Assembly: GCF_016907675.1 (NCBI RefSeq)
Contig: NZ_JAFBCJ010000001.1
Location: 2,170,001-2,234,000 of the forward strand
Origin: Geodermatophilus bullaregiensis
GTDB lineage: Bacteria > Actinomycetota > Actinomycetes > Mycobacteriales > Geodermatophilaceae
DNA length: 64,000 nucleotides
Direction: 5' to 3'
The notes below the pieces were generated by a model. It was given only the letters and a program-made list of their open reading frames with translations, was not told the DNA's origin and did no database searches. This document shows positions 1 to 64,000 of this stretch, in pieces. Made by a program: the position numbers and the translations under genes. How positions within the stretch are numbered: position 1 is the stretch's first letter; every line of letters starts with the position of its first letter.

Positions 1-1966
1 CCTCGTCGATCGCGTACGACCGGCGGCGCAGGGCTCGGCCGACGACCTGCTCACACAGCAACTGGGTGCCGAACGCGCGGACGCCGAGAACGTGCGTGAC
101 GGTGTTGGCGTCCCAGCCCTCGGTGAGCATGGAGACGGAGACGACGCAGCGGACGTTTTCGCCTAGCTTGCCAGGCTTGCCGACGGTGTTCATGACCTCG
201 CGGAGGAGGTCCTCGTCGGTGAGGGCGTCTGCGTCGCGACCAGGGAACCGGGTGCGGTACTCGGCCTTGAATTCCTCGATCTCCCGTCCTGCGATGCGCT
301 TGAACTCCGGGCTCATCGCCTCACCGGACTCCAGCTGTTGAGAATCCACGAGGATGGTGCGCGGGCGATCCCGCCAGCCACCGCGTTCGTCGTCGTTGCG
401 GAACAGCGGCAGGCCGCCGCTCTGGACGACCGGGCGGTTGAAGCCGGGGAGCTGCTTCTCCCAGCCGGCGATGTAGTCGAACACCCGTTTGGAGACGGCG
501 GTGTTGTTGCAGACGACGATGAACACCGGCGGCGTAGCGCCGGCGATGGCGGGGTCGCTTGCCTCCCAGTCCCGAAAGGCCTGCTCGTAGTTGCTGTACA
601 GGCTGTGCAGCGCGGCCTTGACCTCGTCGGGCAGCACCGGTTCTTCGCCGACCGCTTCGGCGCGCCGGCCGCGCTTGGGCAGCTGGTCGCGGATGTGTAC
701 CCATAGGTCGCGGAACGTGGGCATGTCGGCCGGGGCGGCGTTGTCATCGACCGGCAGCCGGGGGATTTTCACGACTCCGGCCTCGATGGCGTCGATCAGC
801 GAGAAGTCGGAGACCACCCAAGGGAACAGAGTTCCCTCCCCGTAGCCGGAGCCCTTGAGGAAGAACGGTGTGGCAGAGAGGTCGTAGATGCGGCGAATGC
901 CGTATTTGGCGTGCACGGCCTTCAGTCCGTTGAGCCACTGGTGGGCTTCGCTGGCCCGGGCGGCTGCTTCCCTCTTCTCCTCGCCGGTGAGCTTCTCCTG
1001 CTGGGCATGTATGTCCGGCACGGCCGGCCCCTGCCAGCAGTGGTGGGCCTCGTCGTTGAGAACGACGATGTTGGTCTTGCCGCCGCTGCGGTTGGCCAGG
1101 TCGCGGCAGACTCGGCGTGCCATCTGGTCGGGCGTCTCAGTGAACGGGCTCGGCCCGTCCCCGGAGTTGAGGATCTCCTTCGCGAGCTTGCCGGCGTTAG
1201 CACCGGCTCCGGTCTCCTTCCGCCCGAACTGATGGAAATTCACGATCGCGACGCGGGCACGCTCGATGCCGGCCCGGAGGTCAGGCGGCACGAGGTCCAT
1301 CGCGTCGTAGTAGTTCTCCGGGTCCGAGGGCAGCAGGACGCGCAGTCGATCGCGAATGGTGATGCCGGGCGCGACGACGAGAAAAGCGTCCGAGTAGGAC
1401 CGGCTGCCGGGGCCCATCGGGTTGGCCGCCTTGTTGCAGGCGTGCCAGGCGATGAGCATGGCCATGACGAGGGTCTTGCCCGAGCCGGTCGCCATCTTGT
1501 GCGCGATGCGGGGTAGCCCGTCGTTGAACGTCCCGTTGTGCTCGCGCAGTTCGTTGCCGAACGCCGGGTCGGTCTTCTGCGCGACTTCGCTGAGCCAGAT
1601 CGCCGTCTCCAGCGCCTCGATCTGGGCGAAGAACAGCGGTCGTCCGCGGTCCGGGCGTGTCCAGTGCGCGAGCAGGGCCTTGCTCGTGTTGGTCGCGCCC
1701 GCGTAGCGCTGTTTGCGCCAGACGTCGAGCTTGCCGCGGATCAGGTTCACCTGGTCGTTGGTTTTGAGTCGGTCCTCAGTCCAGTCCAGCGCGAGGGACA
1801 GCTGCCCAGACCGACGCTGGGCCTGCGGTACAGGCATGAAGTACTGCGAGGGCCTGCGCTTCCCGACGATCTCGTTGGTGATCCCGTCGTCGTCGAACCG
1901 GAAGTGCCTCCCCGGCTCGACGTAGGGCGAATTCAGGATCGGGTTATCGATCACCCGGTCGACCAC
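1..1966 (-). CDS. Type III-like restriction endonuclease, helicase subunit (partial, C-terminus off the left edge)
   Basis: About 655 codons of a long DEAD/DEAH helicase-nuclease read leftwards out of the window. The start is the GTG at 1966: an in-frame TGA lies 15 nt upstream and a GAGGTGG ribosome site precedes it. The protein begins VDRVIDNPI, has a Walker A ATGSGKT near residue 157, a DEAH-type box NDEAHHC near 304, motif III SATPFF, and later a helicase motif V-like TEGWDANTV and motif VI-like QVVGRALRRR. This order matches the BPTD_3080-type restriction endonucleases related to type III Res subunits, which translocate on DNA and cut foreign DNA; the C-terminal nuclease would lie outside. 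The partner methylase is not visible. Base composition is clearly less GC-rich than the rest of the window, consistent with horizontal transfer next to the tRNA-Lys gene. Confidence 0.85.
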   Translation of the reverse strand, partial: MVDRVIDNPILNSPYVEPGRHFRFDDDGITNEIVGKRRPSQYFMPVPQAQRRSGQLSLALDWTEDRLKTNDQVNLIRGKLDVWRKQRYAGATNTSKALLAHWTRPDRGRPLFFAQIEALETAIWLSEVAQKTDPAFGNELREHNGTFNDGLPRIAHKMATGSGKTLVMAMLIAWHACNKAANPMGPGSRSYSDAFLVVAPGITIRDRLRVLLPSDPENYYDAMDLVPPDLRAGIERARVAIVNFHQFGRKETGAGANAGKLAKEILNSGDGPSPFTETPDQMARRVCRDLANRSGGKTNIVVLNDEAHHCWQGPAVPDIHAQQEKLTGEEKREAAARASEAHQWLNGLKAVHAKYGIRRIYDLSATPFFLKGSGYGEGTLFPWVVSDFSLIDAIEAGVVKIPRLPVDDNAAPADMPTFRDLWVHIRDQLPKRGRRAEAVGEEPVLPDEVKAALHSLYSNYEQAFRDWEASDPAIAGATPPVFIVVCNNTAVSKRVFDYIAGWEKQLPGFNRPVVQSGGLPLFRNDDERGGWRDRPRTILVDSQQLESGEAMSPEFKRIAGREIEEFKAEYRTRFPGRDADALTDEDLLREVMNTVGKPGKLGENVRCVVSVSMLTEGWDANTVTHVLGVRAFGTQLLCEQVVGRALRRRSYAIDE

Positions 1967-2307
1967 TTTGTTGCCACCTCACCGCGTACCGCAGGTTGCG
2001 GAACCGCTACTTGCCGTCAGCACGTTAGCCGGTTGGGCTGCGATCGCCCATGTCTCAGGCAGACGCGTCGGCCAGGAGCACGGGTTTCGGGGATGGTTCG
2101 CAGCCTCGAGTGAGGCCTACGCGTGTCGCGAGGCCCCTCGCGCGGCGCCGGTTGTCAGCCACGCCCTTCGAGGAGGCAGACAGCACCGTCAGCGATCGCG
2201 ATTGCCGTGATCGACGACCAAATCGGGGGATAACCGGGGGATGGCAGCCACCGCGCTACTTTCAAGACGCCAATGCAACTCCAAACGTCCAGCTCAGTCC
2301 GGGTCCG
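1967..2307. other. Gene-free, relatively AT-rich spacer between the restriction gene and tRNA-Lys
   Basis: No convincing coding frame, integrase fragment or tRNA remnant is seen here. The only recognisable signal is the ribosome binding site of the restriction gene at about 1974-1980. The composition (runs such as ggggataaccggggg and tactttcaagacgcc) is less GC-rich than the chromosome to the right. It lies on the 3' side of the tRNA, where tRNA-targeted islands insert. Confidence 0.5.
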
Positions 2308-2383
2308 TGGTGGGCCCCGTGGGGATCGAACCCACAACCCGCGGATTAAAAGTCCGCTGCTCTGCCAGTTGAGCTAGAGGCCC
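2308..2383 (-). tRNA. tRNA-Lys (anticodon TTT)
   Basis: The minus strand folds as a full cloverleaf: acceptor GGGCCTC with GGGGCCC, anticodon stem GCGGA/TCCGC around loop CTTTTAA (anticodon TTT, lysine), and a T arm with GGTTCGATCCC. CCA is encoded. Its 3' end faces the restriction gene and the compositional boundary. Confidence 0.95.
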
Positions 2384-2520
2384 GGTGGGCGCAGGGAGAC
2401 CCCGGACGACGCGCGGGAGGTCCGGAGGTCTCGCAGCCCGGTCCGAGGTTACCGCCGGGGCCGGCGACCCCTCGCCCAGCGCATCGGCACGCGGGCGGTC
2501 CCCCGTGGCGCCGTCGACCG

Positions 2521-3255
2521 TCACCCGTCCCGGCCGCGCTGCACCTCCTCGACGAGGTCGTGGGCGATGTCGCGCAGCTTGCGCTGCGCCGTCTGGGACT
2601 GCTTGGCCAGCAGGTCGAACGCCGCGTCGGCGGACAATCCGTGGCGGCTCATGAGGATGCCCTTCGCCTGGTCGATCACCGCACGGGACTCCAGTGCGCG
2701 CTGCAGCTGGGCCGCCAGCTGGGCGGTGCTGGAATAGAGACCGGCGTTGGCGACGGCCACCGCGGCATAACTGGCGAACGTGGTCGCGAGCTCCCGCGTC
2801 TGCTCGTCGAAGGTGCCGCCGTCGGTGCCGTAGACGTTCAGCGCACCGATGACCTGGCGCGGCACGGGCAGACCCACCGAGAGGGAGTGCGTGATGCCGT
2901 GGTGCCGCGCCGCCCGACCGAAGTCGGGATAGGCGGCACTGTCGGCGGTGTCGTCGATCGGGATGGTCACGCCGGAGACCGCGGCGTCCATGCAGGGACC
3001 GAACCCCGCCTCGTACTGCCGTTCGTCGAGCTGGGCGGCCAGCGGCCCGGTGAAGGCCGCACTCTCAACGTCGCCGTCGTGCATGAGGGTCACCGACACC
3101 TCCGCGGCACCGGGGATGGTGCGCTTGGCCAGCTCCGCCACCCGGGCCAGCGTGGCCGACAGCGGCTGCTCACCCAGCATGATCTTGCTCAGTTCGGCGA
3201 AGGTGGCTCGGGGGTCCTGGGGCGGCTGGGCGCCGCCGGTACCGGGCGTGGACAC
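2521..3255 (-). CDS. GAF and ANTAR domain regulator
   Basis: A 244-residue cytoplasmic signalling protein. Residues about 20-165 form a GAF sensor domain, and the C-terminal 60 residues are an ANTAR domain (ESRAVIDQAKGILM...AFDLL). ANTAR domains bind paired RNA hairpins in nascent transcripts and prevent termination. The GTG at 3255 is chosen because GAGGA lies 5-6 nt upstream and the GAF homology begins about 15 residues in; a longer frame to 3735 has no family homology. A perfect inverted repeat (3257-3283) sits directly upstream and contains the ribosome site, so translation or transcription may be controlled there. The GAF ligand is unknown. Confidence 0.85.
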   Translation of the reverse strand: MSTPGTGGAQPPQDPRATFAELSKIMLGEQPLSATLARVAELAKRTIPGAAEVSVTLMHDGDVESAAFTGPLAAQLDERQYEAGFGPCMDAAVSGVTIPIDDTADSAAYPDFGRAARHHGITHSLSVGLPVPRQVIGALNVYGTDGGTFDEQTRELATTFASYAAVAVANAGLYSSTAQLAAQLQRALESRAVIDQAKGILMSRHGLSADAAFDLLAKQSQTAQRKLRDIAHDLVEEVQRGRDG

Positions 3256-3256
3256 G

Positions 3257-3283
3257 GCAGTCCTCGATTCGAACGAGGACTGC
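3257..3283. promoter_or_regulatory. Perfect inverted repeat over the ribosome site of the GAF-ANTAR gene
   Basis: Arms GCAGTCCTCG and CGAGGACTGC (10 bp) flank ATTCGAA. The repeat ends 2 nt before the GTG and includes the GAGGA Shine-Dalgarno sequence, so an RNA hairpin would hide it. It could equally be a protein operator. Confidence 0.55.
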
Positions 3284-3700
3284 GGTGTCGAACCTCGCGA
3301 CAGTCCGGATGGAGGCGCCGCCGACCGAACACGAGAGAGGGCCGGACGAGAGCCGGGACCACACTGCTGCAGCCCGCCGGCAGACGGTCGTCGGGACGGC
3401 GCCGACTCGCCGTGATCGTGGAACCGACGTGCTGCCTGCGACGCTACTCGCGTCTGCCTCGGGGGAGCCCGACGTCTCCGGGAGCGCACACCTGCGTGAC
3501 GGCTGGCCGGTGGCGCCGTCGCCGGGTTGGCCGCATGCGCCCGTGCGGGGATAGTGAGGTGGACCTGTCCGGGTGACCGCCTCGTCAGCAGGGCGCCGGA
3601 GCACGTCAGCGGGTGCCCGGCCGTGGTCGCCCCGCTCCGTCCCGTCGTCGAGCCCAGTTCACGGCTCCGACCGACCGCTCCCATCCGCGAAGGACCCCCG
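3284..3700. other. Gene-free region between two divergent genes
   Basis: It separates the GAF-ANTAR gene from the rightward 99-residue ORF. Frames open across it show no family resemblance and lack ribosome sites. It presumably carries the divergent promoters, but no clear -35/-10 pair could be assigned. Confidence 0.4.
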
Positions 3701-4000
3701 GTGCCCGCCTCCGCCGTCTGCCCCCTGACCGTCATCGCCTGGCGGTTGAGCGCTCTGCCCGCCCGCGACCTGTGGGGTCGCTACGTCGCGCTGGGCGGGA
3801 ACCGCCCTCGCGCCGCGCTCGACGAGTACCTCGCCGGCACCGCCGCGTGGAACACCTCGGAGCACAACGCTCTCACCCAGGCCCTCAACGAGCGCCTGTG
3901 GGACCTCGGTCACCCGAGCCTGGCCCCCTACCGCGAGCTGCGGGCCGACCGGGACGCGGTGGCCCCGGAGGTGCACGAGGGGTGGCCCGACACTGCGTAG
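3701..4000 (+). CDS. Small hypothetical protein
   Basis: A 99-residue soluble protein of unknown function. The GTG at 3701 is preceded by an AAGGA-like ribosome site about 7 nt upstream. The sequence is mixed in character, rich in Leu, Ala, Arg and Trp (LWGRYVALGG, AAWNTSEHNAL), with predicted helices and no signal peptide or membrane segment. Codon third positions are strongly GC-biased, as in real genes here. I do not recognise the family. It converges on a tiny membrane ORF at 4020-4118. Confidence 0.6.
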   Translation: MPASAVCPLTVIAWRLSALPARDLWGRYVALGGNRPRAALDEYLAGTAAWNTSEHNALTQALNERLWDLGHPSLAPYRELRADRDAVAPEVHEGWPDTA

Positions 4001-4019
4001 CCGCGTCGGCACGGGAGGC

Positions 4020-4118
4020 TCACAGCACGTCGAAGGCCAGCAGCAGGAGCAGCGTCAGCAGAGCGGAGACCAGCAGGCTGCCGAGGCAGCCCAGCCGGCT
4101 GGAGAAGAGGAAGAACAC
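4020..4118 (-). CDS. Predicted 32-residue single-pass membrane peptide
   Basis: On the minus strand a GTG at 4118 opens a 32-codon frame, beginning MFFLFSSRLGCLG and ending in a leucine-rich hydrophobic stretch (LLTLLLLLAFDVL) then TGA. The pattern of a short basic N-terminus, Gly-Cys-Leu and one transmembrane helix resembles very small membrane proteins seen widely in actinobacteria, usually unannotated. No strong ribosome site precedes the GTG; a TTG 11 codons upstream would give 43 residues. Moderate to low certainty. Confidence 0.42.
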   Translation of the reverse strand: MFFLFSSRLGCLGSLLVSALLTLLLLLAFDVL

Positions 4119-4334
4119 CGACCGGGGGTGCCCGGCGACCGCCTGGTGCAACCGTGCGTGACCGGCGCCACCATCACTCCGACGAGCAACACCCGTTCAG
4201 GGGATCGCCGCGGACGTCGTCCGCTACGTAGCGTCATCGCCAGCGCGGAGGACGACGAGCCCGCGCGCCCGACCCCGGTCCGGCCGTCCCGTTCCCCCCG
4301 GGCCGGCCGGACCGGTCCGGTGTGGGCACCGTTC

Positions 4335-5204
4335 TCACCCGCAGACGCGGTCCACCAGCGCCGCGAGCTCGTCCCGCTGCCCCTGGTCCAGCGGCAGATC
4401 GGCAGGCACCTCGTCCTCGCCTCCCACCTGCAGCCCCAGCAGGAACGCGTAGGGCTGCTTGACCTCGGCGAGGGCGTGCGGGTCGCAGCGGCCCATCGTG
4501 AACTCGACCCCCACCTCGAGCGTCGACTCCCCCGCCTCCAGCGTCCGCGGTAGGTCCGCGGTGGCGGCGTAGAGGACGTTGCCCTCCAGCCGGGTCACGG
4601 TCACCGGCCGGTCGTCGTCGCCGGTGCGCGTGAGCGTCAGGGTGCCGGTGACCGCGTCGCCGTCCGGGGACACCCCGGTCACGGCGACGTCCGCGACGGC
4701 CAGGACGGCCTGCACCGCGCACGCCTCGGTGTGGATCCGGGTGAGCACCTCGGCGGCCAGCGGCACCAGCAGCTGCTCGGTCCGCCCGTCGGGCCGGACG
4801 ACGGTCAGCCGCGCGGCGGCCGGCTCCGCGGCCCGCTCGCACACCACCGCGCCGTACTGCGCGGGCAGGTCGAAGGTCCGGCCGGGCGTGAACCCGACGT
4901 CCACCGCGCGGTCGGGCAGCGGCGCGAAGCCGGCGGAGTCGATGGCCACGGAGGTGACGGTGAACGGCTCGGCACCGGTGTCGGTGACCGTCACCTGCAC
5001 CTGTCCGCCCACGGCCTCGTCGGTGCGCCACTGCCGCACCTCGGCCTCGATCCCCGGGACGGCGAGCACGGCCGGCCCCGGGGAGGGGGTCGCCGACGAC
5101 GGGACGGACGACGACGCGGACGACGACGCGGCGGGGCCGGCGGGGTCCGCGCCACCGCACGCGGCGCACAGCAGGACGGCCAGTCCCGCCGCCGTCCGCC
5201 GCAT
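4335..5204 (-). CDS. Putative lipoprotein of unknown function
   Basis: A 289-residue secreted protein. The N-terminus MRRTAAGLAVLLCAACGG is a type II signal peptide with lipobox LCAAC, so it should be acylated at Cys16 and anchored outside the membrane. A Ser/Pro/Ala linker (residues about 22-50) follows, then a mostly beta-strand body with paired cysteines. No enzymatic motif is seen. TACGCT lies 8 nt before the ATG with no ribosome site, suggesting a leaderless transcript. It is downstream of the DUF2231-Rieske gene on the same strand (28 nt gap), but its own promoter argues for separate expression. Confidence 0.75.
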   Translation of the reverse strand: MRRTAAGLAVLLCAACGGADPAGPAASSSASSSVPSSATPSPGPAVLAVPGIEAEVRQWRTDEAVGGQVQVTVTDTGAEPFTVTSVAIDSAGFAPLPDRAVDVGFTPGRTFDLPAQYGAVVCERAAEPAAARLTVVRPDGRTEQLLVPLAAEVLTRIHTEACAVQAVLAVADVAVTGVSPDGDAVTGTLTLTRTGDDDRPVTVTRLEGNVLYAATADLPRTLEAGESTLEVGVEFTMGRCDPHALAEVKQPYAFLLGLQVGGEDEVPADLPLDQGQRDELAALVDRVCG

Positions 5205-5232
5205 GCCGCGGCAGCGTAGGCGGCGAGTGCCC

Positions 5233-6114
5233 CTACTGGTGCCGGCCGGGCAGCCGCGCCATCACGCGCCCGGCCTCCATGCGCACCTCGAGCTTCTCCT
5301 GCGGGTTGGCCGCCGGGCCGCGCCGCGGCTCGCCGTTCTCCAGGTCGAAGGCCGAGTCGTGCCACGGGCAGACCAGGCAGGAGTGGCCGCGCACCTCCTC
5401 GACGCTGCCCTCGTACAGCGGCCCGGCCAGGTGCGAGCAGGCCCCGACGAAGACGTCGACCCGCGCGCCCCGGCGGACCGCGGCCAGCGGGGCGGCCACC
5501 CCGCTGCCCTTGCCGGTGCGCAGCGCCGGCCGGCCCTCGGGCAGGTCGTCGAGCGGGCCGAGGTCGATCCAGTCGGTGGTCAGCGACCGTGCCGCCGTGG
5601 CTGCGTGCGAGGCACCCGAGGACTGCGCGTAGGACATGTGCCCGCCGATCGCGGCCGAGCCGGTCGCGATGCCCAGCCCGGCGTAGGACAGGACGCGGCC
5701 GAGCGTCCCGCGCCCCTTCGCCCGGGCGACCAGCGAGCCGACGTAGAGCCCGAGCGCGGCCACGTTGGACACCGCGTGCAGCGCGCCGAGCCGGCGCACG
5801 CCGATCTCCTGTTCCGACCAGTCGGCGGCCCCGGCCATGGCGGCGGGCACCGAGACGGCGACACCGGTGCCGATGAGCACCGTGGCGGCCGGTCGCAGCG
5901 GCGGGATGGCGTCGAGCAGGCCGGCCGAGGCCCAGCTGCCGACGGGGACCTGCACGAGCACCGGGTGCAGCGGGTGGCCCAGCCAGGTGCCGTGCAGCGC
6001 GTCCTTGACCGCGCCCGGCTTGAGGACCGCCTGCACCGCCTTGCGGGCCGGCTCGATGGCCTTGTCGAAGCTGCTCACGTCCGCGAGTCGGTCGAGGATC
6101 CCCATCAGGCTCAT
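5233..6114 (-). CDS. DUF2231 membrane domain fused to a Rieske [2Fe-2S] domain
   Basis: A 293-residue protein with two modules. Residues about 35-180 are a DUF2231 membrane domain of four hydrophobic helices (GTWLGHPLHPVLVQVP signature). Residues about 200-290 are a Rieske ferredoxin-like domain with CSH and CPWH iron ligands, two Cys and two His. It probably passes electrons at the membrane; the partner is unknown. The ATG at 6114 (MSLMGIL) is preferred, as it has a GGTAGGGG purine stretch upstream, though the Met three codons later is possible. This fusion is recurrent in actinobacteria; its role is not established. Confidence 0.82.
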   Translation of the reverse strand: MSLMGILDRLADVSSFDKAIEPARKAVQAVLKPGAVKDALHGTWLGHPLHPVLVQVPVGSWASAGLLDAIPPLRPAATVLIGTGVAVSVPAAMAGAADWSEQEIGVRRLGALHAVSNVAALGLYVGSLVARAKGRGTLGRVLSYAGLGIATGSAAIGGHMSYAQSSGASHAATAARSLTTDWIDLGPLDDLPEGRPALRTGKGSGVAAPLAAVRRGARVDVFVGACSHLAGPLYEGSVEEVRGHSCLVCPWHDSAFDLENGEPRRGPAANPQEKLEVRMEAGRVMARLPGRHQ

Positions 6115-6314
6115 GCGCGGGCCCCTACCCCCGCGGCGGCCCGACGATGCCGGGCGGACGACGGCGGGCCCGGAGTCGTCGCCGACCGTCACGGCACCCC
6201 ACTCGTGGGCGACCCCACACCACCGGGACGTTTCCCAGCGAGTAATGCGTTGGTCCACAGGTAACTGTCAGTGGCAAGGTCGAGAAAGACACTGTGCACC
6301 CCCGAGGAGAAGTC

Positions 6315-6782
6315 GTGACCTGCCCGTCGCTGCACCGCCCCGTGGCGGTCGCCGACCTCGCGGGTGAGGTCGCGGCCCTGGTGCGGTCGGACAGGGGCCT
6401 CGGGCAGTTCACCCGGTTCGTGCTCGTCGGCGGGCTCTCCAGCGCGGTCTACGCCCTGCTGTTCGTCCTGCTGCGCGGGCTGGGCGAGGTCCCGGCCAAC
6501 CTGATCGGTGCCGCACTGTCCTCGGTGCTGGCCAACGAGCTGCACCGTCGGCTGACCTTCCGTGCCGGCGAGCGGGTCGGCTGGTTCGCGGCGCAGTGGG
6601 AGGGCGGCGCGCTCTGCGTCGCGGGCATGGTCGCCACCAGCCTGGCGCTCCGCTGGGTCAACGAGGTCGTCCACGAGCCCGCCGTCCTCACCGAGATCCT
6701 GCTGATCGCCGCCGTCACGGCCACGATCGGCACCCTGCGGTTCCTGGCCCTGCGCTGGGTGTTCCGCCCGCACCCCGCCTGA
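6315..6782 (+). CDS. GtrA family membrane protein
   Basis: A 155-residue protein with four transmembrane helices and the GtrA signature (FTRFVLVGGLSSAVYALLF, then NEL.RRLTF). GtrA-like proteins are thought to flip polyprenyl-linked sugars used for cell-wall or O-antigen glycosylation. The GTG at 6315 has GAGGAG 5 nt upstream, a better start than the earlier ATG at 6294. It stands alone; no glycosyltransferase of the GtrB type is adjacent, so the lipid-linked substrate is unknown. Confidence 0.85.
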   Translation: MTCPSLHRPVAVADLAGEVAALVRSDRGLGQFTRFVLVGGLSSAVYALLFVLLRGLGEVPANLIGAALSSVLANELHRRLTFRAGERVGWFAAQWEGGALCVAGMVATSLALRWVNEVVHEPAVLTEILLIAAVTATIGTLRFLALRWVFRPHPA

Positions 6783-6891
6783 CCGGCCTCCCCCTCCCGT
6801 GCGACGTCCGGGAACACCGGCCGGCTCGCGTGCTGTTGGTTGAGGGCACAACCACCTGCCCGACCGTCTGCACGAGAGAGCCGAGGAAGCC

Positions 6892-7494
6892 ATGACCAGG
6901 ATCGCCGTCGTCTACTACTCCTCCACCGGCAACGTCCACCAGCTGGCCGCCGCCGTCGCCCAGGGCGCCGAGGAGGCCGGTGCCGAGGTGCGCCTGCGCC
7001 GGGTGCGCGAGCTGGCCCCCGACGAGGCCATCGACTCCAACCCGCTGTGGCGGGCGCACGTCGACACCACCGCGGGCGAGGTCCCGGAGGCCACTCCGGC
7101 CGACATGGAGTGGGCCGACGGGTACGCCCTCGGCAGCCCGACCCGCTTCGGCACCCCCGCCGCGCAGATGAAGCAGTTCATCGACACCCTCGGCGGGCTG
7201 TGGGCCACCGGGAAGCTGGCCGACAAGGGCGCCACCGCCTTCACCAGCGCGCAGAACGCCCACGGCGGCAACGAGTCGACGATCCTGACCTTCTTCAACG
7301 TCTTCTCGCACTTCGGCGCCGTCATCGTGCCGCCCGGCTACACCGACCCGCTGCTGTTCGAGGCCGGCGGCAACCCCTACGGCGTCTCCAACGCCTCGGG
7401 CGGCAAGTCGGCCACCGCGAGCGAGGCCGAGCTGGCCGCCGCCCGCTACCAGGGCCGCCGCCTGGCCGAGGTGACGGCGAAGCTCGTCGCCTGA
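6892..7494 (+). CDS. wrbA: NAD(P)H:quinone oxidoreductase WrbA
   Basis: A 200-residue flavodoxin-fold enzyme that reduces quinones by two electrons using FMN and NAD(P)H, limiting semiquinone radicals. The N-terminal FMN phosphate loop YYSSTGNVHQLA, the middle SPTRFGTPAAQMKQFID and the GGLWATGKLADKGATAF segment followed by HGGNE.T are typical of type IV (WrbA) enzymes, and the length is normal. A GAGGAAG ribosome site lies 4 nt before the ATG. A palindromic repeat element begins 22 nt after the stop. Confidence 0.95.
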   Translation: MTRIAVVYYSSTGNVHQLAAAVAQGAEEAGAEVRLRRVRELAPDEAIDSNPLWRAHVDTTAGEVPEATPADMEWADGYALGSPTRFGTPAAQMKQFIDTLGGLWATGKLADKGATAFTSAQNAHGGNESTILTFFNVFSHFGAVIVPPGYTDPLLFEAGGNPYGVSNASGGKSATASEAELAAARYQGRRLAEVTAKLVA

Positions 7495-7515
7495 GCCGCG
7501 GGCCGGCTCCGCGAC

Positions 7516-7590
7516 GATCAGGTGACCTGATCCCGGCGCGTCCTCCCTGACCGTCGGCGGCCGGGGAGGACGCGCTGCGGTGCGGTAGGA
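7516..7590. repeat. Dispersed palindromic element, copy 1
   Basis: Begins with the near-perfect palindrome GATCAGGTGACCTGATC (7516-7532), then a stem GCGCGTCCTCCC (7536-7547) / GGGAGGACGCGC (7564-7575), then TGCGGTGCGGTAGGACG. The same arrangement occurs at 39593 and 43167. It lies between wrbA and the metallophosphoesterase gene and may act as a terminator for wrbA. Confidence 0.8.
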
Positions 7591-7626
7591 CGTGCCGTGC
7601 TGCACCCCGCCGCTAGCCTCGGCGGG

Positions 7627-9108
7627 GTGGACGAGCCGACGCCGACCCCGGTCGCCGGCCACCGGTCGCCGCGGTCCCGGGCGGCCGGCCGATGGCTGTT
7701 CCGGCTGGCCGTCGCGGTGGCCGGGGCGGTCGTCGGCGTCCTGTTGCTCGGCCGCGTCGAGGCGCCTATCGGCCCGTTCGACGCCACGCTCGCCTTCACG
7801 CCCACCGGCGGCGGCGCCACGGTGGAGGTGCCGCCGCTGGGGGCGCTCGCCGTCGACGCCTACGACGGCCCCCTCGGCCTCGACGTCCAGCTGCGCCGCG
7901 TCGACGAGGCGCGGATCCAGGCGCTGGTCGCCGACCCCGCGCGGCTCGACGGCCTGGTCGACCGGGTGAGCGAGGACCTGCAGGACGCCGTCGTCCGGCT
8001 GGCCTGGCGGACGGGGGCGGCCGGGATCGGCGGCGCCGTCCTGATCTCGCTGGTGGCCTTCCGGCGCTGGCGCGAGCCCCTGGTGGCCGCCGGGGCCTCC
8101 GTCGTCCTGCTGGCCGGCACGGCCGGGCTCGGCGCCGCCACCTGGCGCCCCGAGGCGCTCTCGCAGCCGACCTACACCGGGCTGCTGGTCAACGCGACGA
8201 GCCTGATCGGCGACGCCCGCGACATCGTCGCCCGCTTCGACGCCTACCGGGCCTCGCTGGAGGACCTGGTCGGCAACGTCGGGACGCTCTACGCGGCGCT
8301 CTCGGCGCTGCCCCAGCCGGCCGGCGACGCCGACACCGTCGCCCTGCTGCACGTCTCCGACCTGCACCTCAACCCGGCCGGTTTCGACCTGGTGGCCCAG
8401 GTGGTCGACCAGTTCGCCGTCGACGGCGTGCTCGACACCGGCGACATCACCGACTGGGGCAGCGAGCCGGAGAACCAGCTGATCGGCTCGGTCGGCGCGC
8501 TCGGCGTCCCGTACGTCTTCGTCCGCGGCAACCACGACTCCGCCGTCACCGCCGCGCTGGTGGCCGCCCAGCCGAACGCGACGGTGCTCGACGACTCCGC
8601 GACGACGGTCGCCGGCATCACGGTCGTCGGGACGCCGGACCCGCGCTTCACGCCCGACCAGGACGCCACCGGGGACGCCGAGCCGCTGGCGCAGACCGGC
8701 GAGGACCTCGCGGAGGTCGCCGGCGAGCTGCCCGAGCCGCCGGCGATCGCGATGGTGCACGACCCGGAGCAGGCGCCCCCGCTGGACGGCGTCGTCCCGC
8801 TGGTGCTGGCCGGGCACACGCACGAGCGGGAGGTCGAGACGCTCGACGACGGGACGCTGCTCATGGTGCAGGGCTCCACCGGTGGCGCCGGCCTGCGCGC
8901 CCTGCAGGGCGAGTACCCCGAGCCGCTGACGTGCACCGTGCTGTACCTCGACCCGGCCACCGGCGCGCTGGTCGCCTACGACGACATCACGCTGGGCGGG
9001 CTGGGCGAGACCGAGGCCACCATCGTGCGCACCGTCGTCCCGCAGGACGCCACCCCGGGGGACGCCGACTCGGGGGACGGCGGGACACCGGCCTCCCCGA
9101 CGGACTGA
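7627..9108 (+). CDS. Membrane-anchored metallophosphoesterase
   Basis: A 493-residue protein. An N-terminal helix (residues about 20-40), a second hydrophobic pair (about 130-175) and then a calcineurin-like phosphoesterase domain. The metal-binding motifs are in order: DLH (about 245), GDITD (about 271), GNHD (about 301) and GHTH (about 396). The catalytic part is probably extracytoplasmic and hydrolyses an unknown phosphomonoester or diester. The start GTG at 7627 follows TAGCCT by about 7 nt without a ribosome site, suggesting a leaderless message. A disordered acidic tail ends the protein. Confidence 0.85.
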   Translation: MDEPTPTPVAGHRSPRSRAAGRWLFRLAVAVAGAVVGVLLLGRVEAPIGPFDATLAFTPTGGGATVEVPPLGALAVDAYDGPLGLDVQLRRVDEARIQALVADPARLDGLVDRVSEDLQDAVVRLAWRTGAAGIGGAVLISLVAFRRWREPLVAAGASVVLLAGTAGLGAATWRPEALSQPTYTGLLVNATSLIGDARDIVARFDAYRASLEDLVGNVGTLYAALSALPQPAGDADTVALLHVSDLHLNPAGFDLVAQVVDQFAVDGVLDTGDITDWGSEPENQLIGSVGALGVPYVFVRGNHDSAVTAALVAAQPNATVLDDSATTVAGITVVGTPDPRFTPDQDATGDAEPLAQTGEDLAEVAGELPEPPAIAMVHDPEQAPPLDGVVPLVLAGHTHEREVETLDDGTLLMVQGSTGGAGLRALQGEYPEPLTCTVLYLDPATGALVAYDDITLGGLGETEATIVRTVVPQDATPGDADSGDGGTPASPTD

Positions 9109-9132
9109 CCGCGCCGTCCTACGCTCGCCGGC

Positions 9133-9465
9133 ATGGTCCCGACGACGCGCACCGCTCGCCTGGCCGCCGGCCTGCTCGCCGGGGGGCTCGCCCTCGTGCC
9201 GCTGACCGGCTGCTCGTTCACCTCGAACGACTTCTCCTGCACGACGTCGTCGTGCACGATCACGCTCGACGGCGCGGGCTCGGAGGTCGAGGTCCTGGGC
9301 ACCACGGTGACCCTCGGCAGCGTGCAGGACGGCCGCGCCGACATCAGCGTCGGCGGGGCGAGCGTGTCCTGCGGGCAGGGCGAGAGCGTCACCGCCGGGC
9401 CGCTGGCGCTGGAGTGCACCAGGGTCACCGACGACGCGGTCGAGCTCACCGCCACGCTCAACTGA
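9133..9465 (+). CDS. Small lipoprotein
   Basis: A 110-residue protein with signal peptide and lipobox PLTGC (lipidation at about Cys27). The mature part is Thr/Val-rich, beta-stranded, with an N-terminal pair and a C-terminal pair of cysteines likely to form disulfides outside the membrane. TACGCT is 7 nt before the ATG, so it probably has its own leaderless transcript despite being 24 nt after the phosphoesterase gene. Function unknown. Confidence 0.75.
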   Translation: MVPTTRTARLAAGLLAGGLALVPLTGCSFTSNDFSCTTSSCTITLDGAGSEVEVLGTTVTLGSVQDGRADISVGGASVSCGQGESVTAGPLALECTRVTDDAVELTATLN

Positions 9466-9488
9466 GGGCCCCCTGCAGGGGCCCTCAG
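9462..9488. terminator. Bidirectional hairpin terminator
   Basis: Arms CTGAGGGCCCC and GGGGCCCTCAG (11 bp) around CTGCA, placed exactly between two convergent genes and overlapping both stop codons. No U-tract, as is usual at this GC content. Confidence 0.75.
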
Positions 9489-10186
9489 TCGGGGTCGGCG
9501 ACCTCGACGACGATCCGCGACGGGTCCTCGAGCGGGTAGACGCGGAACGGCGCCTGCGCGCGGGTGCCGACGAAGGCGACCGTCGTCCCCTCGAAGGTCG
9601 CGTCGAAGGCGACCTCGGTGACCGTGGCCGTGCCCTGTCCCGGCAAGGGGTCGGGTCCGGCGTACTCCTCGACGCCGGTGTCGTACGGGTAGCCGGCGCC
9701 CGTGACCGTCACCTGCAGGACGGCGTCCCCGGCGACGTCGACCGGCTCGCCGCTGCCCTGGGACCAGGCCGTGTCGACGTAGCGGACGTCCCACCCGGGC
9801 GTCCCGGTGCCGTCGACCTCGAACACCACCCGGTCGAAGCCGTCGTGCCGGCCGGTGCGGATGTCGGTCACCGTGACGCGGGCGTCGGACGAGGCCTCTG
9901 CGGTGTCGGGCTGGATGTCGGCGGAGAACGCCGGGGCGCCGCCGCCCCCGTCGTCACCGTCGCCGTCGCCGTCGCTGTCCCCGTCGCTGTTGCTGTCGCC
10001 GTCGCTGTCGTCGCCGACCGGGCTGGTGGCCGCGCTGCCGCCGGTCGCCGCGGTGCTCTCCTCGGCGGCGGACGACGACGCGCTGCCCGCCGCGGACGCG
10101 GTCTGCGCGCCCTGCCCGGCACACCCGGCGAGCAGGACCGCCGTGACGAGGAGGGTGCCGGCAGGGAGGAGGGCGCGTCGGGTCAC
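9485..10186 (-). CDS. Lipoprotein with AMIN-like domain
   Basis: A 233-residue exported protein. Signal peptide with lipobox LLAGC near residue 22, then a long low-complexity Ser/Ala/Asp/Gly linker (about 30-75) encoded by degenerate hexanucleotide repeats (9950-10020). The C-terminal about 140 residues form an AMIN-like beta domain (GFDRVVFEVDG...RIVVEVADPD), a fold that binds cell-wall polymers in related proteins. The GTG at 10186 starts just before the signal peptide; an upstream in-frame extension is rejected because it would bury the signal sequence. Confidence 0.78.
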   Translation of the reverse strand: MTRRALLPAGTLLVTAVLLAGCAGQGAQTASAAGSASSSAAEESTAATGGSAATSPVGDDSDGDSNSDGDSDGDGDGDDGGGGAPAFSADIQPDTAEASSDARVTVTDIRTGRHDGFDRVVFEVDGTGTPGWDVRYVDTAWSQGSGEPVDVAGDAVLQVTVTGAGYPYDTGVEEYAGPDPLPGQGTATVTEVAFDATFEGTTVAFVGTRAQAPFRVYPLEDPSRIVVEVADPD

Positions 10187-10316
10187 GCGGCGAGCGTCGC
10201 AGCCGTGGCGCCCGCCGGGCGGCACCGTGGGGTTCGTGTCGCGGGACCGCCGCGCCGGGGTCCGTCCCACTCCGGCGACCCCGACGCCCCGACCGCGGGG
10301 TGGTGTCGGAGCGGCT

Positions 10317-10350
10317 GCCGGGGGCATGTAGAGTTCTCGCTGCCCCCGGC
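10317..10350. promoter_or_regulatory. Inverted repeat over the tRNA-Glu promoter
   Basis: Arms GCCGGGGGCA and TGCCCCCGGC (10 bp, perfect) enclose 14 nt that contain the likely -10 box TAGAGT of the tRNA-Glu transcript, which begins 9 nt to the right. Confidence 0.5.
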
Positions 10351-10358
10351 GAACACGA

Positions 10359-10431
10359 GCCCCCATCGTCTAGCGGTCCAGGACGCCGCCCTTTCAAGGC
10401 GGTAGCACGGGTTCGAACCCCGTTGGGGGCA
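10359..10431 (+). tRNA. tRNA-Glu (anticodon TTC)
   Basis: Acceptor GCCCCCA pairs with TGGGGGC; anticodon stem CCGCC/GGCGG holds CTTTCAA (TTC). T arm GGTTCGAACCC. CCA is not encoded. Confidence 0.95.
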
Positions 10432-10454
10432 CGCACCACGGCACGACACAGCAA

Positions 10455-10528
10455 GGCCCTGTAGCGCAGTTGGTTAGCGCGCCGCCCTGTCACGGCGGAG
10501 GTCGCGGGTTCGAGTCCCGTCAGGGTCG
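10455..10528 (+). tRNA. tRNA-Asp (anticodon GTC)
   Basis: Acceptor GGCCCTG pairs with CAGGGTC; anticodon stem CCGCC/GGCGG holds CTGTCAC (GTC); discriminator G. It lies 23 nt after tRNA-Glu, probably the same transcript. Confidence 0.95.
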
Positions 10529-10553
10529 CTCACCCGGTGCCCGGCACCGGGAG

Positions 10554-10627
10554 GGGCAGGTAGCTCAGTCGGTACGAGCGCTCGCCTGAAAAGCGAGAGG
10601 TCGGCGGTTCGACCCCGCCCCTGCCCA
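10554..10627 (+). tRNA. tRNA-Phe (anticodon GAA)
   Basis: Acceptor GGGCAGG pairs with CCTGCCC; anticodon stem CTCGC/GCGAG holds CTGAAAA (GAA). Third gene of a Glu-Asp-Phe cluster. Confidence 0.95.
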
Positions 10628-10653
10628 CACTCTCTCCCCGCGGACGGTGCCCG

Positions 10654-11211
10654 GTGCTGATCCGGCACCACGACCCCGCCGACGACGAGGTCCTCGCTCC
10701 CCGCCTGCTGCAGCTCCAGCACGCCGCATACGCCGTCGAGGCGCGGCTGATCGGCGACGACCGGATCCCCGCCCTGCACGAGGACCTCCCCGCACTCCTG
10801 GGCGCCGGCCTGCGCTGGCTGGTGGCGCAGGACGACGACGCGGTCGTCGGCGCGCTGGGCTGGCGACCGGGAACGGCGGCCGTCGACGTCGACCGGCTCG
10901 TCGTCGACCCGGCGCACGCCCGCCGCGGCACCGGCCGGGCGCTGGTCGCCGCCGTGCTGGCCGAGGCCGCCGGCCAGCCGGTCACCGTCTCCACCGGCCG
11001 GCACAACACCCCCGCCCGCCGGCTCTACGCCTCGACGGGCTTCCGCGAGGTCGGCGAGCGCGAGGTCCTCCCCGGCCTGTGGGTGGTCGACGCCGTCCAC
11101 GACGGCAGGGCGTCGGGGCCGTCCGCGACGGCCGGGCGTCGGGGCCGTCCACGGCGGCCGGGACGGGTGGGTCAGACGCCGACGGAGCGGTCGGCCAGCA
11201 CCTGCTCGTAG
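10654..11211 (+). CDS. GNAT family N-acetyltransferase
   Basis: About 185 residues. The acetyl-CoA binding core is VDRLVVDPAHARRGTGRALV (about residues 79-98) followed by the conserved NTPARRLYASTGFREVG, the usual end of the fold. The domain ends near residue 150; the last 35 residues are basic, low in homology and encoded by a 26-bp tandem repeat (11108-11159), so the natural stop may have been lost. The gene overlaps the end of the convergent glycosyltransferase gene by 40 nt. The acceptor substrate is unknown. GTG start just after the tRNA cluster; no clear ribosome site. Confidence 0.8.
   Translation: MLIRHHDPADDEVLAPRLLQLQHAAYAVEARLIGDDRIPALHEDLPALLGAGLRWLVAQDDDAVVGALGWRPGTAAVDVDRLVVDPAHARRGTGRALVAAVLAEAAGQPVTVSTGRHNTPARRLYASTGFREVGEREVLPGLWVVDAVHDGRASGPSATAGRRGRPRRPGRVGQTPTERSASTCS
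11108..11159 (+). repeat. 26-bp tandem duplication
   Basis: Two adjacent 26-nt units (11108-11133 and 11134-11159), both starting GGGCGTCGGGGCCGTCC and differing at a few positions. They lie inside the 3' end of the acetyltransferase frame. Confidence 0.75.
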
Positions 11212-12200
11212 ACCTGCTCGTGCACCGCCCGCACCGCCGCCTGCTGCTCGGCCCGCCACGCGCGGTCGGCCGGCCGCGGCATCGGCCGGGTCAGCGCCGC
11301 GCCCACCGCGGCACCCAGGGACACCGCGTCGAAGCCGTGCTCCTCGTCGTTGCCGTAGACGACGACCTCCGACCACTGGTCGGCGAACCAGCCGCAGCTG
11401 GGCGCCACCACGCGGGTGCCCACGTCCCGGCAGATCTCCAGGTCGCGCGAGTGGGTGCCGCAGCGCTCCGGCAGGACGGCGACGTGCAGCTCCTGCAGCT
11501 GTTGCGCCCAGCGCGCCGGGTCACGGGTCACCACCTCGAGGCCCTCGGCGATCGCGAGGTCCGGGTCGGCCGGCAGCATCCGGCCCGGCTCGACGAACAC
11601 CCGCAGCCGCCCCCCGCCCGAGACCGCGCCGGAGAGCGCGGCCCGCAGGAGGGCCGCCGGGTCGGGCAGCGCCGCCCGTGCGGTCCCCAGCGCCAGGCCG
11701 ACCAGCCCCCGCTCGGCGCCGGTGTCCGGGTCGGGCGCGGTGAGCGAGGGGTGGGCCACCACGATCGCGGTCCGCCCGAAGCGGTCGGCGATCTCGTCGG
11801 CGGCGCCCGGCGTCAGGGTGAAGACGACCTCGGCCGTGGCGAGCAGGGCGGCGAGGTGGGCGTCGTGGCGGTGGCGGACCGGCTGGTCGGGGTCGCGCAA
11901 CTGGTGCACGGTGACCACCAGCGGCACGCCGGTGCGCCGCACCGCCTCGGTCCAGCTGACCACCTCGTCCTCGGGCAGGTGGCCGTAGCCGGTGTGCACG
12001 TGCACGACGTCGACCGAGCCGGCACGGGCCGTCAGGTAGGCCGGGTCGAGCCACGGGCTCGTACCGTGCCGCGACCCCACGGGCACCGCGGTGCCGGGCA
12101 GCACGGCGTCGACGTAGGCGTCGCCGTGCGGCACCGTGGCGATGCGGATCCGCGCGTGGGACGCGGACGAGGTCAGGGCGTGGACCACGCGGACGTGCAC
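11172..12200 (-). CDS. Glycosyltransferase-like protein
   Basis: About 342 residues with the double-Rossmann look of GT-B glycosyltransferases: an N-terminal strand VRVVHALTS, DVVHVHTGYGH, PLVVTVHQLRDPD, a second half with RLRVFVEPGRM and a C-terminal HSRDLEICRDVGTRVVAPSCG region in place of the nucleotide-sugar loop. It should transfer a sugar in the cytoplasm; donor and acceptor cannot be told. A strong AGGAGGA abuts the GTG at 12200; the GTG at 12188 is the spacing-wise alternative, and a longer frame to 12314 lacks a ribosome site. It follows the catalase-fold-like gene on the same strand. Confidence 0.68.
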   Translation of the reverse strand: MHVRVVHALTSSASHARIRIATVPHGDAYVDAVLPGTAVPVGSRHGTSPWLDPAYLTARAGSVDVVHVHTGYGHLPEDEVVSWTEAVRRTGVPLVVTVHQLRDPDQPVRHRHDAHLAALLATAEVVFTLTPGAADEIADRFGRTAIVVAHPSLTAPDPDTGAERGLVGLALGTARAALPDPAALLRAALSGAVSGGGRLRVFVEPGRMLPADPDLAIAEGLEVVTRDPARWAQQLQELHVAVLPERCGTHSRDLEICRDVGTRVVAPSCGWFADQWSEVVVYGNDEEHGFDAVSLGAAVGAALTRPMPRPADRAWRAEQQAAVRAVHEQVYEQVLADRSVGV

Positions 12201-12333
12201 TCCTCCTGCGGTCGAGCACGCGACGGCAGGGCGGTGCTCCTCGATGAACTCTGTGAGTCTCGATACCCGGGCCCGGTGGCGCACAACCGTCTGCACCCCT
12301 CCCGAGTGGCCCACGCCACTCGATGGGGACGGG

Positions 12334-13029
12334 TCAGGCGCGTCCCGTACCGCTGCGGCCCTCCCGCGCCGCGGCGTAGGCCGGCGCGCGGAAGCGGGCC
12401 ATCGGCCCGTCGGCGAGCAGGCCCGGCGGCGGGTTGCGGACGGCGTCGAAGCGCAGGTCCGGGTCGGGCTCGGCCACCGGGGCGGTGAGCACGAGCCGGG
12501 CGAAGGGCACCCAGTCCCCTCCCCCGCGGGCGACCAGCAGCCGGAACGCCAGACCGCGCCCGGAGACCGCGTCGGCGACCGGGCCGGGGTCCGACCGCAC
12601 GCCCCGGGGCCCGTCCGGGACGGCGACCAGCCGCAGCGTCCCCGCCGTCGACCGGTAGCCCATGAACGAGGAGTAGGTCGCCGCGGCGTCGACCCGCGGC
12701 ACCGGGACGTACCGGGTCCGGCGGCCGGTCCCGCCGGTCGACAGCAGCAGGTCGACCGGCCGGTCGCCGTCGGGCAGGCGGACGGCGAGGCCCAGCAGGT
12801 CGGGGAGCGGCGCGGGCAGCCCCGCGCCGCGGGAGAGCCGCACGACGGCCGGCTCGCGGGCGGGCTCGGCCAGCCAGCGCACGCCCCAGTCCCGCGGCCC
12901 CCCGGTCCGCTCGAGGACGGCGTCGAGAACCACGCCCCGGGGGTGCATGGGCTTGCCGTCCCGCCACCGGGCGAGGGTGCCCAGCGGCACCGCCGCGAGC
13001 CGGCCGGCCAGCCTCGCCAGGTCCTGCAC
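12334..13029 (-). CDS. Uncharacterised actinobacterial protein, possibly catalase-fold related
   Basis: A 231-residue soluble protein with the phrases GKPMHPRGVVLDAVLER, VVRLSRGAGLPAPLPD and a central GYRSTAG.LRLVA. These recur in an actinobacterial family that databases sometimes label phosphodiesterase and that seems related to the catalase barrel, though no haem tyrosine is evident. The GTG at 13029 has GGGAGGGGG 5 nt upstream, so the longer frame to 13170 is rejected. Function unknown. The glycosyltransferase gene follows on the same strand. Confidence 0.6.
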   Translation of the reverse strand: MQDLARLAGRLAAVPLGTLARWRDGKPMHPRGVVLDAVLERTGGPRDWGVRWLAEPAREPAVVRLSRGAGLPAPLPDLLGLAVRLPDGDRPVDLLLSTGGTGRRTRYVPVPRVDAAATYSSFMGYRSTAGTLRLVAVPDGPRGVRSDPGPVADAVSGRGLAFRLLVARGGGDWVPFARLVLTAPVAEPDPDLRFDAVRNPPPGLLADGPMARFRAPAYAAAREGRSGTGRA

Positions 13030-13273
13030 GGTGTCCCCCTCCCGGCGCACCGACCACCGGGGCACCGCGAGGGGCCCTACCCGGACGCCGGCCGCTCCAC
13101 CGGAGTCCGTCAGGTGGCGTCTACGACGCCGGACGGAGCGATCCGCAGTCGGTCGATCACGGAGCGACACGACCGGCGCGTGCCGTCCACGGGCGACACC
13201 TGCCCGTGTCGGCGCCGATGTCCGTCGCCTTTCGCCCTGTGGTCCGGACCGGTCCGCTGCCTACGGTCGGTAC

Positions 13274-13477
13274 GTGCTCACGACGCTCCTGGTCATCGGC
13301 GGTGTCCTCGTCGGACTCCTCCTGCTGCTCGCCCTGATCGTCACCCTGAGCGCCCGGCCCGCGACCCGCCCCGCTCCCGGCCGGCCCGCCGGCTGGGTCG
13401 CCGACGCCGGCCGGCCGCACCCCGACGCGTGGGCGCCGCTGAGCGGCACCACCGAGGAGATGCGCGCGGTCCAGTGA
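13274..13477 (+). CDS. Small single-pass membrane protein
   Basis: A 67-residue protein starting at GTG 13274. Residues about 4-27 form one long hydrophobic helix (LLVIGGVLVGLLLLLALIV), followed by a short Pro/Arg-rich cytoplasmic or external tail. TACGGT is 6 nt before the start, consistent with leaderless expression. No family recognised. It converges on the acyl-CoA ligase gene across a hairpin. Confidence 0.65.
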   Translation: MLTTLLVIGGVLVGLLLLLALIVTLSARPATRPAPGRPAGWVADAGRPHPDAWAPLSGTTEEMRAVQ

Positions 13478-13494
13478 CCGCCCCCTGACCCGGC

Positions 13495-13528
13495 GTCCCG
13501 GCGGCTGCGGACAGCGCGCCGCCGGGAC
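13495..13528. terminator. Hairpin between convergent genes
   Basis: Arms GTCCCGGCGG and CCGCCGGGAC (10 bp) with a 14-nt loop, between the small membrane protein gene and the end of the ligase operon. Confidence 0.6.
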
Positions 13529-13552
13529 AGCCCGGACCGGCCGGTGCGGTGC

Positions 13553-15061
13553 TCAGCGCAGGGGCCGGCCCCACTCCGTCTCCTGGCGCAGCACCGGTTT
13601 GAGCACCTTGCCGCCGGGGTTGCGCGGCAGGACCGCCGGCCGCACCGACACGAACTGCGGCACCTTGAAGTCGGCCAGGTGCGCGCGGGCGTGGTCGAGG
13701 ACGGCCTCGACGTCGAGCTCGGTGCCCGGCAGCGGCACGAGGACGGCACCCACCTTCTCCCCCATCACCGTGTCGGGGACGCCGACCACCGCGACCTCGA
13801 AGACGCCCGGCGCCGCCGCGAGGACGTTCTCCACCTCGACGCAGTACACGTTCTCGCCGCCGCGGTTGATCATGTCCTTGGCCCGGTCGACGACGTAGGT
13901 GAAGCCCTCGTCGTCGATGCGCGCCAGGTCGCCGGTGTGCAGCCACCCGTCGACGAAGGTCTGCGCCGTCGCCTCGGGCTTGTCCCAGTACCCCTGCACG
14001 ACGTTCGCGCCGCGGACGAGCAGCTCCCCCACGCCGGTCTCCGGGTCGGGGTCGGCCACCTGCAGGTCGACGACGGGCGCCGGGAAGCCGACCGAGTCCG
14101 CGTGCGTGTCGGCGTACTCGTGCGGGAGGAACGTGGAGATCGACGAGGTCTCCGTCAGCCCGAAGCCGTTGCCCACCCGGGCCGCGGGGAACGCCGCCTT
14201 GATCCGCTGCACCAGGTCCGGGGCGATCGGCGCGCCGCCGTAGGTGGCGAAGCGCACCCCGCTGACGTCGACGTCGGCGAAGCCGGCCTGACTGATCGCC
14301 AGCCAGAACACCGCCGGCACCGACGTGACGACGGCGACCCGCTCCTCCGGGACCACCCGCAGGAAGCGGCCCACCTCGAACGCCGGCATGACCACCGCCG
14401 CGGCACCCCCCTGCAGCGCCACCAGCAGCTGGCTGTTGCAGCCGGTGACGTGGAACAGCGGCACGCTGACCAGGTTGCGCAGCGACGGGTCGTGCCCCGA
14501 CAGGCCCACCACCCGGCGGGCGGTCTCGGTGTTGCTCAGGAAGTTCTCGTGGCTGGTCATCGCGCCCTTGGGGAAGCCCGTGGTCCCCGAGGTGTAGAAG
14601 ATCGCCGCGAGGTCCGACCGGCGCAGGCCCTCCTCCACGTGCGGGTCGCCGTCCGGCAGCGCGGAGCCGGGTCCCAGCACCACCCGCGCGCCGCTGTCCT
14701 CCACGACGTAGCGGGCCTCGGCCTCGGTGAAGCGGGTGTTCACCGGCACCGCGACGCCGCCGGCCATCAGCGTGCCGAAGAACCCGAGCACCCAGTCCAC
14801 GCCGTTGCCCAGCCGGATCGCCACCCGGTCACCCCGCCCCACGCCGGCCGCGCGCAGCCCGCCGGCGACCCGGGCGGCGCCGTCCTCCAGCTCACGGAAG
14901 GTCAGGCGCGGCCCGTCGACCTCCACCACCGCCTCGCCGCGGGGGTCGCGCTCCACCGACGTCCGCAGCATCGCGACCACCGAGTCGGGCAGGTCGGTGT
15001 AGTGCTTGACGCCGGCGGCGTCGCGCTCGACGCCGCTCTCGTCGAAGGGGTGCAGGGCCAT
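13553..15061 (-). CDS. Acyl-CoA synthetase (ANL superfamily), operon gene 5
   Basis: A 502-residue adenylate-forming ligase that activates a carboxylic acid as its CoA thioester via an acyl-AMP. The P-loop YTSGTTGFPKG (about 181-191), the GFGLTETS motif, TGDLARIDDEGFTYVVDR with the hinge aspartate, RGGENVYCVEVE and the C-terminal catalytic lysine in NPGGKVLK are all present. The ATG overlaps the upstream stop (TGATG), so translation is coupled to the phosphotriesterase-like gene. Which acid it uses is unknown; the operon suggests a carboxylate released by that hydrolase. Confidence 0.88.
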   Translation of the reverse strand: MALHPFDESGVERDAAGVKHYTDLPDSVVAMLRTSVERDPRGEAVVEVDGPRLTFRELEDGAARVAGGLRAAGVGRGDRVAIRLGNGVDWVLGFFGTLMAGGVAVPVNTRFTEAEARYVVEDSGARVVLGPGSALPDGDPHVEEGLRRSDLAAIFYTSGTTGFPKGAMTSHENFLSNTETARRVVGLSGHDPSLRNLVSVPLFHVTGCNSQLLVALQGGAAAVVMPAFEVGRFLRVVPEERVAVVTSVPAVFWLAISQAGFADVDVSGVRFATYGGAPIAPDLVQRIKAAFPAARVGNGFGLTETSSISTFLPHEYADTHADSVGFPAPVVDLQVADPDPETGVGELLVRGANVVQGYWDKPEATAQTFVDGWLHTGDLARIDDEGFTYVVDRAKDMINRGGENVYCVEVENVLAAAPGVFEVAVVGVPDTVMGEKVGAVLVPLPGTELDVEAVLDHARAHLADFKVPQFVSVRPAVLPRNPGGKVLKPVLRQETEWGRPLR

Positions 15062-16047
15062 CAGTACCTGCCGACGTTCTCGAAGCACCGGCGCGGGTTG
15101 TCCACCAGCATGGTGGTGATCTGCTCGTCGGTCACCCCGTGCTCGCGCAGGTAGGGCAGCACGTCCTCGTGGACGTGCGTGTAGTGCCACTGGGGCAGCA
15201 GGTCCATGACGCCGGGCGCCAGCCAGTCGATGTAGCAGGAGGCGTCCTGCGAGAGCACCATGCTGCCGGCGTGGCCGCGGCGGCACATCTCCACGACGGT
15301 GTCGGCGCGGGCCTCGAACGTCGTCTCCAGGTTGATCCCGAAGCGGTCCATGCCGAGGACGAACCCGGCCTCGGCCAGCTCGGACAGGTGGTCGACGTCG
15401 GTGGTGTCCCCGCTGTGCCCGAGCACCACGCGCTGCGGGTCGACGCCCTCGTCGCCGAGCACCTTCTGCACCTCCAGGCCGGTGTGGCTGCCCGGGTGGG
15501 TGTGCACGGTGATCGGGACGCCGGTCGCGCGGTGCGCCCCGGCCACGGCGCGCATGACCCGCTCGACGCCGGCGGTCAGCCCCTGCTGGTCGATGGCGCA
15601 CTTGAGGAAGGCGGCGCGGACGCCGGTGCCCGCGATGCCGTCCTCGATGTCGCCGACGAACATGTCGACCATCGGGTCGGGCACCTCGGCGCCCACCGCC
15701 GCGTTGAGCGCCGGACCGCGGTGGTGGAAGAAGAAGGGGACGTCGTCGTAGGTGTAGCAGCCGGTGGCCACGACGATGTTGAGGTCGACCTGCTCGGCGA
15801 TCCGCTGGATCCGCGGGACGTAGCGGCCCAGGCCGATCACGGTCGGGTCGACGATCGTCCGGACGCCGGTCGCGGCCAGCTTCCTCAGCTTCTGCACCGC
15901 GTCGGCCACGCGGTCGTCCTCGCTCCCCCACTCCTCCGGGTGGTTCAGCTGGACGTCGGCGGTGAGCACGAAGACGTGCTCGTGCATGAGCGTCTGGCCG
16001 AGCTCCGCGGTGTCGACGGGGCCTCGGACGGTCTGCACCTGCGGCAC
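15061..16047 (-). CDS. Phosphotriesterase-family metal hydrolase, operon gene 4
   Basis: A 328-residue amidohydrolase-fold TIM barrel. Metal ligands are visible: HEH near residue 22, the bridging carboxylated lysine in AAFLKCAID, VHTHPGSH, VLGHSGD and the catalytic aspartate in SQDAS. Family members act as lactonases, phosphotriesterases or resiniferatoxin-type esterases; bacterial ones are mostly lactonases, and the substrate here is unknown. The GTG at 16047 follows GAGGAGGA by 6 nt. Between a GMC oxidoreductase and an acyl-CoA ligase, opening a lactone to an acid that is then CoA-activated is a sensible inference. Confidence 0.87.
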   Translation of the reverse strand: MPQVQTVRGPVDTAELGQTLMHEHVFVLTADVQLNHPEEWGSEDDRVADAVQKLRKLAATGVRTIVDPTVIGLGRYVPRIQRIAEQVDLNIVVATGCYTYDDVPFFFHHRGPALNAAVGAEVPDPMVDMFVGDIEDGIAGTGVRAAFLKCAIDQQGLTAGVERVMRAVAGAHRATGVPITVHTHPGSHTGLEVQKVLGDEGVDPQRVVLGHSGDTTDVDHLSELAEAGFVLGMDRFGINLETTFEARADTVVEMCRRGHAGSMVLSQDASCYIDWLAPGVMDLLPQWHYTHVHEDVLPYLREHGVTDEQITTMLVDNPRRCFENVGRY

Positions 16048-16121
16048 GGGCGGGTCCTCCTCGAAGGGCTGCAACACGGGAGGCCGACGTTAACCGAGCT
16101 GTGACCCGCACCACGAGGGGG

Positions 16122-17648
16122 TCAGCCGCCGGTCATCAGCTCCGCGGCCCGCTCCCCCACCAGCACCGCCGTCGCCGCCGGCCCGCGCGTGGGCACCTCG
16201 GGCAGCACGGAGAGGTCGGCGACCCGCAGCCCCGCGACGCCACGGACCCGGAGGTGCTGGTCGACGACGGCACCGGGGTCGCCGTCGGGCCCCATCCGGG
16301 CGCTGCCGGCGAGGTGCTGGGCGGTCGCCAGGCTCCCGGCGACCCAGGCGTCGAGCGCCCGGTCGTCGGCGAGGACGTCGTCGGCGGGGTCGCCGCAGTG
16401 GGCGACCAGCGGGGCGAGCGCGCGGGTGCGCAGCAGCGCCGCGGCCAGCCGCACGGCCTCGCGCAGCCGGCGCCGGTCGGCCGCCGTCGCCAGGTAGCCG
16501 TGCGCGATCCGCGGGGCGGCGGCGGGGTCGGCGGAGGCCAGCGCGAGCCGGCCCCGGCTCTCCTCGCGGTAGAGGCCCGCGGCCAGCGAGAGCGTCGTGC
16601 CGTCCCCTCCGCCGCCCGGGACCACGCGCGCCCACGGCCGCAGCCACGGCAGCACCTCGAGGTCGCCGGGCACCGGCGAGTCCTCCGACGTGGTGTTGAG
16701 CACGCTGTGCAGCGGCAGCGGCCAGTCACCCTCGGGCAGCCCCGCGAGCGGCGTCCAGGGCAGGTAGACCAGCGGGTGGTCGGACAGGCCGGCGCCCACG
16801 CCGGGGGCGTCGACGACGACGTCGATCCCGTGCGCGCGCAGGTGGGCCGCGGGGCCGACGCCGGAGAGCAGCAGCAGGTGCGGGGAGCCGGCCGCGCCGG
16901 CGGCGAGCACCACCTCGGCGGCGCGCACCGGCCCGGCGTCGGTGTCCACGCCCACCGCCCGCCCGCCCTCGACGAGCACCCGCCGCACGTCCACCCCGCC
17001 GCGGACGGTCAGCCCGGCCGCGCCGCGGCGCGGTGAGAGGTAGGCCATCGCCGTGTTGACCCGGACGCCGTCGCGCACGGTGAACGGCACCGGCCCCCAG
17101 CCGGGCGGCCCGCCGGCGTTCTTGTCCGGCTCCTCCGGGACGCCGAGCTCGGCCGCCGCCGCGGCGAGGGCGTCGGTCAGCGGGGAGCCCGCGGTCGGGC
17201 GGCTGACCGGCAGCGGGCCGTCGCCACCGTGCCCGGGCCGGTCGCCGTACTGCCGGTCGGCCTCGAGCCGGCACCAGGCCGGGAGGCTGGCGGCGAGGCT
17301 CCAGAGGTCGTTGCCGGCCGCGGCCCAGCCGGCGTGGTCGGCCGGGGTCGCGCGGACGAAGTACCCGCCGTTGACCGCGCTCGACCCGCCGACCCCGCGC
17401 CCGCGAGGCAGCGGCGCCCGGCTGCCGGGCGTGAGCTCGCTGCTGAGCGACCGGTTGGCCGGGTGCCCCGGGACCGTGGCCCCGAGCGTGGCCGCGTCGC
17501 GCAGGTCGGGTGGGAAGTCGCCGGGCCGGGCGTGGTCGGCGCCGGCCTCGAGCAGCAGCACCCGGCGTCCGGCGTCGGCCAGGCGCGCCGCGAGCGCGCA
17601 ACCGGAGGAACCGGCGCCCACGACGACGACGTCCCAGCCGGCGGTCAC
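16122..17648 (-). CDS. GMC family FAD-dependent oxidoreductase, operon gene 3
   Basis: A 508-residue flavoenzyme. The N-terminal dinucleotide fold VVVGAGSSGCALAARL with the acidic LLLEAG strand end binds FAD. The GMC signatures GRGVGGSSAVNGGYF and GAAGSPHLLLLSGVG follow, and the C-terminal half carries the substrate domain and ends in the FAD-contacting LSVLPEVPTRGPAATAVLV. It oxidises an alcohol or similar group. The wording NGGYFVRATPADHAGW recalls the mycofactocin-associated branch (MftG), but no other mycofactocin gene is in view. The start GTG overlaps the upstream stop by 4 nt (GTGA). Confidence 0.87.
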   Translation of the reverse strand: MTAGWDVVVVGAGSSGCALAARLADAGRRVLLLEAGADHARPGDFPPDLRDAATLGATVPGHPANRSLSSELTPGSRAPLPRGRGVGGSSAVNGGYFVRATPADHAGWAAAGNDLWSLAASLPAWCRLEADRQYGDRPGHGGDGPLPVSRPTAGSPLTDALAAAAAELGVPEEPDKNAGGPPGWGPVPFTVRDGVRVNTAMAYLSPRRGAAGLTVRGGVDVRRVLVEGGRAVGVDTDAGPVRAAEVVLAAGAAGSPHLLLLSGVGPAAHLRAHGIDVVVDAPGVGAGLSDHPLVYLPWTPLAGLPEGDWPLPLHSVLNTTSEDSPVPGDLEVLPWLRPWARVVPGGGGDGTTLSLAAGLYREESRGRLALASADPAAAPRIAHGYLATAADRRRLREAVRLAAALLRTRALAPLVAHCGDPADDVLADDRALDAWVAGSLATAQHLAGSARMGPDGDPGAVVDQHLRVRGVAGLRVADLSVLPEVPTRGPAATAVLVGERAAELMTGG

Positions 17649-18949
17649 AGCCCCAGCGCCCCCGGCAGGTCCAGCCGGCGCACCTTGCCGGTGGAGGTCC
17701 GCGGCAGCTCCGCCACCGGGTGCAGGCTCTTGGGCCGCTTGGCCGCCGACAGCCGCTCGCGCGCCCAGTCGGCGAGCGCGGCCGGGTCCGCGGTGCCCAC
17801 GTAGGCGGCCACCACCCGCTGCCCCCACTCGTCGTCGGGGACGCCGACCACGGCGCTCTCCACCACGTCCGGGTGCGCGTCGAGGACCGCCTCGACCTCG
17901 GCCGGGTAGACGTTGACCCCGCCGGAGATCACCAGGTCCTCACGGCGGCCGTCGAGCCAGACCGTGCCGTCCTCGTCGACCCGGCCGAGGTCGCCGACGG
18001 TGACCCGGTCGCCGCGCCAGGCGGCCGCGGTCTTCTCCGGCGCGCGCCAGTACTCGACGCGGGCCCACCGCGGGACGGCGCACCACAGCTGGCCGCCCTC
18101 GTCGGTCTCCAGCCGCCGGCCGGGGCGCGCACGGCCGACGCTGCCGGGGTGCGCCAGCCAGTGCTCCGGCGGGCAGACGGTGAACTGCGCCTCGGTGGAG
18201 CCGTAGAACTCCCACACGCTGCCCTCCGGCAGCGCCGCGAGCACCGCCCGCTTGAGGGGCTCCGGGCACGGCGCGCCGGCGTGCACCAGCCGCCGGAAGG
18301 AGGACCAGTCGACGCTGCCGTGCCCGATCAGCCGCTGCAGGTGCGTGGGCACGCAGAAGGTCGTCGTCGGCCGCGCCGTACCGATCACCCCGGCGGCCCG
18401 GGCGGCGTCGAACGGTCCGGGCAGCAGCACCTCCCCACCGGCCAGCAGCGTGTGGACGGCGAAGCGCAGCGGCGCCGAGTGGTGCAGCGGCGAGAGGACG
18501 AGGTGCCGGTCGGCCGGGCCGAGGTCCCAGAGGTCGATCTCCTCGGCGGCCAGCGCGCGGGCGTCGTCCGGGTCGAGCACGCCGGACCAGACGCCCTTGC
18601 GCCGGCCGGTGGTCCCCGACGTGTAGTGCATCGGCCGGGCCAGGGGCACGTCGGCGAGCTCGGCCTGCCCGCTGCCGGTCAGCAGCCGGGCGGGGTCGGT
18701 GCCGACGTCGAGGGCGGGGTCGGCGTCGGCCGCGAGCGCGGCCCGCTCGGGAGCCGGGAGCGCCGGGTCCAGCACGACGGGGACGACGCCGGTGCGCAGG
18801 GCGCCGAGGACGACGGCCAGCAGCGCCGGCGAGGACGCCGCGGAGACCAGCAGCCGGTCGCCGGACCGCAGTCCGGCCGCCCGCAGCGCTGCCGCCGCCC
18901 GCCGCTGGTCGCGCTCGCTGTCGGCGGCGCGCACGACGGGCACGCTCAC
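17645..18949 (-). CDS. Short AMP-binding acyl-CoA ligase, operon gene 2
   Basis: A 434-residue ANL enzyme, about 60-70 residues shorter at the N-terminus than a usual FadD. It keeps the P-loop HYTSGTTGRRKG, EFYGSTEAQF, DLGRVDEDGTVWLDGR, ISGGVNVYPAEVE and the catalytic lysine region RTSTGKVRR. It thus should still activate an acid with ATP and CoA. Start and stop overlap the neighbours as GTGA on both sides, so it is translationally coupled in the middle of the operon. Two ligases in one operon suggests two acids in the pathway. Confidence 0.82.
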   Translation of the reverse strand: MSVPVVRAADSERDQRRAAAALRAAGLRSGDRLLVSAASSPALLAVVLGALRTGVVPVVLDPALPAPERAALAADADPALDVGTDPARLLTGSGQAELADVPLARPMHYTSGTTGRRKGVWSGVLDPDDARALAAEEIDLWDLGPADRHLVLSPLHHSAPLRFAVHTLLAGGEVLLPGPFDAARAAGVIGTARPTTTFCVPTHLQRLIGHGSVDWSSFRRLVHAGAPCPEPLKRAVLAALPEGSVWEFYGSTEAQFTVCPPEHWLAHPGSVGRARPGRRLETDEGGQLWCAVPRWARVEYWRAPEKTAAAWRGDRVTVGDLGRVDEDGTVWLDGRREDLVISGGVNVYPAEVEAVLDAHPDVVESAVVGVPDDEWGQRVVAAYVGTADPAALADWARERLSAAKRPKSLHPVAELPRTSTGKVRRLDLPGALGL

Positions 18950-19821
18950 GGCAGCGACACCCGGTCGCCGTCCACCGCGACGTGCCCCTCGACGGCGAGC
19001 TTGGCCAGCGTGGCGCGGGTGGACTGCGCGGCGGCCGGCCACAGCGACCGCGGCACCGCGGCGTAGACGTCGGCCACGAGCGCGTCGACCGTGCCCGCGC
19101 CCCGCACCAGCGCGGACAGCAGCTGCGCCTCGCGGAACGCGCGGTGCGCCAGGTAGTAGTCGAGGACCGCGGTGGGGTCCTCGGTCAGCTCCGGCCCGTG
19201 GCCGCAGTACAGCGCGCTGGGACCGAGGTCGAGCACCCGGCGCAGCGACTCCAGGTAGGCGACGACGTCGCCCTCGGGGTGGGTGACCACGGAGGTGCCC
19301 CGGCCCAGGACGTGGTCGCCGACCAGCACCGCCCCCGAGTCCAGCCGGAAGGCCAGGTGGTCGGCGGTGTGCCCGGGCGTGGGGACGACGCCGAGCGTGG
19401 TCCCGGCCAGGCGCAGCCGCTCGCCGGGCTCGAGCACCCGGCCCCGCGGCCCGGCGACGGACGCGTCGGCGGCGGCCACCGGCGCGCCGAAGCGGGCGCC
19501 CCAGGGCTGCGCGGCCTCGGCGTGGTCGCCGTGGTGGTGGGTGACGAGGACGGCCACGCAGCGCGCGTCGCGGGCGGCCAGCGCCTCCTCGACCGCGGCC
19601 AGGTGGGCGGGGTCGTCGGGACCGGGGTCGACGACGACCGCCTGACCGCTGCCCGGGTCGCCGACGAGGTAGGTGTTGGTGCCGTCGAGCGTCATCCCCG
19701 ACGGGTTGGGGGCCAGCACCCGCGTCACCAGCGGCTCGAGCGCCGCCGTCCGGGGCAGCGCGCCGGGCGCGGGGAGGGCCCAGGAGGTGCGCGGATCGGC
19801 CGGGGCGTGCACGCCCGGCAC
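18946..19821 (-). CDS. Metallo-beta-lactamase fold hydrolase, operon gene 1
   Basis: A 291-residue glyoxalase-II-like hydrolase. Zinc ligands are clear: THHHGDH near residue 94, PGHTADH, the bridging aspartate in LVGDHVLG and CGHGPE. A C-terminal winged-helix-like segment is typical of the LACTB2-type thioesterase or nuclease branch. It probably cleaves a thioester or nucleic acid; in this operon a CoA-thioester hydrolase role is plausible. It opens the operon that runs to 13553; the GTG at 19821 lacks a ribosome site. Confidence 0.82.
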   Translation of the reverse strand: MPGVHAPADPRTSWALPAPGALPRTAALEPLVTRVLAPNPSGMTLDGTNTYLVGDPGSGQAVVVDPGPDDPAHLAAVEEALAARDARCVAVLVTHHHGDHAEAAQPWGARFGAPVAAADASVAGPRGRVLEPGERLRLAGTTLGVVPTPGHTADHLAFRLDSGAVLVGDHVLGRGTSVVTHPEGDVVAYLESLRRVLDLGPSALYCGHGPELTEDPTAVLDYYLAHRAFREAQLLSALVRGAGTVDALVADVYAAVPRSLWPAAAQSTRATLAKLAVEGHVAVDGDRVSLP

Positions 19822-19870
19822 GCTATCGGCCGCGGGCGCGTCCGGCGCGCCCCGCGGTTAGCCTCGGCCC

Positions 19871-20413
19871 ATGCGCTCGCTCTGGTCCAGGTCCCGTCCC
19901 GTGCTGGTCGCCGCGGCCGGCGCCCTGCTGCTCACCGCCGGCTCCTGCGGCGGCGGGGGCGAGGGGACCGACAACGCCGAGGAGTCCGCGGAGGTCACCA
20001 GCGCCGAGACCAGCTCCAGCGCGGCGTCGTCCACCGGCGCCACCAGCTCCTCGGCCGCCGGCGACGACCCCGCCATCGCCCAGTTCTGCGCCCAGTCGGC
20101 GGAGTTCGACGAGCTGGGCAACCAGCTGACCGCGGCCACCCCGGAGCAGCTGCCCGGCCTGCTGCAGCAGGCGGCCGCCGCGTTCGACGCCGTCCAGCCG
20201 CCGGCGGAGATCGCCGGCAACTGGCAGGTCGTCGGCGACGCCGTCCAGTCCTTCGCCGACACCGCCAACTCGGTGGACGCCAGCACCCCCGAGGGCCAGC
20301 AGCAGCTGCAGACCGCGGCGCAGGAGTTCGTCACGGTCGCGGGCGGCCCGGACGGCACCGCCGTCCAGCAGTTCGGCCAGGCCAACTGCGGGACCGCGGC
20401 TCCCACCTCCTGA
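19871..20413 (+). CDS. Lipoprotein of unknown function
   Basis: A 180-residue exported protein: signal peptide with lipobox LTAGSC (lipidation about Cys26), a Gly/Glu then Ser/Ala-rich linker, and a helical body (about 70-175) with two cysteines that may pair. TAGCCT lies 6 nt before the ATG, a model example of a leaderless start in this window. It diverges from the five-gene operon, sharing a 49-nt promoter region. Confidence 0.72.
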   Translation: MRSLWSRSRPVLVAAAGALLLTAGSCGGGGEGTDNAEESAEVTSAETSSSAASSTGATSSSAAGDDPAIAQFCAQSAEFDELGNQLTAATPEQLPGLLQQAAAAFDAVQPPAEIAGNWQVVGDAVQSFADTANSVDASTPEGQQQLQTAAQEFVTVAGGPDGTAVQQFGQANCGTAAPTS

Positions 20414-20450
20414 CGGGGGACCTCCCCGCCGGGAGGCCGTGGGCGACGGC

Positions 20451-20478
20451 GGGCCCCGTCCCGGGAGGGACGGGGCCC
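20451..20478. terminator. Bidirectional hairpin terminator
   Basis: Arms GGGCCCCGTCCC and GGGACGGGGCCC (12 bp) around GGGA, between the convergent lipoprotein and M23 peptidase genes. Confidence 0.85.
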
Positions 20479-20483
20479 GTCGA

Positions 20484-21881
20484 TCAGCAGCCGCTGATGC
20501 TGACGCCGCGGGCGCGCAGCCACGGCACGGGGTCGACCTGGCCGCCGTGCATCGCGCCGGACGGGTGGACCTCGAAGTGCAGGTGCGGGCCGGTGGACTG
20601 GCCGCGGTTGCCGACCTCGGCGATGAGCTCGCCGGCGAGGACGCGCTCGCCGGTGCGGACGTACTCGGCGTTGACGTGGCCGTAGACGGTGACCGCGCCG
20701 TCGGTGCCGCGGATGTAGACGGCCACGCCGAAGCCGGTGGCCGGGCCGGTGCGCACGACGGTGCCGGACGTGGCCGCGTAGATCGGCGTCCCGATCGGGG
20801 CGGCGATGTCGACGCCGCCGTGCAGGGCGCCCCAGCGGAAGCCGTAGCAGCTCGACGTCCGCCCGGAGGTGGGCTTGACGTAGTTGGCGCCGCTGACCGC
20901 CGCGGCGCCGGTCGACGAGCCCGACGACGAGCCGGACGACGACGAGCCGGACGAGCCGGACGACGAGCCGGACGAGGCGGCCGCGGTGGCGGCGGCACGG
21001 GCGGCGGCGGCGGCCGCGGCGGCCTCCTCGGCGGCGCGGGCGGCGGCCTCGGCCGCGGCGGCCTCCTCGGCGGCCTTCTGCCGCTGCCACTCCTGGTAGG
21101 CGTCGCGGGCGCCCTGCAGCTCCAGCAGCTGGATCTGCGCGGCCTGCAGCTGCCCGTCGAGGTCGGCCTTGCGCGCGGAGGCCGCCTCGACGGCGCCCTG
21201 CTGCGCGGCGACCTGCGCCTCGGCGGCGTCCTTGGCGGCGGCCGCGGCGTCCTCGGCGGCGGCCCTCTCGTCGCGGGTCACCCGGGCGGCGGACTCGGCG
21301 TTGGCCTGCTGCACGCGGGCGATCTCCAGCTCGTCGAGCACGTCGACCTGGACGTCGCCGACGTACTCGAGCATTGCGGCGCGCTGCACCAGCTCGCCGG
21401 GTCCGGCGGAGTCCAGCAGCGCGGCGGCGGTGGTGAGGGTGGTGCCGTTGACGTAGCTGTCGCGGGCGAAGCCGGCGATGCGGCCGAGGGCGGCGTCGAC
21501 GGCGCCGGTGGCCACCTCGAGGTCCGCGGCGGCCTGGTCGGCGGCCGCCTGCGCCAGCCCGAGGGCCTCCTCGGCGGCCAGGTAGGCGGTGCCGGCGGCC
21601 TCGGCGTGGACGGCGAGGCGCTCGAGCTCGCTCTCCGCGGCGGCCACCTCGGCGGCCAGCCGGCCGACCTCCGCGGCGGCGGCCTCCTGCGCGGCCGCGG
21701 CGTCGGCGATCTGCCCGTCGGTGGGGTTGGGCGGCGGTGAGGGGACGGCGAGCGCGGGGCCCGCGGCGCCCAGCAGGACCGCGCCGGTGAGCAGGCCGAC
21801 GAGGGCGCTCCGCACGCCCCGGCCGCCACGGGCTCCCACGGCAGGGCCGGACGGGCGCCGGCCGGGACGGCACTGCAACAT
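20484..21881 (-). CDS. Secreted M23 (LytM) peptidase with coiled coil
   Basis: A 465-residue exported murein hydrolase or hydrolase activator. After a signal peptide (residues about 22-46, cleavage after PALA) comes a long Ala/Glu-rich coiled coil (about 55-290) like EnvC/RipA-type proteins, then a Ser/Gly linker, then an M23 domain with HGGVD and HLHFEVH zinc ligands. It would cut peptidoglycan cross-bridges during division or growth. ATG 21881 has GGGAG 7 nt upstream; in-frame sequence further upstream precedes the signal peptide and is rejected. Confidence 0.87.
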
Positions 21882-22114
21882 CGATCGCTCCCTGGGGAAG
21901 AGGGGTGGCGCGGAGGCCGGAGCAGCGTCGCACCGGTGGCGTTCCGTCACGCGGACAACACGCGGCACGGGTGCCACCGGGTGACCACGGGACGCCGTCC
22001 TCCACATCCGTCCCTCCTGTTGTCGTCACCCGGAGGGGGGACCTTGAGGCCTCGGGACGGATCAGTTCCCGGATCCCGCGGGGACCGCCGGAGCCGCATC
22101 TAGGCTCGGGAGCC

Positions 22115-23179
22115 GTGGACGTCTTCGGATCCGGTGCTGAACAGGTCGTCTTCTGCTCCGACCCCGCGTCGGGCCTGCGGGCGGTCATCGCCGTCCACTC
22201 GACGGCGCTGGGGCCGGCGCTCGGGGGCACCCGCTTCCACCCCTACGCCAGCGAGGACGAGGCGGTCGCCGACGCCCTCCGGCTGGCCCGGGCCATGACC
22301 TACAAGAACAGCCTCGCCGGGCTCGACCTCGGCGGCGGCAAGGCCGTCGTCATCGGGGACCCGCGCACCGACAAGACCGAGGCGCTGCTGCGGGCCTACG
22401 GCCGGTTCGTCGAGGCGCTGGGCGGCCGGTACCTGACCGCCTGCGACGTCGGCACGTACAACGCCGACCTCGACGTCGTCGCCCGCGAGACCCGCTTCGC
22501 CCACGGCCGCTCCGAGGTGCACGGCGGGTGCGGGGACTCCTCGGTGCTCACCGCCTTCGGCGTCTTCCAGGGCATGCGGGCGGCCGCACAGCACCGCTGG
22601 GGCGCGCCGACGCTGGCCGGGCGGACGGTGGCCGTCGCCGGGGTCGGCAAGGTCGGCTCCTGGCTGGTCGACCGGCTGGTCTCCGACGGCGCCGACGTCG
22701 TGGTCACCGACGTCGACACCGCCGCCGTGGAGCGGGTGCTGGCCCGCCACCCCGGCGTCGACGCCGTCGACGACACCACCGCGCTGGTGCGCACCCCCGC
22801 CGACGTCTACGCGCCCTGCGCGCTCGGCGGTGCCCTCGACGACGACACCGTCGCGGTCCTGCAGGCCGAGGTCGTCTGCGGCGGGGCCAACAACCAGCTC
22901 GCCCACGACGGCATCCCCGACGAGCTGACCCGGCGCGGGATCCTCTACGCCCCCGACTACCTGGTGAACGCCGGCGGCGTGATCCAGGTGGAGGACGAGC
23001 GGCACGGCTTCTCCTTCCCGCGCGCCGAGGCCGGGGCCGCGCGCATCTACGACACCGCGCTGCGGGTGTTCGAGGCGGCCGCGGCCCAGGACGTCTCCCC
23101 CGCCGTGGCCGCCGACCGGCTGGCCGAGCAGCGCATCGCCTCGGTGGGGCGGCTGGCCACCATCCGCCTGCCCCGCTGA
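22115..23179 (+). CDS. Leu/Val/Phe-type amino acid dehydrogenase
   Basis: A 354-residue NAD-dependent enzyme of the Glu/Leu/Phe/Val dehydrogenase family. It oxidatively deaminates branched-chain amino acids to 2-oxo acids. The catalytic lysine lies in [10 protein letters not shown], preceded by MTYKNSLAG; the nucleotide fold is [17 protein letters not shown]; the product is completed by NNQLA and [10 protein letters not shown]. The length is that of leucine/valine dehydrogenases rather than glutamate dehydrogenase. TAGGCT is 8 nt before the GTG, a likely leaderless start. Confidence 0.9.
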
Positions 23180-23378
23180 GCCCGGCCGGAGCCCCGCGTC
23201 AGGGGGTCCGGCACGTGAGCGCGGCCACGGTCGGGGGACGGCAGGGGGAGGACCCGTGCCCCCGTTCCATCGGTGTCGTAAGCTCGGTCCAGACACAGTC
23301 ACTTCAGTCGGGGTCGCCACGCGGGCCGTCCAGCCCGTGAGCTGGGCTCCCGTTCTCCGTTATGAGGGGGTCGAGCCG

Positions 23379-23597
23379 ATGGGGCGCGGCCGAGCGAAGG
23401 CCAAGCAGACACGCGTGGCCCGTGAGCTCAAGTACAGCTCACCGAACACCGACCTCTCCGCGCTCCAGCGCGAGCTGGCGGGGTCCACTCCGTCTCCCTA
23501 CACCGCTCCGGCGGCCAAGGACGACGAGGACGACGACGAGTACGCCGATCGATGGGCGGACGACGACGCCGACGACGACTGGGCGGCCAGTCGCTGA
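23379..23597 (+). CDS. DUF3073 family protein
   Basis: A 72-residue protein: a basic N-terminus MGRGRAKAKQTRVARELKY and a very acidic Asp-rich C-terminus. This is the actinobacterial DUF3073 family, of unknown function, commonly found beside purM/purF as here. The ATG has GAGGGGG upstream and there is a leader of about 90 nt from a TAAGCT -10 box near 23279. Confidence 0.88.
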   Translation: MGRGRAKAKQTRVARELKYSSPNTDLSALQRELAGSTPSPYTAPAAKDDEDDDEYADRWADDDADDDWAASR

Positions 23598-23639
23598 TCG
23601 TCGGCGGCTGGCCGCCCCCGTCCTCCTGAGCACGGCGCG

Positions 23640-23663
23640 CCGCCGTCCCACCCGGGACGGCGG
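23640..23663. terminator. Bidirectional hairpin terminator
   Basis: Arms CCGCCGTCCC and GGGACGGCGG (10 bp) around ACCC, between DUF3073 and purM, which converge. Confidence 0.75.
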
Positions 23664-23717
23664 TGCGAATCGCGCCCGGCACCGGGCGCTCGGTGCGGCG
23701 CGGCCGGTGCCGGGGCG

Positions 23718-24779
23718 TCAGCGGTAGGTGCCGACCAGGCGCGCGCCGGTCCCCCCACGGGTGACCCGGCCGGCCGGCCAGGCCGGCACCCCGCGCCCGG
23801 CGAGCAGCTGCACCGCCCGGTCGGCGGCGTCCGCGGCGACGACGGCGACCATGCCGACCCCGCAGTTGAACGCCCGCTCGGACTCCCCGCGCGGCACGCC
23901 GTGCTCCTCGAGCAGCCGCACGGCGGCCGGCAGCGCCCAGGTACCGCGGTCGAGGACCGCCCCGAGCCCGTCGGGGACCACGCGCGCGGTGTTGCCGGCC
24001 AGCCCGCCGCCGGTGATGTGCGCGTAGGCGTGCACACCGTCCGTCCCGAGCTCCGCGACCAGCGCGAGGCAGTCGAGGGCGTAGACGCGGGTCGGCTCGA
24101 GCAGCACGTCCCCCAGCGGGCGGTCCAGCCCGGCGGGGGTGGCGGTGAGGTCGAGGCCGGCCGCGGCGACCACGCGGCGCACGAGTGAGTAGCCGTTGGA
24201 GTGGAAGCCGCTGGCGCCCATCGCCACGACGACGTCGCCGTCGCGGACCCGCTCCGGGCCGAGGACCGCGTCGGCCTCCACGACGCCGACCGCGGTGGCG
24301 GCGAGGTCGTACTCGTCGGGGTCCATGAGGTCGCCGTGCTCGGCGGTCTCGCCGCCGACGAGGGCCGCCCCGGCCTGCTCGCACCCGGCGGCGATGCCGG
24401 TGACGATCGCGGCCACCCGCTCGGGGACGACGCGGCCGACGGCCACGTAGTCCTGCAGGAACAGCGGCTCGGCGCCGCAGGCCACCAGGTCGTCGACGAC
24501 CATGGCGACGAGGTCGATGCCCACGGTGTCGTGCCGGTCCAGCGCCCGGGCGAGGGCGATCTTCGTGCCGACGCCGTCGGTCGAGGAGGCCAGCAGCGGC
24601 CGCCGGTACCGCGCCGTGTCGAGCGCGAACAGCCCGGCGAACCCGCCCAGGCCGCCGACCACCTCGGGTCGGCGGGTCCGCTCGACCGCCGTCCGCATCA
24701 GGGTGACCGCGCGCTCACCGGCGTCGATGTCGACGCCGGACCCCGCGTAGGTGAAGCCGCTCCCGGGCGACGGGCTCAC
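23718..24779 (-). CDS. purM: Phosphoribosylformylglycinamidine cyclo-ligase
   Basis: A 353-residue AIR synthetase, step 5 of purine synthesis: ATP-dependent ring closure of FGAM to AIR. Typical segments include TYAGSGVDI, STDGVGTKI near residue 60, VVDDLVACGAEPLFLQDY, GGETAEH, SGFHSNGYSLVR and HITGGGLAGN. Length normal. The GTG overlaps the purF stop by 4 nt (GTGA), so the two are co-translated. Confidence 0.97.
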   Translation of the reverse strand: MSPSPGSGFTYAGSGVDIDAGERAVTLMRTAVERTRRPEVVGGLGGFAGLFALDTARYRRPLLASSTDGVGTKIALARALDRHDTVGIDLVAMVVDDLVACGAEPLFLQDYVAVGRVVPERVAAIVTGIAAGCEQAGAALVGGETAEHGDLMDPDEYDLAATAVGVVEADAVLGPERVRDGDVVVAMGASGFHSNGYSLVRRVVAAAGLDLTATPAGLDRPLGDVLLEPTRVYALDCLALVAELGTDGVHAYAHITGGGLAGNTARVVPDGLGAVLDRGTWALPAAVRLLEEHGVPRGESERAFNCGVGMVAVVAADAADRAVQLLAGRGVPAWPAGRVTRGGTGARLVGTYR

Positions 24780-26353
24780 GGACGGCGCAGCGCGTCGTCG
24801 GCGCCGCCGGGCACCGCGGGGCTGCCGGCCTGCTGGCCGGTCCAGCCGCTGACCGCGCGCTCGCCGCCGCGGGCGTCGGAGATCCGGGGCATCGGCGTGC
24901 GGCCGATGCCCTCGAGCACGTGCTTGCCGAGCACGCCGGTCTCCCCCAGCGGGATCGGGTACTCGCCGGTGAAGCAGGCGGTGCACAGCCGGCTGGCCGG
25001 CTGCTCGGTGGCGGCGATGAGGCCCTGCTCGGAGACGTAGCCCAGCGAGTCGGCGTTGATGGAGGCGCGCACGCCGTCGACGTCGAGACCGTTGGCGATG
25101 AGCTCGGCGCGGCTGGCGAAGTCGATGCCGTAGAAGCAGGGCCACTTCACCGGCGGCGAGGCGATGCGCACGTGCACCTCGACGGCGCCGGCCTCGCGCA
25201 GCATCCGGATCAGCGCCCGCTGGGTGTTGCCGCGCACGATCGAGTCGTCGACGACGACCAGCCGCTTGCCGCGGATCACGTCGCGCAGCGGGTTGAGCTT
25301 GAGCCGGATGCCGAGCTGCCGGATCGTCTGGCTGGGCTGGATGAAGGTCCGCCCGACGTAGGAGTTCTTCACCAGGCCCAGCCCGTAGGGGATGCCGGAG
25401 GCCTCGGCGTACCCGACGGCGGCCGGCGTGCCGGACTCGGGGACCGGGATGACCAGGTCGGCCTCGACCGGGTGCTCCCCGGCCAGCCGCCGGCCGATCT
25501 CGACGCGGGCGGCGTGCACGCCCCGGCCGGAGATCGTGGTGTCGGGCCGGGCGAGGTAGACGTACTCGAAGACGCAGCCCTTGGGCTCGGCGGGCGCGAA
25601 GTGCTGGCTGCGCAGGCCGTTCTCGTCGATGGCCAGCAGCTCGCCGGGCTCGACCTCGCGGACGACGGAGGCCCCGACGATGTCCAGCGCCGCCGTCTCG
25701 CTGGCGACCACCCAGCCGCGCTCGAGCCGGCCGAGCACCAGGGGGCGCACGCCCTGCGGGTCGCGGGCGGCGTAGAGGGTGTCCTCGTCCATGAACGTGA
25801 GGCTGAAGGCGCCGCGCAGCTGCGGGAGCACCTCCATGGCGGCGGCCTCGACCGACACGTCCGGGCGGGCGGCGATCAGCGCGGTGACCAGGTCGGAGTC
25901 GTTCGTGGCGACGAACGCCCCCGGCACGCCCGCGTCGGCGGCCTTGCCGGCCAGCTCGGCGGTGTTCACCAGGTTGCCGTTGTGGCACAGCGCCAGGCCG
26001 GTGCCGGCGTCGGTGGTGCGGAACGTCGGCTGGGCGTTCTCCCAGGTGGAGGCGCCAGTCGTGGAGTAGCGGGTGTGACCCACCGCCAGGTGCCCGCGCA
26101 GGCTGCCCAGCGTCGACTCGTCGAAGACCTGGCTGACCAGCCCGAGGTCCTTGTAGACGACGACCGACGCGCCGTCCGACACCGCGATGCCCGCTGCCTC
26201 CTGCCCGCGGTGCTGGAGGGCGTACAGGCCGAAGTAGGTCAGCTTGGCGACCTCCTCCCCCGGCGCCCAGACGCCGAAGACGCCGCAGGCGTCCTGGGGA
26301 CCGGGAGCAGAGGGGTCGAGGGCGTGCGTCAGCCGTCCGTCACCGCGAGGCAC
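24776..26353 (-). CDS. purF: Amidophosphoribosyltransferase
   Basis: A 525-residue enzyme for the committed step of purine synthesis: PRPP plus glutamine to phosphoribosylamine. A 22-residue propeptide precedes the N-terminal nucleophile Cys in DACGVFGV, which must be exposed by processing. The glutaminase domain includes LQHRGQEAAGI and GHTRYSTTG; the PRPP loop is VVDDSIVRGNT. Cysteines in CTACFTGEYPI fit the iron-sulfur-containing (Bacillus-type) class. TACGCT lies 6 nt before the GTG, a probable leaderless promoter for purF-purM. Confidence 0.97.
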   Translation of the reverse strand: MPRGDGRLTHALDPSAPGPQDACGVFGVWAPGEEVAKLTYFGLYALQHRGQEAAGIAVSDGASVVVYKDLGLVSQVFDESTLGSLRGHLAVGHTRYSTTGASTWENAQPTFRTTDAGTGLALCHNGNLVNTAELAGKAADAGVPGAFVATNDSDLVTALIAARPDVSVEAAAMEVLPQLRGAFSLTFMDEDTLYAARDPQGVRPLVLGRLERGWVVASETAALDIVGASVVREVEPGELLAIDENGLRSQHFAPAEPKGCVFEYVYLARPDTTISGRGVHAARVEIGRRLAGEHPVEADLVIPVPESGTPAAVGYAEASGIPYGLGLVKNSYVGRTFIQPSQTIRQLGIRLKLNPLRDVIRGKRLVVVDDSIVRGNTQRALIRMLREAGAVEVHVRIASPPVKWPCFYGIDFASRAELIANGLDVDGVRASINADSLGYVSEQGLIAATEQPASRLCTACFTGEYPIPLGETGVLGKHVLEGIGRTPMPRISDARGGERAVSGWTGQQAGSPAVPGGADDALRRP

Positions 26354-26512
26354 CTCCCGAGCGTACCGGCGGTTCGCGGTCCTGCCGGGTGGCGCCCGCC
26401 ACGCACGGACCGGCGCGGCCCGTCGTGACCCCGGGCTGCCGCGCGCCGCCGGCCGGTCGGAACCCGGACCGGGTCCGGCGCGTTGACGGTCGCAGCGTGG
26501 AGAGGAGCCGAC

Positions 26513-26842
26513 ATGCCTGCCGACCGGCCCGACCCGAACGACTTCCTCGAGATGGCCCAGCGCATGCTGCGCGGGCTGTTCGACCCGTCGCGGGGCGACG
26601 ACGACGACCCGTGGGCGAGGGCGACCGACCGGGGCTCCGCCACCCGGGAACGCCGCCGCGAGCCGAACGCCGAGGAGCGCCGCGAGAACCTCACGTTCGC
26701 GCTCGCCACGCGCGCCGTCGAGGCGCTCGAGGACCTCGCCCTGAACGTCGCGGCCATCCGTCAGCGCCTGGAGCGGACGACGACGCAGGAGGCCCGGCCC
26801 GGCACCGGGGACGCGACCGGAGGTGACGCGGACCCGGCGTGA
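26513..26842 (+). CDS. Small hypothetical protein
   Basis: A 109-residue hydrophilic protein. Residues 8-25 (DFLEMAQRMLRGLFD) and 55-85 (NLTFALATRAVEALEDLALNVAAIRQRLE) are amphipathic helices, separated by a charged linker. The ATG at 26513 has GGAGAGGAG 6 nt upstream and a TTGAC box about 30 nt before it. It may be a coiled-coil partner protein; no family recognised. Confidence 0.68.
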   Translation: MPADRPDPNDFLEMAQRMLRGLFDPSRGDDDDPWARATDRGSATRERRREPNAEERRENLTFALATRAVEALEDLALNVAAIRQRLERTTTQEARPGTGDATGGDADPA

Positions 26843-26857
26843 TGCCCGGTCCGCGTC
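26825..26857. terminator. Hairpin between convergent genes
   Basis: Arms GACGCGGACC and GGTCCGCGTC (10 bp), 13-nt loop, covering the stop of the 109-residue gene and facing the metallo-beta-lactamase gene. Confidence 0.6.
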
Positions 26858-26875
26858 GCCCCGGCCGGCGGCGCC

Positions 26876-27496
26876 TCAGTGCACGTTGCCCATCTCGGCG
26901 GAGATCCGGGTGTCGTCGCCGTGTCCGGTGTGCACGACGGTGTCGCCGTGCAGGGTCAGCAGCCGGCTGCGGATGGAGTTCAGGATCGTCGGGTGGTCGC
27001 TGAAGGAGCGCCCGGTGGCGCCCGGCCCGCCGGAGAAGAGCGTGTCGCCGGTGAAGACGGCGGCCAGGTCGGGTGCGTGCAGGCAGGTGCTGCCCGGGGA
27101 GTGGCCGGGGGTGTGCAGCGCGGTGAGCGACGTCCCGGCGACCCGGAACCGGGTCCCCTCGGCCAGCGCCTCGTCCGGCCTGGCCTCGGGGTGCACCTCG
27201 CCGTAGACCACGTCCCACAGCATCGTGTCGGCGGGGTGGAACCAGATCGGCGCGCCGGTGGCCGCGCGCAGGTCGACCGCGGCGGTGATGTGGTCGTTGT
27301 GCCCGTGGGTGAGCACGATCGCCGTCACCGTCCGCCCGCCGATGGCCTCGATGATCGGGTCGGCGCGGTGCGGGGCGTCGATGACGAGCACCTCGTCGTC
27401 GTCGCCGACCAGCCAGACGTTGTTGTCGACGTCGAAGTCCTGCCCGTCGAGGCTGAACACCCCGCTGACCACGGCCTTGTCGATGCGGGCGGTCAT
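26876..27496 (-). CDS. Metallo-beta-lactamase fold hydrolase of the mycothiol formaldehyde pathway
   Basis: A 206-residue MBL protein with THGHNDH near residue 64, HTPGHSPGS, the bridging Asp in FTGDTLFSGGPG and a terminal TGHGDDT. It resembles glyoxalase II. Its ATG overlaps the stop of the mycothiol dehydrogenase gene (TGATG), and this two-gene order is conserved in actinobacteria. The likely role is hydrolysis of the formyl-mycothiol made by the dehydrogenase, by analogy with S-formylglutathione hydrolase; that is inference from context. Confidence 0.85.
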   Translation of the reverse strand: MTARIDKAVVSGVFSLDGQDFDVDNNVWLVGDDDEVLVIDAPHRADPIIEAIGGRTVTAIVLTHGHNDHITAAVDLRAATGAPIWFHPADTMLWDVVYGEVHPEARPDEALAEGTRFRVAGTSLTALHTPGHSPGSTCLHAPDLAAVFTGDTLFSGGPGATGRSFSDHPTILNSIRSRLLTLHGDTVVHTGHGDDTRISAEMGNVH

Positions 27497-28581
27497 CAGA
27501 AGACGACCACCGAGCGCAGGACCTCGCCCTTGTGCATCTTGTCGAAGGCCTGCTCCACCTCGTCGATGCCGATGGTCTCGGAGACGAAGTCCTCGAGCGG
27601 GAAGCGGCCCTGCCGGTAGAGGTCGACCAGCAGCGGGAAGTCCCGGCTGGGCAGGCAGTCGCCGTACCAGGAGCTCTTCAGCGCCCCGCCGCGGCCGAAC
27701 AGCTCGATCATCGGCAGGGTGAGCTGCATGTCCGGGGTGGGGACGCCGACCAGCACGACGCGGCCGGCCAGGTCGCGGGCGTAGAAGGCCTGCTCGAAGA
27801 CCTCCGGGCGGCCGACGGCGTCGATGGCCACGTCGACCCCGAACCCGTTCGTGTGGCCCTTGACGGCCTCGACCGCGTCGGTGGTCCGGCTGTTGACGGT
27901 GTGGGTGGCGCCGAACGCCTTCGCCCACTCCAGCTTCCGGTCGTCGACGTCGACGGCGACGATCGTCGTCGCCCCGGCCAGCTTCGCGCCGGCGATCGCG
28001 GCGTCCCCGACGCCGCCGCAGCCGAACACCGCCACGCTCTCGCCGCGCTGCACCGCACCGGTGTTGATCGCCGCGCCGACGCCGGCCATCACGCCGCAGC
28101 CCAGCAGCCCGGCGGCGGTGGCCGGGGCGGACGGGTCGACCTTGGTGCACTGCCCGGAGTGGACCAGCGTCTTCTCCACGAACGCGCCGATGCCCAGCGC
28201 GGGTGAGAGCTCGGTGCCGTCGGCCAGGGTCATCTTCTGCGCGGCGTTGTGGGTGTCGAAGCAGTAGTGCAGCTGCCCCTTCAGGCAGGCGCGGCACTGC
28301 CCGCACACCGCGCGCCAGTTGAGGACGACGAAGTCCCCGACGGCCACGTTGGTGACGCCCTCCCCGACCGCGGCCACGGTCCCGGCGGCCTCGTGGCCGA
28401 GCAGGAACGGGAACTCGTCGTTGATGCCGCCCTCGCGGTAGTGCAGGTCGGTGTGGCAGACCCCGCACGCCTGCACGTCGACGACCGCCTCACCGGGCCC
28501 GGGGTCGGGGACGAGGATCGTCTCGACGCTGACCGGAGCTCCCTTGCCGCGGGCGACGACGCCCCTCACCTCATAAGCCAT
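27496..28581 (-). CDS. mscR: S-(hydroxymethyl)mycothiol dehydrogenase
   Basis: A 361-residue zinc-dependent class III-like alcohol dehydrogenase. It oxidises the formaldehyde adduct of mycothiol with NAD, and can act as S-nitrosomycothiol reductase. Catalytic zinc ligands CGVCHTD (about Cys40) and GHEAAG; structural zinc cysteines in [18 protein letters not shown] fold [23 protein letters not shown] lies 6 nt before the ATG (leaderless). It indicates a mycothiol-producing actinobacterium. Confidence 0.94.
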
Positions 28582-28741
28582 GCCCGGAGCCTAGGAGAAG
28601 GACCCCTCCGCCTCCCACCGCCGCAGGCCCACGGGGGCCCTGGCGGGGCCGGGCGACCGGTTGCGCGAGGTGAGGTGCCGCGCAACGATCCGGTCACGTC
28701 GTCGGGCGGGAGCGGTGGACCCCACGTACCTTCTCCCCGTC

Positions 28742-30208
28742 GTGAGCAAGCCCACGGACCGGCCGGCCCGGTCCCCGGCCCGGAGGTCCCCCGTGGCGCT
28801 ACCCGGCTTCCTGCAGCGCGAGCGCATCGTCGCCCGCCCCGGCTTCAACCGGTGGCTGATCCCGCCGGCCGCCCTCGCCGTGCACCTGTGCATCGGCCAG
28901 GCGTACGCGACCAGCGTGTACAAGAACGCACTGGTCGAGCACTTCGCGGTGTCGCAGACCGCGATCGGCATCGTCTTCTCGATCGCCATCGTGATGCTGG
29001 GCCTGTCCGCCGCCCTGTTCGGCACCTGGGTCGACCGCAACGGGCCGCGCGCGGCGATGTTCACCGCGGCGTGCTTCTGGGTGTCCGGCTTCCTGGTCGG
29101 CGGCCTGGGCATCGAGACCCAGCAGCTGTGGCTGCTCTACCTCGGCTACGGCGTCCTGGGCGGCATCGGCCTGGGCATCGGCTACATCTCGCCGGTCTCC
29201 ACGCTGATCAAGTGGTTCCCCGACCGCCCGGGGCTGGCCACCGGCATGGCGATCATGGGCTTCGGCGGCGGTGCGCTCATCGCCTCGCCGCTGTCCCGCC
29301 AGCTGATGAGCTACTACGACCCGGGCTACGACGGCACGGCCGGCACGGTGCCCAACGGCGAGGCCGTCGCGGCGCTGTTCTTCACCTTCGCCGCGCTCTA
29401 CCTGGTCTTCATGATGTTCGGCGCCGCCATCGTCCGGGTGCCCGCCGACGACTGGAGGCCGACCGGGTTCGACCCCTCGACGGTCAAGCAGAAGGCCCTG
29501 GTCACCACCGAGAGCGTCTCGGCCGCCAACGCCATCAAGACGCCGCAGTTCTGGCTGCTGTGGACGGTGCTGTTCTGCAACGTCACCGCGGGCATCGGGA
29601 TCCTCGAGCAGGCCGCGCCGATGATCCAGGACTTCTTCCGCAGCGGGGACACCTCGACGGTCGCCGCCACCGCGGCTGCCGGCTTCGTCGGCGTGCTGTC
29701 GCTGTTCAACATGGCCGGCCGGTTCGTGTGGTCCTCGACGTCGGACTTCATCGGCCGCAAGCCGATCTACATGGTCTACCTCGGCGTCGGCCTGCTGCTC
29801 TACGTCGCGCTGGCCACCATCGGCAACAGCGCCACGTGGGTGTTCGTGCTGCTCGCCGCGGTGATCATCTCCTTCTACGGCGGCGGGTTCGCGACCGTCC
29901 CGGCCTACCTGCGCGACCTGTTCGGCACCTACCAGGTGGGCGCCATCCACGGCCGGCTGCTCACCGCGTGGTCGGCCGCCGGCGTCGCCGGCCCGCTGAT
30001 CGTCAACAGCGTCCTGGACACCCAGGGCGAGCCGGGGACCCTGGTGGCGGCCAACTACCGGCCGGCGCTGTTCATCATGGTCGGCCTGCTCGCCGTCGGG
30101 TTCGTCGCGAACCTGCTCGTCAAGCCGGTGGCCAGCAAGTGGCACGAACCGCACGCCACCACCCCTGCCACCGCCCGCGCCAACCCCGAACGGAGCGCCG
30201 CCCGATGA
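28742..30208 (+). CDS. OFA-family MFS transporter (oxalate/formate antiporter type)
   Basis: A 488-residue permease with 12 predicted helices. The OFA look is clear: N-terminal GFNRWLIPPAALAVHLCIGQAYATSVYK, GIGLGIGYISPVSTLIKWFPDRPGLATG, and FIGRKPIYMVY between helices 8 and 9. Transporters of this group move small carboxylates; the actual substrate here is unknown. Start at GTG 28742 is 8-9 nt after TACCTT. The stop overlaps the ATG of a tiny membrane gene (ATGA), which encodes its small subunit. Confidence 0.88.
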   Translation: MSKPTDRPARSPARRSPVALPGFLQRERIVARPGFNRWLIPPAALAVHLCIGQAYATSVYKNALVEHFAVSQTAIGIVFSIAIVMLGLSAALFGTWVDRNGPRAAMFTAACFWVSGFLVGGLGIETQQLWLLYLGYGVLGGIGLGIGYISPVSTLIKWFPDRPGLATGMAIMGFGGGALIASPLSRQLMSYYDPGYDGTAGTVPNGEAVAALFFTFAALYLVFMMFGAAIVRVPADDWRPTGFDPSTVKQKALVTTESVSAANAIKTPQFWLLWTVLFCNVTAGIGILEQAAPMIQDFFRSGDTSTVAATAAAGFVGVLSLFNMAGRFVWSSTSDFIGRKPIYMVYLGVGLLLYVALATIGNSATWVFVLLAAVIISFYGGGFATVPAYLRDLFGTYQVGAIHGRLLTAWSAAGVAGPLIVNSVLDTQGEPGTLVAANYRPALFIMVGLLAVGFVANLLVKPVASKWHEPHATTPATARANPERSAAR

Positions 30209-30360
30209 GCACCCCGCTGTCGAAGCAGTCCACCGACGGGCAGTCGCCCGTGCACACCCCGACCGGACTGATCGCGCTCGCCTGGACCCTGGTCGGCGTC
30301 CCCCTGGCCTACGGCCTCTACCAGACGGTGAAGACCGCGACCACGCTGTTCACCGGCTGA
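30205..30360 (+). CDS. MFS transporter small subunit
   Basis: A 51-residue single-helix membrane protein (LIALAWTLVGVPLAYGLYQTV). Its ATG overlaps the stop of the OFA transporter gene by 4 nt. Small proteins of this type follow OFA permeases in many actinobacteria and proteobacteria and are annotated as a small subunit, but their biochemical role has not been settled. Confidence 0.82.
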   Translation: MSTPLSKQSTDGQSPVHTPTGLIALAWTLVGVPLAYGLYQTVKTATTLFTG

Positions 30361-30374
30361 CCCCGCACCCCCAC

Positions 30375-30421
30375 CGAGCAGATCCGCGGACGTGCACCGT
30401 GCACGTCCGCGGATCTGCTCG
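30375..30421. terminator. 47-nt perfect palindrome, bidirectional terminator
   Basis: A 23-bp perfect inverted repeat with a single central base, from CGAGCAGATCC to GGATCTGCTCG, with GTGCAC flanking the centre and TCCGCGGA in each arm. It separates the transporter operon from the convergent purine operon and shares its core with hairpins at 47182 and 47437. Confidence 0.85.
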
Positions 30422-30422
30422 T

Positions 30423-30811
30423 TCAGGGCCGGCGCAGCGGCGGCAACGGCAGGTGCGGGCCCAGGTCGGCGCGGTTGCCGCTCGCGCTCACCTGCCCGTC
30501 GGCGAGCGCCCGCGCCCAGGTGAGCTCCCCCGTCGCCAGCCGCAGCCAGGTGGCGGCGTCGGTCTCGACGACGTTGGGCGGCGTGCCGCGCGTGTGCCGC
30601 GGGCCGGGGACCAGCTGGACGGCGACGTGCGGCGGCACCCGCAGCTCCACCGACCGGCCGGGCACCTGCTGGGCCAGCCAGCGGGTGCTGGTCCTCACGG
30701 CCGCACCGAGCACCGCGCGGGGCGGCAGCTCGGCCTCCCCGGCCAGCCACGGGCGGACGGCGTCGACGGCGGCGCGCAGCTCCTCGGCGGGGATGGGCTG
30801 CTGCGCGGGCA

Positions 30812-30812
<1 letters not shown>
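30423..30812 (-). CDS. Sterol carrier (SCP-like) family protein
   Basis: A 129-residue soluble protein with helix-rich N-terminus and a C-terminal [19 protein letters not shown]... [20 protein letters not shown] segment. This matches small SCP2/MysB-like proteins that routinely follow purL in actinobacteria. Function unknown; the fold binds lipids or hydrophobic ligands. Its ATG overlaps the purL stop (TGATG), so it is co-translated with purL. Confidence 0.8.
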
Positions 30813-33105
<2,293 letters not shown>

Positions 33106-33109
<4 letters not shown>

Positions 33110-33777
33110 GCGCTCACGACCGCCGTCAGGACGCTGGTGAAGAAGCCCAGGCCGTCGGTGCTGGGGCCGGTGAGGTCCTCGACGGCGTGCTCGGGGTGCG
33201 GCATGAGGCCGACGACGCGGCCGTCCTCGCTGGTGACGCCGGCGATGTCGCGCAGGCTGCCGTTGGGGTTGCCGCCGACGTAGCGGACGGCGACCCGCCC
33301 CTCACCCTCCAGCCGCTCGAGCTCGGCCGGCGCGGCGACGTAGCGGCCCTCGCCGTTCTTGACCGGGACGACGATCGTCTGGCCCTCCGCGTAGGACGAC
33401 GTCCACGCGGTGTCGGCGCGCTCGACGCGCAGCAGCTGGTCGCGGTTGCGGAAGTGCAGGTGGCTGTTGCGGGTGAGCGCGCCGGGCAGCAGGCCGGCCT
33501 CGCAGAGCACCTGGAAGCCGTTGCAGATGCCGAGGACGGGCATGCCCTGCCGCGCCCGGTCGACGACGTCGCGCATCATCGGCGCCCGCGCGGCGATGGC
33601 GCCGGCCCGTAGGTAGTCGCCGTAGGAGAAGCCGCCGGGCAGGACGACGGCGTCGACGTCCCGCAGGTCGTGGTCGGCGTGCCAGAGCGCGACGGGCTCG
33701 GCACCGGCCAGGCGCACCGCGCGGGCGGCGTCGACGTCGTCCAGGGAGCCCGGGAAGGTGATGACACCGATGCGCAC
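33106..33777 (-). CDS. purQ: Phosphoribosylformylglycinamidine synthase, glutaminase subunit
   Basis: A 223-residue class I glutamine amidotransferase that supplies ammonia to PurL. Nucleophile Cys in LGICNGFQ (about residue 86), with catalytic His and Glu in [21 protein letters not shown] forms the oxyanion region. GTG 33777 starts [11 protein letters not shown], 11 nt after the purS stop; the ribosome site is weak, so coupling to purS is likely. Confidence 0.96.
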
Positions 33778-33788
33778 GGGGGTCTCTC

Positions 33789-34028
33789 TCAGTCGGTGGG
33801 GAGGTGCAGCTCGACGTCCTCGATGACCGGGTTGGCCAGCAGCGTCTCGGCGATCTGCGTCAGTTCCGCCTCGTCGGGGGTGCCCTCGACGTCGAGGACG
33901 AAGTGCTTGCCCTGGCGGACGCCGGTCACCCGGGTGTGGCCCAGCCGGCCGAGCGCGCCCAGCACCGCCTGCCCCTGCGGGTCGGAGATCTCCGGCTTGA
34001 GGACGACGTCGACGACCACCTGCGGCAC
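33789..34028 (-). CDS. purS: Phosphoribosylformylglycinamidine synthase subunit PurS
   Basis: A 79-residue beta-alpha-beta protein that bridges PurL and PurQ in the FGAM synthase complex: [19 protein letters not shown], then [10 protein letters not shown]. Length and sequence are standard. TACCCT lies 7 nt before the GTG with no ribosome site, so a leaderless promoter probably drives purS-purQ-purL-SCP from here, just downstream of a hairpin element. Confidence 0.95.
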
Positions 34029-34058
34029 GCCGACGAGGGTACCGGGCCGCCCTGCCCC

Positions 34059-34120
34059 GACGAGATCGGCGACCTGGTACGCCCACGGACCCCACTCCGT
34101 GCGAGAGCGCCGATCTCGTC
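34059..34120. repeat. Hairpin element flanking the DUF559 gene, copy A
   Basis: Arms GACGAGATCGGCG (34059-34071) and CGCCGATCTCGTC (34108-34120), 13 bp perfect, 36-nt loop ending CCGTGCGAGAG. Copy B at 35055 has the same arms, the same loop length and CCGTACGAGAC at the same place. It overlaps the stop of the DUF559 gene. Confidence 0.8.
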
Positions 34121-35045
34121 AGCGCAGCGCCCGGCGGATCTCCGCGATGACGTCGTCCGGGCGGCCGAGGACGTCGGCGGAGGTGAACCGGAGGACCGTC
34201 CACCCCGCCGCCACCAGGCGGTTCTGCCGGCGCAGGTCGTTCACGAAGACGTCCCGCTGACGGTGCACGTCCCCGTCGAACTCGACGAGCAGCCTCCGTT
34301 CGGGCCAGGCCAGGTCGGCACGGGCGGCCGTCCGCCCGTGGGCATCGCGGACGACGTACTGCAGTTGCGGCGCCGGCAGCCGCGCCTCGTGGAGCAGCCA
34401 CCGCAGGACCGACTCCATCGGCGACTCGGCACGCGGATCGGCCACGGGGAGGACGGCGCGGGCTCGCGCGGACCCGCGGCCCGTGGGACGGCGGGCCAGC
34501 TGTCGCTCGAGTTCGACCCGGCCGCACCACCGCGCGAGCAGCTGGTCGGTCACGGCGAGCAGTGCGGACGGCTGCAGCACCGCGGCGAGGTCACGCCAGG
34601 TCCGCGCAGGCGTCGTGACCGGCATGCCCGCGCGCCGGGTGGCGTCGTCCTCGGGCAGCGGCGTCCGGTGGACGCTGCGGTCCCGCCGGCTCTCCGCCCG
34701 GGAGCCCATCGGCACGGTGACGTGGACCGGTGTCACGGCGGTGACCTGCAGCGGGACCTCGATGCCCCACAGTGCTGCGGCGGTGTGGTGACTGAGCACG
34801 GCGCCCGGCGGGGCGGTCAGCAGCACGGCGGCGAAGCGGGCGCTCGTCTCCGCCGCCAGGGACCGCGGGAGGTAGGTGTCCCGGGAGAGCCGCACCACCG
34901 CCGGGTGCCGCAACTGCCGCTCGGTGGTGCCACCCTCGAGAGCCATGGCCCGGGTGGCCGGTGCGGTCAAGCGGGAGGGCGGACGACGTCGTGGCACGGG
35001 CGGGAGCCTGCCGTGCTCGCGCACCCGCGCACCGGCGTCGTCCAC
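34119..35045 (-). CDS. DUF559 endonuclease-like protein with AbiEi-like N-terminus
   Basis: A 308-residue protein. The N-terminal half ([16 protein letters not shown], then [14 protein letters not shown]) resembles the winged-helix/antitoxin-like region of AbiEi-type proteins. The C-terminal about 100 residues are a DUF559 domain of the Vsr/PD-(D/E)XK nuclease class: [21 protein letters not shown]...R...[21 protein letters not shown]. Such proteins are common orphans in actinobacterial genomes and have no proven role; DNA cleavage or mobile-element function is inferred. It separates two purine operons and is bracketed by two copies of one hairpin element, suggesting insertion as a cassette. 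Confidence 0.82.
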
Positions 35046-35054
35046 AGCCCCGGT

Positions 35055-35112
35055 CGAGATCGGCGATGTCGACCGCTCCGAGGCCCGTAGCCGTACGAGA
35101 CCGCCGATCTCG
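35055..35112. repeat. Hairpin element flanking the DUF559 gene, copy B
   Basis: Arms CGAGATCGGCG (35055-35065) and CGCCGATCTCG (35102-35112), 11 bp, with a 36-nt loop. It lies between the DUF559 start and the end of the alpha/beta hydrolase gene. Confidence 0.8.
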
Positions 35113-35126
35113 TCGTGCAGGGGCGC

Positions 35127-35885
35127 TCAGGGCGCCAGCAACCGCCAGACGGCGTCGGGGTTCTCCCAGTGGGCGTTGTGGCCGGCGCCCTCGAGGAGCA
35201 CCGCGGACGGGTCCACGCGGCGCATCGCGGGCAGGCCCACCATCGGGTCGGACGAGCCCGCCGCCAGCCGCAGCGGCGCCACCGCCCGCGCCAGGACCTG
35301 CTCGACCGACGGGCCGACGGCGCCGAACGCGCGCGGGTCCAGCGCCGGCGCCCAGCCGCCGTCGACCTCGCGGACGCCGGCCAGCGCGACCGGGTCGTCC
35401 GGCGCGACCAGGGCGCTCAGCCCCGCCAGCCGGAGGTGCCGCTCGGCGGCCTCGGCGGCGGTGGCGAACACCTGCGGCGGGCGGGCGGCCAGCGACCGGG
35501 CCCGCGCGACCTCGTCGTCCGTCCAGTCGATCTTCACGCCGAGCGCGACGACGCGGGTGACCTCCAGGCCGTACCAGCCGCCGGCGAGCACCGCGCCGAC
35601 GACGCCGCCGAACGAGTGCCCCAGCACGGTCACCCGCTCGGCCCCGCAGGCCACCGCGACCGAGGCGACGTCGGCGGCGTGCACCGCGTACCCGTGGGGC
35701 GGCTCGGCCGGGGACCCGCCGTGCCCGCGCAGGTCCGGCACCGCCCAGGAGCCGGGCCAGGAACGCTCGACCAGCGGCAGCAGCCGGTTCCACACGGCGC
35801 CCGTCGCGCCCAGCCCGTGCAGCAGCAGGAGCAGGTCCCCGCCCGACCCGCCGGAGCGGTACGCGATGCCGGCCCGCGTCCTCAT
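35127..35885 (-). CDS. Alpha/beta hydrolase
   Basis: A 252-residue serine hydrolase: LLLHGLGATGAVW oxyanion loop, nucleophile elbow GHSFGG (Ser near 93), then a short lid, an acidic residue near AAGSSDPM, and the terminal GAGHNAHWENPD histidine. It resembles esterases or C-C bond hydrolases; no substrate can be assigned. The ATG overlaps the purC stop (TGATG), so it is the third gene of the purB-purC operon, although no purine role is known. Confidence 0.85.
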   Translation of the reverse strand: MRTRAGIAYRSGGSGGDLLLLLHGLGATGAVWNRLLPLVERSWPGSWAVPDLRGHGGSPAEPPHGYAVHAADVASVAVACGAERVTVLGHSFGGVVGAVLAGGWYGLEVTRVVALGVKIDWTDDEVARARSLAARPPQVFATAAEAAERHLRLAGLSALVAPDDPVALAGVREVDGGWAPALDPRAFGAVGPSVEQVLARAVAPLRLAAGSSDPMVGLPAMRRVDPSAVLLEGAGHNAHWENPDAVWRLLAP

Positions 35886-36744
35886 CAGCGGAAGGGGGTC
35901 CCCGTCAGCCGCTCGTACGCGGCGACGTAGCGCTCGCGGGTGGCGGCGACGACGTCGTCGGGCAGCTCGGGCGGCGGCGAGACGCGGTCCCAGCCCGACG
36001 AGGTCAGCCAGTCGCGGACGTACTGCTTGTCGAACGAGGGCTGCGCGGCGCCCGGCGACCACGACGACGCCGGCCAGAAGCGCGAGGAGTCCGGCGTGAG
36101 CACCTCGTCGCCCAGCACCAGCCCACCGGCCGGGGACAGCCCGAACTCGAACTTCGTGTCGGCCAGCACGATGCCCGCCGACGCCGCGACCTCCGCCCCG
36201 CGCCGGTACAGCGCCAGCGTCAGCTCCCGCACCTCCTCGGCGCGCGCGGCTCCCACCAGCGCGACGACGCGCGCGAAGTCGATCGCCTCGTCGTGCTCCC
36301 CCGCCTCGGCCTTGGTCGACGGCGTGAACACCGGTGCGGGCAGCCGCGAGCCCTCGACCAGCCCGGGCGGCAGCGGCACGTCGCGGATCGACCCGGTGCG
36401 CCGGTACTCCGCCGTCCCCGAGCCCGACAGGTAGCCGCGGGCCACGCACTCCACCGGCAGCATCTCCAGCCGCCGCACCAGCATCGCCCGGCCCGCCACG
36501 TCGGCCGGGACGTCGTCCGCCGAGAGCAGGTGGTGCGCGGCGCCGAAGGAGTCCAGCACCGGCGTCAGCTGCCCGAACCACCACACCGACAGCCGGGTGA
36601 GCACCCGCCCCTTGTCCGGGATCGGCGTCGGCAGCACGTGGTCGTAGGCCGAGATCCGGTCGGAGGCCACGAGCAGCAGGCGGTCGTCGCCGGCGTCGTA
36701 GACCTCGCGCACCTTGCCGCGCGCGACGAGGGGCAGGTCGGGCA

Positions 36745-36745
<1 letters not shown>
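35885..36745 (-). CDS. purC: Phosphoribosylaminoimidazole-succinocarboxamide synthase
   Basis: A 286-residue SAICAR synthetase (CAIR plus aspartate plus ATP). N-terminal [37 protein letters not shown] is diagnostic, as are VECVARGYLSGSG and ADTKFEFG. Length matches the longer eukaryote-like/actinobacterial form. Coupled to purB by TGATG. Confidence 0.96.
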
Positions 36746-38052
<1,307 letters not shown>

Positions 38053-38156
38053 GCGGGTACCGCCCGCACCCGGTCAGCTCGTCGAGGCACGTGGGCATCC
38101 TCCCGCAGGGCTAGCGTGACCGGGCACGGGCCCCACCACCCTCCGGAAGGACCGCG

Positions 38157-39581
38157 ATGCTGCGACGGGCCACCCACCTCGTCGCCCGGGCGCGCGAGCA
38201 CATCCGGACGGCGGCCGAGCGGGACCCCCACGCCTGGCCCGAGCGCGACGACGACCGGGCGATCCTCGTGCACGACGACGAGGTCGAGCCGGCGCCCCAC
38301 GCCGTCCACGACGACCCGCCCGGCGAGGACGCACCGCTGGGCAGCCCGGCGCCGGGCGCCCCGGACCTCGACGGTCCGCTCGGCCCGGGTGGGGTGAGCG
38401 GACCGCCCCCGGGCGGTCGCCCGCACCGGCCCGGTGAGCGCGGACGCCGGCTGCTCGCCCCCGGCCGGGACGCTCCGCGCGGCGACGCAGCGGTCCCCAG
38501 CGGCCTGCGCACCGCCGCTGCGTACTCCTGGCGGCTGATCGCCGTCCTGGCCGGGCTCTACGTGCTGCTCTACGTGGCCGCCTACGTCGCCGTGGTGGTC
38601 GTCCCCGTGTTCGTGGCGCTGCTGCTGGCGGCCCTCCTGCAGCCGGGGGCGGCGGCACTCATCCGGCACGGCTGGCCGCGCTCGCTGGCCGCCTTCGTCA
38701 TGCTGCTGGTCGGGCTGGCGGTCGTCGCCGGGATCATCACGCTGGTCGTCCAGCAGATCACCGCCGGTTTCACCGACCTCGCCGACCAGGTCAGCGAGGG
38801 CCTGGTCCAGATCCGCAACTTCGTCGTCGACACCTTCCCGGTCACCCAGCGGCAGATCGACGAGGGCCTCACCGCCTTCCAGGACTTCGTCGCCGGCAAC
38901 CAGCAGGAGCTCGCCTCCGGCGCGATCACCACCGCCACCACGGTCGGCGAGGTCTTCACCGGCGTCGTCCTGGCGCTGTTCACGCTCTTCTTCTTCCTCA
39001 AGGACGGCCGGTCCATCTGGCTGTGGCTGGTCGGCCTGTTCCCGCGCGACTCCCGCGCCTACCTCGACGAGGCCGCCCGCCGCTCGTGGCGCACGCTCAT
39101 CTCCTACGTGCGGGCCACGGTCGCCGTCGCGCTGGTCGACGCCATCGGCATCGGGATCGGCCTGGCCGTCCTGGGCGTGCAGCTGGTGATCCCGCTGGCC
39201 GCGCTGGTCTTCCTCGGCGCGTTCATCCCGATCATCGGGTCGTTCCTCGCCGGGACGGTGGCGGTGCTGGTCGCGCTGGTGACCAAGGGGCCGATCACCG
39301 CGCTCATCGCCCTCGCCGTCGTGGTGGCGGTCATGCAGCTGGAGGGGCACGTCCTGCAGCCGCTGCTGCTCGGCAAGGCGGTGCACGTGCACCCGCTGGC
39401 CGTCGTCCTGGCCATCGCCGCGGGCCTGCTGATCGCCGGCATCTTCGGCGCGCTCATCGCCGTGCCGGTGGTGGCCTGCGCCAACGTGGCCGGCACCTAC
39501 CTGTCCCGGCGGCACGAGGGCCCGCGGCCGCCCGAGCCCCGCCCGGAGCGGGCGCGACCGGCCGTGGGGCTGCGCGGCTGA
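38157..39581 (+). CDS. AI-2E family transporter
   Basis: A 474-residue membrane protein. The first about 115 residues are a charged, Pro-rich cytoplasmic extension; then come about seven transmembrane helices of the AI-2E (PerM-like) family, with the hallmarks VALLLAALLQP, FFLKDGR, and LGAFIPIIGSFLAGTVAVLVAL followed by LEGHVLQPLLLG. Members export small molecules or sodium; AI-2 export is proven for few. An AAGGA ribosome site precedes the ATG. A dispersed palindromic element lies 11 nt after the stop. Confidence 0.87.
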   Translation: MLRRATHLVARAREHIRTAAERDPHAWPERDDDRAILVHDDEVEPAPHAVHDDPPGEDAPLGSPAPGAPDLDGPLGPGGVSGPPPGGRPHRPGERGRRLLAPGRDAPRGDAAVPSGLRTAAAYSWRLIAVLAGLYVLLYVAAYVAVVVVPVFVALLLAALLQPGAAALIRHGWPRSLAAFVMLLVGLAVVAGIITLVVQQITAGFTDLADQVSEGLVQIRNFVVDTFPVTQRQIDEGLTAFQDFVAGNQQELASGAITTATTVGEVFTGVVLALFTLFFFLKDGRSIWLWLVGLFPRDSRAYLDEAARRSWRTLISYVRATVAVALVDAIGIGIGLAVLGVQLVIPLAALVFLGAFIPIIGSFLAGTVAVLVALVTKGPITALIALAVVVAVMQLEGHVLQPLLLGKAVHVHPLAVVLAIAAGLLIAGIFGALIAVPVVACANVAGTYLSRRHEGPRPPEPRPERARPAVGLRG

Positions 39582-39592
39582 GGGCGCGCGAG

Positions 39593-39669
39593 GATCAGGT
39601 GACCTGATCACGGCGCGTCCTCCCCGACCGCCCACCGTGCGGGAGGACGCGCTGCGGTGCGGGAGGACG
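39593..39669. repeat. Dispersed palindromic element, copy 2
   Basis: GATCAGGTGACCTGATC (39593-39609) followed by stem GCGCGTCCTCCC (39613-39624) / GGGAGGACGCGC (39641-39652) and TGCGGTGCGGGAGGACGG. It fills the whole gap between the convergent AI-2E and purD genes. Confidence 0.85.
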
Positions 39670-39673
39670 GCGG

Positions 39674-40942
39674 CTAGGGAACGGCGATCCGGCCCTCGAC
39701 GGCGGCCAGCGCGATGTCGGTGCGCCAGTGCGCCCCGGCCAGCCGGACGCCGGCCACCCGCTCGTAGGCCGCCTGCCGGGCGGCGGCGAGGTCGGCGCCG
39801 GTCGCGGTCACCGCGAGCACCCGGCCACCGGCGGAGCGGACCGTCCCCTCGGCGTCCACCGCGGTGCCCGCGTGCAGCACGCCCTCGCCGTCGGCACCGG
39901 TGACCGGGTCGCCGGTGCGCGGCCGTTCCGGGTAGCCGGAGGCGGCGACCACCACCGTGACGGCGGCACCGGAGCGCCAGCGCAGCGGCGGGTGGTCGGC
40001 CAGCGTGCCGGTGGCCGCGGCGCGCAGCAGACCGGCCAGTGGCGTCTCCAGCAGCGGCAGGACCACCTGGGTCTCGGGGTCGCCGAAGCGGGCGTTGAAC
40101 TCCACCACCCGCACGCCGTGCGAGGTCAGCGCCAGCCCGGCGTAGAGCAGGCCGGAGAACGGCTCGCCGCGGCGGCGCATCTCGTCGACGGTCGGCTGCA
40201 GCACCGTGGCCAGCACCTCGTCGACCAGCTCCGGCGGCGCCCACGGCAGCGGCGCGTAGGCGCCCATCCCGCCGGTGTTCGGACCGGCGTCGCCGTCGTC
40301 GCGGCGCTTGGCGTCCTGGGCGGGCACCAGCGGCAGCACCGTCGTCCCGTCGGTGACGGCGAACAGCGACACCTCCGGCCCGTCGAGGAAGTCCTCGACC
40401 AGCACCGCCCCACCGGCGTCGAGCACCGCGCGGCCGTGGGCGAGCGCGGCGTCCCGGTCGGTCGTGACGACGACGCCCTTGCCGGCGGCCAGGCCGTCGT
40501 CCTTGACGACGTACGGTCCCCCACCCGCCCGGCCGGCCTCGTCGAGCGCGGTCTCCAGCTCGGCGGCACCGCCCACCGGCCACGAGCGGGCGGTCGGCAC
40601 CCCCGCGGCGGCCATCACGTGCTTGGCGAAGGACTTGCTGCCCTCGATCTGCGCGGCCTGCGCCGAGGGGCCGAAGCAGGCGATCCCGGCCTCGCGGACG
40701 GCGTCGGCGGCGCCGGCGACGAGCGGCACCTCGGGCCCGATCACGACCAGGTCGGCGCCCCAGCCGGTGGCCAGCGCGGCGACGGCGACCGGGTCGGTGA
40801 CGGTGACCGGCGCCGCCTCGGCGATCGTGCGCGTGCCGGCGTTGCCCGGGGCACAGGCCAGCGCGGTGACCGCGGGATCGGACGACAGAGCCACGCACAG
40901 GGCGTGCTCCCGGGCTCCGGAGCCGATCACGAGCACGCGCAC
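39674..40942 (-). CDS. purD: Phosphoribosylamine-glycine ligase
   Basis: A 422-residue ATP-grasp GAR synthetase, step 2 of purine synthesis. N-terminal [13 protein letters not shown], then [27 protein letters not shown], the ATP-grasp [13 protein letters not shown] and [13 protein letters not shown] near residue 290. TAGGGT is 8 nt before the GTG: a leaderless promoter inside the short gap after rsgA. Confidence 0.96.
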
Positions 40943-40968
40943 GGACGGCGACCCTACCCAGGGGGACC

Positions 40969-42042
40969 TCAGCGCACCCGGTTCGGCTGGTCCCGCATCG
41001 CGCGGTGCAGCGCCTTGACCCGGGCGTGCTCGGCGGCGCGGGCGCGGGCGTCGGCGCGCAGCAGCTGGCGGTGCGCCTCGGCCTGCAGCTTGCGCCAGCC
41101 CAGCAGGCGCGCGGGGTCCAGCCGCCCGTCGTCGATGGCCGCGGCGACCGCGCAGCCGGGCTCGGTGCGGTGCGCGCAGTCGCGGAAGCGGCAGCGGGTG
41201 GCCAGCTCGGCGACGTCGGCGTAGGCGGCGTCGACGCCCTCGTCGTCGTAGAGCCCCAGCTCCCGCATGCCGGGGGTGTCGATCAGCAGGCCGCCGCCGG
41301 GCAGCACGTGCAGCTCCCGGGCGGTGGTGGTGTGCCGGCCACGCCCGTCGCCCTCCCGCACCTCCCGGGTCGGCGCCACGACCCGGCCGGCCAGCGCGTT
41401 GGCCAGCGAGGACTTCCCGACGCCGGAGGGGCCGACCATCGCCGCCGTCCGGCCGGGCCCGATCAGCGCCCGGAGCGCCTCCACGCCCTCGCCGGTGCGG
41501 ACGCTGACCGCCAGCACCCCGACACCGATCGCCTCCTCCTCGACCTCCGCCACCGCGGCCGGCACGTCGTCGCACAGGTCGGCCTTGGTGAGGACGACGA
41601 CCGGCGTCGCCCCGCTCGACCACGCCACGGCCAGGTAGCGCTCGACCCGGCGGGCACGCGTCGGGCCGGCCAGCGCGTCGACGACCAGCACGGTGTCGAG
41701 GTTGGCGGCCACCACCTGCGCGGCCGACGCGCGCCCGGCGACGGTGCGGGTGAACGCCGAGCGGCGCGGCAGCAGCGCGACGGCGAGCTCGCCGCGCAGG
41801 GCCACCCAGTCCCCCACGGCGGGCGCGTCGACGCCGTCGGGGTCGTGCAGCGCCGCCGCCGGGTGCACCCGCCGTTCACCGTCGGCGGTGAGCACGGTGA
41901 GCCGGCCGCGGTCGACCCGCGCCACCCGGGCCAGCTCGGTCCCGGACGGGAGGGGTTCGTGTGACGGGGGTGACCCGCCGGTGTATGAGACATGCGCCAC
42001 ACCCCGGATGATGGCGCGCAGGTCAGCGAGCCGTCCTCCCAT
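40969..42042 (-). CDS. rsgA: Ribosome small subunit-dependent GTPase A
   Basis: About 357 residues. RsgA matures the 30S subunit in late assembly. It shows an OB-fold N-terminal domain, circularly permuted GTPase motifs (TKADLCDD G4 before [16 protein letters not shown]1, then [11 protein letters not shown]3) and a C-terminal zinc knuckle [14 protein letters not shown]. The ATG at 42042 gives a slightly long N-terminus; a start about 14 codons later is possible. It diverges from the glycerophosphodiesterase gene. Confidence 0.93.
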
Positions 42043-42105
42043 TTGTGCCCGACTCGCCCCCCGTCGTTCGCCCCCGCGAAACCCGGCTGGGGTGTCCTGG
42101 ACCGC

Positions 42106-43143
42106 ATGCACGCGATCGAGTCGCTCGCGACTCCCGCAGTGGCCCGCCTCCCCCGCGCCGTCGTCGTCGGGCACCGCGGTGCCTGCGCGTACCGCCCCGA
42201 GCACACGCTCGCCAGCTACGAGCTGGCCATCGACATGGGCGCCGACCTCATCGAGCCCGACCTCGTCGTCAGCCGGGACGGCGTCCTGGTCGCGCGGCAC
42301 GAGAACGAGCTGTCCCGCTCCACGGACGTGGCCGAGCGGCCCGAGTTCGCCGATCGCCGCACCACCCGCCGCGTGGGCCGCAAGCGGCGCACCGGCTGGT
42401 TCGCCGAGGACTTCACCCTCGCCGAGCTGCGCACGCTGCGCGCCGTCGAGCGGATGCCGCAGCTGCGGCCGCTCAACACCGCCTACGACGGCCGCTTCGG
42501 GATCCTGACGCTGGAGGAGGTCGTGGAGCTGGCCCGCCGCCGGTCCACGCCCGAGCGGCCGGTCCGGGTGCTCGCCGAGCTGAAGAAGCCCAGCTGGTCG
42601 GCCGAGCACGGCCAGCCGATGACCGAGCTGGTCGCCGCCGAGCTGCGCCGGCTCGACGCCGCCGCGCCGGACGGCACCGTCGTCGTCCAGTCCTTCGACG
42701 CCGGCGCCCTGCGCCGGCTGCGGGCCGACCTCGGCGACGGCGGCCCGACGATGCTCCAGCTGGTCGACGAGGCCCCGGTCGACGACGCGCTGGTCACCAG
42801 CGTCGGCCTGCGCGCGGTGGCCACCTACGCGCAGGGCATCGCGCCCAGCCGCCACCGGATCCTGCTGCGCGACGCCGACGGCGCGCTGACCGGCGTCTCC
42901 GACCTCGTGGCCCGCGCCCACCACGCCGGGCTCCTGGTCGTGCCGTGGACGCTGGCCGCGGAGAACGCCTTCCTGCCGCGGCACCTGCGCATCGGCACCG
43001 ACCCGGCCGCCACCGGCGACGCGCGCGCGGAGGCCCGCCTGATGCTGGCCCTCGGCGTGGACGGGGTCATCACCGACAACCCCGACGTCACCGTGGCCGC
43101 CCGCGCCGAGCTGGCCACCGCGGCGGTCGACGCCGCCGCCTGA
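42106..43143 (+). CDS. Glycerophosphodiester phosphodiesterase
   Basis: A 345-residue GDPD-family TIM barrel that splits glycerophosphodiesters to glycerol-3-phosphate and an alcohol. Catalytic histidines and metal site are visible in VVGHRGACAYRPEHTLASYELAIDMGADLIEPDLVVSRDG and VARHENELSRST, with LAELKK further on. It has no signal peptide. ATG at 42106; no clear ribosome site. Its 3' end faces purA across a double palindromic element. Confidence 0.9.
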   Translation: MHAIESLATPAVARLPRAVVVGHRGACAYRPEHTLASYELAIDMGADLIEPDLVVSRDGVLVARHENELSRSTDVAERPEFADRRTTRRVGRKRRTGWFAEDFTLAELRTLRAVERMPQLRPLNTAYDGRFGILTLEEVVELARRRSTPERPVRVLAELKKPSWSAEHGQPMTELVAAELRRLDAAAPDGTVVVQSFDAGALRRLRADLGDGGPTMLQLVDEAPVDDALVTSVGLRAVATYAQGIAPSRHRILLRDADGALTGVSDLVARAHHAGLLVVPWTLAAENAFLPRHLRIGTDPAATGDARAEARLMLALGVDGVITDNPDVTVAARAELATAAVDAAA

Positions 43144-43166
43144 GGTCCCGGCCCGGCCCGCGCGAT

Positions 43167-43256
43167 GATCAGGTGACCTGATCCCGGCGCGTCCTCCCGC
43201 ACCGCCCACGGTCAGGGAGGACGCGCCACGGTCAGGTCACCTGATCGTGGCGCGCC
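43167..43256. repeat. Dispersed palindromic element, copy 3 (symmetrical, double)
   Basis: GATCAGGTGACCTGATC (43167-43183), stem GCGCGTCCTCCC (43187-43198) / GGGAGGACGCGC (43215-43226), then a second inverted palindrome copy AGGTCACCTGATC (to 43246) followed by GTGGCGCG. It lies between convergent genes. Confidence 0.87.
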
Positions 43257-43258
43257 GA

Positions 43259-45228
<1,970 letters not shown>

Positions 45229-45308
45229 GGACGGCCGCCGTCGTGGACACTGGGGGTCCCGAGCCGAGGAGGACCGCTGCGCCCGTTCCCGACCGTGCCC
45301 GGGGTGCC

Positions 45309-46367
45309 GTGCCGGTGACCGCCGACCGCCTCGTCTTCGCCCGTCGTCCGGCGCCGCCGCCGCGGCAGCGGCTGCTCGACCGGGTGCTGGTGCGCCCCAG
45401 CCTGCCGGCGGTGCTGGGACTGGTGGTCGTCGTCCTGGTCTTCGGTCTGCGGGTGCCCGAGCTGCTCTCGGTCGGGGGCCTGGCGGGGGTCCTGGACGCC
45501 GCCGCGCTGCTCGGCATCGGCGGGGTCGCCGTGGGCCTGCTCCTGGTGGGTGGCCACTTCGACCTCTCGATCGGCACGCTGGCGGTGTCCAGCGCCGTCC
45601 TCACCGGGATCCTCGCCGGGCCGGCCGAGTGGGGCGTCTGGCCGGCGCTCGCCACGTCGCTGGCCGCGGTGCTGGTGGTGGGCCTGGTCAACGGGTGGCT
45701 CGTCGTCCGGACCGGACTGCCCAGCTTCCTGGTCACCCTCGCCACGGCGCTGGTGCTGCAGGGCGTGACGGTGGCCGGGATGCCGCTGGTGGCCGGTGCC
45801 CCCCGGGTCAGCGGCCTGGACGAGGCACCCGGCTGGGCCTCGGCGTCGGCGCTGTTCGGGTCGACGGCGGAGGTCGGCGGCGGCGTGTTCTCCGTCGCGC
45901 TGCTGTGGTGGGTCGCGCTCACCGCCGGTGCCGGCTGGCTGCTGTGGCACACCCGCTTCGGCAACGCGGTGCTGTCGATGGGCGGGTCCCGCACGGCTGC
46001 CCGCGAACTGGGCGTGCCGGTCCCCCGGACGACGCTGGTCCTCTACGCCCTGACCGCGGCGGCCGCCTGGCTGCTCGGCACGCTGACCCTGGTGCCGGCC
46101 GCCAGCGTGGCCGCGACGCCGTCGCTGGCCACGGCGATCGACTTCGTGGTGGTCGCGGTCATCGGCGGCTGCCTGCTGACCGGCGGCTACGGGTCCATGG
46201 CCGGTGCCGCGGCCGGCGCGCTGCTCTACGCCGTCGCCCGCCAGGGGGTGGAGCTCTCCGGCTGGGACCCGCGCTGGTCACAGGCGCTGCTCGGCGTCCT
46301 GCTGCTGGTCGCGCTCCTGGTGAGCGGGGTGGTGCGCGGCCGGCTGCGGGCCGCGCCGCGGTCGTGA
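45309..46367 (+). CDS. Sugar-type ABC transporter permease (RbsC/BPL-2 family)
   Basis: About 352 residues with 8-10 transmembrane helices. The family motif appears as GGHFDLSIGTLAVSSAVLTGIL, then LPSFLVTLATALVLQGV and VVVAVIGGCLLTGGYGSMAGAAAGALL, as in ribose/simple sugar permeases. The start is uncertain: GTG 45309 or 45315 are both in frame; a GGAGG sits about 30 nt upstream. The stop overlaps the ATPase gene (GTGA). No solute-binding protein gene is adjacent, so the sugar or nucleoside substrate is unknown. Confidence 0.83.
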   Translation: MPVTADRLVFARRPAPPPRQRLLDRVLVRPSLPAVLGLVVVVLVFGLRVPELLSVGGLAGVLDAAALLGIGGVAVGLLLVGGHFDLSIGTLAVSSAVLTGILAGPAEWGVWPALATSLAAVLVVGLVNGWLVVRTGLPSFLVTLATALVLQGVTVAGMPLVAGAPRVSGLDEAPGWASASALFGSTAEVGGGVFSVALLWWVALTAGAGWLLWHTRFGNAVLSMGGSRTAARELGVPVPRTTLVLYALTAAAAWLLGTLTLVPAASVAATPSLATAIDFVVVAVIGGCLLTGGYGSMAGAAAGALLYAVARQGVELSGWDPRWSQALLGVLLLVALLVSGVVRGRLRAAPRS

Positions 46368-47179
46368 CCGCCGCGGACTCCGGCCGGCCGCCGGTGCTGG
46401 AGCTGCGCGGGCTGACCGTCCGCTTCGGCAGCGTGGCCGCGCTCGACCGGGTCGGCGTCACGCTGGACGGCGGGCGGATCACCTGCGTGCTCGGGGAGAA
46501 CGGCTCGGGCAAGTCGACGCTGGTCTCGGTGCTGTCCGGGCTGACGCGGCACGACGAGGGCGAGCTGCTGCTCGACGGCGTCCCGGTGCGCTTCCGCGAC
46601 CCCCGTGCGGCGCGGGCCGCCGGGATCGCGACGGTGTGGCAGGACCTCGCCGTCGCGCCGCTGCTGTCGGTGTGGCGCAACTTCTGCCTCGGCGCGGAGC
46701 CCACCCGCGGCGTGTGGCCGCTGCGCCGGCTCGACCGCGACGCCGGGCGGGAGACCACCGTGCGGGCGCTGGAGCGGGTCGGCGTCACGGGGGTCGACCC
46801 CGACCGCCCGGCCAGCGCGATGCGCGCCGGCGAGCGGCAGAGCCTGGCCATCGCGCGGGCCCTGCACTTCGGCGCGCGGGCGCTGGTGCTCGACGAGCCG
46901 ACCGCGCCGATGACCATCGCCCAGCAGACGCTGGTCGGCCAGGCCGTGCTGCGCGCGCGGGCCGAGGGTCTCGCCGTCGTGCTGGTGACGCACAACCCGC
47001 GCTACGCGCACCTGGTCGGCGACCGCTACCTGCTGCTGGCGCGCGGCCAGGTGGCCGGTGACCTCACGCGCGCCGACGTCGACGCCGACGACCTCACCCG
47101 GCTCATGGCCGGCGGCGAGGAGCTCACCGCCCTGACCACCCGCCTGCACGAGCTGCACCCCGAGCTCGGCGAGCGCTGA
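46364..47179 (+). CDS. ABC transporter ATP-binding protein (single domain)
   Basis: A 271-residue ATPase: Walker A GENGSGKST near residue 45, Q-loop VWQDLAVAP, Walker B ALVLDEPTA and H-loop THNP. The signature motif is degenerate (MRAGERQSLAIARAL instead of LSGGQ), as often in sugar-type ATPases. Most RbsA-like ATPases have two domains; this one has one, like fructose-type FrcA. It pairs with the upstream permease. Confidence 0.87.
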   Translation: MTAADSGRPPVLELRGLTVRFGSVAALDRVGVTLDGGRITCVLGENGSGKSTLVSVLSGLTRHDEGELLLDGVPVRFRDPRAARAAGIATVWQDLAVAPLLSVWRNFCLGAEPTRGVWPLRRLDRDAGRETTVRALERVGVTGVDPDRPASAMRAGERQSLAIARALHFGARALVLDEPTAPMTIAQQTLVGQAVLRARAEGLAVVLVTHNPRYAHLVGDRYLLLARGQVAGDLTRADVDADDLTRLMAGGEELTALTTRLHELHPELGER

Positions 47180-47181
47180 GC

Positions 47182-47207
47182 CCGTGCACCTCCGCGGAGG
47201 TGCACGG
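47182..47207. terminator. 26-nt perfect palindrome terminator
   Basis: CCGTGCACCTCCG meets its exact complement at a CGCG centre, 3 nt after the ABC operon stop and 15 nt before the convergent small gene. Same core as the hairpins at 30375 and 47437. Confidence 0.8.
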
Positions 47208-47221
47208 ACTCCGCGACGGGG

Positions 47222-47365
47222 TCAGGTGAAGAAGCTGACGCCGCCGGGACCCACGAGCAGGCCGACGACGATCAGCACGATCCCCCAGAGCAGTTGCCGG
47301 CGGACGATCGCGAGGATGCCGGCGATCACCAGGACGACGGCGAGGATCCAGAGCAGTGTTTCCAC
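47222..47365 (-). CDS. GPGG-motif small membrane protein
   Basis: A 47-residue peptide with two hydrophobic helices (LLWILAVVLVIAGILAIV and WGIVLIVVGLLV) and the C-terminal GPGG motif that names the family; function unknown. GTG 47365 has GGGAGGTGG about 5 nt upstream. Confidence 0.85.
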   Translation of the reverse strand: METLLWILAVVLVIAGILAIVRRQLLWGIVLIVVGLLVGPGGVSFFT

Positions 47366-47436
47366 GTGCCACCTCCCATGACCCGGGCACGAGCGCCCGG
47401 GACACGGAGTGTGGCCCTGACCAGGCCCTTCAGCCA

Positions 47437-47463
47437 GTCGTGCACCTCCGCGAAGTGCACGAC
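47437..47463. terminator. Hairpin terminator of the aldolase-DUF3151 operon
   Basis: Arms GTCGTGCAC and GTGCACGAC (9 bp) around CTCCGCGAA, 6 nt after the DUF3151 stop. Confidence 0.7.
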
Positions 47464-47469
47464 CCCGCG

Positions 47470-47880
47470 TCAGGCGGCCAGGGACGGGTCGCAGTCGCGC
47501 AGCAGCTGGGTGCAGCGCTCCTGCTCGTCCACCTCGCCGATCGCCTCGGCGGCGCGGGCGAGGACGGTGACGCAGCGCAGGAAGCCCCGGTTGGGCTCGT
47601 GCGACCACGGCACCGGGCCGTAGCCCTTCCAGCCGTTCCTGCGCAGCGCGTCGAGGCCGCGGTGGTAGCCGGTGCGGGCGTAGGCGTAGGCCTCGACGGT
47701 GCGGCCGCCGTCGATCGCGCCCTCGGCCAGCGCCGCCCAGGCCGCGCTGGCCCGCGGGTGCCCCGCCGCCACCTCGGCGGGGTCGGTGCCGGCCGCCAGC
47801 GCGGCCTCCGCCTCCGGGTCACCGGGCAGCAGCGTGGCCGGCGGCTCGCCGAGCAGGTTGTGCCCGTGGGTCACGCTCAC
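47470..47880 (-). CDS. DUF3151 family protein
   Basis: A 136-residue helical protein (GEPPATLLPGDPEAEAALAAG, YAYARTGYHRGLDALRRNGWKGYGPVPW). DUF3151 is an actinobacterial family of unknown function usually next to class II aldolase, as here. GTG 47880 overlaps the aldolase stop (GTGA), so the two are co-translated. Confidence 0.88.
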   Translation of the reverse strand: MSVTHGHNLLGEPPATLLPGDPEAEAALAAGTDPAEVAAGHPRASAAWAALAEGAIDGGRTVEAYAYARTGYHRGLDALRRNGWKGYGPVPWSHEPNRGFLRCVTVLARAAEAIGEVDEQERCTQLLRDCDPSLAA

Positions 47881-48911
47881 GCCCCCTGCGACTGACCGGC
47901 CGAGAGCAGGTCCTCGCAGGCCTGCACGACGCGGGCGGCCATGCCGGTCTCGGCCAGCTTCATGTAGGTGCGGGGGTCGTAGGTCTTCTTGTTGCCGACC
48001 TCGCCGTCGATCTTGAGCACGCCGTCGTAGTTGCTGAACATGTGGCCGACGATCGGCCGGGTGAAGGCGTACTGGGTGTCGGTGTCGACGTTCATCTTCA
48101 CGACGCCGTAGGACAGCGCCTCGCGGATCTCCTCCTGCGCGGAGCCCGAGCCGCCGTGGAAGACCAGGTTGAACGGCTTGGCGCCGTCCCCGAGGCCGAA
48201 CTCCCCCGCCACGACGTCCTGGCCCTCCTTGAGGATCTCCGGGCGCAGCTTGACGTTGCCGGGCTTGTAGACGCCGTGGACGTTGCCGAAGGTGGCGGCG
48301 AGCAGGTAGACGCCCTTCTCGCCGAGGCCCAGGCTCTTCGCGGTGGCCACGAAGTCGCCGGGGGCGGTGTAGAGCTTGTCGTTGATGTCGTGGCTGACGC
48401 CGTCCTCCTCGCCGCCGACGACGCCGATCTCCACCTCGAGCACGATCTTGGCGGCGGCGCACTTCTCGATGAGCTCGGCGGCGATCTGCAGGTTCTCGTC
48501 GAGGTCGATGGCCGAGCCGTCCCACATGTGCGACTGGAACAGCGGCGCCTGGCCGGCGTCGACCCGGTCCCTGGACAGGGCGATCAGCGGGCGGACGTAG
48601 GCGTCCAGCTTGTCCTTGGGGCAGTGGTCGGTGTGCAGCGCCACGTTGACCGGGTACTTCTCGGCGACGACGTGGGCGAACTCGGCCAGCGCGACGGCGC
48701 CGGTGACCATGTCCTTGACCCGGGTGCCCGAGCCGAACTCGGCGCCGCCGGTGGAGACCTGGATGATGCCGTCGCTGCCGGCGTCGGCGAAGCCGCGCAG
48801 CGCCGCGTTGACCGTCTCCGAGGAGGTGCAGTTGATCGCCGGGTAGGCGAAGCCGCCCTCCTTGGCCCGGTTGATCATGTCGGCGTAGACCTCGGGGGTC
48901 GCGATGGGCAT
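47877..48911 (-). CDS. fba: Class II fructose-bisphosphate aldolase
   Basis: A 344-residue zinc aldolase of glycolysis/gluconeogenesis: cleaves fructose 1,6-bisphosphate. Zinc ligands HTDHCPKD (about 96-103), EVEIGVVGGEEDG, and the phosphate loop HGGSGS; NVDTDTQYAFTRP contacts substrate. ATG at 48911 has GGAGT upstream; an upstream 14-codon extension is rejected. Confidence 0.96.
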   Translation of the reverse strand: MPIATPEVYADMINRAKEGGFAYPAINCTSSETVNAALRGFADAGSDGIIQVSTGGAEFGSGTRVKDMVTGAVALAEFAHVVAEKYPVNVALHTDHCPKDKLDAYVRPLIALSRDRVDAGQAPLFQSHMWDGSAIDLDENLQIAAELIEKCAAAKIVLEVEIGVVGGEEDGVSHDINDKLYTAPGDFVATAKSLGLGEKGVYLLAATFGNVHGVYKPGNVKLRPEILKEGQDVVAGEFGLGDGAKPFNLVFHGGSGSAQEEIREALSYGVVKMNVDTDTQYAFTRPIVGHMFSNYDGVLKIDGEVGNKKTYDPRTYMKLAETGMAARVVQACEDLLSAGQSQGA

Positions 48912-49004
48912 GCGGGCACTCCTCGTCGATCGGCGCTGGCTGCCGGTCAGCATCCCACCTGCCGGGGCCGCGCCGACAGCGGGCGTTCCCCCGGGTCGGG
49001 GCCC

Positions 49005-50402
49005 TCAGTGGCGGCGCAGCACCTTGCCGGGGTTGAGCAGGCCGGCCGGGTCGAGGGCGTCCTTGATCGAGCGGTGCACGTCCAGCGACACCGCGCCGAG
49101 CTCGCGCTCGAGCCAGTCGGCCTTGAGCACGCCGATGCCGTGCTCGCCGGTGATCGTGCCGCCCAGCGACAGGCCCAGCTCGAGGATGGCGTCGAACGCC
49201 GCGTGCGCGCGGGCACGCTGGTCGGGGTCGGCGCCGTCGAACACCACGGTCGGGTGCATGTTGCCGTCACCGGCGTGCCCGACGACGCCGACGACCAGGC
49301 CCGAGTCCGCCGCGATGGCGTCGCAGCCGTCGATGAAGGTGGCCACCCGCGACCGCGGGACGGCGACGTCGTCGAGCAGCAGGCTGCTGCCCAGCCGCTC
49401 GAGCGCCGGCAGCGCCATCCGCCGCGCGGTGAGCAGCAGGTCGCCCTCCGCCGGGTCGTCGGTGGAGTGCACGAGGTCGGCGCCGGCCTCCTCGCACAGC
49501 CGGGTGAGCGCCGCGATCTCCTCGGCCGCCACCGCGCCGCCGGCGTCGGACTGGGCGATCACCATCGCCTGCGCGTCGCGGTCGAGGTCGGCCCTGAGCA
49601 GGTCGTCGACCGCGCGGATGCAGGTCCGGTCCATCACCTCGAGCATGCTGGGCATCAGGCCGCTGGTGACGACCGACTCCACGACCTGGCCGGTCTGCGC
49701 GCTGGTGGCGAAGGTGGCCACCAGGGTCGACGGCGGGTGCGGGACCGGGCGCAGCGCCAGCGTGGCCTCGGTGATCACCCCGAGGGTGCCCTCGGAGCCC
49801 ACGAACAACCGGGTGAGGTCGTAGCCGGCGACGCCCTTGACGGTGCGCCGCCCGGTGCGCAGCACCCGCCCGTCGGCGAGCACGACCTCCAGGCCGAGGA
49901 CGTAGTCGGTGGTGACGCCGTACTTCACGCAGCACAGGCCGCCGGAGTTCATGGCCAGGTTGCCGCCGAGGGTGCACCAGTCGTAGCTGGCCGGGTCGGG
50001 CGGGTAGAACAGCCCGGCGCCGCGGACGGCGTCGCGCAGGGTCTTGCTCACCACCCCGGGCTGGACGACGGCGAGCCGGTCGGCCGACGACACCTCCAGG
50101 ACGGCGTCCATGCGGGTCATCACCATCGTGATCCCGCCGTCGACGGCGTTGCACGCACCGACCAGGCCGGACCCCGCGCCCCGCGGCACCACCGGGACGC
50201 CGTGCCGGGACGCCACCCGCATGACGGCCGCCACCTCGTCGGTGCTGCGCGGGAAGACCACCGCGCCGGGCGTGCCGGCCTCGGTGAACATGGCCTGGTC
50301 GCGCGCGTAGGAGGCGGTGACGTCGGGGTCGGTGAGGACGCCGTCCGCACCGAGCGCGGCGGTGAGCTCGTCCAGCCAGGCCGTGGTGGTGGTCGCGGTC
50401 AC
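49005..50402 (-). CDS. FAD-binding oxidase (GlcD/D-lactate dehydrogenase type)
   Basis: A 465-residue VAO/PCMH flavoenzyme oxidising a 2-hydroxy acid (glycolate or D-lactate class). The FAD domain shows VVPRGAGSGLVGAC and GGNLAMNSGGLCCVKYGVTTDYVLGLEVVL; the C-terminal part has VGHAGDGNMHPTV and GEHGIGVLK. Start GTG 50402 is 7 nt after TACCGT, a leaderless arrangement. It stands alone, unlike the glcD at 61977, so its electron acceptor subunits are elsewhere. Confidence 0.88.
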   Translation of the reverse strand: MTATTTTAWLDELTAALGADGVLTDPDVTASYARDQAMFTEAGTPGAVVFPRSTDEVAAVMRVASRHGVPVVPRGAGSGLVGACNAVDGGITMVMTRMDAVLEVSSADRLAVVQPGVVSKTLRDAVRGAGLFYPPDPASYDWCTLGGNLAMNSGGLCCVKYGVTTDYVLGLEVVLADGRVLRTGRRTVKGVAGYDLTRLFVGSEGTLGVITEATLALRPVPHPPSTLVATFATSAQTGQVVESVVTSGLMPSMLEVMDRTCIRAVDDLLRADLDRDAQAMVIAQSDAGGAVAAEEIAALTRLCEEAGADLVHSTDDPAEGDLLLTARRMALPALERLGSSLLLDDVAVPRSRVATFIDGCDAIAADSGLVVGVVGHAGDGNMHPTVVFDGADPDQRARAHAAFDAILELGLSLGGTITGEHGIGVLKADWLERELGAVSLDVHRSIKDALDPAGLLNPGKVLRRH

Positions 50403-50434
50403 CCGCACCACGGTACGGCGGGCCCGCTCGGGGC

Positions 50435-51037
50435 TCAGCCGAGGCCGAGGTCGGCCTGGGTGAAGGCGGCGCGGTACTCCAGGCCCGCGGCCTCGACGGC
50501 GGCCCGCCCGCCGCGGTCGACGACGACGGCGACGGCGAGCACCTCGGCGCCGGCCTCCTGGAGCGCCTCGACGGCGGCCAGCGGGCTGCTGCCGGTGGTG
50601 GACACGTCGTCGACGACGAGCACCGCCCGCCCGGCGACGTCGGGGCCCTCGATGCGGCGCTGCAGGCCGTGGGCCTTGCCGGTCTTGCGGACGACGCAGG
50701 CGTCGAGGAAGCCCTCGCCGCCGGCCGCGGCGTGCAGCATCGCGGCGGCCACCGGGTCGGCGCCCAGGGTGAGCCCGCCGACGACGTCGTAGCGCAGGTC
50801 GCCGGTGAGCTGGCGCATGACCCGGCCCACGAGCGGGGCGCCCTCGTGGTGCAGCGTGAGCCGGCGCATGTCGATGTACCAGTCGGCCTGCTGCCCGGAG
50901 GACAGCGTCACCTCCCCGTGCACGACGGCGAGGTCGACGACCAGCTCGAGCAGGCGGTCGCGGTCGGGGTGGCCGGTCCCGTCCCACGGGCCCGCCCCGG
51001 GAGACGATGGGCGGGGAGGGACGGGGTCCTTCTGCAT
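50435..51037 (-). CDS. pyrE: Orotate phosphoribosyltransferase
   Basis: A 200-residue pyrimidine synthesis enzyme (orotate plus PRPP to OMP). FSSG-type SSGQQADWYIDMR, ADPVAAAML, and the PRPP loop VLVVDDVSTTGSS are present. ATG 51037 follows TAGGGT by 7 nt, a leaderless promoter. It is separated from other pyr genes. Confidence 0.95.
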   Translation of the reverse strand: MQKDPVPPRPSSPGAGPWDGTGHPDRDRLLELVVDLAVVHGEVTLSSGQQADWYIDMRRLTLHHEGAPLVGRVMRQLTGDLRYDVVGGLTLGADPVAAAMLHAAAGGEGFLDACVVRKTGKAHGLQRRIEGPDVAGRAVLVVDDVSTTGSSPLAAVEALQEAGAEVLAVAVVVDRGGRAAVEAAGLEYRAAFTQADLGLG

Positions 51038-51054
51038 GCGGCCGACCCTACGCA

Positions 51055-51095
51055 GCGCACCGGCCCGGCTCCGCGAGGGAGCCGGGCCGGTGCGC
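51055..51095 (-). terminator. Terminator of the fasciclin gene
   Basis: Arms GCGCACCGGCCCGGCTCC and its exact complement (18 bp) around GCGAG. It lies between the fasciclin stop and the pyrE promoter. Confidence 0.85.
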
Positions 51096-51110
51096 CGGGG
51101 TGCGAACGGG

Positions 51111-51785
51111 TCAGGCGGTGGCAGGGGCCAGGACCTGGTCGACGATGTAGACGGTCGCGTTCGCCGTCTGCACGTTGCCGCAGATGACCGACGCCGGGGT
51201 GCCGGTGACGGTCCGGGCCACCGTGAAGTCCTCACCCGTGCCCTCGATGGTGACCTGGTCGCCGTTGAGCGTGGTGTGGGTGCCGGCGAGCTGGTCGGGG
51301 CTCAGGCGACCCTCGACCACGTGGTGCGTGAGGATCGCGGTCAGCTGGGCCTGGTCGGCCAGCACGGCCGCGAGCTGGTCCTGCGGGACGGCCTCGAAGG
51401 CCGGGTTGGCCGGGGCGATGACCGTGATGTCCTGCGCGCTGTTGAGGGCGTCGACCAGGTTGGCCTGGGTGACGGCCTGGACCAGCGTGGACAGGACCGG
51501 GTTGTTGCTCGCGGCGGTGGCGACCGGGTCGTCGGTCATGCCGGTGAAGCTGCCCTCGCCGTCGGCGGGGACGGCGGTGCAGCCGGCACCGAAGGGCTCG
51601 TCACCGGCCGGCTGCGCGCTCGTGCTCTCCGCGGTCTCCTCGGCCATGCTGCTGGGGGCCGCGCTGCTGCTCTCGGAGGAGCCCGAGGTCTCGCTCGCGT
51701 CGCTGTCGGAGCTGCAGGCGCTCACGGTGACCGCGAGGGTCGAGGCGGAGGCCAGCAGGATGCCGCGGGTCAGGGTGCTCGTCAC
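51111..51785 (-). CDS. Fasciclin-domain lipoprotein
   Basis: A 224-residue exported protein. Signal peptide with lipobox VSAC (about Cys24), a Ser/Glu-rich linker to about residue 60, then one FAS1 domain (NLVDALNSAQDITVIAPANPAFEAVP, LTAILTHHVVEGRL, VYIVDQVLAP). It resembles mycobacterial MPT83/MPT70. GTG 51785 has AGGAG 8 nt upstream. It is downstream of the sulfite-oxidase-like gene, an association also seen at the SigK-regulated loci of mycobacteria. Confidence 0.9.
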   Translation of the reverse strand: MTSTLTRGILLASASTLAVTVSACSSDSDASETSGSSESSSAAPSSMAEETAESTSAQPAGDEPFGAGCTAVPADGEGSFTGMTDDPVATAASNNPVLSTLVQAVTQANLVDALNSAQDITVIAPANPAFEAVPQDQLAAVLADQAQLTAILTHHVVEGRLSPDQLAGTHTTLNGDQVTIEGTGEDFTVARTVTGTPASVICGNVQTANATVYIVDQVLAPATA

Positions 51786-51925
51786 AGGTGTGCTCCTCGG
51801 TCGTCGTTGCGGGAGTCCCTCCCGACCCGTTCGCGGGGTCGGGAGAGGCGTCTGCGGCGGGGGCCGAGACGGGTCGGGGGGTCCGGGCGTGCGCCCTGCC
51901 GGTCCTGGCCGGCGGGGCGGGGCCG

Positions 51926-53602
51926 CTAGGTCGCGATCACCCGGATGGACTGGAGGCCGCTGGCCCCACGGGGGAAGGGCGCGGCACGCTCCTCGGTCTG
52001 CACCTCGCCGTCGGCCGCGGTGGCCCGGACGGTGAGCTGGTAGGAGCCCGGCGCGAAGTCGTACGGGAGCACCCACTGCCGCCACAGGTCGGCGTCGACC
52101 TGCGGGGACAGCTGCGCCTCCAGCCACTCGCCCTCGTCGACCCGGACCTCGACCCGCTGGATGCCGCGGGTCTGCGCCCACGCCACGCCGGCGACGGGGC
52201 GGCGGCCGGCGGGGAAGCGCCGCAGCGGCGCGGGGGTGTCGATCCGCGAGAAGACCTTGATCGGTGCCTGCGCGGCCCAGTCGCGCTCGGTCCAGTAGGC
52301 GTCGAAGGCGTCGTAGGTGGAGGCCTCGATCTCGGTCATCCACTTGCAGGCCGAGACGTAGCCGTAGAGGCCCGGGATGAGCATCCGCACCGGGAAGCCG
52401 TGCTCGACGGGCAGGGGCTCGCCGTTCTGCCCGAAGGCGATCATCGCGTCCTCGACCTCCAGGGCCGCGCGGGTCGAGGCGCCGATCGTCATCCCGTCGC
52501 TGGAGCGGCAGACCAGCTGGTCGGAGCGGGACTGGATCCCGTTCTCCCGGAGGAACGCGCCGAGCGGGATGCCGGTCCAGCGGGCGGTGCCGGCGAGGGT
52601 GCCACCGACCTCGTTGGAGACGCAGGTGAGCGTGATGTCGCGCTCGATGACGTCGTCGCGGTCGAACAGGTCGGCCAGCGTGTAGGTCCGCGGGGAGTCG
52701 AACATCCCGCGCAGCGTCAGCCGGTAGTCCGCGGGCCGGATCTGCGGCACGGTGATCGCGGTGTCCACGCGGTAGAGGTCGCGGTTCGCGGTGAACAGCG
52801 GCGTCAGCCCCTCGACCCGCTCGGCGAGGTCGGCACCGGGCGGCAGGGCCGCCGCCGGGGACGACGGGGTCGGCAGGGTGAGGTCGCCGCGCGCGCTGCT
52901 GACGTCGAAGCGCTGCCGCAGCAGCCGGCCGCCGCCACCGGCGACCGCGGCCGCGCCGAGGGCGACCCCACCGGTGAGGAGGAACCGGCGGCGGTCCACG
53001 CCGGCGCCCTTGCGGTCGGCCGAGGCGAGCGCACCGCGCAGCCGGTCGAGGACCACCTCGTCGGCGTGCCGCGCGGCGGCGTCGTCGGCCGGCGGGGTGG
53101 CGGACCGCGCGGGGGTGGGCAGCGTCAGGGGGCGCACCAGCTGCAGCAGGGCGACGGCGCCGGCGAGGGCGCCGACCGCCGACGGCAGCGCGTCGAGCAG
53201 GCCGCCCGCCGGGCGGGTGACCGCGGCCAGGGCGCCGATCAGGCCGAACAGGCCGGTGCCGGCGACACCCAGCCGGCGGGAGCGCAGCGAGACCAGGCCG
53301 ACGAGCACCGCGTAGAGCGCGACGACGACCAGCGTGCCGACGACCAGGGCGATCTTGTCGTGCTCGCCGAAGGTCGCGATGGCGAACTGCTTGACCGGCT
53401 CGGGGACCAGCGTGATGACCGCGTCGCCGACGGCGACGACCGGGGAGGACGACGGGCCGACGACGCCGGCCGCGAGCTCGGCGACGCCCAGCGCGACGCC
53501 GGCGGACAGCAGCCCGGCCACGGCGGCGAGCGGACGGCGCCCGCGGCGGGACGCCAGGTCCGGCCCGGCCGCCGAGGCCGGGGCCTGCTCGGTCGTGGTC
53601 AC
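51926..53602 (-). CDS. Membrane-bound sulfite-oxidase-family molybdopterin enzyme
   Basis: A 558-residue protein. The first about 190 residues hold four to five transmembrane helices; an internal twin-arginine-like motif DRRRFLLTGG follows at about 210, then a SUOX Mo-pterin domain with the ligand cysteine in TCVSNEVGG and a C-terminal Mo-co dimerisation domain. The catalytic part should face outside. The physiological substrate is unknown; sulfite or sulfoxide-like substrates are possible. GTG 53602 is preceded by direct repeats GTAACG 11 bp apart. Confidence 0.9.
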   Translation of the reverse strand: MTTTEQAPASAAGPDLASRRGRRPLAAVAGLLSAGVALGVAELAAGVVGPSSSPVVAVGDAVITLVPEPVKQFAIATFGEHDKIALVVGTLVVVALYAVLVGLVSLRSRRLGVAGTGLFGLIGALAAVTRPAGGLLDALPSAVGALAGAVALLQLVRPLTLPTPARSATPPADDAAARHADEVVLDRLRGALASADRKGAGVDRRRFLLTGGVALGAAAVAGGGGRLLRQRFDVSSARGDLTLPTPSSPAAALPPGADLAERVEGLTPLFTANRDLYRVDTAITVPQIRPADYRLTLRGMFDSPRTYTLADLFDRDDVIERDITLTCVSNEVGGTLAGTARWTGIPLGAFLRENGIQSRSDQLVCRSSDGMTIGASTRAALEVEDAMIAFGQNGEPLPVEHGFPVRMLIPGLYGYVSACKWMTEIEASTYDAFDAYWTERDWAAQAPIKVFSRIDTPAPLRRFPAGRRPVAGVAWAQTRGIQRVEVRVDEGEWLEAQLSPQVDADLWRQWVLPYDFAPGSYQLTVRATAADGEVQTEERAAPFPRGASGLQSIRVIAT

Positions 53603-53645
53603 GGTCGGTCTTCGTGACCCGCCGTCCCATGGGTTCACATCTGCG

Positions 53646-53662
53646 GTAACGGTTCCGTAACG
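53646..53662. promoter_or_regulatory. Direct repeat upstream of the sulfite-oxidase-like gene
   Basis: Two copies of GTAACG (53646-53651 and 53657-53662; CGTTAC on the coding strand) exactly 11 bp apart, about 44 nt before the start. Spacing by one helical turn is typical of OmpR/PhoB-type regulators. Tentative. Confidence 0.35.
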
Positions 53663-53667
53663 AGCCG

Positions 53668-54345
53668 TCAGCGCAGTCCGGCCTGACGGCGCGCGGTCAT
53701 CGCCCGGTACCACTCACTCGACGGCCGCAGCGCCAGCGCGACGACCCCGACGAGCGTGAGCAGCAGCGAGAAGACCGACAGCGAGTCGAGGAAACCCGAG
53801 CCCGCGACGCCGCCACCGGCGCCGGCCAGGGCGCTGAGGCCGAGGAGCACGCTGAGCCCGCCCAGCACCAGGAGCACGATGCGCGCCCAGTTGCGCCCCT
53901 TCCAGGCCAACCAGATGAACAGCGCCTGGAGGCCGACCAGCAGCAGCCCGATCACCGCGCCGACGACGACCCCGGCGCGGACGACGTCCTCGGTGACGGC
54001 CGGGTCGTCCGCGAGCGCCACGGCCTCCGCGACCAGGCCGTCGATGTCGGAGAACTGCACGAGGGAGGAGACGAGGCCGAGGATCAGCGTGGCGATGAAG
54101 GCCCCGATCCCCACGCGCACGGTCGTCGGCCGCTCGGGTGCCTCCGGCGCGAGGTGCGGGCCGGGGGCCGACGGAGCGGCCGCGTAGCCGTACGGCGGCT
54201 GCCCCTGCCAGCCCTGCTGCTGCCCCTGCCAGCCCTGCTGTGGGTCCGGCCAGCCCTGAGGAGGCGGCGGACCCTGCCAGCCGGGCTGGCCCTGCGGCGG
54301 CTGCCACCCCTGCCCGGGGTCCTGACCGCCCTGCCCTGACGTCAT
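53668..54345 (-). CDS. Membrane protein with Gln/Gly/Pro-rich N-terminus
   Basis: A 225-residue protein. Residues 1-65 are repeats of GWQGQ/PQGW type, a disordered cytoplasmic tail common in actinobacterial membrane proteins; then four predicted helices (GIGAFIATLILGLVSSL, VVVGAVIGLLLVGLQALFIWLAW, IVLLVLGGLSVLLGL, SLLLTLVGVVALAL). Function unknown. AGGGAGT precedes the ATG. Confidence 0.8.
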   Translation of the reverse strand: MTSGQGGQDPGQGWQPPQGQPGWQGPPPPQGWPDPQQGWQGQQQGWQGQPPYGYAAAPSAPGPHLAPEAPERPTTVRVGIGAFIATLILGLVSSLVQFSDIDGLVAEAVALADDPAVTEDVVRAGVVVGAVIGLLLVGLQALFIWLAWKGRNWARIVLLVLGGLSVLLGLSALAGAGGGVAGSGFLDSLSVFSLLLTLVGVVALALRPSSEWYRAMTARRQAGLR

Positions 54346-54454
54346 CGTCCACTCCCTGCTCGCCGGTCGGGTGTCCGGGCGATGATCACCCGCCGGCCGG
54401 GGTCCCGGCCAGCGCCGGGGGTCGATCGAGACCGGATCGATGGCGACGCGCGGC

Positions 54455-54486
54455 GGCCCCGCCGTCCCGGGTGGGACGGCGGGGCC
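54455..54486 (-). terminator. clpB terminator
   Basis: Arms GGCCCCGCCGTCCC and GGGACGGCGGGGCC (14 bp) around GGGT, about 70 nt after the clpB stop. Confidence 0.85.
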
Positions 54487-54554
54487 CCGCTGGACGCCCC
54501 CCTGCAGCGGTCCGCCGCGAGCCGGCGAGCGGTGGGGGGCAGGGAGGTCCTCCC

Positions 54555-57140
<2,586 letters not shown>

Positions 57141-57219
57141 GGTCGGTGTGGTCGGTCCTCTCGTCAGGCGGTGGCCGGGATCCGGCCGGTTCGGTCTCGA
57201 CGGGTCCAACGAACCGGGA

Positions 57220-57240
57220 GTTGAGTCTGTTCCACTCAAC
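57220..57240. promoter_or_regulatory. HAIR element (HspR operator) of clpB
   Basis: TTGAGT-N7-ACTCAA, close to the HspR-associated inverted repeat CTTGAGT-N7-ACTCAAG, 80-100 nt before the clpB start and about 100 nt before the divergent ohrR-like gene. Confidence 0.8.
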
Positions 57241-57340
57241 CCTCCCGCGCCGGGAGGACGCACCGGCGGGTCGCCCCCAGGGGGTTGACACCCGCCACAA
57301 CTGCATGCCACGCGACCTGGTTGCTCCTACACTGCTGGAC

Positions 57341-57814
57341 ATGACGATGACGCGCGAGGAGCCACAGCTCCCCGCACCGAGCGTGGCTCTCGACGACCAG
57401 CTCTGCTTCGCCCTGTACGCGGCCTCGCGTGCCATGACGGCGCGGTACCGGCCGATGCTCGAGGAGCTGGGTCTGACCTATCCCCAGTACCTCGTGATGA
57501 TGCTGCTCTGGGAGGAGGACCAGCAGACCGTCGGCCAGCTCGGCCAGCGCCTGGCCCTCGACAGCGGCACGCTCTCCCCGCTGCTCAAGCGGCTCACCTC
57601 GGCCGGCCTGGTGACCCGGCACCGCCGGGTCGAGGACGAGCGCTCGGTCGCCATCGCCCTGACCGACGAGGGCCGCGCCCTGCGCGACCGGGCCTTCGCC
57701 ATCTCCCAGGACATGATCTGCGCCCTGCACCTCGACGTCGACGACTTCGCCGACCTCAAGCAGACGCTCAACGTGCTGACCCAGCGGGTCAACGAGGCGC
57801 CGCGCCTCCCCTGA
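57341..57814 (+). CDS. ohrR: OhrR-type MarR family peroxide sensor
   Basis: A 157-residue winged-helix repressor. The N-terminal LDDQLCFALYAASR with Cys22, the tyrosines at 36 and 47, and a second cysteine at 127 (DMICALHL) match two-cysteine OhrR proteins, where organic hydroperoxides form a disulfide and release DNA. HTH LGQRLALDSGTLSPLLKRL and wing HRRVEDERSV are standard. TACACT lies 6 nt before the ATG (leaderless). It precedes an OsmC gene, its probable target. Confidence 0.9.
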   Translation: MTMTREEPQLPAPSVALDDQLCFALYAASRAMTARYRPMLEELGLTYPQYLVMMLLWEEDQQTVGQLGQRLALDSGTLSPLLKRLTSAGLVTRHRRVEDERSVAIALTDEGRALRDRAFAISQDMICALHLDVDDFADLKQTLNVLTQRVNEAPRLP

Positions 57815-57819
57815 CCGGG

Positions 57820-57843
57820 AGGTGGGTTGCGTACAACTCACCT
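57820..57843. promoter_or_regulatory. Probable OhrR operator
   Basis: Inverted repeat AGGTGGGTTG-CGTA-CAACTCACCT (one mismatch in 10-bp arms) between the ohrR stop and the osmC gene, in the position of its promoter. Assignment to OhrR is by context. Confidence 0.5.
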
Positions 57844-57913
57844 GGGTAGGGGCGCGGGGTCCGCGGTGCCGGCGAGCAGACGCCGGCGCCCACCCGACCG
57901 GAAGGCAGCGCCC

Positions 57914-58357
57914 ATGCCCACCCGTACCGCACGCACCGCCTGGAACGGCACCCTCGAGCAGGGGTCCGGCCAGGTCGAGCTGACCAGCTCGAAGGTCGGC
58001 ACCTACGAGGTCAGCTTCCCCAAGCGCGCGGCCGACGAGGCCGGTGGCACGACCAGCCCCGAGGAGCTCGTCGCGGCAGCCCACTCCGCGTGCTTCGCGA
58101 TGCAGCTGTCGGCCAACATCGCGCAGGCCGGCGGGACGCCGCAGTCCCTCGACGTGCGAGCCGACGTCTCCCTCGGCCCCGACCAGGCCGACGGCGGCTT
58201 CGCGCTCACCGGCATCACGCTCACCGTGCGTGCCGAGGTCGACGGCCTCGACGCCGCCGGGTTCGAGAAGGCCGCCCAGGAGGCCAAGGCCGGGTGCCCG
58301 GTCAGCAAGGCCCTGTCCGGCGTCGACATCACCCTGGACGCCGCGCTCGAGAGCTGA
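57914..58357 (+). CDS. OsmC family peroxiredoxin
   Basis: A 147-residue thiol peroxidase for organic hydroperoxides. Catalytic cysteines lie in AAHSACFAMQLS (about Cys60) and AGCPVSKALSG (about Cys125). The wording TSPEELVAAAHSACF and CPVSKAL is of the OsmC subfamily rather than true Ohr, although the regulator is OhrR-like. GGAAGG lies 8 nt before the ATG. Confidence 0.92.
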   Translation: MPTRTARTAWNGTLEQGSGQVELTSSKVGTYEVSFPKRAADEAGGTTSPEELVAAAHSACFAMQLSANIAQAGGTPQSLDVRADVSLGPDQADGGFALTGITLTVRAEVDGLDAAGFEKAAQEAKAGCPVSKALSGVDITLDAALES

Positions 58358-58367
58358 GGCACCACAG

Positions 58368-58408
58368 CACGACGGCCCGCCCCCCTTCGCGGGGAGCGGG
58401 CCGTCGTG
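58368..58408. terminator. Bidirectional hairpin terminator
   Basis: Arms CACGACGGCCCGC and GCGGGCCGTCGTG (13 bp), extended by four further G-C pairs around TTCGC, between the convergent osmC and MFS genes. Confidence 0.87.
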
Positions 58409-58424
58409 GTCCCGGGGCGGGTCC

Positions 58425-60071
58425 TCAGCGGGCGGCGCCGACCGCCGCGTCGTCGGCGAGGGCCGGCTCGGACTCGCGGCGCAGCCGCTCCTCACCGCTC
58501 TCGGTGCGCAGGGCCACCTCGCGGATCAGCACGATGGCCACGACGGCGACCACCGCGATGACCGCGGAGACCAGGAAGATCCGGCCGGTCGCGTCGCCGT
58601 AGGACACCCGGATGAGCTCCTGGACGGGCGCCGGCGCGTCGGCGAGGTCGGCCAGCCCGACGCTGCCCGCGCCGCTGCCGGCCGCGGCCGCCTCGGGCGG
58701 GAGCCCGGCGGCGATGAGGGTGCCCACCCGGCTGCTGAGCACCGCACCCAGCACGGAGACGCCGATGGTGCCGCCGAGGCTGCGGAAGAAGGCCACCGCG
58801 GAGCTGGCCGCGCCCAGGTCGGATGCGGCGACGGTGTTCTGCACCGCGAGCACCAGGTTCTGCATCGTCATGCCGATCCCCGTGCCGAGGACGAAGAGGA
58901 AGACGCCGAGCGGCACCATCGACGTCTCGTGGTCGATCGTCGCCAGCAGGCCGAACCCGGCGACGACGAGCAGCGAGCCGGCCACCAGGTAGCCCTTCCA
59001 CCGGCCGTACCGGGTGATGAGGATGCCCGAGACGGTCGAGGAGACCAGCAGCCCGCCGACCATCGGGATGGTGAGCAGGCCGGCCGCCGTCGGCGAGTAG
59101 CCCCGCGAGATCTGCAGGTACTGGCCGAGGAAGACCGTCGAGCCGAACATCGCCACACCGATGGCCACGCTGGCGACGACGGCCAGCGTCGTCGTCCGGT
59201 CGCGGAACAGCCGCAGCGGGACGATCGGCTCGGCGGCCCGCGTCTCGGTGACGAGGAAGGCGACGATCGCCAGCGCGCCGCCGGCGAGGAACAGCGCCGT
59301 CTCCGTGGACGCCCAGGCGAACTGGTCACCGGCGAGGGTGACCCAGATGAGCAGCGCCGAGACCCCGGCGGTGAGGAAGGCCGCCCCCAGGTGGTCGATG
59401 CGGACCCGCCGCCTGGTGACCGGCAGGTGCAGGGTGCGCTGCAGCAGCACCAGCGCCACCGCGGCGAACGGGACGCCGACGTAGAAGCACCAGCGCCAGC
59501 CCAGCCAGCTGGTGTCGACCAGCAGGCCGCCGAGCAGCGGACCGCCGACGGTGGCCACGGCCATGACGCTGCCGAGCAGGCCCGAGTACCGGCCGCGCTC
59601 GCGGGGGCTGATCATCGCGGCCATCGCGATCTGCACCAGCGCCTGCAGGCCGCCCAGACCCAGGCCCTGCAGCACGCGCCAGCCGATGAGCGTGCCGACC
59701 GACTGCGACAGCCCGGCCAGCATCGACCCGACGATGAAGACCACGATCGCGATCTGGATGAGCAGCTTCTTGCTGAACAGGTCGGCGAGCTTGCCCCAGA
59801 TCGGCGTCGACGCCGTCGAGGCCAGCAGGGTGGCCGTGACCACCCAGGTGTACTGGCTCTGGCTGCCGCGCAGGTCGGTGATGATCGTCGGCAGGGCGTT
59901 GGAGACGACGGTCGAGGACAGGAACGCCACGAACATCGCCAGCAGCATCCCCGAGAGCGCCTCGAGGATCTGGCGGTGGGTCATGCGGCCCTGCTGCTCG
60001 ACCGGCGCCTCCGGCTCGACCGGCGGTCGAGGGGTGGCGGCCCCGGTGTCGGGCTCGTGGGTGGTGGTCAC
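58425..60071 (-). CDS. DHA2-family MFS drug transporter
   Basis: A 548-residue exporter with 14 predicted helices (EmrB/QacA type). Typical DHA2 signatures are LSSTVVSNALPTIITDL in helix 1, WVVTATLLASTASTPIWGKLAD, GWRVLQGLGLGG, and LLGSVMAVATVGGPLLGGLL (motif C). It pumps toxic compounds with protons; substrates are unknown. GTG 60071 has AGGAG 4 nt upstream. The MarR gene 71 nt upstream on the same strand probably controls it. Confidence 0.9.
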   Translation of the reverse strand: MTTTHEPDTGAATPRPPVEPEAPVEQQGRMTHRQILEALSGMLLAMFVAFLSSTVVSNALPTIITDLRGSQSQYTWVVTATLLASTASTPIWGKLADLFSKKLLIQIAIVVFIVGSMLAGLSQSVGTLIGWRVLQGLGLGGLQALVQIAMAAMISPRERGRYSGLLGSVMAVATVGGPLLGGLLVDTSWLGWRWCFYVGVPFAAVALVLLQRTLHLPVTRRRVRIDHLGAAFLTAGVSALLIWVTLAGDQFAWASTETALFLAGGALAIVAFLVTETRAAEPIVPLRLFRDRTTTLAVVASVAIGVAMFGSTVFLGQYLQISRGYSPTAAGLLTIPMVGGLLVSSTVSGILITRYGRWKGYLVAGSLLVVAGFGLLATIDHETSMVPLGVFLFVLGTGIGMTMQNLVLAVQNTVAASDLGAASSAVAFFRSLGGTIGVSVLGAVLSSRVGTLIAAGLPPEAAAAGSGAGSVGLADLADAPAPVQELIRVSYGDATGRIFLVSAVIAVVAVVAIVLIREVALRTESGEERLRRESEPALADDAAVGAAR

Positions 60072-60142
60072 GGTGCTCCTGGACGATCGGCGGTCGGAGG
60101 TGGACGGGAGCGGCGCCGGTGCCGCGAGGGGGTGGGACGCGC

Positions 60143-60625
60143 TCACGAGGCGGCCCCGAGGGCGGTGCGGGAGGGCGCGGGGGCGGCACGGTCGAGGTCG
60201 GCGGCCAGTCGCTCGAGGAGCTCGCCGAGCCGGCGGGCGTCCTCCTCGTCCCAGTCGGCGAGGGCGGCGGTGGCCCACTCGGAGCGCACGGCCCGCGTGC
60301 GGGCGAGGGCGGCGGCACCGGCCTCGGAGAGCCGGATGAGACTGGCCCGCCCGTCGTGCGGGTCGGGCCGGCGGTCGACGTGGCCCTGCCGCTCCAGGGC
60401 CGCCACCTGCCGGCTGACGACGGAGACGTCGACGCCGGCGTGTGCGGCCAGCGCGCTGCAGCGCTGCTCGCCGTCGCGCTCCAGCGGGAGCAGCAGCCCC
60501 CATCCGAAGGAGGGCAGGCCGCCGCGGACGGACTCGGCGGCACGCGTGGAGACGTGCCGGCCGGTGCGGACCAGCCGGGCGACGGCGGCGACGAGCCGGT
60601 CCCGGGTGCCGGGAGACAGGGTCAT
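60143..60625 (-). CDS. MarR family transcriptional regulator
   Basis: A 160-residue winged-helix protein: HTH ALAAHAGVDVSVVSRQVAALERQGHVDRRPDPHDGRASLIRLSEAG. Unlike OhrR it lacks the sensing cysteine near the N-terminus, so it probably binds a ligand. ATG 60625 follows GAGG; a longer N-terminus is rejected. A GCAACC/GGTTGC inverted repeat just upstream may be its own operator; the drug exporter gene follows. Confidence 0.88.
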   Translation of the reverse strand: MTLSPGTRDRLVAAVARLVRTGRHVSTRAAESVRGGLPSFGWGLLLPLERDGEQRCSALAAHAGVDVSVVSRQVAALERQGHVDRRPDPHDGRASLIRLSEAGAAALARTRAVRSEWATAALADWDEEDARRLGELLERLAADLDRAAPAPSRTALGAAS

Positions 60626-60657
60626 GAGGTCCTCACGGGGAGGTAAGTGCTTGTAGA

Positions 60658-60685
60658 CCGCAACCATACGTCCGGTTGGTTGCGG
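60658..60685. promoter_or_regulatory. Candidate MarR operator
   Basis: Arms CCGCAACC and GGTTGCGG (8 bp) with a 12-nt spacer, 33-60 nt upstream of the MarR start, in a patch of unusually AT-rich sequence that should contain the promoter. Confidence 0.5.
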
Positions 60686-60714
60686 CAGACAACTTCATCC
60701 CCGTGTCCGGTACC

Positions 60715-61506
60715 TCACGTCCCGGGTCGGGCCGGGTCCTGCCGGAGCTCGGTGGCCAGGGCGGCGGCGGCCGTCTGCAGGAGCGGCACGACCCGCGACA
60801 CCGCGTCCATGCCCAGCCGGCCCGCCGGACCCGACACCGAGATGGCGCCGGCCGCCGAGCCGCCGGGCACCGGGACGGCGACGCACCGGACGCCGGCCTC
60901 CTGCTCGCCGTCGTCGACCGCGTAGCCCAGCTCGGCGACGGACGGCAGCTGGGCGAGCAGCCGGTCCGGGTCGGTCACCGTGCGCTCGGTGCGCACCGGC
61001 ATGCCGGCCTGGGCGAGCAGCCGGCGCACGTGGTCGGGCGGCAGCTGGGCGAGCAGGACCTTGCCGACGCCGGTGCAGTGCAGGTGGACGCGCCGGCCGA
61101 CCTCGGTGAACATCCGCATCGAGTGCCGCGAGGGGACCTGGGCGACGTAGACGACCCGGTCGCCGTCGAGCAGGGCGAGGTTGGCCGTCTCGCCGATCTC
61201 GTCGACCAGCCAGGACAGGTGCGGCTGCGCCCAGGTGGCCAGCATCCGCGACGAGCTCTCCCCCAGGTGGATCAGCCGCGGACCGAGGACGTAGCGCCGG
61301 GACGGCAGCTGGCGCACGTAGCCCCGGGCCACGAGCGTGCGCACCAGGCGGTGGATGGTCGAGAGGGCCAGGCCGCTCTCGGCGGCCAGCCGGCTGATCG
61401 CGACCTCCCCTCCGGCGTCGGCCATCAGCTCGAGGAGCACGAACGCGCGCTCCAGGGACTGCACACCCTCCGCCGCGCCGCCCGCGGCTCCCCCACCGTC
61501 CGCCAC
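60715..61506 (-). CDS. IclR family transcriptional regulator
   Basis: A 263-residue regulator. N-terminal winged helix VQSLERAFVLLELMADAGGEVAISRLAAESGLALSTIHRLVRTL, then a GAF-like effector domain with MRMFTEVGRRVHLHCTGVGKVLLAQLP. GTG 61506 has GGAGG 6 nt upstream; a longer frame is rejected. It diverges from the glycolate oxidase operon, whose promoter contains a TTCC-N7-GGAA palindrome; regulation by glyoxylate or allantoin-type effectors is likely by family. Confidence 0.9.
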   Translation of the reverse strand: MADGGGAAGGAAEGVQSLERAFVLLELMADAGGEVAISRLAAESGLALSTIHRLVRTLVARGYVRQLPSRRYVLGPRLIHLGESSSRMLATWAQPHLSWLVDEIGETANLALLDGDRVVYVAQVPSRHSMRMFTEVGRRVHLHCTGVGKVLLAQLPPDHVRRLLAQAGMPVRTERTVTDPDRLLAQLPSVAELGYAVDDGEQEAGVRCVAVPVPGGSAAGAISVSGPAGRLGMDAVSRVVPLLQTAAAALATELRQDPARPGT

Positions 61507-61633
61507 CCCGCCACCTCCGCCCGGACCCCGGTCCGCCGCTCCCGACCAGGGGGTCCACGCACCCCGCCTTGACCCCCGGTGACCGGGCGCACTACCTTCC
61601 GGACCGGTCGTTTTCCAGACTGTAGACACCGTC

Positions 61634-61648
61634 TTCCACGATGCGGAA
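61634..61648. promoter_or_regulatory. Candidate IclR operator
   Basis: TTCCACGATGCGGAA, a TTCC-N7-GGAA palindrome of the kind bound by IclR proteins, with further TTCC half-sites at about 61613 and 61633. It sits between the divergent iclR and glycolate oxidase promoters. Confidence 0.6.
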
Positions 61649-61737
61649 CCATCGCCGGCCTCCCCTCCCGACTCGCTGAGCAGACGCGGCGGCGGGACCA
61701 TGACCGACCACGAGGACCCACACCGACAGGGAGAACC

Positions 61738-61980
61738 GTGAGCAGCAGCGCGGACGGAGCAGGCCTCGAGGTCACCGGCCCGACGGGCGACCGGTACGAG
61801 GAGGTCCTGACGCCGGGGGCGCTCGAGCCGGTCGGCGCTCGCGGAGTCCCGCGGCGACGCCTCCGCCTCCGGCCGCCGGGACGACGCCCGCGCGCTGTCC
61901 ACCGAGGTGGCGCCGGCCGACGGGTCCTCGGACCTCCTGCCCCTGCCCGCCCACGAGCGCACGCCACGAGGACGCCATGA
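61738..61980 (+). pseudogene. aceB: Malate synthase A relic (internal deletion and frameshift)
   Basis: A GTG at 61738 with AGGGAGA upstream opens a frame whose first about 30 residues (LEVTGPTGDRYEEVLTPGALE) match the N-terminus of malate synthase A. After about 61830 homology stops. In the +1 frame, 61838-61960 reads DDARALSTEVAPADGSS then DLLPLPAHER, resembling the very C-terminus of malate synthase (consensus-like LTLPAYER). About 1.4 kb of coding sequence would thus be deleted between the two. Malate synthase joins glyoxylate to acetyl-CoA. The hybrid frame ends overlapping the ATG of glcD, so it may still be translated as a coupling leader. Identification is from memory of the family; moderate confidence. 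Confidence 0.55.
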
Positions 61981-63464
61981 CCGCCATCGCCGAACCGGAC
62001 ACCTCCCAGCGCACCGCCGCCCTGGCCGAACGACTGCGGGCCGCGGTGGGCACGGAGCGGGTGCTCACCGACCGCACCCAGGTGCGCACCTACGAGTGCG
62101 ACGGGCTGGCCAACTTCAAGGTCACCCCGGCGATCGTGGTGCTGGCCGAGAACCGGCAGCACGTCGTCGACACGGTCCGGCTCTGCTCCGAGGCCGGCGT
62201 GCCGTTCGTGGCCCGCGGTTCCGGGACCGGGCTCTCCGGTGGCGCGCTCCCCCGTGCGGACGGCGTCCTGCTCGTGACGTCCCGGCTGCGCTCGATCGGA
62301 GCGGTCGACGCCGACAACCGCCAGGTGACCGTGGAGCCCGGCGTCATCAACCTGTGGGTCACCCGCGACGCGACGCCGTTCGACCTGGCCTACGCGCCCG
62401 ACCCGTCGTCCCAGCTGGTCTGCTCGATCGGCGGCAACGTGGCCGAGAACGCGGGGGGCGCGCACTGCCTGAAGTACGGCTTCACGGTCAACCACGTCCT
62501 GGGCGCCGAGGTGGTGCTGCCCGACGGCGAGGTCGTGCACCTCGGCGGGCGCGCCCCCGAGCACCCGGGCTACGACCTGCTGGGCGCGTTCATCGGCAGC
62601 GAGGGGACGCTCGGCGTCGCCACCGAGCTGACCCTGCGGCTGATCCGGGTGCCGGAGGCCGTGCAGACCATGCTCGTGGGCTACCGGTCGGTCGAGGACG
62701 CCGCCGGCACGGTCAGCGACATCATCGCGGCCGGGATCGTGCCCGCCGCCGTCGAGATGATGGACGCCCTGGCCATCGAGGCCGCCGAGGCCGCGGTGAG
62801 CTGCGGCTATCCCGAGGGCGCGGTGGCGGTGCTGGTCATCGAGCTCGACGGCCCCGAGGTCGAGGTCGAGGCCCAGTTCCGGCAGGTCGAGGAGATCGCG
62901 CGGCGGCGCAACGCCTTCGAGACCCGCATCGCGGCCGACGCCGCGGAGCGGGCGCTGATGTGGAAGGGGCGCAAGTCGGCGTTCGCGGCGGTCGGCCGGA
63001 TCAGCCCCTCCTACTTCGTGCAGGACGGCGTCATCCCCCGCACCAAGCTCCCCGAGGTGCTGGCCGAGATCGACCGGATGGCCGACGAGAGGGGGCTGCG
63101 GGTGGCGAACGTGTTCCACGCCGGCGACGGCAACCTGCACCCGCTGGTGCTCTTCGACGACGCGGTGGAGGGCCAGGCCCACGAGGCCGAGGAGCTGGCC
63201 GGAGCCATCCTGGAACTCTGCATCACCTCGGGTGGCTCCATCACCGGCGAGCACGGGGTCGGCCAGGAGAAGCGCATGAAGATGGGCAAGCAGTTCACCG
63301 CCGAGGACCTCGACACCATGCAGCTGGTCCGGTGCGCCTTCGACCCCGACGGCATCGCCAACCCGGGCAAGGTCTTCCCGACCCCGCGGCTGTGCGGGGA
63401 GCGGCCGGGCGTCCACAAGGGCGAGCACCCGGTGCAGGCGGCGGGCCTCGGCGAGGTCTTCTGA
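61977..63464 (+). CDS. glcD: Glycolate oxidase FAD subunit
   Basis: A 495-residue flavoprotein oxidising glycolate to glyoxylate. FAD domain VARGSGTGLSGGALP and GGNVAENAGGAHCLKYGFTVNHVLGAEVVLPDG; C-terminal FHAGDGNLHPLV and GEHGVGQEKR. Length and order are those of GlcD. GAGGA precedes the ATG. The glcE gene begins within its stop codon (TGATG), and glcF would be expected beyond the window. The IclR operator lies upstream. Confidence 0.93.
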   Translation: MTAIAEPDTSQRTAALAERLRAAVGTERVLTDRTQVRTYECDGLANFKVTPAIVVLAENRQHVVDTVRLCSEAGVPFVARGSGTGLSGGALPRADGVLLVTSRLRSIGAVDADNRQVTVEPGVINLWVTRDATPFDLAYAPDPSSQLVCSIGGNVAENAGGAHCLKYGFTVNHVLGAEVVLPDGEVVHLGGRAPEHPGYDLLGAFIGSEGTLGVATELTLRLIRVPEAVQTMLVGYRSVEDAAGTVSDIIAAGIVPAAVEMMDALAIEAAEAAVSCGYPEGAVAVLVIELDGPEVEVEAQFRQVEEIARRRNAFETRIAADAAERALMWKGRKSAFAAVGRISPSYFVQDGVIPRTKLPEVLAEIDRMADERGLRVANVFHAGDGNLHPLVLFDDAVEGQAHEAEELAGAILELCITSGGSITGEHGVGQEKRMKMGKQFTAEDLDTMQLVRCAFDPDGIANPGKVFPTPRLCGERPGVHKGEHPVQAAGLGEVF

Positions 63465-64000
63465 TGACCGCACCGACCGTCACCCGCCGGGCCGGTGGCC
63501 CCGACGACGCCGTCGGCGGGGTGGCGCCGCGCGAGGTCGTCCGGCCCGGGACCGTCGAGGAGGTCGCCGACGTCCTGCGGGCCGCGGCGGCCGACGGGCT
63601 CACCGTCGTGCCGGTCGGCGGGCGCAGCAAGCTGACCTGGGCGGCACCGCCGAGCTCCTGCGACCTGCTCCTCGACGTCACCGGCCTCGACCGCGTCGTC
63701 GAGCACGTGGCCGGTGACCTCACCGTCGTGGCCGAGGCCGGGGTCCGGCTGGCCGACCTGCAGGCGCAGCTCGGCCAGGCGGGCCAGCTGCTCGGCCTCG
63801 ACCCGCCCGAGGACGGCGCCACGCTGGGCGGCGTGGTGAGCGCGAACGCCTCCGGGCCCCGCCGCCTGCACTACGGCACCACCCGTGACCTGCTCATCGG
63901 CACCACCGTCGTCCTCGCCGACGGCACCGTCGCCCACGCCGGCGGCAAGGTCGTCAAGAACGTCGCCGGCTACGACCTCGGCAAGCTCTACACCGGGGCC
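63464..64000 (+). CDS. glcE: Glycolate oxidase FAD-binding subunit (partial)
   Basis: The first 179 codons are seen. The FAD-binding 4 fold is present: VVRPGTVEEVADVLRAA, VVPVGGRSKLTWA, then GATLGGVVSANASGPRRLHYGTTRDLLIGTTVVLADG and KVVKNVAGYDLGKL, typical of GlcE. It lacks nothing visible; the end runs past the window. ATG coupled to glcD. Confidence 0.92.
   Translation, partial: MTAPTVTRRAGGPDDAVGGVAPREVVRPGTVEEVADVLRAAAADGLTVVPVGGRSKLTWAAPPSSCDLLLDVTGLDRVVEHVAGDLTVVAEAGVRLADLQAQLGQAGQLLGLDPPEDGATLGGVVSANASGPRRLHYGTTRDLLIGTTVVLADGTVAHAGGKVVKNVAGYDLGKLYTGA

Follow-up and report, generated by a model that had tools for sequence, protein, structure and literature searches.

Organization of the glycolate locus

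The window (the whole 64,000-nucleotide stretch of Geodermatophilus bullaregiensis DNA that was analyzed) ends in a set of genes that, judged by their domain matches, reads as a putative glycolate operon. The gene for the FAD-linked glycolate oxidase subunit, glcD (61977..63464, plus strand), is intact (PF02913, E 6.1e-65; PF01565, E 8e-36). It is followed by glcE, an open frame with a PF01565 match that starts in the window (63464..64000, plus strand) and reaches position 64651 in window numbering. Genes for a glcF-like iron-sulphur protein and a lactate-permease-family protein (CCG/Fer4 and PF02652 matches) lie 3' of glcE, beyond the window. Divergent from the operon is an IclR-family regulator gene (60715..61467, minus strand; PF01614, E 4.8e-42; PF09339, E 8.2e-16), whose start is not fixed, the true one lying somewhat upstream of 61467. 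The Escherichia coli glc operon, glcDEFGB, likewise uses glcD, glcE and glcF for glycolate, along with a malate synthase and a permease; in the present operon, by contrast, the regulator is of the IclR type and the malate synthase was of type A.

The stretch between the regulator and glcD that spans positions 61738-61980 is, on the strength of its homology, a remnant of aceB (malate synthase A), once the first gene of the glycolate operon. In the following, G000 denotes the source genome of the window, other G numbers the genomes of relatives, and L numbers individual loci. When the eight intact aceB proteins of the same genus were used as tblastn queries against positions 61700-61980 of the window, both ends of the gene were found, in different reading frames. 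The first 33 codons, with GTG as the start instead of ATG, occupy positions 61738-61836 (plus strand; best match 24 of 33 identical, E 1.6e-11, to G018), while codons 494-536, the last 43, occupy positions 61838-61966 in the next frame (plus strand; best match 67% of 43 identical, E 1.1e-15, to G008). At the nucleotide level, 78 of 93 bases of the N-terminal piece and 100 of 123 bases of the C-terminal piece are identical to the aceB gene of G018 in ungapped alignment, compared with at best 50 and 67, respectively, in 1000 dinucleotide shuffles. About 460 of the 536 codons are missing, and the two pieces abut, with ∼1 nt between them, rather than the ∼10 nt given in the first-pass annotation. 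In its other structural claims, namely a decayed malate synthase A gene at the head of the glc operon, with fragments in different frames, the middle of the gene lost, glcD intact and the IclR gene present, that annotation was upheld.

The old TGA stop codon of aceB now reads CGA (61967-61969), seven bases before glcD, so that the C-terminal frame no longer terminates ahead of that gene. The N-terminal frame runs for 80 codons from the old start (61738..61980, plus strand), a possible leader, and ends in an ATGA overlap with glcD. Pfam returned no match for this 80-codon frame or for 40 codons of the C-terminal piece; the malate synthase domains are recognized in the intact copy of G008. The ribosome-binding site of the former gene, AGGGAG (61728..61733, plus strand), also precedes intact aceB in five type-A genomes (G004, G008, G009, G011 and G017; types refer to glcD) and in G018, but is absent before aceB in G013 and G021. 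The motif GAGGA (61968..61972, plus strand), read directly from the sequence, is likely to be the ribosome site of glcD itself.

Between the regulator and the operon lies a palindromic operator-like site, TTCCACGATGCGGAA (61634..61648, without strand), of which a genome scan detected this one exact copy. The sole copy with one mismatch (C1:372216) was dropped as a second operator-like site on account of its position inside a gene; five copies with two mismatches are also present. The pattern TTCCRCRWYGYGGAA was found at the locus in 7 of the 8 aceB-less same-genus genomes and in 6 of the 8 intact ones; of the 10 genomes of the genus that do not have the locus, 8 contain no copy anywhere. An IclR homologue stands beside 15 of the 16 same-genus loci compared, the locus of G013 being the one at which it was not found. 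The control region has been retained despite the loss of aceB, and the operator-like site would presumably be bound by the adjoining IclR protein.

Intact and decayed aceB genes in the genus

An uninterrupted aceB gene of 536 codons occupies the same slot, between the IclR regulator and glcD, in 8 of the 16 same-genus loci (G004, G008, G009, G011, G013, G017, G018 and G021), the outcome of a check that the first-pass annotation had called for. Not part of this set of 16 are G006, the glcD locus of G019 (60% glcD) and two additional stretches of the same genome. More widely, aceB stands directly upstream of glcD in 13 of the 80 named loci among the matches listed, 12 of them actinobacterial and one from Anaerolineae. 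The presence of intact aceB before glcD in relatives marks aceB-glcD as the earlier order, from which the present state derives. Among the matches listed, Modestobacter sp. VKM Ac-2982 (L077) has the nearest IclR protein (78%), together with an aceB product 80% identical to the G013 protein, while the nearest glcD is that of a Frankiales metagenome-assembled genome (83%). In G054, which belongs to another genus, glcD is present without adjoining aceB or IclR.

The other eight same-genus loci comprise six with remnants, G000 included, and two without any remnant beyond chance. Remnants were detected by tblastn in five of them. In addition to the 33 + 43 codons of G000, G023 carries a short start fused in frame to ∼105 end codons, with a significant MS_C match, and G001, G012 and G022 each carry a short start with ∼35-40 end codons. 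The sixth, G024, keeps ∼60 bases of the aceB tail, the score of which was reached by none of 300 shuffles. The remnants of G012 and G022 appear alike by eye, such that five remnant shapes plus complete loss can be distinguished. Tails read by eye in G005 and G025 were rejected, their scores being reached by 24 and 163 of 300 shuffles, respectively. An imperfect second copy of the last aceB codons and stop was seen by eye after the true stop in three loci, L056 (G017), L059 (G001) and L066 (G018), as if the tail of the gene had been tandemly duplicated.

The remnants are under relaxed coding constraint. The differences between the remnant of G023 and six intact genes are distributed evenly, at 18-21, 15-18 and 20-24 of 104 codons for positions 1, 2 and 3, respectively, whereas pairs of intact aceB genes, which are less diverged overall, differ at 0-4 of 104 at position 2 and at 4-21 at position 3. 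Its dN/dS (0.48-0.63, versus 0.12-0.46 for intact pairs) is elevated without reaching 1, in keeping with a deletion that came part-way along the branch, after a period of selection. For the 41 codons of the C-terminal piece in the window, dN/dS reaches 1.4-2.4, compared with 0.15-0.64 for intact pairs (one pair with small counts gave 1.3, and one was undefined). The N-terminal piece, too short at 31 codons for a verdict, differs most often at third positions (7-12 codons, versus 2-4 at position 1 and 6-9 at position 2). The remnant of G001 (dN/dS 0.15-0.56) is too young to display decay.

Malate synthase G and the fate of glyoxylate

The first-pass annotation had proposed that the organism may have lost the glyoxylate-condensing step here and had called for a search for a further malate synthase. 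The loss holds for the locus; for the organism it is ruled out by a malate synthase G gene, the presence of which among relatives tracks the loss of aceB. The source genome, a single contig, contains one malate synthase match (C1:316082), with the insertion domain of the G type. In the same genome, isocitrate lyase gave no match and glyoxylate carboligase none above the cut-off (best match 380 bits versus a cut-off of 711), which leaves malate synthase G as the evident sink for glyoxylate. To judge from this gene content, malate synthase G most likely condenses glyoxylate with acetyl-CoA. A role for aceB in the glyoxylate shunt was dismissed, the source genome having no isocitrate lyase match. 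Partial isocitrate lyase hits of roughly 90-110 residues, found in 17 of the 26 genomes of the genus, are read as other members of the superfamily.

Each of the aceB-less relatives examined likewise carries malate synthase G, predicted to do the same job. In the family survey, 112 genomes were searched, 44 of which have a glcD of this family, types A and B combined, that scores over 640 bits and is 64-100% identical. Malate synthase G was present in all nine genomes without aceB at the locus, versus 4 of the 33 with it (Fisher p 1.6e-6, uncorrected for kinship); 12 of these 33 intact genomes were examined as DNA, and 21 rest on the adjacency of hits. Two genomes were left out of this comparison, G111 (aceB ∼138 kb from glcD) and G097 (glcD at a contig end). 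Within the genus the corresponding counts are 8 of 8 aceB-less genomes versus 1 of 8 intact ones (p 0.0014). Both genes are kept in four genomes, G017, G100, G102 and G105. In G111 (L152, L154), IclR-aceB and glcDEF are ∼138 kb apart on the same contig, and a TTCC...GGAA palindrome was seen by eye before the separated glcD.

Directly after malate synthase G in the source genome is an HbpS/GlcG-like gene (L158). The DNA flanks of malate synthase G in G000 and G017 show, beyond the next gene, neighbours that are common to few relatives each, a pattern consistent with repeated gain or movement of the gene. The DNA match of malate synthase G extends through the HbpS/GlcG-like gene in 6 of the 15 other loci compared (L160, L164, L165, L167, L171 and L172 among the loci named), and the neighbours beyond it vary between subclades. 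In a second kind of glycolate cluster, with glcD 58-60% identical, malate synthase G lies a few kb downstream of glcD-glcE; L168 (G100), L171 (G019) and L172 (G052) are of this kind. No good copy of the operator-like site was found within 1500 bases upstream of malate synthase G (none of the 16 loci reached 13 of the 15 bases; a match in G054 has 12 of 15), and its membership in the IclR regulon, considered as a candidate, is not evident.

According to PMC3112382, the two isoforms of malate synthase owe their names to the growth substrate of E. coli, acetate for A and glycolate for G. In the present case the glycolate operon originally bore isoform A, and the G gene stands at another site, next to an HbpS/GlcG-like gene and without a good operator-like site. 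Isofunctional displacement, exemplified by the phosphoglycerate mutases, in which one form is gained and the other lost in scattered lineages, is described in PMC2964296. The gain and loss of forms in scattered lineages is alike in the two cases; in contrast to the mutases as presented there, the malate synthase forms share Pfam domains, and the displaced gene has left remnants at its old position. The literature matches listed, as represented by their excerpts, contained no description of this locus.

Recombination, gene loss and a possible role of the remnant

The similarity of the source genome to its relatives changes along the locus. Its upstream genes are nearest to those of G024, G005 and G025 (85-87% versus 73-82%), and the IclR gene separates the groups weakly (87-89%, G018 included, versus 85-87%, the distant G021 with 77% set aside). 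The N-terminal piece of aceB is closest to G018 (85% versus 76-78%). In contrast, glcD is of type A (91-92% versus 75-77%), and the same switch is seen in glcE (85-90% versus 69-73%) and in the next 1.9 kb (88-93% versus 74-77%). At diagnostic sites, the N-terminal piece has seven bases of type B (resident), one of type A and three of neither, versus six of type A (incoming), one of type B and one of neither in the C-terminal piece (Fisher p 0.010, with G018 as the only type-B aceB used to define the sites). The glcDEF cassette has thus been exchanged in G000, with one join inside aceB. On glcD and glcE, G000 groups with G023 (support 97), itself a relic, and given this grouping the aceB tail of G000 may have been decaying already on arrival. 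A common history of the two remnants, conceivable in view of this grouping, finds little support in the remnants themselves: of 123 bases, one remnant-specific base is common to both, compared with 10 found in G000 only and seven in G023 only.

Loss of aceB seems to have occurred more than once. Grouping of G001, G012, G022 and G023 is rejected by the AU test on glcD and glcE (p 1e-90), as is grouping of all eight aceB-less genomes on IclR (p 0.008), which favours several losses and disfavours a single one in the genus. The number of losses is approximate, since the locus recombines and intact aceB could be re-imported. In the rpoB tree, built from 29 of 30 genomes (G021 had no match), the placement of G000 is poorly supported (23 and 39). 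In the malate synthase G tree, G001, with a fresh aceB deletion and an almost unchanged tail, is the neighbour of G017 (support 83), which has both genes, and the two look like successive stages.

We consider the remnant to reflect isoenzyme replacement, a reading to which we assign a probability of about 0.88. In the ancestral operon, aceB-glcD-glcE-glcF-permease would have adjoined the IclR regulator. With malate synthase G encoded at another chromosomal site, aceB would have become dispensable; a deletion would then have taken most of the gene, and its ends would now be drifting. The operator-like site and glcDEF would have been retained for their continued part in glycolate oxidation. Recombination in G000 also exchanged the glcDEF half of the locus, the join falling within aceB. 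From the genes present, malate synthase G would take the glyoxylate flux, and we infer that its gain preceded the loss of malate synthase A. Ordinary pseudogene decay of dispensable bacterial genes is well known, as is the decay of a gene once an isoenzyme has been gained, and the present case is an instructive but ordinary isoenzyme replacement. As in other deletion remnants of bacterial genes, the ends are left, the body is deleted, the frame is broken and constraint is relaxed; unlike in ordinary remnants, a single genus here displays several stages and shapes, and the operon that the remnant heads is otherwise intact.

A variant in which the deletion and the exchange were one event, the 5' end of the resident aceB having been joined illegitimately to an incoming aceB tail with glcDEF, is possible but somewhat doubtful. 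The switch from G018-like to type-A similarity, the accompanying switch of diagnostic sites between the two pieces and the sister relationship of glcD and glcE to those of the relic G023 would all fit such a junction, but an ordinary crossover within intact aceB, followed later by deletion, gives the identical pattern. The single type-B aceB behind the diagnostic sites, the weak separation at IclR and the near-absence of remnant-specific bases common to G000 and G023 also weigh against it, and among the relics the switch was compared in G000 alone.

The first-pass annotation had further suggested that the remnant serves as a translated leader. Here the 80-codon frame and its ATGA overlap with glcD were confirmed, while coupling was unsupported. 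Ribosomes would bind at the former aceB site, read through the 80 codons and restart on glcD, and translational coupling between genes that overlap or lie close together is indeed documented (PMC6728339 and PMC10666635). The aceB ribosome site and start are kept in all five relics with type-A glcD (G000, G001, G012, G022 and G023) and lost in all three same-genus aceB-less loci with type-B glcD, which have a longer gap and their own start region; in G023, moreover, the two ends are fused in frame as 116 codons (L053:7421-7768), with the stop 4 nt before a glcD that has no GAGGA. Against this, 293 of 500 shuffles are equally open, so that an open frame of this length is expected by chance, and of the five start-keeping relics three have a leader that reaches glcD, those of G001 and G022 stopping 69 and 36 nt short. 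Furthermore, glcD keeps its own GAGGA in four of the five, the C-terminal piece in the window is without protein-level constraint, and the contrast between types A and B goes back to few independent events within the genus, perhaps three or four for type A and one for type B. We accordingly regard a leader function as unlikely, and equally so its corollary, that the loss of aceB left glcD output undisturbed. The broader proposition, that loss of aceB from a tightly spaced operon head is tolerated only if the start survives, the dead gene acting as a leader that drives glcD, and that the five type-A relics kept both start and ribosome site and the type-B loci, with their own glcD start region, lost both for that reason, is marginally less likely again.

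That the 80-residue frame encodes a distinct functional small protein is highly improbable. The frame is open and ends at the glcD start, but it has no Pfam match, its halves overlie aceB in two frames, and the leader frames of the five type-A relics yield differing products. Less credible still is an artefact of assembly or sequencing: the analysis worked from the assembly alone, but aceB remnants occur in five further genomes of the genus, and the pieces carry many substitutions. Isoenzyme replacement remains the preferred reading. The fused remnant of G023 (L053:7421-7768) would lend itself well to a test of coupling.

Taken together, these genomes form a natural series within one bacterial family, from both genes through a fresh deletion, decayed ends and the last few codons to nothing, a series that documents the replacement of an isoenzyme of central metabolism. 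The locus offers a testable case of which portion of its decayed leading gene an operon still requires, and for the metabolism of these bacteria it underscores that the absence of a pathway gene from its operon need not mean the absence of the step.
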